From contig NHNW01000016.1 in NCBI GenBank assembly GCA_002786025.1, forward strand, positions 620,001-684,000: a stretch of DNA of 64,000 nucleotides. The letters run 5' to 3'. The position numbers and the translations under genes were made by a program. Each line of letters starts with the position of its first letter. Position 1 is the stretch's first letter. The notes under the pieces are model-generated. The model had not been told where the DNA came from and did no database searches. It was given only the letters and a program-made list of their open reading frames with translations. Source of the DNA: Zasmidium citrigriseum (lineage: Eukaryota; Ascomycota; Dothideomycetes; Mycosphaerellales; Mycosphaerellaceae). Positions 1 through 64,000 of this stretch are shown here, piece by piece.

Positions 1-1
1 G

Positions 2-1507
2 ACTTTGCACGAGGCTGTCAGGCGACTCCGTAAGGCGAATGAGAGGATCCTCCTGTTCCTATCCCTTCCCTCTGATTGCAAAACCTGTTTTGAGGCCTGC
101 ACCGCGGACTTGACGCGTATTCCTTCCGGTGAGCTCCTAATGTTTCCCTCAAGCGACAGCAGGCAAGTCCGTACGAAGGTAGACCCGAGCGCGGAATACA
201 AAAGGATCAATCTACGTCGTCTGAAGAAGCTTTTGCGTGCGCGACAGCCGTCCAACATATCTCCCGAGTGCCTAGAGCCCTATTCCATCTGGCCGATGGA
301 GAGTGAAAACCACGGCTTCGAGAGTCTCGGGCGCCGGCAGTGGTCTATCCACGAACTCGATCGCGCTGCACTCCAGATCGTTGGCCGTGGCTTTGGTAAA
401 AGAAAGATTGAGGCCGATGACATCGCTATAGTGTTGGATCGCATGCATTCCGATTTGGAGCAGACAGAGAGGCAAAGGCCAAGGGGTGCTGAAATGCAGA
501 GAGATCAATCAGACGAGCGCGGTGCTGCTGATGATCCGCAAATACTGCCGAGGATACCCAGCACGGACGAGAGCACGAAAGCTTTCGCCAACAAGCTGAA
601 AGAACTTAGGTCGGAGTGCGACAAGTACGAGGAGTCTCTACTTCCTTTGGTCATCGACCCCAAAGATATCAGTGCTACCTATGGGGGTGTCGTTATGGAC
701 GAGACACGCAAAGGAACCGTCAGATCGCTGGTCACTCTTTCAACACGTGGCAGAAGACAAGCTCCTTCTTCGCTGCTCCAGCTGGTCAATATTCATGGAG
801 CATTATTTTACGGTCCGCCAGGCACGGGAAAGACTCAGCTTGCCCGTGCCATCGCCAAAGACACTGGGTCATGTCTCTTGCCAATCGACGGAGCGGCTCT
901 TCTGGACAAATTTGTTGGGGAGACGGAATCACGCATCAAAGCGTCTTTCACATTGGCCGCTAAGCTACACCCCTGTGTTCTTTTCATTGATGAAGCAGAT
1001 GCACTCCTTCGAACTCGTCAGGGTCAAGACCAGAAATGGGAGCGCTCAGCCATGAACCAGTTTCTCCAAGGAATGGACGGACTCGAGAACCTGGAGCATC
1101 CGCCCTTTGTCATAGCAGCGACCAATCGCCCTTCAGACCTAGATGAGGCAGTGCTCCGTCGGATGCCACACAGAGTACCGTTTGAGCTTCCATCTCTACG
1201 AGCCCGGGAGCTCATCCTCCAGGGGCTTCTTCAGGGGCAAGATCTTGATTCTTCCATCGACCTTGCATTTTTCGCTCGGTAGACCGCAGGCTTCTCTGGC
1301 TCTGACTTGCGCCACTTGTGCAGTGAGGCCGCTCTTCGGTGTATGCTGGATGGTAGCGGTGTTTTTGACTCTCAGCCCGGCAGAGAAGCGTTAACGGTCT
1401 GTCTCAAAAAGGATCATTTCGAATATGCGCTAAAGCAAACCGGTGCCACGGCGTCTCAACCGACCGTAGCGGCAATCGCAGCATTCGAGAAAGAACTTGA
1501 ACCTCAG
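2..1507 (+). pseudogene. AAA+ ATPase, 5' partial, with one in-frame stop
   Basis: The frame is already open at the window edge, so the 5' end is missing. The AAA+ core is clear: Walker A GPPGTGKT (about 810-835), Walker B CVLFIDEADALL (about 975-1010), and the second region of homology with AATNRPSDLDEAVLRR (about 1120-1165). This resembles the Msp1/spastin/katanin group of AAA ATPases, which use ATP to extract or unfold proteins. At 1280-1282 a TAG interrupts the conserved helix after LAFFAR. The same frame continues with TAGFSGSDLRHLCSEAAL, so the ancestral codon was almost certainly Gln (CAG to TAG, a C-to-T change at CpA). No splice alternative removes the stop without deleting conserved residues. 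The exon ends at 1507 before GTGAGT. It is either a nonsense allele or a recent pseudogene. The partner substrate is unknown. Confidence 0.8.
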
Positions 1508-1690
1508 GTGAGTAGATATGCGACTACGAACTGATTAGCTTCGGCGTTGGCGTCGCTGATCCCTAGAACCTAGTCGCCTGGATTTAGGAGCCATTCGCAT
1601 CACCAAGCGTCAAATATCTCCGTTGACGCAGGAGTAGGTATACAAAGGATGGTGTCCTTTGTAATATTCTGGCTGACCTTTGCCTCACAG
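1508..1690 (+). other. predicted phase-0 intron joining AAA+ exon to HET exon
   Basis: The donor GTGAGT follows CAG at 1507. The acceptor CTCACAG ends at 1690 and has a CTGAC branch-like site about 15 nt upstream. Both ends are phase 0, so splicing fuses the AAA+ frame to the HET frame. At 183 nt it is longer than the other introns here (41-67 nt). The alternative is two separate genes: an AAA gene ending at a stop at 1532-1534 and a HET gene starting at the ATG at 1649. Confidence 0.5.
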
Positions 1691-3799
1691 GAGCAACCTA
1701 AGGCAGACCCTCCAGCAGCCCACTCAAGTATCTACACAGCCTTCCCACTCGACGACCCGGGGAAGCAGATTCGCCTTTTGCGAAATGTGACCCCACACGG
1801 AGAGACGAATTTATCCTACGAGTTCATCATATGCAAGCTCTCAGAAGCTCCTTCGTACCAGGCGATCTCTTACACGTGGGGAGACCCAACTCACCGAAGT
1901 ATTATTACGATCAACAACATTCCCACGAGTGTCACGTGGAACTGTCACTTTGCGCTATCCCAAGTGCAGACAGCTGAATACGACTACACCTGGATCGATT
2001 CTGTCTGTATCGACCAGCAAAACCTTCAAGAGAAGAGCATTCAAGTCGCCATGATGTACGATATCTACAGCTCGGCGGTCCTAGTTCCGGTATCCATTGG
2101 ACCTCCCGATGACTCAAGTGATCTTATTGCGTCCACGCTGAACACGCTGGAGCGGGCCATCGTAGCGGAACCTCTTGATCGCTTAGCGGATCCTCTTGAT
2201 CGCGATCCAGCAGCGGAGCCTAGAGATGCTACGAAATGGCGCCCACTTGCCTGGCTACTTGACGAAGGTGGGGAAGCCTGCAGAAACGTTTGCCGAGCTT
2301 TCAATGAGCTGTCTAAAAGGCCTTACTTCAGCCGTCTCTGGATTGTTCAAGAGCTACACGCCGGACAACATCGCGCTCTTGTCATGTTTGGATCGGCGCC
2401 AGTGGAGTTTTACCGACTTCAATCTTTATTCACCTTGCAATCTTGGCTCCTAAATGTCAGGTTTGAGCACCCATATTTTTTTGAAGAGATCGTCGACAAC
2501 ATGGAAGCCTTTGGCCAAAGGCTCGACATCGATAGACTGTTTGGAATCTACCACGGGCCTCCACCCCGAACAAGGACCATCAAGCCCGCCCCTGCCTATG
2601 AAATCCAGAGACTTTCAAGCCTGGCTTTCAAAGCAGGAATCCCTGGCCTCCCCCACCAGGGTATTTGCAGTACTCAGGAACTGCTTTGCAGTGACGTTCG
2701 GGATCGATTGTACGGACTCCTACACATGATTGACTGGAAGGAGTATGGCATACCGGTATTGCAGCCCGACTACACGAAGAGTGCCTTCGACATTGTTGTC
2801 TCACTATCCTCTGCTCCGGGGGCAGAAAGCGATCCGGACCCCGATGCACTCTGCATGTGGCTGCAAGTCCTGAATATTACAGCACATGATCCTTCGCTAG
2901 TGTCTTTCCTATTGTCCGGAAACACCAAGAGCGCCTATCAAGAGAAACGTCATTGGAAGCTGCCTTTCCATCTCGTGTGTCGGCTGAACAAATTTCGACG
3001 AAGTCCTACCGCACAGCAAACGATTGCCGCCCTGCGCGATTCGTATTCCAATGGGGACCCACTCGGTGGCACATGCCATTTTCCTCAACTCAAGAGCGAT
3101 CGTTCTGGGCTCATCCATATGCAAACTGGAAAACGCAAGGACAGCAGTTATTACCCGGCCCAGCCCTTATCGACCGAATTGGTGGACCTGTGCGAAGATC
3201 TGCTGCGGAACAATTCTATTACAGAGGGGTTTGGGTGGGTAGAAGACATCTTTGGAAATCTAGACGTCTTCTCGAGACTCTTCTCTCCAGAAGTCCCTGA
3301 AGCTGCCGCGACAAAAAGGGCCGTGTACCGTGAGGTCGCTGTACCCGCTGCTGCAGAGATAGGCGACATTGTTATAAACTTCGAGTCCCACGAAAGCGCC
3401 GTCAGCCTCGCTGTGCGTATGGCTGCAGATTCTACAGAAGTATCAATAGTCGGCAAAGCGATTCTAAGGGGAAGGTCATGGATGACTCATCGACTGCCAC
3501 GGCAGCCTAATCCTCCTCCTTGGTCTCACTCCAAGGTTGATATTACTTTCGAAGCGACTCTCGAGCAGATGATTGGCTTTTGTGCTTCGACACGGAACCT
3601 AAGGGACCTCTCTTGTGAGCCTTTTCTTTTCGACATTCCCAAGATAGTCCGTTTCACGACGTACTCGGGAGACCAAAAGCCTTGTGATCATTTCATCACC
3701 GAAACCCTCATGGCGCCGCAGCCTTGCGACCCCGAAGGCGAAGATGTTCCTGATATTCCTATGCACAAATGGGATCGGGAGTCGAGCGAGCCAAGTTGA
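1691..3799 (+). CDS. HET-domain (heterokaryon incompatibility) protein or C-terminal exon
   Basis: The three hallmark blocks of the HET domain (PF06985) are visible: SYTWGDP near the start, WIDSVCIDQQNLQEKSIQV, and RPYFSRLWIVQELHAG further on. HET proteins mediate non-self recognition and cell death between fungal strains. They also occur in many uncharacterised paralogues. The region after the domain (roughly the last 450 residues) shows no motif I recognise. An ATG at 1649 would give a 716-residue stand-alone protein, but those first codons contain a branch site and acceptor. I therefore favour an exon spliced to the upstream AAA+ part. If that is right, the upstream TAG would also prevent translation of this HET part. 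The reading frame is intact to its TGA at 3797-3799. Confidence 0.8.
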   Translation, partial: EQPKADPPAAHSSIYTAFPLDDPGKQIRLLRNVTPHGETNLSYEFIICKLSEAPSYQAISYTWGDPTHRSIITINNIPTSVTWNCHFALSQVQTAEYDYTWIDSVCIDQQNLQEKSIQVAMMYDIYSSAVLVPVSIGPPDDSSDLIASTLNTLERAIVAEPLDRLADPLDRDPAAEPRDATKWRPLAWLLDEGGEACRNVCRAFNELSKRPYFSRLWIVQELHAGQHRALVMFGSAPVEFYRLQSLFTLQSWLLNVRFEHPYFFEEIVDNMEAFGQRLDIDRLFGIYHGPPPRTRTIKPAPAYEIQRLSSLAFKAGIPGLPHQGICSTQELLCSDVRDRLYGLLHMIDWKEYGIPVLQPDYTKSAFDIVVSLSSAPGAESDPDPDALCMWLQVLNITAHDPSLVSFLLSGNTKSAYQEKRHWKLPFHLVCRLNKFRRSPTAQQTIAALRDSYSNGDPLGGTCHFPQLKSDRSGLIHMQTGKRKDSSYYPAQPLSTELVDLCEDLLRNNSITEGFGWVEDIFGNLDVFSRLFSPEVPEAAATKRAVYREVAVPAAAEIGDIVINFESHESAVSLAVRMAADSTEVSIVGKAILRGRSWMTHRLPRQPNPPPWSHSKVDITFEATLEQMIGFCASTRNLRDLSCEPFLFDIPKIVRFTTYSGDQKPCDHFITETLMAPQPCDPEGEDVPDIPMHKWDRESSEPS

Positions 3800-4856
3800 T
3801 GACTGATGTCGAGTCTTTGCGAGAATGGAGAAGTTACCAACGAAGGACAGCAGGAGGAGTGATCAGCTGCTTGACGGCCGCACGACAGCAACTCAGAAAC
3901 GTCATTACCTAGACATGGCTGAAGCCTACAAACCAAGATCAGAGGCGGACTGTATCCACTTTCTGCCCAAATATGGCACCAACAGCGATCGATCCTACAT
4001 CCAACAGCGATCTCGTTCCTCTTCAGATACATCTAGCTTTGCAACAATTTATGGTTCGGTGCTACTCCTTAGAGCCAGGCACGTTACTACTGTATTACGG
4101 AGAGCCCCCTTTCCAGTGAAGAGTACAATGAACAAACTTGAAGATCCTTCCTATGGCTTCCTACGACTGTTTTGCACCCACAAGCAAGACAAATTCAACA
4201 GAAGATGACTTCCCGAGTAACGCTATGGCTTTGAATTTGTCGAGTGTCCATCAATCGTCGTCGGGTCTAACACTTTGTTTTAGCAGGAGTCGCCTTGTGC
4301 TTCAAACGAGCTCGACTCTCGAACGTGAACATGTGACAGAAGCTTAGCCAAAGAGCCGCAAAATGTTCGCAGAACCAGCTGTCAGGAGCACTAGCGCGTC
4401 AAAGATCGATTGCTTCTCGCGAGCAAACTGCATTATGCCTGAGATAACAAAGGATTTAACGTCGTTGAAGGCACGAAACCCATCTCATCATTCAAAAGCA
4501 GTCCACCCGTCGGCAGACCGCGAGATCTACTATCAGATCTATATATCAATGCTATTCCTACGACGCCGATATCATCATCAAGGCCGTCGTCATCTCCATC
4601 TAAGAGAGTGCTGTCCATTCCATGCAATGCAATGCAGTTCAAAAAGACCGTACGAATTAGTAGTAGTCCTGTTGTGCTGGTGAGGCAACCTAGTCTGAGG
4701 TCTATCATGAGGCCTCGATTCAAAACTCCGAATTCCATGCCAAATGCTCCGTTCTCGCCATGCAATGCTCAATATGTGCAAGTCCTGTCACTGCTGTGTG
4801 TGAACAAGGCGCTGTATGAGGGGGTATAATCTTCTCTCTTTCTTCTGTGCTGAACT
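3800..4856. other. convergent intergenic region, no gene seen
   Basis: This lies between the 3' ends of the HET gene (+) and the FLC gene (-). It holds only short ORFs without recognisable motifs. A short ATGCA-type tandem (CATGCAATGCAATGCA) lies near 4620-4636. Confidence 0.5.
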
Positions 4857-7800
4857 CTACCGCTGAGAGCTCGAGCTCGTCTTTGGAACGGCCCATTCGT
4901 CCATTTCTTGGGCTGGTGTGAGTGGTTGATTGCGGCCATAAGCTGATGACGATGGTGCGCCCAGGATCATAGACGTCCGCTGGCTTCCTGGTCGCGAGTC
5001 TGGAAGGTCGGCAAGATAGTCGCTGTTCCTGTTGGAATCCGAAATGCTTCTCACCGACTGGCGATTGTAGCCGTAGCTGCCGGCGCGAGGTCGGACTGTT
5101 GGTGCGGGCACCTTGCCGATAGTATCTCTCGTGCTGACGTCGCCTCCCACATTCAGCGAGTCGACGCTAGGCTTGGCGTTCAGCGTCACGGGCATCGTCG
5201 CACTACGCGATGGTGTGCGGCTGTTGGCTTTCGATGATGGAGGTCGCACTGGCTCGTCCTCAGGCATGTTCTTGGTCATATCGATGGGCGTGCTGCTGCG
5301 GTCTCCAGCATGCGTTTCGACAGGCGTGAAGTCTCGTTGACTCCAGCTTGGGCGGTGTGCCCTTGCGCCGTAGGGCAGGTTAGTCTGGCTTATGCTGGCA
5401 ATGCTCTGCGCGCGGCTGTTAGCCCGGCTGCGATTGATGGGCGTGCCATTGCCACTGCGGGTGCCGAATCCTGGAGTTGAAGGTGCCTCGTCGTTCACGC
5501 TCATGTAAGAAGCGTTGGGATCGATAGATCGCATCTCTGACACAAACTCGTCATCCTCGTCCTCTATTTTGGCCAGTCTGCGCACATTCTTCATCTCGAA
5601 TCCATACTTGGGCTCTTCCGGTGGTGGCGGTGGCTCCTTCTTCTTCTTCGGCTTTGGCTCCGATGGCAGATCGTCGTATTTGCGGTCAAGGTGGTTGAAG
5701 TATTTCTCGCGTAGTCCCTGCCACTTTCTAGGTCGGAAGTCCTCCTTGTTGCGAGATACAGACATGTACGAGCTGATGGCGCCGACGATGATTGCGATCA
5801 TGGTGATGATGGTGAGGATACCTTGGATCACGATGATGACAATTCCGATGACCGTAGTGATGATGCGCCCCAGGTTAAACTGCACATCAAACGCGGCCGA
5901 CAGCGCGACGGATGCGACTTTGCTGAATCCAAGACAATAGACGACAAGGATATTCAGTCGCTGGCCCTCGAATGGCCGTGCCCAGATGATGAAACAGAAA
6001 GCGAGGAACTCGATCACAAGCAGGCCGAACACTTGCGCTTGGGGGTATCCAGATGCGCCGCCGTAGAAGATGGCCTCGAGGAAGGTGTAAAACAACCATG
6101 CAGTGAAGAACCACCAACGAGTACGACGGAATCGAGATGCAAGCCAGCCGAACTTCTTGGTGTAATCCTCGTCATCGTGGATGCTCTTGATCTGTTCGCT
6201 TGGTTTCATCAAGCTGCCCAAAGTACCAGCGGAGGCCATGCGCTTCCACATGGGCTTGCTTCCAGATTTGCTCTCTTCTCCCGCCTGTTCGCCCGATTCT
6301 TCGTTGACAGAGGCAATTGCAGTCTTCTTCATTCCAAAGCGTGGGATTGGCAACCTGCCGCCAAGGAGCTTGTTACGCTCAGAACGCGGACCCTCGTTGT
6401 AGTCGGTAACGTTCCACTTATACCAGACAGCATACGCAGCAATGGAAGGCAGTCCGATGAAGAAGATGATGAACACGATCGCTGCAACTCCCTTTACACC
6501 ACCAGAAGACTGGAACGTGAATTGGAAGATGGTCAGGAACATGATCATGAACCAGCCAATGAAGCAAGTCCGAAGAGCGACCAAGCCGCTGTAGCCAAGC
6601 CAGTGATCGCGGAAGAACTTGAGACGGTCTTGCTTGATCCACTTAATCGTAGCAAGTCCCTCCAAGATCCACTTCAAGGCCATGACCGCGGCGACCAGGA
6701 GCACAATCAGGATCAAGAACCATAGGAACCCGGTCATGAAGGCGTTGCTGACAGCGATGCCCTCCTCAGCCAAAGTGCCAGCAAAGCCAGAGTAGTTACC
6801 TGGTAGAGGAAGTCCGTTCTTGACAGGATGTCCGTACCAGTGGTATCCGTCGCTAGCATCAGCGATGGTGTTGTCTCGTCGTCCAAGGGCACGTTCAGCA
6901 GCGCGTTGGACAAGGTCGCGTTTGAGGATGTTGCTTGGGCTGCGGTTGTAGATTTCGGACGGGATGTCGCGGAACAGAGGATGGTTCATGGCTCGCTCGA
7001 TGCCGCCGCTAAGGGCTCTCTTGTAGATGGAGCTGATGTCGTATCCTCCACCTACTCCAGAGTTTGCGGATCCGGCCTGGGCAGCACCGACTTGGGAAGT
7101 GTTGCCAATGTTCGTGCCGATCAGATTGTCGATGCTGCTCTGCATGCTCGAGCTGTAGATCATGCCTCCCGCCCATGCAAAGTTACTCCACCAGGCCACC
7201 AGCACCGAAGGCCAGTTCATGGAGAGGGCGCCAGTAAAGAAGATGTGCTGCCAGACGGCGAAAACGACACCAACTGATAGCGAATGGGCGTAGTGTAGTC
7301 GCATTGTCGGGACAGCTTCACCATAGATGGCCGTGGCGAATGACGCGATCATGGCGACAAAGGTGAAGATTCCCAGAATGCTCCCTACCGACTCAGGTTG
7401 ACCGAACGAAGCTCCATTGGTCACGACTGCCGAATAGCAAGCAATTTCCTCGTGCGAAGTGTTGGAAAAGATTCGCAGAATGGCCTCTCCTTCGAAGTCG
7501 GGGATGCTCAGTGCGATGGCTGGAATGTTGGCAACGTCCGATTGTGCGACAGGAATGATACCACTGGCGGTGATGGGAACGCTGGCGTTGATGGGGCAGA
7601 GACTGTCACAGTGTTAGCAGACAAACACCACACTTCATAGTGCATTGACCCACCTGTAGATGTTCGCATTGCAAGGGTTAAAGACCAAATCAAATCGATC
7701 CTCGCCATACGCATAAACGCCAATATACATCATCAGACTGTCATTCGCAATGGCCGAATTCCCTGCCAAATGGAACAGCACCGTCATGTTGTCCTGATAA

Positions 7801-8042
7801 TACGCGGCATCGAAGCGAGTGACGTTGATGGAGCTGCCGCCCAAGCAGTCTCCAAAGTTCTGGGTGTATAGCGAGGGTTTGCGGTTGTCCTGGAGGTAGA
7901 CGGTCTCGCCGTCTGGACTCGCGTATGTGATCCATCTCGTGCCGCTGCTCTCGGTGGTGTTGCTGCTTTGGGCTGCGACGATTGAGAGGCAGGATAGAAA
8001 GGCGAAGAGGGCCAGGAGGCCCGTTCGTATCCGCGGGATCAT
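4857..8042 (-). CDS. FLC/TRP-like fungal membrane protein (ML-like plus TRP domain)
   Basis: Two exons, 8042-7654 and 7602-4857, flank a 51-nt intron (donor GTGGGT, CTAAC branch, CAG acceptor), giving 1044 aa. The protein has a signal peptide (about residues 1-24, ending SIVAAQ). A luminal or extracellular ML-like domain with several Cys and N-glycosylation sites follows. Then come about ten hydrophobic segments between residues about 195 and 640. A long cytosolic tail is rich in Ser, Pro and basic residues and contains KPKKKKEPPPPPEEPK. This is the architecture of the fungal FLC family (S. cerevisiae Flc1-3), linked to flavin transport into the ER, calcium homeostasis and wall integrity. Length agrees with filamentous-fungal members. 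The long open frame on the opposite strand (5823-6725) is a shadow of this gene. Confidence 0.88.
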
Positions 8043-10095
8043 GGCGATTTATTTGTGTAAGGAGGTGTCGTCGATGGTGACGTGGGTGATTGTTCGGTCG
8101 GCGGTCGTCTTGATATTGTCGTAGAGCGGCACTTCCTCCGCGCTCTCAAACCAGCAGTGAGCGAGCGAGTTGGCTCGTGGGCGATATGTCGAAAGTCGGC
8201 CGGTCTCGAATTATGAAATGCCGTGCAGGATCCGGGTCGGTATGTGGCCGGGGAGCTGGGCGGTGGGCGGAATCCAGCTTTGATGGCACGCCTCACTCAC
8301 GGTCGAGCGAGGCCCGCTGGCATGTCGGAGCGAGCGACGGGGCGGAGAAGGTAGCGACGGCGGTGGTGGTGGACAGCGAGAGACGGCGGAAGTTGTTGGA
8401 GAAAGAGGAGCAGGAGCGGTTGTGGAAGTGGTGATTGATGTGGCAGTCGTTGCGTACGCTGGCGCGCGCGCTAAAGTCTAATCTGGAAGTCGTGCTCGGC
8501 TGGCTCGGATGACATCGAACAACGAATCAACCACTATTTCTTCAATATCATTCACCTGTCGAAATCGAAAAGACGTCTTGTGACTCTGGACCTCGAAACC
8601 AGGCTTTTGATACCAAGCATGCGTCGTCGTCGCAGCTATACCAGCCCTCCCGGTCTATCTCGACCATCTCCAAGCCCTATCTCGCCAAGCCTCACTTGCA
8701 CAAAGACACCTCACAAAGATCGGACCAAACGAGTACGAAATCTCACCATTCTTCCAGCCATCTCGAATCCTCAATCACTCAATCCTCCCTACTACTCCAC
8801 GAATACTTTACATTTGTCCTTCAATCGTCGTGGCACCCCTCAAAGCCCGGACACCATAAGCGCCGCATCCTCCATAAATACGCCCAATCCATGTCCAATG
8901 CCTGCCGTCACGACACAGAGCTGCGTACAGCTGCATCCGATCCCTCGGAGCGGAGCGCGCAACCAGCAGCTTTCCGAGCGAACCTCACATCAAGCTGTGC
9001 TACCAGCTCCAAAACGGCCGTCTTTCGCCGCGTAGCTTCGTTCCTGCATACAGTGCTTGCAGCACCGGATGCTCTTGGAACGCTGGACCATTGCGTGGGC
9101 GGCGCTGGGCGTGAGGTCTTCATCGCGCGGAGAACCACAGATATGTACGATTCTGGGACTTCGACGTTGACTCCGCGGCAGAACAACGAAATCATCGATC
9201 AAACATCTGGAGCTGTCGCTTCGATGCGTTGAGAGCGCAAAAGCTCCCAAAGCTGTCGAAGTGCTGCAGTAGTCTCACTTCCATCCCACCCTCCTTCTCG
9301 CATCCTGATACGAAGGCCTCTGGACTTCACCTCCAACATTCCCATTCTCCTTCTTATTATTATTCTACACCAGCATCCCCAGATTCAAATCAACGCCTCT
9401 GACGAAACCTCTCTGATATAATTTGTATTCTTTGGTCCTCCGCGGCCTGGGCAGCATTTCCATCGTCATGCGGCTCATCGTCCTTCCCCACCCGCCGCAC
9501 GTGCAAAGCCAAAATCTTGAAACTGGAGATCGGTTCGAACCCAAATCCTCACCGCGCTTGCCTGAACTGATCCTACCGGCAATGCCGGATCGGTACTTCC
9601 ATTGACTACATCTTCGAATCCAGCCTCCTCTCCAATGCTGTCGGTATAGTAGCGATTGGAGTAGATGTAGATGACGAGGACGAAGCTGAGGGGCTGGTAT
9701 GGCGTGCATATGGCGCCCTCGTATTGCTTACATTGCCCAGCGTTGAAATATCGTCTCCTCCGCCGCGGAGCTCGAGACTGATGAGCTGTCCGTTGTAGCT
9801 ATATTCCGGACCTCATCGTCCAGGAGAGCTCATCCTGTCTTCCCGCAGCTCTAGGCATTGAGAGACAACTGGTGCTCTCTCTCCTGTGGACGACTCCGAC
9901 TGCACTTTCTTGTGCTTCAGTCGATTCGTCCATGATGGGCTTGTTTCGGTATGTCGTTCCAGAGGCCAATCTGACGTGAAGTTGCTGTGGATGCGACTCG
10001 GTCGGGAAACAAGGCTGCAATGTCTCGACCACCCATGTGGAGAGACCCAGTAGCGAGCCGTGATCTTTGAAGTATGCCCCAGGATATGCAGTCCT
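8043..10095. other. intergenic/unassigned region
   Basis: The first part is the FLC 5' flank. Beyond it are several overlapping short ORFs on both strands, the longest on + about 150 codons (8580-9035, Ser/Pro-rich). On the minus strand around 9860-9550 a stretch reads YSYNGQLISLELRGGGDD, then a possible GTAAGC donor, then YQPLSFVLVIYIYSNRYYTD in another frame. It may be an unrecognised spliced gene or its remnant. I could not build a convincing model. Confidence 0.3.
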
Positions 10096-11073
10096 TCACT
10101 CCCCCATCGATACCCTCTGCCGACTCGGCCAAAGCCACTCCCTCAACTCCCCATACCACTTCCCACTCTCCTCCTTGACCTTTCCCACACCCCTCTCAAC
10201 CTTCCCCTTCGAATCAAACCTCGCCGTCGCCAATACACACACCGTGGCATCCTTATCCATCATCTCCAGCGTCGCAACCCACTCATGTCCCTTAATCCCC
10301 ATCCTAACATCCTCCTCCGTCTCCCACGCCGGTCTGACCCTAATAACATGAAAATTATTCGCATAAGTCGGCTTCTTATAATCAATCGAGACCTGCGCAG
10401 GTTCAGGCAAGACCGCCGAAGGATTCAACGGAAGCGTCGCATGCGATCCAGTCCCAGGAAGTCGCTGCGGCGTCGCAGCAGCATTGGCAGAAGAAGCTCC
10501 TCCAGAGGCCAAATAGTTCGCCAGCGTAATCTTCTCCTCAACAGCAGTAGCCAGCAACCCCCCATGCGTAACTCCCGGCCACCCACTCAAACTCCCCCCA
10601 AAATACACAACAGCAACAAGCCTCTGCTCCCCGCGATCCCAAAAAACCCTCTCCACCGCAAGCCCCTTCGCTCCCTTCATACACCCAATGAAACTCTTCT
10701 CGCTCCCCTCAGCGTCAGACACAACTTCCACCCATCCACCCTCTTTCCCCTTGAGCGCTTTCGCGACGCCGAGACATTTCCCCCGTAGGACTTTGACTTT
10801 GAATTCTTCGTCGATGCGTTTGTTGAGGTCGGCGAGGAGGATTTTGTCTTCGTGGGTTCCGGGGGAGGGCATTGGCGGTGGGGCGATTTGGTGCAGGGCG
10901 AGGAGGCCGATGCTGCTGCCGGCGAGGAGGGAGAGGGTTAAGTAGGTTAGGGTGCGGCCGTTGCGGCGGAGGAAGGTGGGTGTGGGTGAGGAGGTGGATT
11001 TGTGGCGGCGGAGGGCGACATAGCGGAGGGAGAGGGTTGGGCGGAGGAGGCGTTGGGCGGGATTGAGAGACAT
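10096..11073 (-). CDS. mitochondrial hotdog-fold thioesterase-like protein
   Basis: Single exon of 325 aa from the ATG at 11073 (an upstream in-frame extension exists but adds low-complexity sequence). The N-terminus is basic and Ser/Arg-rich (RYVALRRHKS), followed by one hydrophobic segment (LTYLTLSLLAGSSIGLLAL). This suggests an inner-membrane mitochondrial protein. The hotdog thioesterase signature is GWPGVTHGGLLATAVEEK, in which HGG plus the following helix form the acyl-binding region. The second half has the usual long strands (YKKPTYANNFHVIRV). The layout matches the UPF0644/FMP10-like fungal thioesterase family, which acts on acyl-thioesters of unknown identity. The gene ends 10 kb from the left edge in a region of ordinary codon use. 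Confidence 0.75.
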   Translation of the reverse strand: MSLNPAQRLLRPTLSLRYVALRRHKSTSSPTPTFLRRNGRTLTYLTLSLLAGSSIGLLALHQIAPPPMPSPGTHEDKILLADLNKRIDEEFKVKVLRGKCLGVAKALKGKEGGWVEVVSDAEGSEKSFIGCMKGAKGLAVERVFWDRGEQRLVAVVYFGGSLSGWPGVTHGGLLATAVEEKITLANYLASGGASSANAAATPQRLPGTGSHATLPLNPSAVLPEPAQVSIDYKKPTYANNFHVIRVRPAWETEEDVRMGIKGHEWVATLEMMDKDATVCVLATARFDSKGKVERGVGKVKEESGKWYGELREWLWPSRQRVSMGE

Positions 11074-11295
11074 GGTGAGTGGGCTGTGGAGTTGGTATAG
11101 GGAGAGTGGGAGTGGGAGTAGAGGTTGTTTGATGAAAGCTCTCGGCTGCACTTGCCTTCTGTTTTCGAGAGCTTCAACCTCACCTTGACCTCGGCGACCA
11201 CAACATCAGTATCACAACATACCAGCAAACAATTCGTCATATACATGGACCTATCCATCCCTTTCAACTGCTCATACACTAGATTGCTACTTGTT

Positions 11296-11925
11296 ATGGA
11301 CACATCCCCCCTCTCCCTCCTCCCCCGCGAACTCCGCGACATCATCTACGAATACACATTCATCTCCCCTTACGCCGTCACATTACAACCAGGCGCCACC
11401 GAACACCCTCTCACAAAGACCTGCGCCCAGATTCGTCGGGAAACTCTTGCGTTATACTATGCCCTGACTCGCTTCAATGCTCACCTGGACGATGGACCTG
11501 TGACTCCGCTCGGGAAGTGGTTGGAAGGAATTGGAAGTGAGAAGACGTTGGGGGTTGAGGAGGTGAATGTTTGGGTATGAAATTTCCTGTTTTGATTTAC
11601 CATAGTATCGCTGATGTGGGGTATTTGGATGAAGGATCTCCACATGCTCAACGCAACGCTTCATGGCACGAGTGCTACCAAACGTCTTCTTGATAAGGGC
11701 ACTTCGGATCGGAAGCCTTATATTTTGCAACCTATTGGGAGCTGGTATTTGAATGATATTGTTCTTTCTCTGGGTTCGATTGGATTGGGACTTTCGAGGT
11801 TTTGTATCGTTGATGAGGAGGCTGAGGAGGGGGCGAAGGTGAAGCTGACGAGTGAGTTTGCGATCGTGAGGAGGAATCCGAACGTTGGAGAGGAGAGGGA
11901 GTTGAATATTTTGGAAGATGAATAG
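11296..11925 (+). CDS. 2EXR/F-box-like fungal protein
   Basis: The start MDTSPLSLLPRELRDIIYEY (ATG 11296; another in-frame ATG lies at 11245) matches the short LP-x-E-(L/I)R-x-x-I-Y motif that opens the fungal 2EXR and F-box-like families. These proteins typically bind a ubiquitin-ligase adaptor or have unknown roles. Exon 1 runs to 11574. I infer an intron 11575-11634 (60 nt, GTATGA donor, CTGAT branch-like site, GAAG acceptor, phase 0 on both sides). Exon 2 is 11635-11925, for about 190 aa in total. The acceptor is the weakest part of the model, and CATAG at 11601-11605 is an alternative. No catalytic motif is visible. Confidence 0.6.
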
Positions 11926-12005
11926 TGAACGAATATGTTCGTAGTCGGCACAGCCGCTCAAAAGATGGAGATCCAAAGAAAGTAAAGAAGAAATCTTTCA
12001 CCCAC

Positions 12006-13094
12006 TCACCCATCGTAGCCGATCAATCCACCATATGCCGTTCGAGGCTCTCCGTCCTCACTGATACTCGCCCTCTCCGCTGCCCTTCTCTCCTTCTCTC
12101 TGGCCACCTTCTGCGACTCTTGCCACACCCCCGGAAATCGCTTATCCGTTACACCCATTCCCTTCCCACCATAAATGTAATATCCCTCGTCCCAATACAT
12201 TGTATTCGTACCCCTGGCTTCCGGCGGCAATGGCAGGACCATCCACTGACCTCCTTTCCAAGCGAAGCACGCCCGACGAGCATTGAAACAGGTTTTGCAA
12301 GTATACTCACCGGCCTTGTGATTGGTCCAGGCTCGGGTGCTGGTATTGCCATACATCCATAGCTCGCCGCACGCAAATGGAGTTTTGGTCGGGGTAATGG
12401 GACAGCCGACGTAGTTGAGGCGATGGCGACGAGACTCAAAATTTACAAGCGTGCGGTGTAGAGAGTTGATGACAGAGTCCGGGAGTTCGTTGAGACGGCC
12501 GTACTGTTGGGCCTCGTCGATCCAGGGTCGGAAGATGTACGGTGGAAAGTGGTTCGTGATCATCGAGTGGAGATTTTCGAGCGCTGGGGAAAAGCATTGG
12601 ACGTCGTTGTTCTCGACAAATAGCCCGGTCTCCATTTCCACGGGGTGATGCCATGCTCCAGATGCGTTTCCCGCACTAATGGTCGTCGGTGATTGCTCAG
12701 ACGAGGCCTCATCGTACTGGTGGACCAAATCCAGTAAGGAGTTGTCTTTTGCTTCAGGCTCATAGTTCTGGGATTGGACCGAATCTTGCATCATGGTCTT
12801 TGCGACCTTCTGCGGACTCAAGGGCGAGTTGTCTTCCGTGTCGCGCTTTCGTTTCATGACATTCCGACCGTCATTCTTCTCCTTCTCACGCTCCAGCGCA
12901 AATTTCAGTCTTAGGATAGTGTCTTCCTTGGCGTTCAACAGCTTCAGATACTTCTCCTGCTGCTCAAGAAGTCGCTCCGTCCGTACTAAGAGGCGCTCGT
13001 TGCTGGCCATCAACTGTTGTGTGAAGGTGAGGCTATGGTCGTCCATGGTGCTCGTACTTCGATCGAAGCTACTCGTTGTCTGTGGTGTTGTCAT
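12006..13094 (-). CDS. hypothetical coiled-coil, Cys-rich protein
   Basis: Single exon of 362 aa from the ATG at 13094. The frame is open further upstream, but only with non-ATG codons. Residues about 20-85 form a likely coiled coil (NERLLVRTERLLEQQEKYLK onward), followed by a basic MKRKRD patch that could be a nuclear signal. The C-terminal half contains a compact Cys pattern: VGCPI, ACGELW, then YTCKTCFNARRACF, suggesting a metal-binding fold. It also holds a conserved-looking aromatic block (RPWIDEAQQYGRLNELP). The tail is charged (REKERRAAERAS). I do not recognise the family. It looks like a lineage-restricted nuclear protein. Codon use is like its neighbours. Confidence 0.65.
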   Translation of the reverse strand: MTTPQTTSSFDRSTSTMDDHSLTFTQQLMASNERLLVRTERLLEQQEKYLKLLNAKEDTILRLKFALEREKEKNDGRNVMKRKRDTEDNSPLSPQKVAKTMMQDSVQSQNYEPEAKDNSLLDLVHQYDEASSEQSPTTISAGNASGAWHHPVEMETGLFVENNDVQCFSPALENLHSMITNHFPPYIFRPWIDEAQQYGRLNELPDSVINSLHRTLVNFESRRHRLNYVGCPITPTKTPFACGELWMYGNTSTRAWTNHKAGEYTCKTCFNARRACFAWKGGQWMVLPLPPEARGTNTMYWDEGYYIYGGKGMGVTDKRFPGVWQESQKVAREKERRAAERASISEDGEPRTAYGGLIGYDG

Positions 13095-14008
13095 GATTTG
13101 AGTTGGTATGTTGGTTTGAGTGTGTCCTAGGGGAAGGATTGTTGGATGGAAGCAGGCTTCAATTCCACAGCGCTTGCGATGGTAGTGGCAGGCGCGACCC
13201 GACAGACTGCTCACTTTCGGCGAACTTGCACATGGTCAATTCTATCATCTCGTGAAAGTGAGTCGGCTTGATTGCGCATGCCGGTCTCGCATCTCTCTCG
13301 ACCATTTCGTCTCGCCATGTGTCGGCAAGACCGCTGAAGAGGCCTTCGAAGTTTGAAACGAAGGAAGCTCCATGAACTCGAGACGGGCACAAAAGGCTTG
13401 GAAAAGAGGGGAGCGCGTGTGGAAGTCGACTCTGCGCCAAAGGTTCAATTTCGATATCGAAGTCTTCCCGCCGGCCGTACTCATGACGCCGCCACCATGT
13501 TCATGTCAGTTAACGGAAGGGACTGCTCTGCAGAACTAATCGTCTTCAAGCCATTTTGAGTCTCGAGTGCACTGCTCCTCGTGCCTCTGACTTCAGCCTC
13601 TGGACCTTGTTCAGGGAAGGTGAAAACCCGAGAGATCAACCTTATCTCGTAGATTGGTCCTCGTCCAGTACTCTCGCCGTGCAGATTTCGCAGTCAACGG
13701 CCATCGTCTCTCGTCACCTCTCTTCATTCTTTCGCTCCCGTCCGAAATCTCTTGTCCATGCGTCGCAGTGCGGACATGGCAGGCCAGAGATCGCAGAGAA
13801 GACTGATAAAGGGGTGGGTTGACAGTACGGGCTGGGCTTGTTGACATTTCGGTGTATTCACGTTGTTGAAAGAAAAGAGGACGAAGTGCTGTTGGATTCG
13901 ACTTTGGGATTGGACAGGGGAAAGTGCAGCCGAGCGCCAAGAACACCCCCCTCGACATCGACATCTCCCAAACCACCTCCAATCTTCCTACAATCGATCT
14001 CCCCAAAC
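13095..14008. other. divergent intergenic region
   Basis: Shared 5' flank of the orphan coiled-coil gene (-) and the small mitochondrial gene (+). It holds only short, motif-free ORFs. The sequence just before 14009 is C/A-rich, as is common in fungal leaders. Confidence 0.4.
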
Positions 14009-14335
14009 ATGTCCTCCACCCGCGCCAGAAACATAATCCTCACAGCCTCCATAGCAGCCATAACAGCCACAGGAGCCTGGTACGGCGCCGGTCTCAAAAC
14101 GCGACAAGAATTCAAACAAGTAAATCCAAACCCCTCTTCCCACCAAATCCACCACTGACTCTTTTACCAGGAAAGGAAGGCTGTAATAGAGCAGAGTCTA
14201 GAGGACAAGATCTCTCAATTAGAAATGACGAGGGAGAAGTACGTGCGGCAGAAAGCGGAGTTGCAGAGCAAGATTGATCGGTTGGCGAGTGGCAAGGTTG
14301 GGGAGGGGGAGGAGGGGAAGGTGATGGGGCGGTGA
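14009..14335 (+). CDS. small mitochondrial cytochrome c oxidase assembly-like protein
   Basis: Exons 14009-14119 and 14171-14335 flank a 51-nt phase-0 intron (GTAAAT donor, CTGAC branch, CCAG acceptor), giving 91 aa. The N-terminus carries one transmembrane segment (NIILTASIAAITATGAWYGA) after a short basic start. A charged helical tail follows (RKAVIEQSLEDKISQLEMTR), probably a coiled coil in the matrix or intermembrane space. Size and shape match the small single-pass cytochrome c oxidase assembly factors of fungi (COX14/PET117-like). The family choice is by shape only, so I give no gene symbol. The gene is too short and too split to stand out as an ORF. Confidence 0.6.
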
Positions 14336-15176
14336 GAGATGGTGGTCTGGGTAATGGATTGAGTTTTGATGATGGGAAGGCCGTGATGAGGTGCGCTCGT
14401 CTTCGTCGAGGACTACTGCTTCGAGGAGAGCCGAGCAGGTCGAGCGACCAGAGGTCTCTGTTTGGCCAGCGCCCAATCGAGGCCGCGATGGCGCGATGTA
14501 GGCACGAATGTTTGATTGAATGGTGATGGAGAGGGTGTGTGAGCTCAATGGCATCCGGGCCAGTGTCTCTGCACTGTGGGTGAGCATTGAACGGGCCTTC
14601 GACGAGAGAGCCGGGGAAGGCTGGGAGGCCATCACGATTTTGACATTGATGATGAGAAGGGAGATATGTCATCTCTTGCAAAGCTTTCGTCCTCGCTACG
14701 TATGCTACACAAGAAGCTGCTATCCCAAGAAGAGACATGTCAACTGTCATTCATTATCGCCTCCCCTGTCGTCGCATTCCATCATTACGAAGAAGCTTTT
14801 CGTTTTTCCAGCACCAGAAGGCAGTGTGATTGGAGAGAAAACGCGAGCCACACAGAAGTAATGATGCTTCTCTGGTCATAGTAAGGTAGGGGAGACTGCC
14901 AAACAAAACAGCAAAGAGCAACAGCATCGCACACACACGCTCAGTATCCTCACGCCGGCCGCACCACGCACGGGTAGTTGACTCCAGCGCCTGCAACACC
15001 ATCGCAACCGCCCGTAATCGCATGCCCGTGTTGGTTCCCAAAAATGTCCTCGAGGTATTTTTTCCGCATTTCCCATTCCGTTGTTGTGAAGCTTTTTCTT
15101 GGTGCGTCTAGCGCCTGATCGACGTCTTACTGTCAACGAGGTCGTCGCGCAGAGGGTGGAATCCTTCACGAGCCTC
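14336..15176. other. convergent intergenic region, no gene seen
   Basis: This lies between the 3' ends of the small mitochondrial gene (+) and the MADS gene (-). ORFs on both strands lack recognisable motifs. Confidence 0.4.
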
Positions 15177-15942
15177 CTATCCTCGAGAGTGCATCTGCTG
15201 CTGCGGCGGCATTGGGTATGCGCCTTGCTGGGCAGCTTGCTGTTGCTGGAGATATGCCTGGTACTGGAGTGCTTGCTGTTGGTCGGCGGTCATGTATGGC
15301 TGTTGTGGTTGATTGCGGGGCATGCCTTGCTGCATGTTGTTCGGCATTGGCGGTGGGGCGGCGTGCTGCTCTTCGGGGGATTCGACGGCGGAGCCATCAC
15401 CGTTGACATCGTTGGAATCGGCGGGCTCTGGTGCGTTAAGGCAGGCCTGGAAGATGTTAGTGAAGAGTATACAGCATGCCATTGAATGTGAGTGTCATAC
15501 CTGGATGAGGTTCTTGCCTTCGGGCTTGGTGACGAGTGGCTGGAGCTTCGGTGTGGTGAAGGTATAGACCAGACCGGTCTCAGACACGACGAGAAGCAGG
15601 ACTTGAGTGCCGGTCAGGACGGACAGCTCGTAGGCCTGGAATAACAGTCAGTATCAATTGGTCGCGGTATGTTTGACGCGTCGAGATAGATCTAGGACAC
15701 ACCTTCTTCATGATACCAGCCTTTCGCTTGGAGAAGGTGATATGGCGACGCGACTTGTCTTGAATGAACTTGATCTCGATCTTGCGGCGCTCGCGGCCGG
15801 GCTTGTCGTCGTCGTCATCGTCGTCGTCCTGCTGGGTGGAGGTGCGCTGTCGCTTGACGCCGCGGGCCTCGACGTTGCCGTTCTCGAGCTCCTCGCCCTC
15901 GTGGTCGTTGGCGGGGTCCTGGTTGACGATGTCGGCAGACAT
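15177..15942 (-). CDS. mcm1: MADS-box transcription factor Mcm1
   Basis: Three exons, 15942-15703, 15635-15501 and 15446-15177, with introns of 67 and 54 nt (CTGAC and CTAAC branch sites), give 214 aa. Residues about 1-48 are acidic, with a run of eight Asp. The SRF-type MADS box begins at about residue 49: GRERRKIEIKFIQDKSRRHI, then TFSKRKAGIMKKAYELSVLT. The SAM extension follows (YTFTTPKLQPLVTKPEGKNL). The C-terminus is Gln/Pro/Met-rich, typical of the activation region. Mcm1 orthologues bind CArG-like P-boxes and control mating, cell cycle and conidiation with various partners. Both introns fall at phase 0, one inside the MADS box after KAGIMKK. Length agrees with filamentous-fungal orthologues. 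Confidence 0.95.
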
Positions 15943-17488
15943 GGTGGCAGCTTCAAGTGAATGAGGAAGGGTGGTGGTTGCTCAGAGGTCGCTATGCTGT
16001 ATTGGGCGACTGTGGAGATGGATTGCCTGTTTGGTGTCTGGAGCTTCGCGAGAGTCAAGGCTGGACTGGATGCGCGCTGGAGGGCAGCAGCGGCGGCGGC
16101 GAAACTCGCGGGATCGGCGGGCCGAGGATTCGCTTGGGCGGTCGCAAGCAAGAACGACCGTCTCAACTATTCTGCAGAGCTGGAAGGCAGTCAGTGGAAT
16201 GCACTCGTCAAACGAATGCGGACGGTGATGCTGGGCGGTCGGGCGCTGCTGCTGTGGCTCGCGGGGTGGTGCGTGCGAGCGGTGGGCGATGGCTGGGCAG
16301 GAATGCGCTCCAAAGCCAGAAGCGGGCAGTCGCGCTGAGGTGCTGCGACTGCGACCGCCGACCGGACTCGATCAGACGCAGGCGCATCGCATCGCAGCAT
16401 CCACAATAAAATGCATCCCAATGCTGGGCAGGCGCGACAAGCATCTTCTTCAGATCGTACTTACTGCAGATGTGGTGGTACGCGGGTCGAGAGAAAGCGG
16501 TAAATGGCTAACTCGCTGCGGCAGCAGAGTCGAGACGTCAGCAAACTGAACAGGTTAAAAGATCGAGCAAAGAGGAAAGGCGCAGCACAAGAACGTCAAG
16601 GGGCAAAAGTACTTTAAAGAGCAGCCGCCCGCCCCCATGGTCTGTGTCTCTTCTCCACTCAGCTCGTCCGTCTAGCGCAACGCCGCCTCTTAGTCATGCC
16701 GCTGACCAGGAATATGCTTGCGTGCCGCCAGAATGCACGCACAACCTACACTCGGAGCAGGCGTTCGGTGAGAGTCAGGACGCATTATTCCATCGATATG
16801 GAGGCCTTCCTTCCTCATTCGGCGTCCAACATTCACCTGTCCTACCTTCTTACCTCACTCTCTAGGCAGGCGCGACCGCCCGAATGGCCTGATGTCACGA
16901 GCACGAAGGTTCGCGCTTGCCGCAGACTAGCGCCATTCACGTGAGAGCGTGCGTCTCAGCTTGACGATCGCTTCATCAACCTGCGCCCGCACTCGTCCAC
17001 TCATTTCACGCAGCAATCACCACCGCCGGCCACTCGTATTCCACCTGAAGTAAAACTCACCAAACAGGCAGGTCCCGCATTCACTCACACATCAAACTCA
17101 ATCCTATGTCTTCCCCCGCTCATCACGTGTCGCATCCTCCATCAGCCGCACGGATCCACCCAGAATAACTTAGCGCGATGGATGGAACGGGTCTCCAACA
17201 GACTGCCTCCAGCTCCAGATTACTGCTGACCTTTCACATGCTTCTCGGACTTGCTTCTCCTCAGCGGCTCCCACCAAATGCCTGCGTTGCCTGCGTTGCC
17301 TGCTGCAAGCCCGCATAATCGCCATTCGTCTCTCCATCCATGGCCAGTTACCCGAGCGGTCCCGAAACTTCGAGGGGCCAACAGCGTGTTCCTGGCATGT
17401 GAACGCCAGGCATTCTGCGCCCTCATAAGCAAGCGGGGTTTCATCTTCGCATCTTTCCTTTCACTCTCTCATATTCTCAACACTTAAC
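15943..17488. other. long 5' region upstream of mcm1
   Basis: About 1.5 kb separates the mcm1 start from the next gene. It is CT-rich in places with only shadow ORFs. A long regulatory leader is usual for MADS genes. I saw no clear CArG box by eye. Confidence 0.35.
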
Positions 17489-17755
17489 ATGGAATTCGTA
17501 CTGTCTTTTCTGCTTTGGGCTGTTGCCTGCTTTTCCGTGTCGCTTCTTTTCGAGCGGCTCGCGACCAAGATTTTAATGTCCGGTGAAGAGGAGGAAGGCA
17601 CTCGGTGTGCGGCGGAGTTGGAGCATTCGGTCAGGGAGAAGGCGAGCAAGGAGCAGCGTGATGCTGAACAGGCCTTGAGAGAGGATTTGATTACGTTGCA
17701 ATATGGACTGGCGGCGAACGACATTCTGGAAAGCAGCGACCGTATCTGCTACTGA
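17489..17755 (+). CDS. small hypothetical single-pass membrane protein
   Basis: ATG at 17489 in an A-rich context (CTTAACATGG), 88 aa. Residues about 3-30 are strongly hydrophobic (FVLSFLLWAVACFSVSLLF) and form a probable signal anchor. The rest is a charged helix rich in Glu/Lys/Arg/Ala (AAELEHSVREKASKEQRDAE). No family is recognised. It sits alone between mcm1 and the flavin reductase gene. It may be real or a chance ORF. Confidence 0.35.
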   Translation: MEFVLSFLLWAVACFSVSLLFERLATKILMSGEEEEGTRCAAELEHSVREKASKEQRDAEQALREDLITLQYGLAANDILESSDRICY

Positions 17756-18154
17756 ACACGTATCGTCTTGCTATTTCAACAGAAATGAGAATTTATGACG
17801 AGGTGCCGACGGGAAGACCACGTCCAATCCCATGGCCGCGATGAGGAGAATGAGGTCCCATCTTCATTCGATTCCGAAGCACGACGAACATCCGGCGGCG
17901 GTCACAAGGCGCTCAGACTTTTCTGTACGATGGGGAGATGAATGCTGAACAGCCGACACATCTTCTGGTCGTCTCATGATTTCGACGTGCTCGAGCAGGT
18001 GCTGGCCATCGTACAACCAAACCAGCCAATATTTCTTGCGACGACACGATGCAATGGGGCGAGGACTGGAAAGGGCGGTAACTGGAAACTCGAACAGGTG
18101 GCTTGATCTATCCTACACTTCAAGATACACATGGACCGCGACCGGATTATTCAA
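17756..18154. other. intergenic, no gene seen
   Basis: Only short shadow ORFs lie between the small membrane ORF (+) and the 3' end of the flavin reductase gene (-). Confidence 0.35.
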
Positions 18155-19042
18155 CTACTGTCCACTCGCCTTGGGCTTGACCAATCCCTCCTTCTCCGCC
18201 CTTTCCTGCTCCTCCTCCCACGTCGGCCACGGAATCTGAAATCCATCCGTCACCCTCGTATACCCGATCCCATACAACCTTCCAATGGCCTTCGACTTGG
18301 CCATATCCACCGTCTTGCGATCCTCATCAATAATCTCCTCCCGGACCCAAAACTTCACGCCCTCAAGGATCGCAATGGCGCTCGACGTTGAGCCTGGATT
18401 CGCATGGCTTTCGATCTCATACACATGCTTCAACTTGCACTCGACAGCAAACGCCGCCTCCGCGATCCGGGACGGTTGTACGAGGTCCGATGGAGCGGGC
18501 GTGAGGCCTGAGAGCGACCACTCGGATACGCCGTAGGGTGCTTGAATGGAGCAGGCGTTTCCCGCTTCGATGATGTCTTCGTTCAGGAGGTGGATCACAC
18601 ACTCGCCGGTTTCTCGCAAGTTGCGAAGGGTATCCTTACTCGCGCTCTCCGTCACCGCTTGACTCACGACAAACGTCGGCGGGTCATGGCTCATGGCCTG
18701 GAAGAAACTGTACGGGGCGAGATTACTCGATTTTCCATCGCCGGACACAGTGCTCACGACAGCTGTTGGGCGCGGGATTACCGCTGAGGTTATGAGCCGG
18801 TAGTTGAATAAGGGCGAGCGGCCATCTTCGTAGGGGTCTATGGAGATTTGACTAGGCGGTGATGCAGACTTCGATGCCCCGTCTCCCAACTTCCAGTCTG
18901 GGTTCAATGTCTTGTGCCATGTGAATCCCGAACGAGAAGTATCCCAATCTGGCCGTTCAGCTTCGGTCTCTTTGAAAGGGCGCCGTTTGTGGTCTTGGCC
19001 TGCGAAGTGGGCGCCCGGGTTGAGGGTTGTGGAATTCGTCAT
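18155..19042 (-). CDS. flavin reductase-like (FMN-binding split barrel) protein
   Basis: Single exon of 295 aa from the ATG at 19042. Upstream codons in frame lack an ATG. After about 80 variable residues the flavin-reductase fold begins: LFNYRLITSAVIPRPTAVVS, then NLAPYSFFQAMSHDPPTFVV and KDTLRNLRETGECVIHLLNE. These correspond to the FMN phosphate-binding strands of the DIM6/NTAB (PF01613) family. Later blocks (EGVKFWVREEIIDED, GRLYGIGYTRVTD) match the usual end of the domain. These enzymes bind FMN and reduce it with NAD(P)H, or act as small oxidoreductases in aromatic metabolism. The substrate is unknown. No neighbour forms an obvious partner. Confidence 0.85.
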   Translation of the reverse strand: MTNSTTLNPGAHFAGQDHKRRPFKETEAERPDWDTSRSGFTWHKTLNPDWKLGDGASKSASPPSQISIDPYEDGRSPLFNYRLITSAVIPRPTAVVSTVSGDGKSSNLAPYSFFQAMSHDPPTFVVSQAVTESASKDTLRNLRETGECVIHLLNEDIIEAGNACSIQAPYGVSEWSLSGLTPAPSDLVQPSRIAEAAFAVECKLKHVYEIESHANPGSTSSAIAILEGVKFWVREEIIDEDRKTVDMAKSKAIGRLYGIGYTRVTDGFQIPWPTWEEEQERAEKEGLVKPKASGQ

Positions 19043-20261
19043 GTTTAACGATTCAGCTTGATGGAGCAAACGTGTATTACTAGAGGTGATACAAGCTTCT
19101 ACATGTATAAATACTTGAATCTGACATCAATCCTAGAAACTCCCTGGTCAAAAGCAAAATCGACCTGAACAGCCTATCAGAAGAGCTGAATAATTGAGTT
19201 TCGAAAGGATGATTGTATACCCGCGTGGGTAGTGCGGCAATCCATGGCTCTCGATGCCGACGGACCGAAAAGTCGGCTTTTGTGTTGTTCTTCGAACGCA
19301 AGGGGAAGGCTTCGCGATCTCTTCTGGTTCTTGATGTGCTAAGACGAGGGACAGATTACTGAACTTGGCATGCTGGTTCGTGGGATTGAAAATCAACCTG
19401 AGGCTGCGGTGATGGCTTCAGCTAGGTGGGTGCTTTGTGAGCTTGGAAGGATGGCGACGACCTTTTTCTAAAATGGGAAATGGGTGATTTGGAGAGGAAC
19501 GTGTGTTGTTGAATGCACTGGATCTCGAGCGGTCGATGGGAGCGGAGATGGTGCATTCTGCCAGACGAGATCGAAATCGACCTCGATTACAAACAGCGAC
19601 GACGACGACGCCTTCAAATCCCATTCTTTCAGCCGAGACATCCCGATTGCTCGTTAGCACTTCCAATCCAACATTCACTCGCCTCACGACCAACTTCGCA
19701 CGGACCTCGCACATGCTTGTCGCACGCGCAAACTCACTACGGCGTACCACACTTTCAACTATCACCAGACCTGCTGCTGCCTGTCCCGACCCACTCTTTC
19801 GATCCTTCTGACTCACACCCTCGCAACACAAAACGCCGCCAACTCTCTAGAACCTCTCTTCTCTTTCTTCTCCATCCAAGTGCAGTGGCGATACGCAGAT
19901 CAGTGAGGACCTCGTCCGAGATTGCGTTTTTGCTGGTTTAAAACTACTTAAACTGACCGCTTTGGTTGGATCTTTCGATTCGGCCGGGAATTTTTGGTTA
20001 AATCGTGCTACCTTTTCATCACGGTGCTTGCTTGTTCAGGGCGGGTGCGTGGAGAAGAAGAAGAAGAAGAGACAGAAGCCTTTCTACAGCAAGAACGATT
20101 CTGCAAAGCTAAGCTTTCATCGAGCCGTTAAGATAATTGTCGACGGGGACCTGTGCTTTTCGCATAGCGTTGGAGTTCAACGATTGAATTGATACCACTG
20201 CATTCCACTCTAGCTTGTGTTGCTCTCTCCCCGTGTCGACGATCATATCGACATGCCTAAA
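19043..20261. other. intergenic, no gene assigned
   Basis: 5' flank of the flavin reductase gene and 3' flank of the GPI-like gene. An antisense pair of 130-140-codon ORFs at 19418-19941 has no motif and looks like chance. A GAAGAAGAAGAAG run lies near 20055. Confidence 0.35.
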
Positions 20262-20971
20262 CTACAGAGCCCCCAGGAAAACCATACCAGCAACTACAGC
20301 AGCAGCCGGGACCGCAGTGGCCGCCGCAAGGCCCTCAGAGGTGCTGGAGGACTGTTCGGTGCCACTGTTGTCGGAGTCATCGGAAGAACCATCTCCACCA
20401 CCAGTCGAAGTGCTTGATCCCATATCCGCGCTCGCGGTATTCGACGCTGGCATATCACCGCTACTCGAAGAAGATTCGCTGGAATCGTCGTCGTCATCAT
20501 CATCGTCCTGATCCCCACTGCCAGCCTCGCCAGTCGGCACACTCGCCATTCCCCCTCGCAAGTCGAAGGAACAGATCCTCCGTTCTGCATCGCATTCTCG
20601 CTCTGAAGATAGCACAGGATGTGTCCGTAGCAAGAGAAGAGGGTCGAGCTGACCTGAGGGGCGAAACTTGTCTGTGTCGGTGCGATGGAGACAGAGGCGA
20701 CGTAGGAGCTGCAGGGCTCGAGTTCCGACGGGAGAGAGGTTTGGAGGGCGCTGACGAGCGATGGGGGAAGGGTTGCTAGGGGGATGAGGTAGGATGAGGC
20801 GAAAGCGGCGACGGAGCTAAGTGCTGGTCCTGCGATTTCTGTGTAGCTGCTCACGGCGCCGGCTGGGATGGTTGACGTGAGGTAGGCCGGCACGTAGCCT
20901 TCGGTTGATGTTGGGTCTTGGGCGTGCGCTAGCGCCGCGAGGACGAGGACGTTGAGCGGGTTCCGGATCAT
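20262..20971 (-). CDS. secreted, probably GPI-anchored Ser/Thr-rich protein
   Basis: ATG 20971 opens with a signal peptide (IRNPLNVLVLAALAHAQ). The mature part is Ser/Ala-rich (AGPALSSVAAFASSYL) with few Cys. The C-terminus contains an Asp run, a Ser run and a Gly/Ser/Asp stretch. It ends in a hydrophobic tail (ATAVPAAAVVAGMVFLGAL), as in GPI-anchored wall proteins. The two halves are in different frames. I place an intron at 20653-20601 (GTCAGC donor, pyrimidine-rich, acceptor AG after TCTTCAG), phase 0. The last two acceptor bases are uncertain, because the better-looking CAG two bases earlier gives the wrong frame. An unspliced reading stays open but loses the acidic and GPI parts. Function is probably cell-wall surface. 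Confidence 0.6.
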
Positions 20972-21843
20972 CTTTACCGTTGCCGAAGTGAAGATGTGAG
21001 AAGGTAAAGTAGTGGAGCTGGTGAGGATGAGAGAAAGACACTTAAGACTTTCAAGCATAACAAGACGTCCTCAAAGACATTGTGCTCATCTTATACGTGC
21101 TTGTCCAAGGTATGGACTGCGCTTCTCTTCTCCGCAATAACAAATCTCACTCCATCCTGCAAGCGATCACTAGCCGTTTACTCTGAGCATAATGTCGATA
21201 CATACCTTTAAGGACTCTCGTCGATCGAAAAGAAGCAACGTGAGGACATATCCCGCGGAGCTTGATAGGATTATAGGCCATTGTCACCACGTGCTGAATC
21301 CTCCTTTCAGTATAGTGTCGATACATGCCTTTAGGGACGAAGCCTATAGAGCTACAAGGTCGTTCCGCGGTTGCGAGCCGGCTTGGCCGGGGCTGGACGC
21401 GGCTGTGGTCGTGTTTGGCAACCACGCTGTTCGTCCTCAGGCATTGCAAGCCGTTAGAAAGGATGAGCGGGCGCGTGGAGGAGAGCGAGGGTTTGAAGAC
21501 CGCTGTTCATGCTTCGTCGTGGAACGATGCCATCGTGTTCCAAAGGAGCGGCCGGGGTGTCTCCAAAGGTGTCCGTTCGCCGTATGCTCGAGCCTCAGCC
21601 TTGTTGAAGAGCTCTCGTCTTTTACTAATCATGCTCGCACACTTGGCTGTCTTAGGATACTCTCGGTCGTGTATCCAGGCTGCACAAGACTTGTACTGCT
21701 GTTGTGAATAGGTCTTTGAAATCACACACTAGCATGGAGGCGGCATAATACGATGGATACGCTCATCGTCAAACGAACGAATGCATAAAAGCACTAAGAG
21801 TCGTTGTGTTGTCACTTCCGATCCTATACCAGTCAATATCAAC
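20972..21843. other. intergenic with an imperfect direct repeat
   Basis: Divergent flank between the GPI-like gene (-) and the NmrA pseudogene (+). It contains two similar copies of GTCGATACATRCCTTTARGG about 124 bp apart (near 21193 and 21317). No gene with recognisable motifs is seen. Confidence 0.4.
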
Positions 21844-22764
21844 ATGAGCAACATTTGGGTTGTGTTTGGGGCCACTGGCCAACAGGGCGGTGCTGTAGCA
21901 CGAGCTTTACTCCAGGATGCCACTGTATCGAAGAAAATCTCGATCCGTGCTGCTGTTAGGAACCTATCAAGTCCAACAGCTGCGGCTCTCAAAGATTTGG
22001 GATGCGAGGTTGTCCAAGCAGATCTCGACGACAAGGCTTCCGTCACCAGAACCTTGCAAGGGGCAGCCGGAGTCTTTCTCATCACAGCCAACACTCTAGC
22101 CGAAGACTTCTACTCCAAGGAATTCCAACAAGCAAAGAGCGCAGCAGACGCAGCCGTCGAGTGCGGCGTGAAGAAGATCATTTTCAGCACTTAACCCTCC
22201 GTCAAGAACATCACCAAGGGGGTGTTGACGAAAGTGGTGCACTTCGACGCCAAATACGACGTCGAGCAATACATTCGTCAACTCCCTATTGCGAGCTCGT
22301 TCGTAGCGTTGAGAGCTTTCATGTAGAACTTCACGACTGTCATGCGACCCCAGTCTGTTGGGAATGGTACCTTTGCGATCAAGACCAGCATGCTCTCATC
22401 CACAGTCCTGCCTCTCATCGATGCCACGGACATCGGTCAAGTCGTCACACAGATCGTCAAAGACTTCGACAGGTTCCGTGGTCGGACGAGGTACGTCGCT
22501 GCAGAGTTGAGGAGTCTCGATGAGGCTGCCGCCATGATCGGAAAGGCGAATGGAAAGGTTGTGAAATACGTCCAAATCTCACATGAGGAGTTTCTGGCTC
22601 CGCTGCCTGAAGCTGTGGCGGAGGATTGGGCCCAGTCTGGAGGGTATATGTATGAATTTGGCTGTTTTGGCTCGGACACGAAGACGATGAGGTTCGGCGA
22701 GTTTGGCGAGCTGACCACCTTTGAGGCATTTTTGAAGGAAGGGAACGTTGAGCTTGATGGGTGA
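21844..22764 (+). pseudogene. NmrA-like NAD(P)-binding protein with two in-frame stops
   Basis: From the ATG at 21844 the frame reads the NmrA Rossmann start (IWVVFGATGQQGGAVARALL), then VRNLSSPTAAALKDLGCEVV and QADLDDKASVTRTLQGAAGVF. The family normally senses NAD(P) redox state or acts in regulation. TAA at 22192-22194 falls after KKIIFST, and TAG at 22324-22326 falls after ALRAFM. The same frame resumes after each with family-like sequence (PSVKNITKGV; NFTTVMRPQSVGNG; later DATDIGQVVTQIVKDFD), ending at 22764. There is no frameshift across about 306 codons. Both stops could derive from Gln codons by C-to-T at CpA. It is therefore probably young, with expression uncertain. Confidence 0.82.
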
Positions 22765-24098
22765 GCTTTTGCTCAGGAGCGTGCTGTCCTAGTCGAGAAG
22801 AGGCAGGTGGTAATTGCTGGGAAGGTCAGTCGTTTTCGTGTGGCTCGAGAACATAGCTATGTGCATGAAAGGGACTTGGATGGCTCCAAAGGTTGATGAG
22901 GTTAATGGAAAGTGTCGTCTGAGTTCTCGCAGGAGCAGTAGACCCTCGTGACAGAAATGCTTGTTGATCCGTCGAAAGTTCTTTCTGAGGCGAAGGAGCT
23001 TCCTGCAGGGCGAGATACCTCGAATGCTACCTCATCAAACACCTGTTCATCCAGCAGCTTGTCGAGATTCTGGCATGGTGGCCATCCCAGTTGTGTTGAA
23101 CAGATCACTCGGTTGCATGAAGGATATCAAGCAGCAGATGCAAGGTCGTTGAGGATTGATGTCGGTGGCTTCATGTAAGTAAGACACAAAGATAAGAGCC
23201 AAGTGGTTCTTTCACATGACCAGCACGAGACAGCAAGTGCACCCGACATTCACCGACGATCAGCGGGAGCTTGGCGTGATCGACGAACCGATCACCAAGC
23301 CGACCCAAACTCAGACCAGACGACACGCCTTTCAGCGACCCTGAAATTATTTTGCACCGAGGCTCAACTTCCAACATCACCTCACATCGGCAGATGCCAC
23401 CCCAGCTCGGTGTTCGTTAGATAAACCCTGCTCCAACTCGTCGCTACGCTTGCTCGCCTGGCGTCACGTTCGTGGATAACGGCGTCCTGGGGCCTCCGCA
23501 TTTCTCCCCTCTCTTCTACGCGATAAGGCGTCTCGTTGCCGACAGGCTGGCGTCATGTCCGAACGCCTTCTCCGCCACTGGGCGTACGCCATCCGGTCTC
23601 CGAACAGGAGCCTCAATGCTTGTGTCGGTGTGAGAGAAGGAAGAAGCGAAGGCCCTCGATAGAGAGTCCCGGCAAGACCACAATGACCGGAATCACTACG
23701 ATGTGAAGCCTAGAAGTTCGCATGGAATAAACACGCTGTACCACCACGCCAAATGATCCATGAGCAACGTGACACGAGGCAAATGCTGATCAGTCGGCCT
23801 TTCTGTCTCGGGAAAGAGCTCTGGTAAACTCGAAACACTCCCCAAGGCCGACCAATTAAGCGCAGCACCTAGTCGACAAAGGTCAAAGAGATCAGCAGCA
23901 GTCACCCTCACATGCTCGCTTGTTATCCACATAACATCGCATCGGCCAAAGTCTCCTTGTCAGAGGGATGATCGTCAAGTATAACACTCTCCTCATCCCT
24001 TGCAACCAGGACACTTGAATTGCAACTCGCATTCCTTCGAGGTCAATCTCTCCTTCAAGACGCCTGGTCGTCTCAGATCCCACTTCCTTTTCAAAAAT
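22765..24098. other. intergenic, no gene seen
   Basis: 3' flank of the NmrA pseudogene and 5' flank of the secreted protein. Only short shadow ORFs without motifs. Confidence 0.4.
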
Positions 24099-24921
24099 AT
24101 GAAGTACTTTATTAGCTCCGTGCTGCTTGCAGCGGCAGTGGCTGCTGCTCCGGCTCAGAACGTTGAGCGTGGTGGTGAGCTAGCCATGCCACACTTCCTA
24201 AGCACACGATCTAATCATATCGACAGATGTCGCTGAGCGTGCACCAATCGCGGAAGCCTTTGAAAAGACCTTCCGAACATTCATCGGCCGGACCGAAGAG
24301 GATGTAGCCAAGTTCATCTCCAAGGGAGAGAAAGTGACCCAAGAAACGACTGAAACCGCCCACAAGTGGAAGCGAGACGCCATCGATGCAGGAGACGACG
24401 CCGTTCATGCCATTGCCCTCTCCAAGAGATCACTCTATGTGCGTGGCGCTTCCGCAGAGGACGACGACTTCTGGAAAACCGAGCACAAAAACGCCGATAG
24501 TAAGGCCCGTGAGGCCATGAAACTAAAGCGTGAAGCATCTCAACATGCAGAGGCTGCCAACGAATTCCACGGCAAATACATCGATGCTCTCAAACGACGA
24601 GATGTAGGTGCCTCCGAGGACGAAATCAAGCGTGCGGAGGAGGAATACACCAACGCCCAATTCATCGCCAACAAACTCAAGCGAGAGGCCGAAGAGGCCG
24701 CGGAGGAAGCATCCGAAAAGTACGCCATCGTAGCCTATGCCCTGAGAGTCCGCAACAGTCCCATGGACATTGACACATTCGTGAAGCGGGAAGCAACGAA
24801 CGCTGAAGTGGCCATGGGCAAGGAACGATTCGCCAAGCGGGAGTTGTTCTTCGCCAACAAGGCTGCAAGGAAGCGAGAAAGAATACACAAGCAGGCGCTG
24901 GAATTGCAGGCGGAGTTTTGA
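24099..24921 (+). CDS. secreted Lys-Arg-rich repetitive protein (possible Kex2-processed precursor)
   Basis: Exon 1 24099-24174, intron 24175-24226 (52 nt, GTGAGC donor, CTAAT branch, ACAG acceptor, phase 1), exon 2 24227-24921, giving 256 aa. The N-terminus is a clean signal peptide (MKYFISSVLLAAAVAAAPAQ). The rest is hydrophilic, rich in Ala, Glu, Lys and Arg, and likely helical. It contains about nine Lys-Arg sites, three of them followed directly by Glu-Ala (KREASQ, KREAEE, KREATN). This is the Kex2 plus dipeptidyl-peptidase layout of yeast alpha-factor. The segments between sites are loosely similar but not exact repeats. It could instead be a small secreted coiled-coil effector-like protein. 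No known family is recognised. Confidence 0.75.
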
Positions 24922-25793
24922 GTGAGAGAATGTGTGTGTGCCAAGGCAGGGCCTCGGTTTTTCTTGAGAGCGAATGGTTGTGAAAAGCGAGAGAGATACC
25001 CGACGCTTGTGGATAGCGTTTAGACTTTCCTATAGAGTACCAAAGAAGAGAGCGTTCAGCAGAAGCTTATCAGTGTGGCTTCTTGCGTCACATGCAGGGT
25101 CTTTTGGCTTTTCTGCTCCTTCTTCATTGGGTCAAGATAGGCTTCGTTCGCTTGTTGCTTGTTCACCGACTGTGAGTGCCTGATCTTGCCATCTCTGCAG
25201 ATCTGATGCTCAGCGCTGAGTCTAATTGACGGATGGATATTTGCACGTATTTTGAACCCTGGTTCGATTAAAAGGATTAAAAGTTGATCGAATGCAGCCA
25301 CTGCTATATGAGCAGGTCATTCACTGGCGAGTGGCAAGCATAGTCCCAGGAATGCAATCACCGTTCTTTGCTCGGGACCCTACTATCAGTGCCCAGAAGA
25401 CGAACGGAGCACAAGAGTCTGCGGCAATGCTTTGCCAGCCGAGCTGCTACAGATCTCTCTCACTACCGAGAGTATCAACAGTGCCGCTCAGAATGGCTTT
25501 GAACGAAGTTCATACTGACTGACATGCATAAAGACTGACGCCAGATTCCTCACATTGTAGAAGCTTGATCTTGTTTAGTCATCGTTCTATGAGATGTACT
25601 CATCGTAATCATCAATGACGGTACCTGTTGCGATTGGTTGTGGTCTCGCATAATCCTCCCGAACATCATCCTTCAGGATTGACATGAGATCCGAAGACAT
25701 CCAGATCGAATCCTTCTCTTCAGATATTATGTTCGATCAGACATTGCTCACAATGTGAAAAATTTGATTCCAAAAGCTTCACAATCCCTCCAG
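24922..25793. other. intergenic, no gene seen
   Basis: Flank between the secreted protein and the FMO gene. The sequence is slightly more AT-rich near 25540-25790. No motif-bearing ORF. Confidence 0.4.
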
Positions 25794-27563
25794 ATGGACA
25801 TGAAGGATCTTGTTATCGTCGGGGCAGGATGGCGAGGTCTTACTATGGCAAAGACATACCATCAGGTTCATGCAGATGCTGAGCTGCTAATACTGGACGA
25901 AGCGGAGACTGTTGGTGGTGTGTGGGCGGAAGAAAGGGTGTATGATGGGCTTCGTACGAACAATGTAGGTCTTTCTGTACCGTCAGGCCAGCGATGCTAA
26001 ACCTTTTTGCAGCCACTTGGAACCTACGAATTTAGCGACTTACCGATGAGCCCAGAGATGGCAGGCTGTAAGCCCTTCGAGCCAATCCCAGGCATGGGAG
26101 TCCATCGGTATCTATGCGAGGCTGCGAGGTTCTTTGACATCGAGCAGTTCTTGCGTCTGGGCTCGAAAGTGGTATCGGCAAAACTGAGAGATGACGACCT
26201 CTGGGAGGTAAGATTTTCCTCTTCGAAAGATCAGCAATTGCAGGAGTCTGTCCTCGCACGAAGACTTGTCGTCGCAACCGGCTTGGCCAGCGAGCCTTAC
26301 ATGCCATCTCTTCCAGGGGAGAAAGAATTCAGGGGCCTGATCATACACGCCAAACAGCTCAAAGCCCGCGCTCAAGAACTATCTCAGGCAAGAAACGTTA
26401 TTGTTCTCGGTGGCAATAAATCTGCCTACGACGTCTGCTACCAAGTCGCTCAAAACGGTGGCGTTGCTCACATGGTGCTCAGACCTTTAGGGGGAGGCCC
26501 GAGCTTCCAATGGCCAAGCTTGATGTCGCTCTTCGGGCGTGTAACAGCCTTGCCTGTGCTGACGGCAACTCGATTCTTTACTCTGTTTGATCCTTGGCCG
26601 TTTGAGAGGAAGACCTCGTGGATACGTGAGTTTCTTCATCGCTGGAGCTTAGGGTTGAAGATCACAGGGGCTCTCTGGGATCACATCACCACCAAGTACG
26701 TTGAACGATTGAACACGAATGAGCGAACAAAGATGCTTGAGCCATGGACGTCGACATACTGGATGGGTACTTCTTTGGGAACACTAAACTATGCTACTGA
26801 TTGGCATCAACTTGTTCGTGAGGGCCGCATTGTAGTACATCATGGCGATGTTGTCTCGCTGTCGTCGACGTCCGTGGAGATGACCGATGGCGTTGTCGAC
26901 GATGTGGATACATTTATATGTTGTACAGGCTGGCAGTCAGTCCCATCGATCGGATTTCATCCTAATGATCTGGACCTTGGCCTGACGTCCCTTCCAAAGG
27001 GGCCTGACGATGAAGAACGCATGGCGAAAGATGCTCGATCACTCATCTTCAACCGTCGGCCATTTTTGAAGAACCAGCCTCGCAGCCTGACCGAAGGGAT
27101 AGAAAGGACATCTGGTATTATGGACGGTGCTACTTGCCGGCTACATCGATACATGATTCCTCCAGACGAACGCTTTCTCAGATCAAGAAATCTGGCGTTC
27201 TTTGCAGCAGACAATCCTTTGCACTTTGTAGCGGCTGCTCAGATTCAGGCACTCTGGATCACAGCTTTCTTTGACGGCAATATAGACCATCTGCGTACTG
27301 GACAGCTCAATCTTGAAAAGATACGCAGTCATACTATGCTGCTCACGGAGTACGAACGCATTCGACATCCGAAGATCGCTGGAGGGGTTGGGGAGCGGTA
27401 TGGAGAGTTCGTCTTCGACTGCTTGCCTTACATGGATTTGTTGCTGCAGGACATTGGGCTACGAACTAATAGAAAGCCGACGATGTGGAAAGAGTGGTTT
27501 GAACCGTATGGCCTGGCGGATTACAAAGGGTTGGTAGACGAGTGGCTTCAATCACAATCATGA
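25794..27563 (+). CDS. FAD-dependent monooxygenase (FMO/Baeyer-Villiger-like)
   Basis: Exon 1 25794-25964, intron 25965-26012 (48 nt, GTAGGT donor, GCTAAAC branch, TGCAG acceptor, phase 0), exon 2 26013-27563, giving 573 aa. The FAD fingerprint is at the start (DLVIVGAGWRGLTMAKTYH), followed by EAETVGGVWAEERVYDG. A second, NADPH-binding Rossmann motif reads NVIVLGGNKSAYDVCYQVAQ. Late motif DTFICCTGWQSVP is typical of the ATG/ACTGY region of flavin-containing monooxygenases. The family hydroxylates or inserts oxygen into ketones, amines or sulphides. The gene opens a run of oxidoreductases, so a role in a small-molecule pathway is likely but the substrate is unknown. Confidence 0.88.
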
Positions 27564-27954
27564 AGACTAATCCGCCCAACCGAAAGGGCAGATCAACTGC
27601 ATTTGTTGAGATTCGGCAGTGCAGGAATTTTATTTGATGGTTCTACCACACATTCGTTGACGTAACGTACCTTTTCTCTGACCACTCATCCCCACCTTCA
27701 TCTGACTTGTTCAAGGATTGTTCCGCCATCCCGTTCTGGGAAGCTGTACGAGTACTCGTTTACGGAGGAGGGGTATCTAAAAGGATTGTCAACCATGTCT
27801 TCAGCTCCAATGAACATCAGCTTGAGTCTCGCATCTCTTGCTGGAAGTTCAGCCGCGAAAGTGCGAAGTACAAGACACTATCTTTGATGCAAGTATCAGC
27901 CAAGCTCTTGTCGACTCCGCCAGCACTCTACGTCTACTATCGCTTCACGTCAAC
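27564..27954. other. promoter region of the SDR gene
   Basis: Upstream in-frame codons are open but lack conserved sequence. The first good ATG of the SDR gene is at 27955. No other gene seen. Confidence 0.35.
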
Positions 27955-29004
27955 ATGCCAGCATCGCCACCGAGCACGTGGACACAGTTCTTCCCACCAA
28001 AGCCGACCTTCACGGACGAAGACGTTCCCGCTAACCTCCAGGGCAAAGTCTACATCGTCACAGGAGCGAACTCTGGCCTGGGATTGGAGCTAGCTCGAGT
28101 GCTCTATTCCAAGAATGCAAAGGTCTACGTAGCATGCAGATCGGAAGACAAAGCGACCAAAGCAATCGAACACATCAAGACTGCCACAGGAGACTCCGAA
28201 GGCGCTCTGGTTCCACTGCTCCTTGACCTCTCGAACCTGAACAAGACCAAGGCAGCCGCCGAGACCTTCCTTGAGAATGAGTCAAGGCTCGATGTTCTTT
28301 ACAACAACGCTGCTGTCTTTCCAGGTGAGGTCAAACCACCGAAGCGGACTATTCATGGACATGAGCTTGCACTTGGCGTCAACTGCGTGGGCCCATTTCT
28401 ATTTACCAAGCTTTTGACTCCTGTCCTGCAAGCAACAGCAAAGAAGGAACCGCCCGGCTCGGTACGCGTTGTGTGGATCTCTTCGTACGGACTGATTATT
28501 GCCGCTCCGAAAGAGAAAGGCATCGACATGAGCAATCTCGATTATCATATCCCAAAGTCAGGCGTCGACCGCTACGGTATCAGCAAGGCTGGCGATTGGC
28601 TGCTCGCTGTCGAGTTCGCTCGGAGACATGAAGCAGATGGAATCATCAGCGTGGCTGTAAATCCGGGGAATCTGAAGACCAATTTGGCTAGGAATCAAAG
28701 CTGTCTGATCCATACTGTAGCCGCAGCCTTGTGCTATCCAGTGATCTGTGGTGTGTACACGGAGCTGTTCGCTGGGTTTGCTCCCGAAGTGAGTAAATAT
28801 GACTGGCAATCTGAATGGAGTAAGGGAATCTTGCATGCTTTCTTGATCGCAGCTAACATTGATTCCGCAGTCATTCCTTGGGGTCGTGTCGTTCCACTGC
28901 GAGCCGATCTGCCAATTGCTGCTAAGTCAAAGGAGAATGGAGGAAATGGAAACGCTCAGGAGTTTTGGAAATGGAATGAGGAGCAAGTCAAAGACTATCT
29001 CTAA
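27955..29004 (+). CDS. short-chain dehydrogenase/reductase
   Basis: Exon 1 27955-28792, intron 28793-28852 (60 nt, GTAAAT donor, GCAG acceptor, phase 1), exon 2 28853-29004, giving 329 aa. The intron length is a multiple of three with no stop, so an unspliced reading looks like one ORF. Splicing restores the family sequence FAPEVTNIDSAVIPWGRVVP. The NAD(P) motif is GKVYIVTGANSGLGLELARV. NNAA occurs in LYNNAAVFPG, catalytic Ser in VVWISSYG, and the Tyr-x3-Lys motif in DRYGISKAGDW. The length and C-terminal IPWGR block resemble the fungal group of retinol dehydrogenase/protochlorophyllide reductase-like SDRs. It probably reduces or oxidises a carbonyl in the local pathway. Confidence 0.9.
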   Translation: MPASPPSTWTQFFPPKPTFTDEDVPANLQGKVYIVTGANSGLGLELARVLYSKNAKVYVACRSEDKATKAIEHIKTATGDSEGALVPLLLDLSNLNKTKAAAETFLENESRLDVLYNNAAVFPGEVKPPKRTIHGHELALGVNCVGPFLFTKLLTPVLQATAKKEPPGSVRVVWISSYGLIIAAPKEKGIDMSNLDYHIPKSGVDRYGISKAGDWLLAVEFARRHEADGIISVAVNPGNLKTNLARNQSCLIHTVAAALCYPVICGVYTELFAGFAPEVSKYDWQSEWSKGILHAFLIAANIDSAVIPWGRVVPLRADLPIAAKSKENGGNGNAQEFWKWNEEQVKDYL

Positions 29005-29292
29005 GCAGTCATTCGAATTGCATGCTATTTTCACAATTTGGGCGGAGTCTTGCTTTAGGAGCCCTGAACGAACCCAACTCGCTTACCCAGTCAACTTCAC
29101 TCACGCGCCTCGCTTCAAGTGCCTTGAGCTGTGCAACATTCTTCTCTCCCGCGTGGGTCTCCAGTCCTCAGTCCCGTCCCCAACTCCCTGAACACCGACC
29201 GAGTGGCAGAGGTGAACGCATCGTGGCTGGGAACGCTCTCGGTATCGATCCACATCCGCAACTATGACCTCGTCGTCGCCCAGTGCGAGTAC

Positions 29293-29718
29293 TCATGGGA
29301 GGTATTGACATCCAATCGCAGCCCGAGAGCTCACGCATTTCCAGGTGTCATGCATGTGACGAAATTTCAAGACATAGAAACAGTCCCTAGCAACATTTCC
29401 AAGCTTGTCGTTTCCCACCTGGCGACAGTTCTGCTGTACACTCGCGACCCAGGTGTCTTCGTCTTCATCAGGCAGCATGATAGTTTGGTCCATGAGCTGA
29501 ATCTGGAATCGGGGACTCCGTTTGCAGTGCTCTCGAGTGCGGGCGAGATATTCTTCCTTAGTCATAGGCTCGCCTGGTCGGTGGATCCAGTGATGGACGT
29601 ATGATGGTGCGAGGAAAGAGGAGAGTCGGGGCCAGTCGTGGTCGTTGTAGGCCTGTGCCATGTTTCTCGCTGCGATGAGCACCTCATTGGCGTTTAGCGC
29701 CCACAAGGTGCTCTCCAT
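29293..29718 (-). CDS. SnoaL-like (NTF2-fold) small protein
   Basis: ATG 29718, 141 aa, one exon. The order NMAQAYNDHDWPRLSSFLAP, SYVHHWIHRPGEPMTKEEYL, then LDE-like acidic and aromatic strands, matches the cone-shaped alpha+beta barrel of SnoaL-like polyketide cyclases and NTF2-like proteins. Family members act as cyclases, hydrolases or non-catalytic binding proteins on aromatic or terpenoid intermediates. It lies next to the SDR and FMO genes, suggesting the same pathway. No signal peptide. Family by fold pattern only. Confidence 0.65.
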   Translation of the reverse strand: MESTLWALNANEVLIAARNMAQAYNDHDWPRLSSFLAPSYVHHWIHRPGEPMTKEEYLARTREHCKRSPRFQIQLMDQTIMLPDEDEDTWVASVQQNCRQVGNDKLGNVARDCFYVLKFRHMHDTWKCVSSRAAIGCQYLP

Positions 29719-30071
29719 GAAGAAAGGTGCCTTCGAAGGTCTTGTTGCCTGTTATGGCCACGATCAGGGATGTTGCTGTCAAATATCTTGGCATTTTGAA
29801 CTCGTTGTCGAGCTGGAGTGGAGATAGGCTCTGGTTGTGGTGACGAAAGTGATGGTGTTGATCATTATGCTGGCCCTCGTTGTCTTCAGCCCCGATTTTA
29901 CCCGAATGATAGCGATCGGCAAATGTGGCCTGAGGCATCACAAGGCTTCATTCCAAGGGTATCTTCCCATCATGACCTATTAGAAGCCTTTGCGTAGAGA
30001 ATTTCAAGACATAGAAGAGCTCATAATGACCTGAGTACGAGTGTTAACTCGCTATGTTGCCACCATTTAGC
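29719..30071. other. flank between SnoaL-like and small conserved gene
   Basis: Contains a minus-strand ORF (29941-29684) that overlaps the SnoaL-like start and shows only His-rich low-complexity sequence. No other gene seen. Confidence 0.35.
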
Positions 30072-30689
30072 TTACTTAGCCTGCTCCCATTCTAAAGGCT
30101 CGCCTTTGAATCCGTCGAAGAGACATTCGTATCCCTGGGAAGTTTGTCAGCCATGATATCGAGGACAAGCTGACAGGGTGACGAACCAAAAGCTTGCCCG
30201 GTGTTTTCTGAGGGTCCTCTGCCAGTGGAACTCGCTTCTGTACAGACCAGACAACCGTAGCTGGTCCATTGTTGAACACTTGACGGGCATCTGGGGCTGC
30301 GCTTCGGAAAAGGTTGAGGAGGTCTTCAAGAAAACCGTCAACAGTCATCTCAGCGCTGTATCTTTATAATAGCTCACCCTCGAACAGGCCAATCACCTTC
30401 TCGTCTTGTGCAGCCCGAATACCCATCCCTATGCCGGTGATATGCCAAGGCACTCCGACTGCGTTCATTCTCTCGCCAATCTTTTCCATTGGAATCTCTG
30501 GACCAGCTGCTACAACTGCAGACAGCCAAATCGTTAGCTTTGAACGACGTGGTCTCGTGTGCAGAGTCTCTAGTCACCCAAGACGTTGTATCCAGCTCTC
30601 AGAAGCTCTTTGACTTCCGCAATGATGCCTTGATCAACTTTGGCCGGATCCCAGCCTTGCGCAATCGCTAGTGGATGATAGGCCGGCAT
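30072..30689 (-). CDS. conserved hypothetical protein, four exons, about 149 aa
   Basis: Pieced together from frames that fit one small fungal family. Exon 1 30689-30578 (MPAYHPLAIAQGWDPAKVDQ), intron 62 nt with GCTAAC branch; exon 2 30515-30378 (VVAAGPEIPMEKIGERMNAV, then HITGIGMGIRAAQDEKVIGL); intron 54 nt; exon 3 30323-30187 (LLNLFRSAAPDARQVFNNGP); intron 52 nt with CTGAC branch; exon 4 30134-30072 (GYECLFDGFKGEPLEWEQAK, stop). Phases agree at each junction. The third donor is uncertain (GTTCGT at 30186 or GTCAGC 12 nt later). The G-x-G-x-R and VFN-x-x-P blocks recall small uncharacterised proteins with a Rossmann-like fold. No catalytic role is known to me. None of its exons would be noticed as an ORF. 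Confidence 0.6.
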
Positions 30690-31530
30690 GCCCCTGTGGA
30701 AGACGATTAAGATTCACTTTCTTTTGACGAGGCAGCGGCTCATACGTGTAGAAAATATTGATCTCGCCTCGGCCTGGCAGTCGGTCAGGAGTTTCATTCG
30801 TGGTTTTATCAAACGGTTCTGGAGCCATTGCTGTTTGTGGACTCCCAGAACCACCGAGTGTGTAGGCTGCACTGACACATTTGGACAAGACCACGAGAAC
30901 ATATGTTGCAAGTGCAACATGCCCAGTCCGGGCCCGATACAACTTGCCTGCTGGGCGCCAAGTAGTCTCATATATGGCGCAGCTCTATCAGGAAGGTAGC
31001 TGCTTACCGATTGCTCTGTCATGCGCTGCCCCTTCGCCAAAGCCGGACCTGGTGGTCTGGGTGCCGAGAAGAACAGTCTGGGCCTTTTTACATTGCGGCA
31101 CAGCATGCTCAGTCTCCATGAAAACTGCAGAGTACATGGCATCAGATTGAAGTCTGGTGGCTCGGCCTGCGTTGCGTTTTCTTGGCATGGGAAGACAGCT
31201 CAGGCAACAAAATCAACTGGGTCTAGCAGCTGTGGAGCCTGGAGGCCCGTGACTCATGCCTAGCGAAGACTCCCCAGGACGACGGCATCACAAGAGAAGG
31301 TAAGGTCGCCAGGCTCGGTTTCGATGATGAACTGCGCTGTTGTCTCGTATAATACCCTTCTTGTCCGCTGTGTTATGACTACCTACTCGCCACACCGGAA
31401 GGGTCGAGAAGCAATTTTCTGTAGTGCACACCTGGAGAAGTGTTTGAATGTTGAAAAGATCGATACAAGATCGCTAAGACACGACATAGGAGTCTTCGCA
31501 TGAGCAAAAAGAGCAAGTCTTCAAATCGCA
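30690..31530. other. intergenic/unassigned region
   Basis: Minus-strand ORFs at 31142-30714 and 30942-30634 overlap in different frames and include a hydrophobic stretch (VALATYVLVVLSKCVSAAYT). They may be a decayed or spliced small membrane protein. I could not assign one. Confidence 0.3.
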
Positions 31531-32964
31531 TCAGTCGTGACCAGTCGCGTTGTGAGTACCTCTTGGTTCGGGACCTTGAGCAATGAGCGTCTCCAGCTTC
31601 CAACAGAGGGCTCGTAATCGTCCTTGCATTGCCTCGTAGTACTCCTCCGCCTTCGACTCATCCTCCGGCGGCGGCATCAAGGTCTTGCCAATCCAATTCA
31701 AGCGAGCCTGGGTTAGCCAGTCTCTCGTCTTGGGCTTGGAAGCCCAGGCGATTTCGTTCTTGAAGGTGTCCAGACTCACGGTCAGATAGTCCTTCCAGTC
31801 GTCGGGATGCGGCACGACAGTCGTCAGCGAGTTCTTGATCTCGTCGTTGTCGTAGGTGGCCTCAACGTGAGCAATGAAGGCTGCGCTAAAGACCTGTTGG
31901 CAGAAGCGGACGGATTGGAGTGTAATGTTTCTGCGCTGGAAGATTGGCACTGTGGGAAGCCTTGCCAGTCCGTCGGCTGTGCAGTCGATGTAGAGCGTAT
32001 CCGGCTTCGGTGTGTATGTGCCTTGCTCCACGATCACCTCGTCTTTCTTAATGTGCACAACTCTTCCTCGGCGAATGATAGTCCCAACCTTGCGAATCTG
32101 TTCGAGCTCCGCAGAGGAGATGGTTGCGCACCGCCACATCGTTGGCCATACTCCAGTATCCAGCCTCGTCAAAGACCCTTGCGCTTCCTGCAGGAGGTAG
32201 TACTCCTCGATGGATTTGGCCTCCATCAAAGGGGCGAATCTCTTGGCCCCTGCCTCGGCCGTCTCCTTCGATGTTTGAGACTTTGGCTGCAGCATGCCTC
32301 TTTCCCAGTACCATGAGTCTCGGGGCGTCATCCAAGATATAGATCTGGGGTCGATGCCATTTGCCAACATCCATAGACAGGCATCGATGCCGGTTTTGCC
32401 TGCGCCCACTACGGTGTAGGAGTTGTATGGCCGGCTGATGCTGGGCAGGAGATTCGGCGTAATCAAGGAGACGTCACTGTCCACTTTGTACTTCGGCGGC
32501 GCCATGGCTGGCACTTGAACTTTCATGTACGTGGCATCCACGATCTTCGTGCTCTCGCCAACCCGAAAGACCTTATTCGTGAGGATCGATCGAAACTGGC
32601 CGTCTCCAGTGTACTCGTGCTTGGTGAAGTACTTCACCCGGCCCGAGGGGAGAAAGGTATGATTCATGACATTCTCATAGTAAGCGCAGAGTTCTTGACC
32701 GGATGCAAGCTCGGCAAGGCCTTTGTTCCAGCCGACTTGATCAATCTGGCCTTCGCCCAGATCTTTCGAGTTGACCCCATAGAACGACGAAGGCTGGTGG
32801 AGCCGTACGTAGGGATATGCAATCGTCCAATGGCCGCCTGGGCGCGCGTAGCGGTCAACAATGGCGATAGATGCTTTGCTGTCGGTCAGCATTGTGTCCA
32901 CGAAGGCCATGCCCATGGCACCGGCGCCGATGACCAAGTAGTCGACGTTGACAGTGTCGCCCAT
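31531..32964 (-). CDS. FAD/NAD(P)-binding oxidoreductase
   Basis: Single exon of 477 aa, ATG 32964. The FAD motif is at the very start (DYLVIGAGAMGMAFVDTML), followed by DRYARPGGHWTIAYPYVRLH, in which the GGxW-type block is typical of FMO-like proteins. A second Rossmann motif reads YTVVGAGKTGIDACLWML, followed by SWMTPRDSWYWERG. IDCTADG near the end resembles the conserved FAD-contacting region. The family contains many uncharacterised fungal proteins annotated as NAD(P)-binding or monooxygenase-like. It is probably an oxidase or monooxygenase of a small molecule. It sits inside the oxidoreductase block, divergent from the Zn2Cys6 gene. Confidence 0.85.
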   Translation of the reverse strand: MGDTVNVDYLVIGAGAMGMAFVDTMLTDSKASIAIVDRYARPGGHWTIAYPYVRLHQPSSFYGVNSKDLGEGQIDQVGWNKGLAELASGQELCAYYENVMNHTFLPSGRVKYFTKHEYTGDGQFRSILTNKVFRVGESTKIVDATYMKVQVPAMAPPKYKVDSDVSLITPNLLPSISRPYNSYTVVGAGKTGIDACLWMLANGIDPRSISWMTPRDSWYWERGMLQPKSQTSKETAEAGAKRFAPLMEAKSIEEYYLLQEAQGSLTRLDTGVWPTMWRCATISSAELEQIRKVGTIIRRGRVVHIKKDEVIVEQGTYTPKPDTLYIDCTADGLARLPTVPIFQRRNITLQSVRFCQQVFSAAFIAHVEATYDNDEIKNSLTTVVPHPDDWKDYLTVSLDTFKNEIAWASKPKTRDWLTQARLNWIGKTLMPPPEDESKAEEYYEAMQGRLRALCWKLETLIAQGPEPRGTHNATGHD

Positions 32965-33748
32965 TCTGAACGAGAAATCGTGAAGTTGAGAAAATTTCGA
33001 TCCTCTGTTGGCTGGATATTAAGGCAAAGATTTGAAAAATGCACTCACTGTGGCGGAGGAGTCCATTGGCTCTTTACATTTCGAAGTCTCCGTTGTTGAT
33101 TACTCGCGCCACTGCAACATCGATGCTGGCGGACCGGAATTCACCCGCCGGATCCTTGGAGAGTTGGAGATGCCGCCATTTAGTGTTCTTGTGATGCTTG
33201 TTAGAAAGCTTAGCACGTGCATGTGATTGAGACTCAATGGAGATTTGCAAGACTCCAGCGGCCGCTCTGGATGTTAGTGGCTGTCCGCAGGCCGCGGAGT
33301 GCGGAGCAAGCCTTATGGTCGCACGAGAAGTTTTGCTCCGATGCAGGTCGACTTTCCCAAAATGTATCCGTAGCAGGGACGTCAGTGGTGTGTTTACTAA
33401 TCGGGCATGAGTAGTCGGCACCGAGTCGAGTCATCCAAGAGCGAGAGCGATGTGACCTCAAACTCGTTCCGCGCTCAGAGTCTTGAAGGCTCCGGAATTT
33501 CACATCGTCTGTTAGGGCTCTCCAGTGGTACTTATGCCGCTGCAGATACTGTGCACCGCGAGCATTTGGAATTGACCCATCAGGCTGCGCTAGCAAGCGA
33601 GTACGCACCTGCAGCAGCCACTGGCGACAGAGCTGAACACTGCCTGGCTTGGCACGCGCAGTCATCTCAGCCGCAACGATGTAGTCGTCCCAAGGGATAT
33701 ATCATGACGATAGTCCAGCAGGAAGAGACCATGACCAGCTAAATCGAA
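32965..33748. other. divergent promoter between oxidoreductase and Zn2Cys6 regulator
   Basis: About 0.8 kb shared 5' flank. No motif-bearing gene. Such head-to-head spacing is common where a cluster regulator controls its neighbour. Confidence 0.4.
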
Positions 33749-35407
33749 ATGGCGGCCTTGGACAGCGATTGCGAATCTCCAGTTTTCAGGCCTCGAAAAT
33801 CTCACACCAAGTCGAGGAATGGATGCTTGTCGTGTAAGCAACAACGCAGAAAGGTGAGCTTGAGCAAAGTGATTGGATCTGAGCGGTTCGGCTGAGACGA
33901 TACCAAGTGTGACGAGGCTCGGCCATCCTGTTTGCGCTGCCGCAAGCGGAAGACCGCTTGTAGATATGACGCAGGATCGCGGCAGCAGTGCGCTTCCTTG
34001 ATCAGGTCTCAGTATCGTCCAGAACCTGCTTTACTCCGAGGAGCGGCATGGTCCAAAGCGTCGACGATCCTGGCTGCTGGCCTTCCTCCGTGTCTGGGTG
34101 AAGTATGCACTGATGGCACAAGCTTAGCGGATACGCTCGCAGCAATCGAGCTAGATCTGCTGGCCCGGTATTTGACCCACACCAGCCACATTATCCCGGT
34201 CGATGAGGTGGACGTCTTTGCCCTGCAGGTCGGCATTCCCAGTCTGGCTTTTGGGAGTGCACCGCTCATGGACACGGTGCTCGCTCTTGCGGCAGTATGC
34301 CGATGTCATGAGATCTTGAACATGCCGGAGATCAGTCGTCGGGAGTGGAAGCAGTTAGATGATCTGCTCGCCCTGGCGAATCATCATTACTCCTCATCGC
34401 TGCATAAGACGCAAGAACTGAGTTCGATCGAGGCAGAGTACGACAATGTCCTCGCCAATGCCACCATCATGGTGTTGTATGGAGCTGCAAGCCACAGCCT
34501 CTGGGTCCGGATCGCTCGATCGTCACATGAAGAGTTGGCTGGACGCTTCCCGCCGACGCCTATGCAATGGATGTCCCTGATTCGTGCTGCCGACCTGGCA
34601 TACAGAGGTCTCTTGAATTGCCGTACAGACACTGGCTGCGATTCTGTTGGCGACGAGCCGCCTGTGAGATCTCGGAAGTGCGATTGGCCTGCTATCCGTT
34701 CGAATAGCCCTTCAAGAGAGCTTGAAGACGGGCCTACGGCGCAGACCAGATGTCTCATTCAACCGATAATCGCGGCAACAGCGAAGAACGCTTTAGCAAG
34801 TCTTCGTCAGAGGCTGCAAGACGCCATTGCCAACCATGGTGAAGACAGGACTTGGGAGGTCGCAGTCCAGCCACCTCAATCATGTTGCCAGGCTTTCGAG
34901 GCATTGCAGAACATTGTCCACATCATTGTCGCCACATGTGGTCGCAATCGAAGATCGGTTGAAGATCGAATCGGGGCCTTGCCGCCGCAGAGTGGACTTT
35001 TTGCTGTGTCTCCTTGGCTGCGGACGTACGTCGCTCAGGTGACATCTGCGGTCCCGCAAAAGCAGCTTCGTCGAATCGTCATGTCGTTTCTGAACCGAGT
35101 ACCGCTTGGGTTCCTCGATCTGGTTCAATGCTCACTGGAGGAAGATTCATGGCAAGACGTGCACGCCACCCCGGCAGCTCGACTGGCGCTGGACATCTTC
35201 GCTCACTGGCTCGTGCTGGTGACGTTGCTTGATGGCGTGTGGTGGATTGATGGAATTGGAGAGTGGGAGCTCGAACGAGCAGTTTCTCGATTCAACCAGA
35301 TGGGTTCATCAAAAGACGAGGACGGTGAATGGTGGCCCGAGAAGATGTTGATGGTTCGGAGAGAGCTGCTGGGCGGGGAATGCTTCGTTGATGGACTGGA
35401 GGACTGA
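33749..35407 (+). CDS. Zn2Cys6 fungal transcription factor
   Basis: Exon 1 33749-33853, intron 33854-33907 (54 nt, GTGAGC donor, CCAAG acceptor, phase 0), exon 2 33908-35407, giving 534 aa. The intron cuts the zinc cluster. Splicing yields NGCLSCKQQRRKCDEARPSC then LRCRKRKTACRY, i.e. C-x2-C-x6-C followed by C-x6-C-x2-C, the binuclear cluster with its basic linker. The remaining 480 residues are helical with scattered Trp and Leu and resemble the fungal-specific regulatory region. No coiled coil is obvious. Its place between oxidoreductase genes suggests it is the pathway regulator. Confidence 0.9.
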
Positions 35408-36078
35408 GATTATCATCACTTCGCGACGGCGATGAGGTCGGAGGCCGAGGATTTTGTCGCAGATGTAATATCTTGTCGATTGTGCGAGGAGTTGGCGATG
35501 ACTTGGATGTTGCTGATGGAGGGAAGGTGCACTGGAGAAGGACCCCGGCTTCTGCCCTTGTGTTTTTGTTTCGATTCTGCAGCCATCCGCTAGCGTCCGC
35601 TGTCATCACCCAATGAGGCTGCGGTGGCTCTTTCTCCCCCGCGGGTCCAACTTCCCAAGTTCTTCCTCTCCATCCACAGCACACAGGAGGTCCATCTGTC
35701 CATCTGTTTCCTCCCGGGCAGGCCATTACAACGCGCAGCGAGAGTGTCAACTTTCTATCGCGAAGGCTGCAGCGGCCCGTCGACCAAGTGAAGGCCTCAC
35801 AATGGTGTCGTCCCCAGTAACGGCGAAAAGAGCCCGGTCTGGCACGAATTGTGCTTCTGTCAATTGAGAAGCTCACGGCGGATGCGCGGATTATCGTGAC
35901 ATCCGTATAGACAGGCAAGTCGAAGTCCGTTAAGGGCTGACTCGCATTGACTGCCGGTTCAATCATTTCATGCGGTAGGATTCACTGATGTCAACTTTCT
36001 ACGCCGCTTGAGGCAGCTCGAGCTTCAACTTTCATCTCACTTCTTTCCAATACACTTTGTCATCCAAGAGCAAAACCC
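35408..36078. other. intergenic, no gene seen
   Basis: Contains a long minus-strand ORF (35966-35292) that overlaps the end of the Zn2Cys6 gene and is compositionally biased. I regard it as a shadow. Confidence 0.4.
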
Positions 36079-37409
36079 ATGGCAGAAACAAAACCCCTCA
36101 GAATCGCCATCTCCGGCGGCGGCGTCGCAGGCGCCTGCCTCATGCACGCCCTGACCCAACACCCCAACCTCGACGCGCACATCTTCGAAGCAGCCCCAGC
36201 CTTCCGCGAAGCCGGCCTCGCCATCGGCATCGCTCGCCAGGCCCAAGAAGCCCTCGAACTCATCGGTCCCTCAGCCATAGGCGCCCTCCACCGCTCCGGC
36301 GCTGTCCCGTCGAACGGGACTTGGTTCATGGTCGCCACGGGTCCGGATGCTGGGATGGAGATTGATCGGATTGATACGAGTAGAATGGATCGGGTGGAGA
36401 GTATTACCCAACGAGCGGATTTTTTGAAGGCTCTGCTTGAGGGTGTGCCGAGTGAGAGGATGCATGCTGGAAAGCAATTGAAGGAAATTTTGCAGGCTCA
36501 AGGTGAGGACGGGGAGATTGTGTTGAAGTTTGCAGATGGGACGGAGCATGTTTGTGATGTGCTTATTGGCGCTGATGGGATTAGGAGTTTTGTTAGGAAG
36601 TATGTTCTTGGTGAGCGGGATCCTGCCGTGAATCCACGGTGTGCGGGTTGGTATACGCTTTGGTTGATGAGGCCTTATGAGCGAGCGCGCGAGCTGTTGG
36701 GGGAGGAGTGGATTGCGAAGGAGAATCATCGTGAGATTGCTTGGTTGGCCGGTGATGGGACTTGTATTATGCACAACATCTCCCAGGGTGGCAAATTGGT
36801 GCAGTTCGCGGCTTGTGTGTGGGATCCGGAGAGTGTGGGTGGGCAAGACTGGATGAAGCCGGTGGATATTGAGGTTGAGAAGAAGAAGTTTGCGAATTGG
36901 CCGGAGAGGTTTCAGGATGCTTTGGCTGAGTTCCTAGGTGAGGAGAAGGAACCGAAGGGGATTTATTTTTGGGAGCATCCGCATGCGAGGACGTATGTGA
37001 AGGGGACCGTGGGAGTTATGGGAGATGCAGCGCATGGAACCACGCCATGGTAAGTCGAAATTCCACGAATTTGGCCTGCTAATGTTGAAAGTCCGTCTAC
37101 AGGCAAGCATCCGGCGGCGGCATGTCGATCGAAGATGCCCTGATCCTCTCAACACTCCTCTCGAAATCCAAGAATCGCAAGGAAGCGGCAACAGCTCTTC
37201 AAGTGTACAACGAAGTCCGCCTTCCACGGACCCAGGAAATCGTCGATTCGAGTAGGGCAATGGGAATGCTCTGCCTTGGCCCCGGGCCTCTCGATCTCGA
37301 TAACATGAAGGGTAACATGACGAATCGTTGGGACCATATCATGTTATTCGAGAATGCGAAGAGTCGGGACGAGGCGGTGAGGATGTTTGAGGAGAGGGTG
37401 AAGGGATGA
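36079..37409 (+). CDS. FAD-dependent aromatic hydroxylase (salicylate hydroxylase-like)
   Basis: Exon 1 36079-37049, intron 37050-37102 (53 nt, GTAAGT donor, GCTAATG branch, ACAG acceptor, phase 2), exon 2 37103-37409, giving 425 aa. The GxGxxG motif appears at the start (LRIAISGGGVAGACLMHAL). DG motif: VCDVLIGADGIRSFVRKYV. GD motif: GVMGDAAHGTTPWQASGGGM, split by the intron. These are the three fingerprints of class A flavoprotein monooxygenases (UbiH/salicylate hydroxylase). Exon 2 adds the helical tail (EDALILSTLLSKSKNRKEAA). It probably hydroxylates an aromatic or polyketide substrate with NAD(P)H. The 5' part of exon 1 is C-rich and the rest is not. Confidence 0.92.
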
Positions 37410-37480
37410 TTCGTGCCCTCTGCAAGGAGGATTTGCGGATTTCAGGCCAGGAATATGGTGGAGTGAGTGGAAGAATCGCT

Positions 37481-38899
37481 TCATGTTATCCAGTGATCAC
37501 CCTTTGGACAAGCCTCCATCTTGTCTGCCCACTTCTTAACCCTGCTCACTATCCACCCGCTCTCAAATCCTCTCGAGTAGTCTCCCAGATTCGCCTTCGC
37601 CGTCGTCAAACATCGAAAGTCGGGACTCAACGCGTATTGCAAACACCCTCCATCCTTCTCGCAAATGGCCTTACAAGCTTCCAACGTCGGCGTAGGTCCT
37701 TTATCCTCATCTGCGTGATTATACCAATCACTCTTAGCCTTCTTCATCCTCGGCAAGACATACCCATAAAACACATCCCTATGCCTGAGATACTTCTTCG
37801 CATCCTTCCTCTCCATCCACCCCTGCTCAAAGCCCCACAGCTCCTCGACCACATTTGGAGCAAGATGATGAAAACTCACACTCGGCATACACCAAAGCCG
37901 ATACTCTCGTTCCCTCCTCGCCCAGTCCATCTTCCCCACATCGTCCCCTTGCCAAATCGGCCACGCCTCCGTCAAATTAGTTCCGGACTCCTTGAAAGCT
38001 TTTCCCAAAACGCAATCGCCCGCCCAGTGCTCCCCTGTAAACCTCTCCCAGTCAAACTGGTGCTCCTGGAACATATCCACAACCCTCTCCATCGCAGGTC
38101 TGGACACCGCAAACCCCGTCCCACCATGTGCGAACTGAATATCCGCGATCCAGATCTGTCCGCCGATGTAATACGCCTTCTTCTCGTCCAGCGCGGAGAG
38201 GTAATTGAGAAGAGTCTGCCACATGATATACGTATCCGTCTCGACGAAGACGTACCATTTCTTATCCGAATACTCCTGCAACGTGCAATTCACCATAGGC
38301 AGAAACTTCCACTTATCCAACTTCCACCCGGGATTCGACGGTTTTCCGAAAGCGTCTTTTTGCGGTCTGCTGAACGGGCCGCTTAGTTCGGATGGTTTCA
38401 AGGCTGAGCGGCCTTCTTTTTGTAATCGTCGCCAAAGTTCGAAGTCGGGGTGGGTGGTTTTTATGGTGCTGTTGACGAACTCGAGCGCGTCGTAGATGTG
38501 TTCTTTGCGGAAGGTCTCTTCGTAGTCAGAGAAGATGAGGTAGTGGGGGTAGCATTGTAAGGTGGTGTTGAGGTGGATGGGGAGTTTGTCGCGGAGTTCG
38601 GTCGAGCCGGTTTTGAGGATTACTACCACGTCGTCGGCGCCGGGGAGCTTTCGACAGGGAAGTTCGTCTGGCTGCGAGGATTGAAAGGAGCTTGTTTGTT
38701 GCGTGATTGGCAGTTTGTGGCGGCCTGCGCCATATCGAGAAGGATAGGTGTTGTGTGCGAGGTAGAAAACGAAAATTAGAATGATGGATGCAAGGAGATA
38801 CACAAGTTTGTGAGGGACTCGACGTCGTAGTTTGGGCATCGATCTGCCAGAGGGTGTTCGTTCCAAGGATGCGAAGCGCACCTTGTCGCTGTAACCCAT
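37481..38899 (-). CDS. type II membrane glycosyltransferase (GT31-like)
   Basis: Single exon of 472 aa, ATG 38899. A basic N-terminus (PKLRRRVPHK) precedes one signal-anchor segment (LVYLLASIILIFVFYLAH), giving a Golgi type II topology. The luminal domain has KWYVFVETDTYIMWQTLLNY, the DxD-like metal site of GT31-type enzymes, then GGQIWIADIQFAHGGTGFAV and GDCVLGKAFKESG. A C-terminal Cys-rich segment (LEACKAICEKDGGCLQYAL) resembles a PAN/Apple-like fold. It likely transfers hexose residues to protein or lipid glycans in the Golgi. It is a housekeeping-type gene between accessory blocks. Confidence 0.85.
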   Translation of the reverse strand: MGYSDKVRFASLERTPSGRSMPKLRRRVPHKLVYLLASIILIFVFYLAHNTYPSRYGAGRHKLPITQQTSSFQSSQPDELPCRKLPGADDVVVILKTGSTELRDKLPIHLNTTLQCYPHYLIFSDYEETFRKEHIYDALEFVNSTIKTTHPDFELWRRLQKEGRSALKPSELSGPFSRPQKDAFGKPSNPGWKLDKWKFLPMVNCTLQEYSDKKWYVFVETDTYIMWQTLLNYLSALDEKKAYYIGGQIWIADIQFAHGGTGFAVSRPAMERVVDMFQEHQFDWERFTGEHWAGDCVLGKAFKESGTNLTEAWPIWQGDDVGKMDWARREREYRLWCMPSVSFHHLAPNVVEELWGFEQGWMERKDAKKYLRHRDVFYGYVLPRMKKAKSDWYNHADEDKGPTPTLEACKAICEKDGGCLQYALSPDFRCLTTAKANLGDYSRGFESGWIVSRVKKWADKMEACPKGDHWIT

Positions 38900-40338
38900 G
38901 CTGGGTCAATGATGAAGGAAGAGAAGGAGGAAAGGAAGGAAGAAAGCGTTCGCGGGGAGAAAAGAGGGACAGAAAGATCACCAGAGCCGGTCTCGCAAAT
39001 CATCAAAAGAACCGTTCGCGTTCGAATAAGATTTATGGCGACCGCCATCCCACCTCCTGGACATGAGAAGGCGCAGCTGAAATGAGCGCCACAGCGAGTC
39101 GCGAAGCGACGCAGAATGCATGTACCATTGGATACTCTCGCCAACTGGTTTGTTGGACTTTTTCATGAAGCAAGCGTTTGCAACTCGCCATGACATCCAA
39201 GGATCTCGTCTTCTTCTCACAGGCACGAGGTTCTCCACGGGGTAGAAGGATTTTCTCAAACGGCTGTCAACGTTTCTGGAGCCGGAGTCAGCTGATTCGT
39301 TGGAGGCTTGATGAGGTATCCACTAGCGTGAATGTTGCTCCTGGGTATCGTTCTTGGCGGCGGAGGACTTCCGACTTCAGGAGAAGAGAAGTATACACGT
39401 ACCTGCGATCATGCACGGTGTATCAAGCACGATGTGTCGCAGATTTGGCGAGACCTTCTGGCGAAGGAAACGACATGTTTGATGGACATGGAATGCCAAA
39501 GACTTCTATCATTTGGATCATCGCGGTGGGGACAAAACGTCCAGATTTTCGTGCGAAATTCGCTGTTGCCAATCCACATTCAGGTCATCTTGCGGTGAGC
39601 ATTCGGGCTTGTTGCAGGTATGTAGTGTCAGAGGCCAGATGGTACGCCAGACTTCATGGTCGTGGAGGTGCAAGACAAGGGACCATCTCCAATCACATCA
39701 TGCCGCGGCCATGTGGCAACGAGAGATGCAGAAGCCGGGAGCCGTGAGATCTCAGTGAGACAAATCGTTCTTCACCGTGGGCCGAAAAGATGCGATGGCT
39801 TGCTGAAAAGGCTGACTCGAAGGTCCTTCGTCCTTCGAGGTAAGTCGGAGCCGGTATGTGGGAGAAGCTCTCGGCATCTCCCCAAATTGCGATGTCACGA
39901 AGGCATTATTGTACTGGCGAAGGTGAGTCTTCAATGATGATGTTATTGATGGAGAGATGGAAAGAAGAGAAGCTCGTCTGACCAATTCACTCGATCTCTT
40001 TGGCTGTGCGGGTATCGCCGACGGATCTAGCCTCGCTCAAACTTTATCGGTGATGTCGTCATGAGATTGGCTGGCGCGCGTGCGGCGGCCAGGCGAGTTT
40101 TTCGCCTCGTACGAGGAGGCAGCGACGTCCCAGAAGTGTACAGATCCATGGCAAGAGCATGTCGTGATTGAAGAGAAGGCAAGCCCATCGTCGTCGACAC
40201 CGCCGCCAAGACCTCCGCTCCGCCGATGCGCCGCCGCCGACGACGATAGACGATCCCCACGCACGCGCGCCCATCCAAGCTACTGCAGCTCGAAACAGCC
40301 GGTCGAGGAACGGGCGATATTGGCGAGAATAAGATACA
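38900..40338. other. divergent intergenic region, no gene seen
   Basis: 5' flanks of the glycosyltransferase (-) and MFS (+) genes. Several antisense ORFs of about 100-190 codons have no motif. Confidence 0.4.
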
Positions 40339-42123
40339 ATGTCGCCGTCGCAGTCCTCCACCCGTCCCAGTGCCCTCCAACAACTCCACCACCGCGCCTC
40401 GGGCTCGTACCACTACCAGACCTTTCCGACAGCACCACCACGAAACGCTGGCCGCCCTCCGCCAAAGACGATGAAAAGCCTGGATTCGAATGGCAATCCG
40501 CCCTCGCCGCACCTCTCCCGCTCCGAATCGTACTCCTCGCAGCAACATCATGAAACACCTCTACCTAAAGGGCAGTTGGCGATCCTAGCGGTGATAGCAT
40601 TGGCGGAGCAGACGGCGTTGAACAGCATATCTCCATATCTCCCTGATATGGCGAGCTCGTTTCCTGAGGTCAATGAGGGCGGGATTGGCATGTATGTGGG
40701 TTTGATAGCCTCTGCTTTTGCTTTGGCACAATTTGCGACCAACTTCCTATGGGGATGGTTGAGCGATCGTATTGGGAGGAAGCCGATCGCGTTGACGGGG
40801 ACGCTGTTTACCGCGGTGTGCTTCATTGCATTCGGGTTCTGTAGGACGCTCTGGCAGGCGATACTGGTACAGGCGTTGATGGGACTGGTCAATGGCAATC
40901 AGGGCGTGATCAGTACGTGCTTGGGGGAGATCACGGACCGCTCAAACCAAAGCCGTGCTTTCACATACTTGCCAGTGATCTATGGCATTGGAGGTATCAC
41001 TGGACCCTTGGTTGGAGGCTTGCTGGTGTTGAGAGAGCACCCGTTTAAGAAAGGTCACCCCAATCCTTACCCGTATCTCCTGCCAAACCTCTTCTCGGCG
41101 GCCGTGCTGGTGGTGGATTTCATCCTCACATCCTTCTTCTTGAAGGAGAGCTTGGATACAGCTTCGGAACTACCTCCACTCAAGCAGCGCATCGAGAGCC
41201 TGTTCTCCTGGATATGGCAGTTCACCAGCTCTCACGCACCCACATACGTGCGCAGGACTGGGAAGAGCTCACACGAGAACCACTACCGCGCTGTGCCTAA
41301 TAACGACACCATCGAGGAAGAAGAAGAAGACGACGACACGGACTCCGAAGCGCCCTCGGACTTGCAGGAGAGCCACGATCACCTCGACCGCAAGGACGTC
41401 TTCAACCGCGATACGATACTCCTCCTCTCCTCCTACCTGATCTTCCAGTTAAGCAATATCTCCTACAACTCGCTCTACCCGATCTTCTCAGAGGCCAAAC
41501 CTCCCACCGGGCGCTCACTTAACCCAGAGGAGATAGGAACTTCACTCGCCTTCGCCGGCCTAATAACCATTATCTTCCAGGTGGGCGTCTTCGGCAAGCT
41601 GCGCGAGAAAATAGGCAACAAAACTACGTACCGCGCGGGCATGGCGGGGTTTGTGATCGCTTTCCTCCTGATGCCCTGGGTCGGCTACAAAGACAACGCA
41701 GACGGCTCAGGTGAAGCGACCACGATGGGAAAAGTCTGGCTCTGGGTGGAATTAGGCGCAATCCTCATCATCAAGACCGTCGCCTCGGTGGGCGGCCTCA
41801 CCTCCGCGCTCCTCCTCATCACCAACAGCGCCCCTTCACACGCTGTTCTCGGCACGTTGAACGGTCTCGCTCAGACTCTCTCCGCGGCTGGGCGCGCGGT
41901 GGGCCCTTTTATCAGCGGGAGCCTGTTCAGCGCCGCGACGCATGTTCACCCCAAAGGTGAGGCTATGGCGTTTGGCATCTTTGGTGGGGTGAGTTTTCTC
42001 GGCTTCCTTATGAGTTTTGGGATCAGAGGAGCCGAACTCGAGAGCGGTGATTGGGATGAACACGATGATGAAGAGGCGGTGGAGAGCGCAGACGAAGATG
42101 TTGATACGGAGAGAGGGCGATAG
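40339..42123 (+). CDS. MFS transporter (DHA1/ZIFL-like)
   Basis: Single exon of 594 aa, ATG 40339. About 75 cytosolic residues come first, then twelve predicted membrane segments. MFS motif A is clear after TM2 (LWGWLSDRIGRKPIALTG). LGEITDRSNQSRAFTYL and GIGGITGPLVGGLLV follow, matching the fungal zinc-induced-facilitator-like subgroup of DHA1 carriers. A long central loop is acidic (a run of Glu then Asp), and the C-terminus is acidic too. The substrate is unknown, possibly a metal-organic compound or drug. It lies 1 kb from the UstYa gene, but its sequence looks like a conserved core gene, so cluster membership is doubtful. Confidence 0.88.
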   Translation: MSPSQSSTRPSALQQLHHRASGSYHYQTFPTAPPRNAGRPPPKTMKSLDSNGNPPSPHLSRSESYSSQQHHETPLPKGQLAILAVIALAEQTALNSISPYLPDMASSFPEVNEGGIGMYVGLIASAFALAQFATNFLWGWLSDRIGRKPIALTGTLFTAVCFIAFGFCRTLWQAILVQALMGLVNGNQGVISTCLGEITDRSNQSRAFTYLPVIYGIGGITGPLVGGLLVLREHPFKKGHPNPYPYLLPNLFSAAVLVVDFILTSFFLKESLDTASELPPLKQRIESLFSWIWQFTSSHAPTYVRRTGKSSHENHYRAVPNNDTIEEEEEDDDTDSEAPSDLQESHDHLDRKDVFNRDTILLLSSYLIFQLSNISYNSLYPIFSEAKPPTGRSLNPEEIGTSLAFAGLITIIFQVGVFGKLREKIGNKTTYRAGMAGFVIAFLLMPWVGYKDNADGSGEATTMGKVWLWVELGAILIIKTVASVGGLTSALLLITNSAPSHAVLGTLNGLAQTLSAAGRAVGPFISGSLFSAATHVHPKGEAMAFGIFGGVSFLGFLMSFGIRGAELESGDWDEHDDEEAVESADEDVDTERGR

Positions 42124-43122
42124 CGACAGGGCTTTGGGTCTGCGGTTTCAGCGATGGCGTTTGTTTGTTCTCCGTGGTTTGGGATGGGATTGAACAGTAC
42201 GAGATAGATGTAGGTGGCATGGATTTAGCTTATGGGACGAGGATTGTGTGCATAGCGCGGGGTGGGTGTAGATATAGCAAGACATATGACGGATGTATAT
42301 GATGAGTCTGACCTCTCGGACCCTCGTCCAGAAGCGTCTGTCTCCGTGGCAGCTGGGGCATACCATGTCTCGGAAGAGGTGCAGAGCAGATCGGGAGCTT
42401 TCAATGCGACGAGGATCGATATTTCAGGACGACTGAAGCCTTTGCCTTCGTCTCAGCTGCGGTCGAAGGCCTCTCCGAAGAATCCTTTACGAAGTCTATC
42501 TCCTCAGGACGGCACAGGCTCTGCGCCATCAGCAACACATCCAACGGATCGAATACAGCTCCTCGTCGTGGGATCGCTCATCCGCTGCAGTCGACTTTCG
42601 ATCATCTGCTGATGTACTCCCAACCACACGTGTCTGACCTCGTCGCTCAGCGTACCGGCAGTCTGTCTCCCTTGAAAGTGGTGTATGTCGGGGCATTGAA
42701 GACAAGGTCGAAGGACAAAGAAATGGTGTCTCCCATGGAGAATCAGAAGCTTAAACTCGCTACCCGTTCTTGCTACGAACGGCGTCGCCAGCTTGGCAAT
42801 CACGGGAGATGGACAGTCTTATCAAAAGGCGTCCTCCTACGCTGCTAGTTCCATGCGATTGCGCTAATTGCATGCAGACTTCTAGGCCGTAACAACTCGC
42901 CACCTACCTCTGCCACAAATGTCCATGTGCACGATTCGAAGCCTAATAGGATGGCCCGACTGGATCTCCTTCTCCACGAATGTGACCTTCCACTTTCGTC
43001 TACAGTATCTTGCATCGTCAAAGCGAAAGTCGGAACAAAGTGGCATGTACTCGTGACCATCTCCCATCTTGGAAGGTGAAGTTCTCAGCTGCAAGCAACT
43101 AAATCCCTCGCGTCCTATTTAC
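42124..43122. other. intergenic, no gene assigned
   Basis: Between the MFS gene (+) and the 3' end of the UstYa gene (-). Small ORFs on both strands (for example 43094-42882 minus, 70 codons) have no recognised motif. Confidence 0.35.
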
Positions 43123-44169
43123 TTAGCTATCCTCTGCAAGCTCCGAGCATCGCGGCTCAAAGTCGTCTTCAACACCAATCGCCTTATCCCAGAACTCATT
43201 CTCCGTGGCGGGTATTCGAGGCAATACCACATCGTCCTTTCGAGGCCGGAAGTCTGCCCATCGAGCTTCTTCTTCTGCTTGGGAGATTTTGGCGTCGATG
43301 TGGTTTCTGGAATGCCAGTCTACCAGCTGTTCGAAGTCGCGACATTGGCCTTTGGCTTGGAAGTCTGCGACGGGCAGCGTGCGGTTTTCCATCCAGTGGT
43401 ATGTTGTTATGGATGTGTCGGCTACGCAGGTTACTGTTTCGAGGAGGAAGTGCAGACAGTGATCCAGATGTGTGAAGTACCGAGAGCGTTCGTCGTCTGG
43501 TGGAAGACGACCCCAGCCTTTCTCTCGCCGGAAGTAGTGGTCGTAGTAGACTGCTTGCCGGAGTTTGTTCAGGCAGTGCGTTTGATGGAGGACGGTGATC
43601 AGGCCGAGATGGGTTTCGTCGCCCAGACCCCATTCTGGTGGGACTTTGACTGTCGTGGAAGGGTCTTTCCCTAAGGAGGCGACTTGTGATGATGTGAGGG
43701 CGATGTTGTGGACGTTTGAGATCCGATCCCATTCTGCGTCGACGGCTGCTGAGGGTGGTTGGCGGTAGAGGGAGGGAGGATGTTCTGGCCAGTCTGTGAT
43801 GGGGAGTGTCCGAGGACGGATGTTTGGATTGAGTCCAGGAATTGAAGGATCGGGTACTGTCGATGATTAGCAGCTTCTCTAATGAAGTTGTCGAAGATGA
43901 CTCTTACCCTTGAGACCAGGCTGTCGTTCATTGTGACTTTTCTGGAAGACGAGACATACTGCCAGGAAGGCTGCGACTACCCATCCCAGTACCAACCAGA
44001 AGGATCTGACATTGTTCCGCCTCCGGTATGCTGGTTGTTCGAGCTCATTCGCTTCGATTGATGGACGTTCTTCGTCCAAATTCTGCTTTTCTTCAAGCGT
44101 GTCGCAAACAGTCTCCCCGGGCGATTGTTCTCGTTGGAAGAGGCGTTGGTACTTCATCGTTGTCGACAT
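43123..44169 (-). CDS. UstYa-family (DUF3328) oxidase
   Basis: Exon 1 44169-43908, intron 43857-43907 (51 nt, GTAAGA donor, GCTAATC branch, GACAG acceptor, phase 1), exon 2 43856-43123, giving 331 aa. The N-terminus is cytosolic and polar, then one transmembrane helix (SFWLVLGWVVAAFLAVCLVF), then the luminal domain. The two diagnostic HxxHC motifs are present: VLHQTHCLNKLRQAV and THLDHCLHFLLETV. UstYa proteins catalyse oxidative cyclisation of ribosomal peptides in ustiloxin, phomopsin and related pathways, with probable copper or metal-dependent chemistry at these His residues. It is divergently transcribed from the repeat precursor at 44464 across 294 bp. This pairing is the core of a dikaritin-type cluster. 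No frame damage is seen. Confidence 0.92.
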
Positions 44170-44463
44170 TGGCGGCTGCCAACGAATGGATTCTCGAATC
44201 AAAGAAACAGTGATTGGGAGACTCCAGAGCTGGAGCAGGGACAGTGTCTAGGACAAACTTGGAAGGTGACTGTTCGAGCTGCCATCGAAGGATTTGTGCC
44301 GCCAGGCTTTATCAACGCCACCAGTTGGCGCTAATGATCTCCCTGCAGAGCCATGCCACCGAAGCTCGCAAGTGACAGACAAAATAGAGCTTATATAGCT
44401 AAGGAGAATGCTTCGGCTCAGTCAAGCTCATCTCGATTCTCGACCAGCTACATCAACGAAAAC
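44170..44463. promoter_or_regulatory. bidirectional promoter of UstYa and precursor genes
   Basis: The 294 bp between the two divergent starts would drive both genes together. A TATA-like element, TATATAG, lies at 44392-44398, about 66 nt before the precursor ATG. The in-frame ATG at 44353 lies upstream of it, which favours the start at 44464. Confidence 0.55.
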
Positions 44464-44970
44464 ATGCGTTTCCTTTCCAACTTCGGCCTCTTGGCCCTGG
44501 GAGCCAGCCTTGCCAGCGCTGCTGCTCTCCCCGTTTCCAACGACGACGTCTATCACTCGAAGGACGGCGGCATCATCAAGAAGAGCGACGATGTCTATCA
44601 TGCCAAAGACGGCGGTATTATCAAGAAAGACCCGAAAGACGATGTATACCATGCCGGAGGCGGGATCATTATCAAGAAGAGCGACGATGTTTATCACGCA
44701 AAGGACGGAGGCATCATAAAGAAGGAGGTTAACGACGATGTGTATCACTCGGGAGGAGGCATTATCATCAAGAAGAGCGACGACGTCTATCACTCGAAGG
44801 ACGGAGGGATCATCAAAAAGGAGGCCAAAGATGATGTTTATCATGCGGGAGGAGGCATTATTATCAAGAAGGAAGCCAACGACGACGTCTACCACTCGAA
44901 GGATGGTGGAATCATCAAAAAGGAAGCGAGCGATGATGTATACCATGCGAAGGACGGAGGCATTATCTAA
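44464..44970 (+). CDS. Kex2-processed repeat precursor of a putative dikaritin-type RiPP
   Basis: Single exon of 168 aa, ATG 44464. The signal peptide MRFLSNFGLLALGASLASAA is followed by a very short spacer. Nine tandem repeats of 14-17 residues then follow, each starting DDVYH and ending GGII(I), separated by Lys-Lys. Two core types occur: DDVYH(S/A)KDGGII in repeats 1, 2, 4, 6, 8 and 9, and DDVYH(A/S)GGGIII in repeats 3, 5 and 7. Linkers after KK are S, DPK, EVN or EA-x. EA after a dibasic site recalls Kex2 then dipeptidyl trimming. The last repeat ends GGII and stop with no KK. Tyr and Ile in the core are the residues UstYa-type enzymes join in ustiloxin-like peptides. The divergent UstYa neighbour supports a RiPP precursor. 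A wall repellent peptide is the main alternative. Confidence 0.85.
   Translation: MRFLSNFGLLALGASLASAAALPVSNDDVYHSKDGGIIKKSDDVYHAKDGGIIKKDPKDDVYHAGGGIIIKKSDDVYHAKDGGIIKKEVNDDVYHSGGGIIIKKSDDVYHSKDGGIIKKEAKDDVYHAGGGIIIKKEANDDVYHSKDGGIIKKEASDDVYHAKDGGII
44539..44967 (+). repeat. tandem coding repeat, nine units of 42-51 bp
   Basis: The unit begins GACGAYGTNTAYCA and encodes DDVYH...GGII plus KK and a 1-3-residue linker. Units differ mostly at third positions and in the alternation KDG/GGG, so expansion was by unit duplication followed by drift under protein constraint. Confidence 0.9.
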
Positions 44971-45199
44971 GCAAGGAATACCATGTGATGGTCCAACTGT
45001 ATGAGAGGTCTATGAGGAGATCGAGATCGAATGGTAGCAATGTGATTGATCAAAATACAAGTCAATGGCTGATCTTCATACGATCTATCTTTTCATACCA
45101 AAGCATCTCGGGTACGATCGAGGCTCGACCACAATGTTCTGAGCGTTGACTCCTTTCTTGTAGGCATCGAATCCTCTCTGCACTAATTTCAGTTCCCTA

Positions 45200-46000
45200 T
45201 CTACGAATCTTGCTTTCCAATACAGCTTTGAACACTCCTCTCTCCATGACCTGCGTGATGTGGGTTGACGGCTGGATCGTCGGCAAATACGGTTCCTAGT
45301 TTGATGCCATCAGCGACTTCTTTGGGCTGTGTCGGAGTTACGACGGCGAACTACTGACCCCCAGCCTGGTTGATGATGGGGACCGTGTCGTCGTACGAAT
45401 GCTTCTCGAGAATGCAGTTCGGGATGCCGACGAAGTCTCTCCGAGCGTTTTGAAGTGATCACTTCCTCTACAATCAATCTTCATGGCGCTGAGATCCTTG
45501 ACGGAGGCAAAGTTCTTCTGGCTTGTCGTTGTAATCACTTGAGCACCAGATGCAACTGCAAGCTAAATAGCCCGGGCTCAACAGAAGTGCTGCCTCCGCA
45601 AATGAGAATCGTGTTTCCAGAAGGCGAAGGTGTCAGTGAAGGCATACCAAATCCCAAGCCACCTTGCTCGGCTGAATAAAACAGCCCAACAGCCGCATAT
45701 CGAATATCAACGGAATCATCGAGCCCTGAGTGTAGCTCACAGAGTCTGGAAGCTTGAACTTTCAGTGTGGGCTTGCCAAGATGTTTTTCTGAAACCGGCT
45801 CCACTTGGTCTCCACTTTGATGAATGTGATGGCAAGGCTGATGACTGCAACTTCATTCCTTGAAGCTCTTTACGTTCGAGGCCACTTCGTGGCTCTCGCC
45901 AGCTGCGTCTTCACCGATGATGACAGTCCGACTTTGGATGTTAGGGGCCCAGTCCTGGATCTCCCAGTCGAGCGGCCCTCATGAGTCAGGACATATTCAC
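45200..46000 (-). pseudogene. decayed medium-chain dehydrogenase/enoyl reductase
   Basis: Fragments in different minus-strand frames line up in order with zinc-type or enoyl-reductase MDR proteins. They are an N-terminal PLDWEIQDWAPNIQSRTVII then GEDAAGESHEVASNVKSF (about 45980-45865); a nucleotide-binding block GNTILICGGSTSVE (about 45610); and a late VADGIKLGTVFADDPAVN (about 45330-45280). Stops and frame changes separate them, and no continuous frame exists. Intact relatives reduce enoyl or carbonyl groups and are common in fungal metabolite clusters. Its position beside the RiPP precursor could mark a lost tailoring gene or unrelated debris. Boundaries are approximate. Confidence 0.7.
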
Positions 46001-46652
46001 TTCACCGCAAGGCTGCAGCTGGTTTTCCGAAAGCGGCAGTCGACTGTTCGGATTAGATCCACGTTTCACGTCTTTGCTGGACATGACCATACTTCTGCTC
46101 CGTTTATACATACATACCGAGGCCAGCGTTTCATCTTCCATATTTCCTTGGGCCGCGATGACAAACCAGGTCGTCCTGGTCTCATTGCAGCAATCCATTT
46201 TCAAGGTGCAGCGGCTGGTCTTCTATCAAAACCGCAAATACATCGTCATGACATGAAGTCGCTGCTCAATGGCGGCCTAGTGTCCTTCTAACGAAGTAAT
46301 GCTGCGATGTGGACGATTTCGACAAGCGAACAAAGCTAGTACTGTCAATACATGTTCTGCCGCGGTGGCCTGACACTACTGCTCTTCTTTATCATGAGCT
46401 TAACGTAATTGCAGCGATGTTGTATGAGACTTCTCTCTTTCTCCAAGGGTTGTCGAAAGCCAGCCTCTGGGTAGCATACGTCAGATGGCTCGTTTAGTTA
46501 CCAGTGTTTTGGTGCGTGAGTAAGCTCTTGCGGTAGCTCGTTTTGGCACCGCAGGCGCGGGCTCTCTCAACTTCGACTTCCCACCTGTCTCCCCACCTCC
46601 AGTTTCTTTCCTCCTTTCGCGGTCATTCGAATGATTCTATGACATACCCCTA
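46001..46652. other. intergenic, probable further pseudogene debris
   Basis: Short ORFs without motifs. The upstream part of the decayed reductase may extend into this stretch. The 3' part is the exchanger promoter. Confidence 0.3.
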
Positions 46653-48469
46653 ATGCAGCGTCGTCGGCCGACGGCGGCTGTGCAAGCCACACTACTCGCT
46701 CTCCTCGCTGGCCTCCTTCTCTTATGCTTTAGTCAAGCAGGACATCCAGGAGCCTCAAGCCGAATCTCGGATCTCGAATCATCGCCATCAACAGACGATG
46801 CCTGCCGGCGAGTGCACAACGTGGACGATCAGTGCGAATTTATCACGAATCGCTGCTCGAGCGAGGATGGCTCAGCGGTCTATCTGCACCTTTTCTACTG
46901 CAAGCTAGGAGCAGTCAAACCGCTAGGCTTCCTCCTCTTAATCGCTTGGCTTTTCATGCTGTTCCTCACAATAAGCATCGCTGCAAGCGACTTCTTCTGC
47001 CCAAACCTGAACACCATCTCACGCATGCTGGGCGTTAGCGAGAGCATAGCCGGCGTCACCTTCCTCGCATTTGCAAATGGCTCGCCGGATCTTTTCAGCA
47101 CTTTCGCTGCTTTCAGCACGAACAGTGGTAGCCTCGCCATTGGCGAACTCGTCGGCGCGGCATGTTTCATCACCACTGTGGTTGCTGGATCCATGGCTCT
47201 CATCAAGCCTTTCACTGTGCATCGTGCGCCGTTTTTGCGGGACGGTAGCTTCTTTCTTGTGGCTGCCGTGGCTACAGGAGCTTTCCTCGTCGATGGAACC
47301 CTCGTGGCTTGGGAGTGTGTCGTACTTGTCTGCTTCTATGTCTTCTACGTCCTCATGGTTGTGACCTGGAGTTGGTGGGTCAGCGGGGGTCAAGAACATG
47401 CAATGGACACACAAGCGGCTTGTGCTTGCGCGACTGAGGAGCATGAGGAGGCTTGCGATGGGGATAGCCTGGGGCGAGCGTCTGATCAGGTCAGTACGGA
47501 ATGGCTAACGCAAGAAGCAACTGGTGCCGAAGAGCAAAGACGTTTACGTCGACCAACTGCATGGATGGCAAGACGAAACACAGTTGCAACGCCCACGAAA
47601 CCGACAATGTCCAGCGCCTTCGAGCTTCAGGCCGCTATGAAGTCAGTCCGCAATCCACGGAACCTCCAAGATGCTGAATCGATATCCGTTCCATGGTCAA
47701 GGCGACTTTCAGAGGCGGCGACCTCGGGGAGGACTGCCTCGGATCCACGTCTTTCTCAGCGTCGAGCAACCTGGAAAGAACCCCTGACGGCGCCCGCAGT
47801 CAAGAAGAGCTTTGTCTGGAATCTGTCCTCTCCAGAATCGAATGGTCCTTCTTTTCGGCCCATGATCACGGAGCACGGTCAATGGAGACCATCCGAGACA
47901 GACGGCGACGCGAGCAGCCAGGCCCCTTCTCCTCGCTTGAAGGCAGTCAAGTTTGATCTCCCGGAAGAACGGTCCTCAACCAGTGTGAGTTTCAAATCGC
48001 CAGATTTCATTGTCCGCCATCAGACCAACTCAAGTCTTCCACGACTGGCCATCCCCAGCCAAATCAGCAGACCATCCAGTCCTCTTTCATCTTCGATATC
48101 TCCTGGCGATGATTCCTCGAAGCTGCCTGGTACTGCTCAAGCTCAGCATCCTGATACTGTGTCTTCAGAGGGCACAAAAGACGAGAACGAAGCAAAGAAC
48201 GTGGATAGACCAAGATGGTGGCCAAGATCCTGGCCGCATCCGAAAGATGTAGCATGGGAGTTTGTGCCAACACTTATCGAGTGGGAGTATGACAGCTGGT
48301 GGGACAAGCTCTATGCCGTTTTAGTAGTACCCAGCTTGCTCTTGCTTCTGGTCACAGTTCCTTCGCCATATGTGGAGCCCGAGAGCGAACACGAGAAGAG
48401 CAGTGATGACCGAGAGGCATTTTTGGAGCCACATTATGGAACATTCGAAGAGAGCGCCGAGTTCCATGA
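46653..48469 (+). pseudogene. Na+/Ca2+ exchanger (NCX/NCKX-like), N-terminal fragment
   Basis: ATG 46653. The signal peptide or first hydrophobic segment is LLALLAGLLLLCFSQAG, then Cys-rich luminal sequence, then membrane helices. The alpha-1 repeat of PF01699 is GVTFLAFANGSPDLFSTFAA followed by IGELVGAACFITTVVAGSM. A long Ser/Arg-rich cytosolic loop follows. The frame is interrupted at 48469 by the LTR element and would meet a stop 11 nt into it. Joining this fragment to 55278-56019 gives one uninterrupted frame of 852 codons. It resembles yeast Ydl206w-type vacuolar or Golgi cation exchangers. The fragment shows no decay other than the insertion. Confidence 0.92.
48465..48469. repeat. target-site duplication, left copy (CATGA)
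   Basis: Five bases before the left LTR, identical to 55273-55277. Confidence 0.95.
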
Positions 48470-48702
48470 TGTGAGATAAAGTGGGTACTCGCGTAAAACC
48501 ATGCAGGTTCAAAACAGCTATCTACGGCTGTTTTTATGCTTATTATATTAGCTAACTTTCGGCTAAGAAACACGGAAAACTCTCGCTTTTGATGGTATTA
48601 TCGCATAAAACATACGCTAAAAGTCTACTTTTCCGTAACCTATAATACTCTATTATTACCCTTACTAGCGTAAGTCTAGCGCTATAGATTACTTATCTAA
48701 TA
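48470..48702. repeat. left LTR (233 bp)
   Basis: Starts TGTGAGATAAAG, ends CTAATA (CTAACA in the other copy). The outer ~134 bp are nearly clean. The inner ~100 bp carry C-to-T and G-to-A changes at CpA/TpG. Confidence 0.95.
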
Positions 48703-51700
48703 CACCCCCTTAGAGCTAGACTTTACCTCTTTATATAAAATCCTTAAAGGTCTCCTTAATATTGTCTCTAAAACGATTAAACTTCTTTATAACCTTATCC
48801 TTAATCTTCTTAAGTTAAGTATTATTAAAGAGACTATTACGGCGCTTCTTCTTAGGAATAGGCGATTCCTTAGTAAGGTTAATCGCCTTCTTCTTATTCT
48901 TCTCGCTAAGCTCGTTAAAGGTAAAGAAGGCTAGCTAATAGCGCTCCTCTAAATCTACCTTAGGTTTTATAACTTTTATTCCCTACTTCCTACCCTAGCT
49001 ATAGACGAAGTCGTCGATTACTTAGATAATTTAGACTATCTCGTCGCGCTATAAGTATTTAGTATTAATTTTAGTAATAAGGGACTAAATACCCTTTAAG
49101 GAAGTCTTAGTAGATTTATTAAGAACTTTCTCGAGAGTCGTAGTCTTTACGCCCTTTTAGTTAACTTTATAGACCGCGTTGCTATTCTTATCGTATTTAG
49201 TAACGAAGATAACCTTTTAGGCGGCGTAAAGGCGCTCGTTAGTATAGAAGAGCGGCGTAATCTCTAGAGGAATAGTATACGCGGCGGAGTAGCTTATAGT
49301 TCTACCCTTAAGAACCTTATCGATATTGTCGTTTATTAGATTTAGCTACGCTATAAGCTACTCCTAGATCTTATAGCGAGCGTTAGTAGTAGAGTTTCTC
49401 GCCTTCTTACTAGCGGATCTAGGGAGAGCGGAGAAGGGAGTACGCTTATAAGTCGCCTTATTTAGCGTCTTTTTAACCTTCTACTCGCGGTTAGCTTTAC
49501 TAACTATCTATTTCTTCTTTAGTTTTAGCGACTCTTCCTTATCTTCGTTACTACTAACTAGAGTCTCTCTTAGCGATCTCTTATAAGATTTAGCGCGCTA
49601 AGACTCTAGGGTCGTACTCTTTAGCGCCTTTCTAGTAGTCTCTTACTTCTAGCTATTCTAGCCTTCGACGGATTCTTTAATAGGCTTAGTTAATATAATA
49701 GCGTTATTTCTAACGAAGTAGAAGAGGCTATCGTTAGTCTAGCTCGCTATTTCGTAGTACGTAATAGTATATAGGTAGCGATTCTTAGTATTAATACGCT
49801 CGTTTACGCTTATAGGGATCGCGCTCTTTTTAAAGGAAAGCGCGAGGTCGTTACTAGGATTAGGTAAAGAGCGAAAGAGAGGGCGGATAAGTAGAGGTAG
49901 AGGGGTTAGTAGTAGTAAGCGCGTTATTAGAAGTAGAAAGGTTTAGGAGTTTTAATAGCTAATATAGGTAGCGTAGTAGCCTATACTTTTAGCGTAATCT
50001 AGATTACGTAGGTAGATTCTAGTATATATAGGCTAGTTTCTTATTTACTTATACCTTAGTTTCTTCCTTACGTAATAGATTCTCGGCCTTATTAGTAGGC
50101 ATTTAATAATCTATTACTTACTTTTCTAGCTTAATTACCCCCTAAGGTCGAGAAGATTATCTAGTATTTAGTAATTCTATTCGTTTCTCGAGTTCTAGTA
50201 TCGTAAGATCGCGCTTTTCTTCTATCTTTAGCTAAGAAATAAATATAATGTACTTCTAAATTAGTAGAAGTTTTATTAATCTATTAGTAGGAATATTATA
50301 GGTTAGTATCTAAGTAACGTCTAAATCTCCTTAGTTATATCGTTCTCGAAGCTAGTATTATTAGATATTAATATACCTTATTTTCGTAGAGATTTTACTA
50401 TTTAGAGCGGTAATAACGCGTAAGGTTTATTAATTATTATAGTAGAGAGTCGACTTCTTTTCTAGTTAGATACTAATTCTTCTAATTAGTCTTATCTACT
50501 ATATTATCTTAGATCCTACGTAAGATAGAGTATAAAGCTCTAATTCTATACTAGATTTCGTAACTAAGGTCTACTTAGATAATTTCTAATCGATTAAACT
50601 ACTAAATAGGAAGAAGAGAAAGCCCTTACTTAATTTCCGAGTCGTAGAATTATCCGCGAAGGAAGCGTTAGAAGTACTAAAGAATTCTTAATTTACTAAT
50701 ATCTTCTAGTAGGCTAGCGTAAGATACTTCGTTATATTAAGATATCTTAGTAAATATTTAGCTACCTTAATATCTACTAGTTATAGATTCTAGAGCCTTC
50801 TTACTAATAGAGAGGTTAAGAATATAATATCTAGTCTCGTCTAAATAGCTATAAAATTAATACTTTCTATAATACTCTAGTAGTATTAATAGTTAGTTTT
50901 ATTTGCTATATAGTCCTTGGTTTCCTCGATTTCTATATTAAAAGTAGCTAGAAGGGGAATCTTTAGGCGATCGACTATTATAATATTATACCTATTAATT
51001 AGTTTCTTAATATAAGCCTATTAACTTAGGTAAATTATCTACTTTTTAGCGTCTCGAAGAATCTTAATATTATAGAACTATTAGATTAGTCCTATATCTC
51101 GTACTTTATAGCGAGATTTTAGTAATTCGAGATCTTTTAACGCGTTAGATTTCTTATAAGAAGGAAAAGCGAAGATAATATTATTAATAAAGAAGAAGAT
51201 TAAGAGTCTTCCTTTAATTATAATATAATCTATAACTTTAAAGTACCCTATCTTTATAAGAGTTACTTAAAGTTCGTAATACTAAAGGTTTAGTAAGACC
51301 TTTAGTCTATAGATTACGCGAGTATAGTAGAGGTATTTTCCTTTTTTACTAAATCCCTTAGGGAATCTAAGGAAGATTAGCTTAGGAAGTTCCGTATTTA
51401 AGAAAGTATTTACTACGTTAACTTAAATCGTTTTAAGTCCGTAGTAATTAATAATCGATATTAGTAGTCGAAAGTTTCGAGCCGCTAAAGTCGTAGTATA
51501 AGTATCGAGTTCTATCTTTTAAAGATTACCTCTTATATATATTCTCGCCTTAAACCTCTTAACGAAGTAATCTATATCTAGCTTATACTTCTAAACCTAG
51601 GTTATTAGTAGAGGTTTAGATATAGTATTAGATAACTATACGATTTCGAATATTTCTATATTAAGAGCTTTCTAAAACTCCTTATTTATAGCGATTTCAA

Positions 51701-54700
51701 AGTTATATTTAAATAGATACTTCTTTAAATCGTTAAATCTCTTTAGTTCTACTAGTATATTAGAAATATGTCGCTTTTAACTATCGTTAATAGTTAACTA
51801 GATTGCTAAGAAGGCTATATAATCGTTACGTTATAGTCGTTTTAGATCGATAATATCCCTAAGGAATAATAGATAGGGTTCTTCTTCCTTAAGTAATCTC
51901 TTTAGTCCTTACTAATACTTAAAAGTGTTATAGCTTAAAGGGAAGAGAGTTTACTACTAGATTAGAACTAGTTTAAAGTAGACGTCTTCTCGTATAGATT
52001 ATTCCTACTATCTCGATAAATTATAGGGGATTTCGTAATCTACGTTACTAATAGATAGCTATTAATACTAATAAGGAAACTAATTCTTAAAGGTATTTTG
52101 TCTTTATTACTAATTTAGGACCTATACTACCCCCTAATCTTCGAAGAGGGTAGCGAGTTCGTAAGAGTCGGCTAAATCGTCGAATTACTCTACGGCTAGA
52201 TCCTATAGAAGTTAAAGTTCGACGATTTTATTAAGTTAATTCTTTATAGTATATCTAAGATTAAGATTATTTAGGCCTTAATAGCGAGCGTCCTTATTAA
52301 AGATTATATCCTTAGTCCGAATTACCTTATTAAAGGAGGGAATCTAGATCTAGTAGATATTACTACCTTTAAAACTAACTAAATATCTAATATAAGTACG
52401 AGAGTCGAGTTTACTTCTATAGAGAAGATTAGTAGGTTTTATCCTATACGTATAGGCTCTCGCCTTAACTACGTATATATTAGCGATATTAGGCTTTAGT
52501 CTAGTAGTAGCTTTATAGGGTGTCTTCTAATTTAGCGCCCTTATTAGTAATCTATTAAAGATATAGGTAGTAGTAGATACTAGTTCTAGCTAGAGAAGGT
52601 TAGGAAGGTTACCTTAAATCGTTAAAGATCTAGCTATTTTAATAATAACTCCGCTAGGTCTCTCTACTAGATCCTATACTAGAGTATAAAGTACTATAAG
52701 TTATAGATTAACGCCGTCTTTAAGTAGTTAAGAGCGGAAGGCAATCGTATAACTAGTATTATTATTAGTAGCTAATACGATTAGATCTCGTCTAAGCTTT
52801 CGTATAAATCTTAGTAGCTCCTAGTAATATTCGGTAATAATATATCCGTTATACGTTAGAATAGTCTATATAAAATATAACTTCGTATTAATATCGAATA
52901 CGTAGATTATGAATTTATCGCCGTTTATAGCGGGATTAAACTCGTATATATTAATAGTAACGTCGGAAAATAGGTAAGGAAGGCGACTCTTTTAAGGCGT
53001 CCTTCTTAAGATTATCCTATATACCTTAGATTAGTAGTAAGTATTATACTAAGTTAGCTTCGGCGCGGACTTTTTATTAGTAACTTTAACTCCTTCTAGT
53101 TAATTCTTAAGTTACTTAATCCTCTTAATACTAATATAGCTAAAAAGTCGGTACTATTAGTATTCTAAGAGCTTTCTTACGAAGAGTAGGCGCCTTAAGG
53201 ATTATACTATAAAGGCCTTTATATAGCTCCGAGCCTATTAAAGGTCGATAGCTTCTTTAACTTTTAAAGGGTTACCTTTTAAATTAAGGGGCTATTTATC
53301 GAGAATATTTCGGTTAATCGCGGATTAAGCGAAGGAATTAGTAATATTAAGGTATAGAAACCCGTCCTTTCTAAGGATTTTAGTAAGTCCTTTACCCTAA
53401 CTATTATACTAAATATTATCCTTTTTATTAAGATAGAGTCTATAAGTCCTTATCTTCGTACTAGATACTAGATTCGTATAGAAGCTAGGGATATACTATA
53501 TATTCTATAGTAAAAGCTCGATAGGTTTACTATTATACCCTCTTAACTTTAGCTTTACTTAGCCTTAAACTAGAGGCTAAAGGTACGTATTACTAATAGT
53601 TACCTAAGAAGAGGTAAGAGACTTAGCTTTAAACTCTATAATCTCTAGGTTATTAATAATATAGATATTTAATCTAGGATTAAGTAGCTAATCGTCCGAG
53701 AAGTCTAGGCTCTAGGTCGATAAGGCTTAAAGAATTACTATAGAGGCTAATAGTTTCTTTAGAATATCGTTAATATCTCTAATCTATCGTAGGAGAGCGT
53801 TAGATCTAGACTACTTTTCGCGATAAAACTAGTTCTAAATCGTCCTTACTACTATATCTTAATACTCGGTTATCTACTTCTCGTAGAACTTAGGGTACTC
53901 TTATAGATACTTCTTATAGTAATCGTAGTATCGTTTATCTTTATCGCTTATTTCTAAGACCTTTAGGCGTTTCTTAGCGTTAACGATATTATACTAAGAG
54001 AGGTTAGAGTAGGCTTTATTACTTAGTTTACCTATAAGGTTAGTATAGCCTCGCGTAAATCCTTAAGGGTTAGATAATCTACTATTTCTATTCCTATTAT
54101 TACTAGATAGAATCGTTAGTTCGTCCTTATCTTTAAGAGTAGCGTTTACTCGCTTATCCTTAAATACTAGTTCTTGCTCGAGAAACTCTACTATTAGGTT
54201 AAGAGCTTTATCTAAACTCGTAGTTTTAGAAGTAATAATCCTACCTTTAATAAGGTCGATCTTACTTTCTACTATATAGATAAAGTCGTAGAATAGACTA
54301 GTTTCTAAAGGGTAGTTAATTTGCTTAATTCGATACTTATACTCGCTCTATTTAGGGAGATATATACGATAGTCCTTAGATTTTATACTCTTTATAAGTT
54401 CCTCGTAGTATCGAGTAAGGAAAAGTCGTTAGTTTTTGTTAGTAGGTTTAAAAACTTCTCTAATATAGTCGTACTATTAGGTATATATCTCGAGGCTAGC
54501 GTTATTTATAATTTAAATATATATATCTAGTACCGTTTAGTCGAGATAGCCTTTAAATACTAATTTAGTCTTATAGAACTTAGTAATATCTACCTTCTCT
54601 TAGCGATATATATTCTATTTAGTAGAGTAATTATCGCGCTTAAGCTTATATCTCGCCTAAACTACCTTAGAATCGGTATCTATAGGGAGAGTAGGATAAT

Positions 54701-55039
54701 CTAGAACTATAGTATTAATAGAGGGTTTAGGGACACGAGGAGCGACGTCTACTATTTACGTAGCGTTTTACTTAACTCGTAAGTTAATATAGTTATACTT
54801 AAAGTACTTCTAGATATTATTTCTTATAGTAAGCGCTATCGTCTAGTCGTTCTAGGCGTCGTACTTAGAATAGTTAGTAAGGAAGACGAGTACGGCTTTA
54901 CTAGTCCTAAGGGACGCTAAAAGGTTAGAGAGAGATATAATTAAAACGATAAGTATCTAGAAGATCTTAAAGGGTAGCTAAGTTAACGAAGAAGGCTCTA
55001 GCTTATAGTAAAGAATTAGTAGTAAACTAGGCTTATAAC

Positions 55040-55272
55040 TATAAGATAAAGTAGGTACTCGCGTAAAACTATATAGGTTTAAAATAGCTATCTATAGCTA
55101 TTTTTATACTTATTATATTAGCTAACTTTCGGCCGAGAAATACGGAAAACTCTTACTTTTAATAGTATTATCGCACAAAACACACGCTAAAAGTCCACTT
55201 TTCCGTAACCCATAATGCCCCATTATCACCCTTACTAGCGTGAGTCTGGCGCTGCAGATTACTCATCTAACA
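55040..55272. repeat. right LTR (233 bp)
   Basis: Starts TATAAGATAAAG (mutated from TGTGAG), ends CTAACA. Here the inner ~130 bp are mutated and the outer ~100 bp are clean, a mirror image of the left LTR. Confidence 0.95.
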
Positions 55273-55277
55273 CATGA
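55273..55277. repeat. target-site duplication, right copy (CATGA)
   Basis: Five bases after the right LTR, identical to 48465-48469. Confidence 0.95.
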
Positions 55278-56019
55278 ACTACCGCGCGGTTCGATCTCGG
55301 GGCAATCAATGTGGAGACAGCCGCTTACTGAACCAGAATGGTGTCGTTGGATTACGGTGATCTGGTGCTTCGGCAGCCCCTCCATCGTTCTACTATCCGT
55401 CTGGCTGCAGTCGGACGAGCCTCTTACTTGGTTGCCAAAGCCCGCGCTTATCTGCATTGGAGTTTCGCTGGTACTTCTATCCATTGTTCAGCTGACGAGC
55501 ACTGGCGAGCGAGCACCGGCACTTTACCGCATCATAGTTGCAGGAGTCGGGTTCATCGTCTCCATTGCCTGGATCTCAGTCATCGCCTCACAAGTCGTCG
55601 CTGCATTGAAAGCGCTGGCCATTATCTTAAACATATCGGACGCTATTATGGGCTTGACTGTGTTCGCCATCGCCAGCTCTCTGGGAGACTTTGTTGCAAA
55701 CACGACAATCGCCAAGATGGGGTTCCCGATCATGGGATTTGCGGCTTGCTTCGGTGGTCCAATGTTGAACATCATGCTCGGAATTGGTGTAAGTGGGATG
55801 TATGTGCTGTTACGGCAGCGAAGGGAGGTTGAGATTGATATGGGTCCCACGCTGGTCGTCAGCGGATTGGCATTGCTCTGTACGTTGCTAGGTCTGCTTG
55901 TTGTGGTGCCGTTGAATGGGTGGAGGATGGACCGGAAAGTCGGCTGGGCGTTGATCAGTGTCTGGTTGGTATCGACGGCGGTGAATCTGGCTGTGGAGAC
56001 AGTCGGCTTTGGCTCATGA
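55278..56019 (+). pseudogene. Na+/Ca2+ exchanger, C-terminal fragment
   Basis: Continues the 46653-48469 frame after one TSD copy: the codon split at GA|A joins TTC CAT GAA CTA CCG. It contains about six membrane helices and the alpha-2 repeat (GLTVFAIASSLGDFVANTTI then GFAACFGGPMLNIMLGIGVS). The usual GNS(L/V)GD box reads ASSLGD here, so ion coordination may be altered even in the uninterrupted gene. It has no start of its own in a sensible place. There are no frameshifts or RIP changes. It ends in TGA at 56017-56019. Confidence 0.92.
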
Positions 56020-56529
56020 TACAGATGATTCTTCCAAGTCTAGCTACACCGAACACGAGGAGCCTTCCCATTGAAGCACAGAGATTTCACTTAGGTAGTA
56101 GCATTCGTATCGCTGTGTTTTCCCCGAAGGTCCCTGACGTTTTATCTCCCTTAGATTCCGAAAAGCGACCCAAGTGATCCCAATACAACAGCAAGCGTTG
56201 CAATTGCATCGAAAGGTTGTCCGGCATCGAGTCTGTGGCGGATGCTCACGACCTTGGCAAGGCTGCAGCCGAGTCAAGCCGGACGGCGGAGAAGATTGAC
56301 CCTCAGCGTGCACATCGATCGCTCTCTGTATGGACTTAACCACAGTCCATCAGCTTCTGGCGACTATGGTTGATGAAGTCATTTGACAATGCTGCATCTG
56401 TCAGCAATCTGCACTGATCTATTACTATGTCGCTTGCTCGTTAAACAACTTTATCCCCTCCAGGAGCTGAGGGGCCGCTTCTCATATCGCTTCCCTCGCG
56501 GACCTCAAAAGTCCATAGATTGAGCACAT
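56020..56529. other. convergent intergenic region, no gene seen
   Basis: Only short ORFs between the exchanger fragment (+) and the oxidase gene (-). Confidence 0.4.
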
Positions 56530-58039
56530 TCAAAGGCTGGCTGCAGCTGCAGAGTGTACATAGACGTCGTCCCTGCGTCCACTTCCTCGACTTTCAGCAA
56601 GATCCCTCGCCTCGACCGATTCGAGGTTCAACGCCCGCAGGATACGCTCGCGAGTAGGCAGATAGCATCTTGGAAGTTTGACCTGAGCGGCAATCTTGAA
56701 AACTATCTCCTCACATGCACCCATATCATTAGCAGCCATCATCGCTACGGCCTTGCCACAAAGCCATGCGTTGCACATACCGTTCCCAGTATAGCCAGCT
56801 GCAACGAAGAGTCCTTCGTTCGGCTGACTACTGTTGGTAGTTGGTATCGGTCCCACCCATGGATGCTCATCCCGACTATATCCCATAATACCTGTCCACT
56901 CCGCAAAGGCGTTCAGCTTGGTATCCAAACCAAGAGCAGCGGCTGGACAGGCTCGTAGATACTCTGCAGTAAGGTAGTCAATGACCGAATCATCGATTGT
57001 GCCCATGCAGTGAGCGCCTGCATGTCTGCCACCGCCGAGCATCAGGTGGCCGCCGGCTTCGTTGGGTCGTTGAATAAGATAGTCGTCCAGGCCGTCGCCC
57101 AAAAACTCCAGAGACATCGTCAATCGATGCTTGCCGGACATATTCGCAGGAGGTATGAGAGCGCTCATCTGTCCACGACAAGGCACGATGAGCGGTTTGA
57201 ATGCGGGTACGAGATGTGATGTGTATGCGTTGGTGGCAAGAATGATCTTCTTGGCAGTGATGGTTCCTCCCGGGGTAATGACCTGCCATCGCTGACCGTC
57301 TGCATGGGGCAGGAACGATTCTGCGGGCGTCAGAGTCTGAAGATTGAAAGTGGTATCCTTCAGGAGCCTCTCAAGCAAAAAGGCAACGAACTTGTACGGC
57401 CAAAAGCGAGCCGCCATATCGGTCACTACGGCCGCTTTGGCTGTAGAGATGCGGAGTTCAGCGAGTCGTGCTCGATCTTTGATCAAACTGATGCGCTGAC
57501 GTTGACCAGGTGCGGTCCTTGCCAGGACTCTCAAAGCAGCTTCGGTTGCGCCAAGGTGATGCTGGGAGTAAATTGCCCGGCAACTAGGCTGCGCAGCAAA
57601 CTCGCAGGGAATTGAGAGACCCGAGAAAGGAGCTCGCATATCTTGCAGGTTCTGGAGCTCGAAGGCGCCTATGGACGGATCCTCAGGGTACTCGAACAGG
57701 ACAGGCTGACAGTGTCCACCATTCTTCGAATCTGCATTAGCTTCACAATGACTTTGCGAAAGGCATGTATGCAATTACCCGTCCTGTGGCGCCCCAGCAC
57801 GCCTCACGAGCCTCGAGCATGACGACGTCTAACGATCCTTGATGCTTGGAATTGCCACCGAGCAGATGCCATGCTGCACTGGTTCCAGTGATGCCGCTGC
57901 CAATGATAACGACGTCCGCTACGTTTGGTAGGCTTTGTGTTGAGCGGTGTCCAATCAGTCTCTCACAAGGCTCTGACAGCCAAAACGAAGACGTCGACGT
58001 AGATGGAGGGAGTCCGCTGTGGGTGCTGGACAATGACAT
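56530..58039 (-). CDS. FAD-dependent amino-acid/amine oxidase (DAO family)
   Basis: Exon 1 58039-57779, intron 57724-57778 (55 nt, GTAATT donor, GCTAATG branch, CGAAG acceptor, phase 0), exon 2 57723-56530, giving 484 aa. The FAD dinucleotide motif is VADVVIIGSGITGTSAAWHL, followed by EAREACWGATGRNGGHCQP, rejoined by splicing. The GATGRN-GGH block is typical of DAO-family oxidases near the isoalloxazine. Late motifs TGIMGYSRDEHPWVGPIP and VAAGYTGNGMCNAWLCGKAV close the FAD site. Relatives include gamma-glutamylputrescine and sarcosine-type oxidases. It likely oxidises an amine or amino acid with release of peroxide. It is divergent from the MFS gene 435 bp away. Confidence 0.92.
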
Positions 58040-58474
58040 GGTCGAAGGAATGTGAAGATTCGTCTTGTAGCTTCAAGGCTTCGACGTTCAGCCTACTATA
58101 ACACCCCTGAAAAGGAGCTGCCGAGCCCGACATCTGTGGGTCGAGTGTGCCATCGCAGGAACCGTTTTTTCGATGATCAATTCGCTAGGGTCGGCGTCTT
58201 GACATCTGCAGACTTTAGCCAGTATAGGATGCAGCAGAGGTCACACTAATGTATTGACTGACTTTGCGTATGCCCAATTGCGTTGGTCTTCCCGAACAGC
58301 CTTGCGAAATCGGGTAGCGGGTACGCGGCGTCCGCACCGACCGTGCAAGTGACGAAAATGACACCTGCCGCACATATACCAAAGGCCACATCCATAGCAG
58401 TACAAACTCGTTCTAAAAGCCCCATTCTCCTCATATTGAGCGAACGCTTGCTTGTCCAGTGTCATGCTAGAGAC
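58040..58474. promoter_or_regulatory. shared promoter of oxidase and MFS genes
   Basis: About 435 bp between divergent starts at 58039 and 58475. No other gene seen. Head-to-head arrangement suggests co-expression. Confidence 0.45.
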
Positions 58475-59949
58475 ATGGCCGCACTCACTTCCGCCGAGCG
58501 CCGCGCAATGCTCGCCGTGCTCTTTGCCATCTTCACGGATGCTATGCTGTACTCGGTGGTGATTCCTTTCCTTCCGATCCTGTTCTCCGAACATCTGCGA
58601 ATCTCGCCATCGCAAGGTCTGTCGTGGCTGTTCGCGCCATGTTCTGCACGCTGACTGATTTTCCAGTCCAGAAATGGACGTCTTATAGCCTCGGAGCATT
58701 CGGCGTGACGGAAATCATCTTCACATGTATGTTCGAGCATTGCGTTTTTGACGACTTGCTAATCGTCACCAGGGTTGACAGGCTACGTTGCATCGGCAGG
58801 CAAAATGCTTCGCCCGTTCTTGCTCGGAACGATCGTCATGCTCATTTCAACAATCTTACTGTTCATGGCCAGCACACCTGAGATTGTGGTTGTGGCGCGC
58901 TTGCTCCAGGGTGGCTCCACGGCCGCAGTGTGGGTGGCAGGTTTGGGATTCATGGTGGAGACGATCGGCGAGGATAAGATAGGGACGTGCATGGGCTATG
59001 TGGTTGTGGCAGAGGCATTTGGACAGCTGGTCGGACCCCTCGTCGGCGGAGCTGTTTATGAATGGGCAGGGCACTGGGCCGTGTTCGGGATCGTCGAAGG
59101 ATGTATTGCCATTGACATACTATTGCGGATTCTGATCACCGTCCAGAAGACTGGAGAGACGGCTGACGAGGAAGGTCAAGAAGCTTCCGAAACAGATGCA
59201 CTGCTGGGTACACAAGGAGCTGAGACTGTAGAACAAGTCGATGGGAAAAGTACTTTGCTGCAACTGCGCCGTCTATGGTGGCATTGGATCGGCAATGTGG
59301 TCAGCGTCATGGTCGCCATGATCGCTCGTTGTGCGCTTGAATCTGTGAGTTGAGAGTCAGGCCGAAGTCGAGATTATCTACTGACGCCACGCAGACGGTC
59401 CCTCTATTCCTGGGGAGAAGATTCTTATGGTCCGGCACAGCGACTGGAGCAATCATCTTTGGACTTCTTTTCCCCACGGTTGTGGCTCCAGTTGTAGGCA
59501 ATTACACAGCCAAGTACGGACCACGATGGTTCAGTTGCGTCGGGTTCATTGCCAATGGTGCCCTTCTGATCTGCCTGGGCTCTTTGACGGACAAAAAAGC
59601 CACTGTCCAAGTATTGTGGGCGATTATCATACCCCTCATCGGCGTTTCCTTTGCTGTGGGAGTCCATTCGCAGCAAGCCGACTTGTCCATGTCCATCAAA
59701 AAGGCTGAACGGCTTGGAGAGGGGGCACAGAAGGCTGGATGTGATCTAGATTGGAGGTCGAAGATGCTTCGGTCTGGTGTCATGCTGTCGGGTTTGAATA
59801 CCGCTTGGAGTACGGGCGAGTTCGTTGGCCCACTTCTCAGCAGTGCTCTGGACCACACATCTGGGAACTGGCAGATCTTGTGTACTGCCCTTGGAATTAC
59901 GCTTATCGTCACAGGTGTCTGTTGTGGGTTCACGTCTGGTAAACGATAG
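58475..59949 (+). CDS. MFS transporter (DHA1-like), four exons
   Basis: Exons 58475-58616, 58667-58726, 58773-59344 and 59395-59949, with introns of 50, 46 and 50 nt (CTGAC or CTAAT branches, phases 1, 1, 0), giving 442 aa. TM1 reads FAIFTDAMLYSVVIPFLPIL, typical of vesicular amine or multidrug-like DHA1 carriers. Motifs LTGYVASAGKMLRPFLLGTI (a variant of motif A), RLLQGGSTAAVWVAGLGFMV and GYVVVAEAFGQLVGPLVGG follow. The C-terminal half restarts with FLWSGTATGAIIFGLLFP. The sequence resembles fungal transporters of amines and small toxic molecules. The neighbour amine oxidase suggests a matching substrate. Confidence 0.9.
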
Positions 59950-60338
59950 CAAGGGGGGCAGAGGATGGCGTGCGGTTCAAATGGTGACGACTGTCGTGGA
60001 GAGATGATCTTTTCTGAATGGGCTGCCGCTGGAGATGGTGGCGACGGAGGATGGCTGGTCTGTAGGTGGGCTCTTGTTGGGACTGGGGAAGTGACTTGAT
60101 TCCGTGGCTTCGGCGGCGACACCAGCAAGTCGTTGCATGACCGAAAGTCTCATGTCCGTGGAAAGCGGGCCCCTTTGGCGAAGAGGGTGGGGCAGCTGGT
60201 GTTGGAGTCAAGGTTGCGGCAATCGAGGTCATTCTGTCCAGGCAGTCGCGGCACAACGTTATGGCCGCTGTCGTGCATCCATCGTAGCAAGAGAACCATC
60301 CTTGCCTACAGTCTCGATCCGAGTTCGCCAACTTTTCA
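59950..60338. other. convergent intergenic region
   Basis: Between the MFS gene (+) and the regulator gene (-). A minus-strand ORF (60385-59930) overlaps the regulator end in another frame and shows no motif. Confidence 0.35.
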
Positions 60339-61334
60339 TCAGCCGGCCTTTCTTGCTGCAACGTTCGACACTTTCTCCTCAGCATCAGGAAGATACATCC
60401 TCAAAGCGCCGATCCACTCAGAATCCATGACACTCCCGTTCTCGTGTTCCTCTTCCTCCAAGAAAGACGTCTCTCCCTCGCTCCCCATCTGGATTTCCAT
60501 GACAATATCGGCCATCAGCGATACCTTCCTCCATGACCGAGGGATCTTCAAACTATCTCTGCCGCCCTGAGCTTGAATCAGCCTCCGCATCGCCGGTCGA
60601 TGGACTCTCTGCGCCAGGAACCTGTCTCCAAACAAGCACTCATAAAACGTCAAGCACTCTACCGCCAAGATCAAAGCAGGGTCTTGCCTTCGCTGCTCAC
60701 TTTTCAAAGCATCCACAAGGTACGATATCGTGGCGCTCTGCAAGTAGAATAGCAATTCCGGAGAGGCCTTCTTGACGTTTGGCACGGCCGTGAGCAGTGC
60801 ACTGGTGTACAAAGCCGGCTCGGTGATGGATGATGACGAGAACCATTGTGATGAAGCTTGACATTCTTCGCGGGGATCCAGACCCAGCGCGGCTACGTGC
60901 TCCGGGATCATGGTGAGATGAATGTACGACTCCACGTGCCTGAGAGCACTGTCGCAGGGCAGCATAGAGGGTTGCTGGACTTGCTTGGGGATGCGAGGGG
61001 TGAGGTTTTCGATCAGGGTTCCGTATTGAGGAGGCGTTTTCGTGCGTGTCTGATCCTGGAGTCGAGGCTTCTTATTCCGTTTCGATACAGATGGCTCTGC
61101 TGCAGATGGCTTCGCATTTGATGAGGATGATCCATTTAAATTCGACAATGATGGTTGATCAGTCGGCGATTTTGCATTCGATGGCGATGGCTCAGCAGAT
61201 TTTGCATCCTCAGCAGCTTCCTGCTCAGCCGCTCTTCTCAGGCGATGCTGCCGCTTGGTCACATAGCTCCGTATGGCCTTGTTCTTCTTCCGTGATTGAA
61301 ATTCAGCTGGACTCTCGTAACTGATGAACTCCAT
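60339..61334 (-). CDS. fungal transcription factor-like protein (DUF3468 type, no zinc cluster)
   Basis: Single exon of 331 aa, ATG 61334. The start MEFISYESPAEFQSRKKNKA then IRSYVTKRQHRLRRAAEQEA is the N-terminal R/K-rich helix common to a fungal group that lacks a Zn2Cys6 domain and carries a DUF3468 (PF11951) regulatory region. A Ser/Pro/Asn-rich linker follows, then Cys-poor helices with HVESYIHLTMIPEHVAALGL and LFYLQSATISYLVDALKSEQ. The protein may bind DNA through the basic helix or act as a co-regulator. It is shorter than most members, and the acidic end (FLEEEEHENG) suggests it is complete. Confidence 0.65.
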   Translation of the reverse strand: MEFISYESPAEFQSRKKNKAIRSYVTKRQHRLRRAAEQEAAEDAKSAEPSPSNAKSPTDQPSLSNLNGSSSSNAKPSAAEPSVSKRNKKPRLQDQTRTKTPPQYGTLIENLTPRIPKQVQQPSMLPCDSALRHVESYIHLTMIPEHVAALGLDPREECQASSQWFSSSSITEPALYTSALLTAVPNVKKASPELLFYLQSATISYLVDALKSEQRRQDPALILAVECLTFYECLFGDRFLAQRVHRPAMRRLIQAQGGRDSLKIPRSWRKVSLMADIVMEIQMGSEGETSFLEEEEHENGSVMDSEWIGALRMYLPDAEEKVSNVAARKAG

Positions 61335-62534
61335 CTTTGACCTTCAACAGGGATTTGCTGCTGATGATGCGGGATGACGGCGAGTGATGTGAGGTCTGCG
61401 AGGGAGATGCAGGCATGATGTAGCGTGAAACATCCACACGGCCCCGCCGGTATGGATATTCGCCGAGAGGATTTGAGATGGGGAGATAGACTTTTGCCGG
61501 ACGGACGCCCTGCTCGGATCGAGTGACGTCCCGCTCGGCAAAAATGGCGTCACAGGAGTTGACTGCATGGGACAAATGTCATCGGATGTGACACGCAGTC
61601 TTTACGAAAACCTCCAACGAGGGCAGAGCGCACATTCCCAGGAAAAGAAAGAGAGTTTAAAAAAACCCCCCGTCTTGATTGCATGCTTTCCACCCCGTGG
61701 GAGACGGTGCACACCTGCATGAACATGTTTCGGCGCCGGCCATTCGAGAACGACCTCGGGTATGACGCCATCTGCCAGAGTTTCAGATTGATTCGAGGTC
61801 TTGCGTGGCTTATGATGAGTAATCTTGATGAAGTTCGCAAGACCAACGTTCGAGAATCGAGAAATCTAGTCGATGATGCCTAACAAGGCTGAGGGACATG
61901 GGTATGCATCCCAGCAGGCGATCATCTCAACAATCCCAGCGAACACAGCCTGACGCCTTGCAAAAGACATCAAACGAACAATGTTCGAGAACAAGAAAGA
62001 CTCTTGCTGGAATGACTTGCAAGCATTCAAAGAATCTCAATTAGGACGCTGCACTAACCATCTCCTCGGCTTCACCTTTTCAAGTGCCAGTTTCGCTCGG
62101 CACATGTTAAGTACGTCCTCCCACTAGCGTCCGCTATACGATGACGAGTCGCTCTTGACAGCGAAGGTGTCAAAAATGACCAGATGTCTAGACCATCGCA
62201 CCATTCGTTCCTGACCGCAAATGAAAGATGACTGCCACCTATTCCGCCTTGCGACTTCCTACTTCTCCAACCTCACCAAATTTGACGGCCTCGTTCTCGG
62301 CAAGCTTTGGTTCTGTCGCTCAAGTCCACTGCATTCACGAGGAGCAGTCATCACGAGCCGTCCACTTGCAGGCCCACTTGCCAATTTTCACCCATTGGCG
62401 GATGTGCAGCTTAATCTCGTACCCAAGATGTCTGTATCCTACGACGCCTGGCGGAGAGGAATCATATTTGGGTTACGAGAGTGGGTAGCACGATGAGAGA
62501 GAACTGGTCTGTTGTCCGCCAAACTCTTGCCATT
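61335..62534. other. divergent/convergent flank, no gene seen
   Basis: Contains the regulator 5' flank and sequence beyond the cyclase 3' end. Short ORFs on + (62221-62496) have no motif. Confidence 0.35.
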
Positions 62535-63625
62535 TCAGAAAAGCGCCATAATATTTGGCGGCGACGATACTGCTCTGGGATGATTCAATGGATATGACGT
62601 GATGAAGAACGTCCAGCGATTCAGCTTCTTGCACAACGCCGACAGCCGCTCCAGATCAAACATCTCCCCAATGGGCACACCCCATCCTGCGAGGCAGTAA
62701 TTGTGCATCGACCATTCCTTGTCCCGAGTTGGTCGAACCTCAAAGCTGACTCCATCGCCAGCGACTGCCACGATATGGATGTCCCAAACGAATCGAGCAA
62801 CGGCTTCGCTCTGCATCAGGCCAGTATGTTTGTGCTTGTGTGCTTGAGTCGACGCACGGTATGCCTTCTTCTCATCCAAGCCGATCGACTCCCAGGTCTT
62901 GGTAAAACCGCAGCGGAGGAAGAAGATATCGCCTGGTCTGAATACGATGTTGCATTCTTTGGCGATTCCGAGCACTTCTTCGAGGGTGATGGGATGACCA
63001 CTCATTCCGTTGACTTCCATGCCTTTCTTCTCGGCGTACGATACACAGTCGATGAGGAATCCTCTGGCTGCAATACCCTCCTGCGCCCAATGGCCAATAC
63101 CGATCCGATCGCTTGCCCCGTCGGTGATCTCACCAGAAGTCGTATTTCCGTACCACGCTCGAGTGCCATTGCCCATATCGGTGCTGGAATGGCGAAATCC
63201 GTCCCATTGCGAGCAAGCCTGTGGATTGAAGCGCCAAATGTCGTCCCAAGCGATACCTTCATAATTTGGTATTGGGACGATCTCGTGTTCAGTGCGGAAG
63301 CGATTGAAGCCTGAACTGACAAGTCAGCACAATATCTTCTAAGTTGGAAACAAATCCATTGCTCGCCTGGTGTTTCGAGTCTGGTCATCTCCCAGTTCAA
63401 ACAGACCTAGACGTTCCCTTTGTCAACGATCGGCATACTTCCTTCGAAGCTTTTTCGACATACCCTCTCACTAGTTCGAACTTCGGACTTCACGACTTGG
63501 GCCACATGCTCCGGAGTCAGATACCTCAGCATGCCAAGTCCTTCATCTCTGCTCCCTGGCTTTGCGGGCCAATATCGCTTCTTATTCTGAAGATCATCGA
63601 ACTTGGGCAAGTCGGCGAACGACAT
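62535..63625 (-). CDS. cyclase-family hydrolase (kynurenine formamidase-like, PF04199)
   Basis: Exons 63625-63464, 63406-63352 and 63310-62535, with introns of 57 nt (GTATGT donor, TTGAC branch) and 41 nt (GTTTCC donor, CTGAC branch), giving 330 aa. Exon 1 has LPKFDDLQNKKRYWPAKPGS and GMLRYLTPEHVAQVVKSEVR. The metal-binding His region is CSQWDGFRHSSTDMGNG. Later blocks GIGHWAQEGIAARGFLIDCV and ITLEEVLGIAKECNIVFRPG match the family. FLRCGFTKTWE and NYCLAGWGVPIGEMFDLERL close it. These enzymes hydrolyse cyclic or amide bonds with a divalent metal. The 41-nt intron and its weak donor are the least certain part, though phases agree. Confidence 0.8.
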
Positions 63626-64000
63626 AGTCTATCAGTTGAAACCAATAATTGCGATCTGCCCAGTACTCGGTGCTCTGACTTTGTATGAGAGCGAAGGTCT
63701 CTTGAGGTGAGGTCAGCTGCAGCCGGCTACTGACCAAGATTCACATGCCATCCACATAGCCGGCAACATAGCCGAGGGCTGAAACACTGACTGCACCTGC
63801 ACCATGCAAGATTCCACATCAACTGCGAGAAATCGACTGATATGGAGAGTGCTCAATGAGGAAGGAGATTTACCGCCACCCAGCTACAACGTCAAACGTC
63901 CGTCTCCCGCCAACGCCAGTCGACATTCATTGACCCGCCAGCATCGACATGATGAAGAAGTATTGGGGCCTTCGCGGCTCACGAGTTACCTGGGCAGCTC
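63626..64000. other. window end, no gene assigned
   Basis: 5' flank of the cyclase gene. No motif-bearing frame is seen up to the edge. Confidence 0.3.

Follow-up and report, generated by a model that had tools for sequence, protein, structure and literature searches.

A putatively secreted repeat protein encoded beside a single UstYa-family gene raises the question of what kind of peptide such a pair would produce. We examined one pair of this kind in a 64,000-nucleotide stretch of the Zasmidium citrigriseum genome (contig C57:620001-684000, referred to here as the window), and we put the probability at about 75% that it is a dikaritin-type RiPP locus with the architecture of asperipin-2a, in which a single repeat precursor is accompanied by a single UstYa-family oxidase. 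The preliminary description of this DNA had likewise read the pair as dikaritin-type, and that reading is well supported by a family match, intact HxxHC motifs, the selection seen on the repeat units, and a total of nine UstYa-precursor pairings in the genome.

The precursor gene

The precursor gene lies on the forward strand at positions 44464-44970 of the window, where an open frame encodes a putative Kex2-processed protein of 168 residues. Its start resembles a signal peptide (MRFLSNFGLLALGASLASA, 44464-44520, forward strand), with the end point and the probable cleavage point placed by eye; residues 7-22 form the most hydrophobic part of the protein, as judged from hydropathy and inspection. 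Translation, unit comparison, and tandem-repeat searches delimit an array of nine DDVYH units at 44542-44967 (forward strand), and the units with their spacers make up 142 of the 168 residues. Lys-Lys follows every unit except the last, giving eight sites between the nine units, and this is the dibasic-separated arrangement found in KEPs. The earlier claim of a secreted protein composed mostly of KK-separated DDVYH units is therefore upheld for 44464-44970, with secretion as a prediction. A Pfam search of the precursor returned no match, and NCBIfam gave two weak matches that were far below threshold. Tandem-repeat scores at the precursor reached 254 for a 51-bp period and 395 for a 96-bp period, the latter being reported by Tandem Repeats Finder and corresponding to two adjacent units with their spacers, while other arrays in the window scored 75 or less. 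Because these scores stand far above those of the other arrays, and because codons vary while residues are fixed, the array is not a product of chance.

A single DDVYH...II core had been proposed for this protein. All nine units do carry DDVYH, but two core types are present in the one precursor. Type A, DDVYH[S/A]KDGGII, occurs six times (units 1, 2, 4, 6, 8, and 9), and type B, DDVYH[A/S]GGGIII, occurs three times (units 3, 5, and 7), so that the order along the protein is A A B A B A B A A. The residues D, D, V, Y, H, and later G, I, and I are invariant across the nine units, while the Val codon of DDVYH is used in all four of its forms. Among the six type A units (15 pairs) we calculated a pS of 0.855 against a pN of 0.021, and among the three type B units (3 pairs) a pS of 0.76 against a pN of 0.024; as pS is near saturation these values are rough, but their direction is clear. 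That the units agree in residues and differ in codons indicates that the encoded peptide, rather than the DNA, is being kept by selection. Every unit also contains Tyr, the residue available for side-chain cyclisation in dikaritins; in a published survey, Tyr was present in 65.6% of the repeats of KEPs beside DUF3328 genes, compared with 38.2% for other KEPs (PMC7329392).

The UstYa-family gene

The neighbouring gene (43123-44169, reverse strand) encodes a UstYa-family (DUF3328) protein of 331 residues after splicing of its two exons, which is probably a membrane-anchored oxidase, the oxidase role being assigned from the family. Its score with Pfam PF11807 (UstYa) is 156 bits, the cut-off being 25, and removal of a 51-bp intron (43857-43907, reverse strand) with GT...AG borders and a CTAAT branch-like site joins the PF11807-matching frame. 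There is a single strong hydrophobic segment, at residues 57-75. Two HxxHC motifs follow, HQTHC at residues 178-182 (43573-43587, reverse strand) and HLDHC at residues 217-221 (43456-43470, reverse strand); in an alignment of 11 sequences, both His of the first are conserved in at least 90% and its Cys is invariant, and in the second both His and the Cys are invariant. The true start of the protein may be at 44157 (Met5), since this residue aligns with the first one of the Zasmidium relatives. An NCBIfam search of the protein gave no match, a profile built from the 11 UstYa sequences found no solved structure at E up to 1, and a structure model of the second exon had a mean pLDDT of 45, too poor for use.

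The two genes are head-to-head with their start codons 294 bp apart, and the divergent DUF3328 gene with two HxxHC motifs that had been noted at this distance is thus confirmed. The intergenic region that they have in common (44170-44463) may act as a shared promoter, and it contains a TATATA at 44392-44397, 67 bp upstream of the precursor ATG. Two features of dikaritin loci, a UstYa/DUF3328 gene adjoining the precursor and a pair of HxxHC motifs, are therefore found together here.

Relatives of the two genes

Out of 2061 candidates, two were homologues of the UstYa protein at E <= 0.001. Both are Zasmidium cellare proteins (P0001 and P0002), 69% and 64% identical to it along 94-95% of the protein, and the oxidase is conserved in that species. 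For the precursor, no homologue was found at E <= 0.001 or even at E <= 10 among the 7990 candidates scored, which were those listed at 0.55-1.75 times the precursor length. A second copy was not found in the fungus's own genome, where the copy in the window stands alone. Our search of the open literature found the DDVYH core solely in a plant-virus paper judged to be unrelated; the supplements of the KEP catalogues lay outside this search, so the repeat could be listed there. Within this scope the suggestion that the core is unlike published ones held up, as DDVYH occurred neither among the scored candidates nor, that paper apart, in the literature searched.

The pair had also been called new, and here a distinction is needed: the peptide sequences appear new as far as searched, but the kind of locus is well known. 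A 2020 survey of 1461 fungal genomes reported 7878 KEPs in 838 types plus 2560 singletons, and for 1758 KEP genes (22%) a DUF3328 gene was present within the nearest 15 genes, with immediate adjacency the commonest case (PMC7329392). The nine dikaritin clusters described in Venturia inaequalis likewise speak against novelty of kind (PMC9632046).

Release and trimming of the repeat units

Kex2 sites of dikaritin precursors are reported to include KK, and removal of XA/XP pairs is known for KEPs (PMC9769878). We therefore considered the eight units that would be released at KK, leaving out the first unit, which follows the signal peptide. Three of these eight have one Ser in front and are already 13-mers. 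In four others the opening residues are DP or EA followed by one more, and loss of the X-A/X-P pair would leave a 13-mer, while the remaining one starts with EVN and would require a cut after E-V to give a 13-mer. Ste13-like dipeptide trimming of the DDVYH units is thus probable, and the genome contains one match to the Kex2-type P-domain and two of the DPPIV type. The computed linear [M+H]+ values of the 13-mers are 1389.664 (SDDVYHAKDGGII), 1405.659, 1432.670, 1357.711 (KDDVYHAGGGIII), and 1359.654, the last of which needs the E-V cut, and each cross-link would shift the mass by -2.016. In ustiloxin and phomopsin the core takes up four residues of a 13-14-residue repeat (PMC7329392), so here too the mature peptide may be shorter than the 13-residue unit set free by processing.

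UstYa-precursor pairs across the genome

A search with the UstYa profile gave 43 matches in the 44.4-Mb genome, which group into about 32 genes. We inspected 20 UstYa neighbourhoods, consisting of the window and 19 distinct loci (20 fetched 10-kb stretches, of which L033 and L034 overlap), with four weaker UstYa loci left out of the count. Under a fixed rule, a repeat precursor was an open frame of at least 60 codons with at least two 4-residue words, each occurring at least three times, and at least one dibasic pair, with shadow frames at the same place merged. Repeat precursors were found in nine of the 20 neighbourhoods, eight by this rule (the window, L022, L023, L025, L028, L029, L035, and L039) and one, L036, by inspection after a looser rule in which two pieces share five residues. 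Other single frames returned by the looser rule were dropped as chance-like: three in the window besides one overlapping the precursor, two in L024, and one each in L031, L037, and L040. The fixed rule found no repeat precursor in the rest of the window, which was the sole control region and a thin one. Because they have few dibasic sites in the scanned frame (one in L028, two each in L029 and L035), these three are weaker KEP cases in which cutting would rest on single basic residues.

The repeats of the other precursors are SPDAYTIPK, YRPLVNVALPPS, TDLLNTSSLPVKER, DDSAGSTGVVNVM, RDGSTEFDPDAFLK, HDETYYYLK, CTGAQCFELWKR together with DPKTLIFWKK, and DDTNIFCSK. Four precursors (L025, L028, L029, and L039) have no Tyr in the repeated motif, although L039 has a few outside it, so proximity to a UstYa gene alone is no proof of a Tyr cross-link. 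Except in L028, which is tail-to-tail, the precursor stands head-to-head with the UstYa gene nearest to it (eight of nine). In the window, 295 bp separate the two start codons. For the other seven the interval was taken from the precursor ATG to the N-terminal side of the UstYa match and is 666-1256 bp, with ATGs outside the window chosen by eye from signal-like starts and intervening genes possible. If the genome held 100 such precursors, chance alone would place about 0.26 of them this near to any of the roughly 32 UstYa genes, the proximity zone for this estimate having been set after the distances were seen. Chance proximity is very unlikely.

Some of these loci deserve separate mention. 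At G000:C110:176-178 kb (L001, L022), the UstYa protein is 34% identical to that of the window, the closest among eight own-genome sequences aligned (of about 31 others), and the pair is head-to-head as in the window. Its precursor (L022:6026-7032, forward strand) has about 15 SPDAY units with spacers such as DAEAEP, and the mostly SPDAYTIPK repeat gives a YxIP core of the phomopsin kind, closer to phomopsin YVIP. The L036 precursor (7037-7600, forward strand), with CxGAQC... and DPKTLI[F/L]WKK repeats, lies near two UstYa genes, and its Cys pair is reminiscent of alpha-pheromones. At G000:C129:44247-51320 (L033 and L034), several UstYa matches are interspersed with tyrosinase matches in a ustiloxin/phomopsin-like manner; our scans found neither a repeat precursor nor a YxI core in this cluster.

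Alternative explanations

The precursor could instead yield a linear Kex2-processed peptide with a signalling, antimicrobial, or surface-active role, while the neighbouring UstYa enzyme acts on something else. Several KEP peptides are described as linear, and the EA/DP spacers look like the STE13 motifs of linear pheromone precursors (PMC9769878); in addition, 78% of surveyed KEPs have no DUF3328 gene among their 15 closest genes (PMC7329392), and the Tyr-free precursors of this genome sit beside UstYa genes as well. However, nine neighbourhoods pairing UstYa with a precursor, eight of them head-to-head, make chance proximity very unlikely, and we regard a linear product as unlikely.

We give far less weight to a secreted repeat protein that acts whole and uncut, for example in the wall or as an effector. 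Proteins of this type have been classified as effectors, among them Venturia Cin3, but Cin3 has since been placed among the putative dikaritin precursors (PMC9632046). This reading also fits poorly with KK after every unit but the last, and with units that are conserved as peptides while the spacers vary.

A mating pheromone precursor of the alpha-factor type would share the signal-peptide-like start, the Kex2 sites, and the EA/DP spacers, but the alpha-pheromone core carries Cys or Trp residues and no DDVYH unit contains either, so we rejected this least credible of the readings. The pheromone genes of the survey are also almost all without a DUF3328 neighbour, with three exceptions reported (PMC7329392).

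Other features of the window

An MFS transporter gene (40339-42123, forward strand; PF07690, 141 bits) is a possible exporter by analogy with the asperipin-2a transporter (PMC12048977), with uncertain membership in the cluster. A second KEP-like secreted protein with many KR sites is encoded at 24099-24921 (forward strand), with its start, MKYFISSVLLAAAVAAAPAQ, and an intron at about 24175-24226 assigned by eye. Between its main exon and the L039 precursor, which lies beside a UstYa gene, identity is 34% (E 2e-10); the sole UstYa match on contig C57 is 18 kb away. Three adjacent genes at 31531-37053 possibly form a separate metabolite cluster: a Pfam-less open frame with a flavoprotein-like start by eye, a Zn2Cys6 regulator that is weakly matched (21.5 bits where 21 is the cut-off), and a FAD_binding_3 gene. 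An AT-rich block at 48474-55274 sits between two Na/Ca-exchanger half genes, has 231-bp direct repeats at its ends (48474-48704 and 55044-55274, 87% identical), and shows a strong RIP-like signature over 49001-55000, where (CpA+TpG)/(ApC+GpT) is 0.00-0.05; it looks like a RIP-mutated LTR-element insertion. A U4 spliceosomal RNA gene is present at 19874-20010 (forward strand).

Proposed pathway and comparison with known systems

For the dikaritin-type reading, we infer the following course. The precursor would enter the secretory pathway, where the membrane-anchored UstYa enzyme would oxidatively cross-link the Tyr of each DDVYH unit with a neighbouring residue. Kex2 would then cut after each KK, a carboxypeptidase would take off the lysines, and a Ste13-like dipeptidyl peptidase would trim the EA or DP pairs. 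The outcome would be two secreted 13-residue families, [S/N]DDVYH[S/A]KDGGII and [K/N]DDVYH[A/S]GGGIII, or shorter cores within them. The order of the steps, the trimming, the cross-link and its partner, and secretion are all put forward here as presumed. By analogy, the product would most likely be a compound for defence or host interaction. UstYa-family chemistry also includes hydroxylation, chlorination, and desaturation (PMC12048977; PMC10512285), and members of the family occur in non-RiPP clusters as well (PMC12048977).

A bolder version, which we consider improbable, is that the lone UstYa makes a new cross-link on two interspersed core families, joining Tyr either with the His next to it or with a distant Ile/Gly in the unit. 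If so, one gene would give rise to a secreted two-component set of cyclic peptides, and the genome would contain about nine UstYa-precursor modules, this locus among them and most of them divergent. The locus is in any event a compact case: it pairs a single precursor with a single enzyme, its Tyr-His core is strictly conserved, and its masses can be predicted exactly, so the chemistry of a lone UstYa is easy to test here. The roughly eight further pairs in the genome, with different cores and some Tyr-free motifs, could reveal the reach of UstYa chemistry.

By 2022 the dikaritins on record numbered only five (PMC10512285). The ustiloxin and phomopsin loci share with the present one a signal peptide (predicted in the window), repeat units, Kex2 sites, and UstYa proteins, and their EDYxI motif places acidic residues before Tyr (PMC6339444), as does DDVYH. 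The EDYxI or YxIx core of this subgroup is nevertheless absent from the precursor, whose core is DDVYH, and whereas ustiloxin and phomopsin have two and five UstYa-type genes plus a tyrosinase (PMC7329392), the window has one UstYa gene. None of the 22 tyrosinase matches in the genome falls on contig C57, and with no tyrosinase near, we rejected a tyrosinase-dependent ustiloxin-type cluster. Venturia inaequalis is similar in having many UstYa-precursor clusters in one genome, a likeness in count (PMC9632046).

The asperipin-2a locus of Aspergillus flavus differs in its core, which the preliminary description gave as FYYTGY, against DDVYH...II in the window. A transporter takes part in asperipin-2a maturation, and the transporter and reductase described for that locus have no demonstrated counterpart at the DDVYH locus (PMC12048977). 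In both cases, however, a repeat precursor with Kex2 sites is accompanied by a single UstY homologue (PMC12048977; PMC7329392), and asperipin-2a is the nearest architecture to the DDVYH locus.
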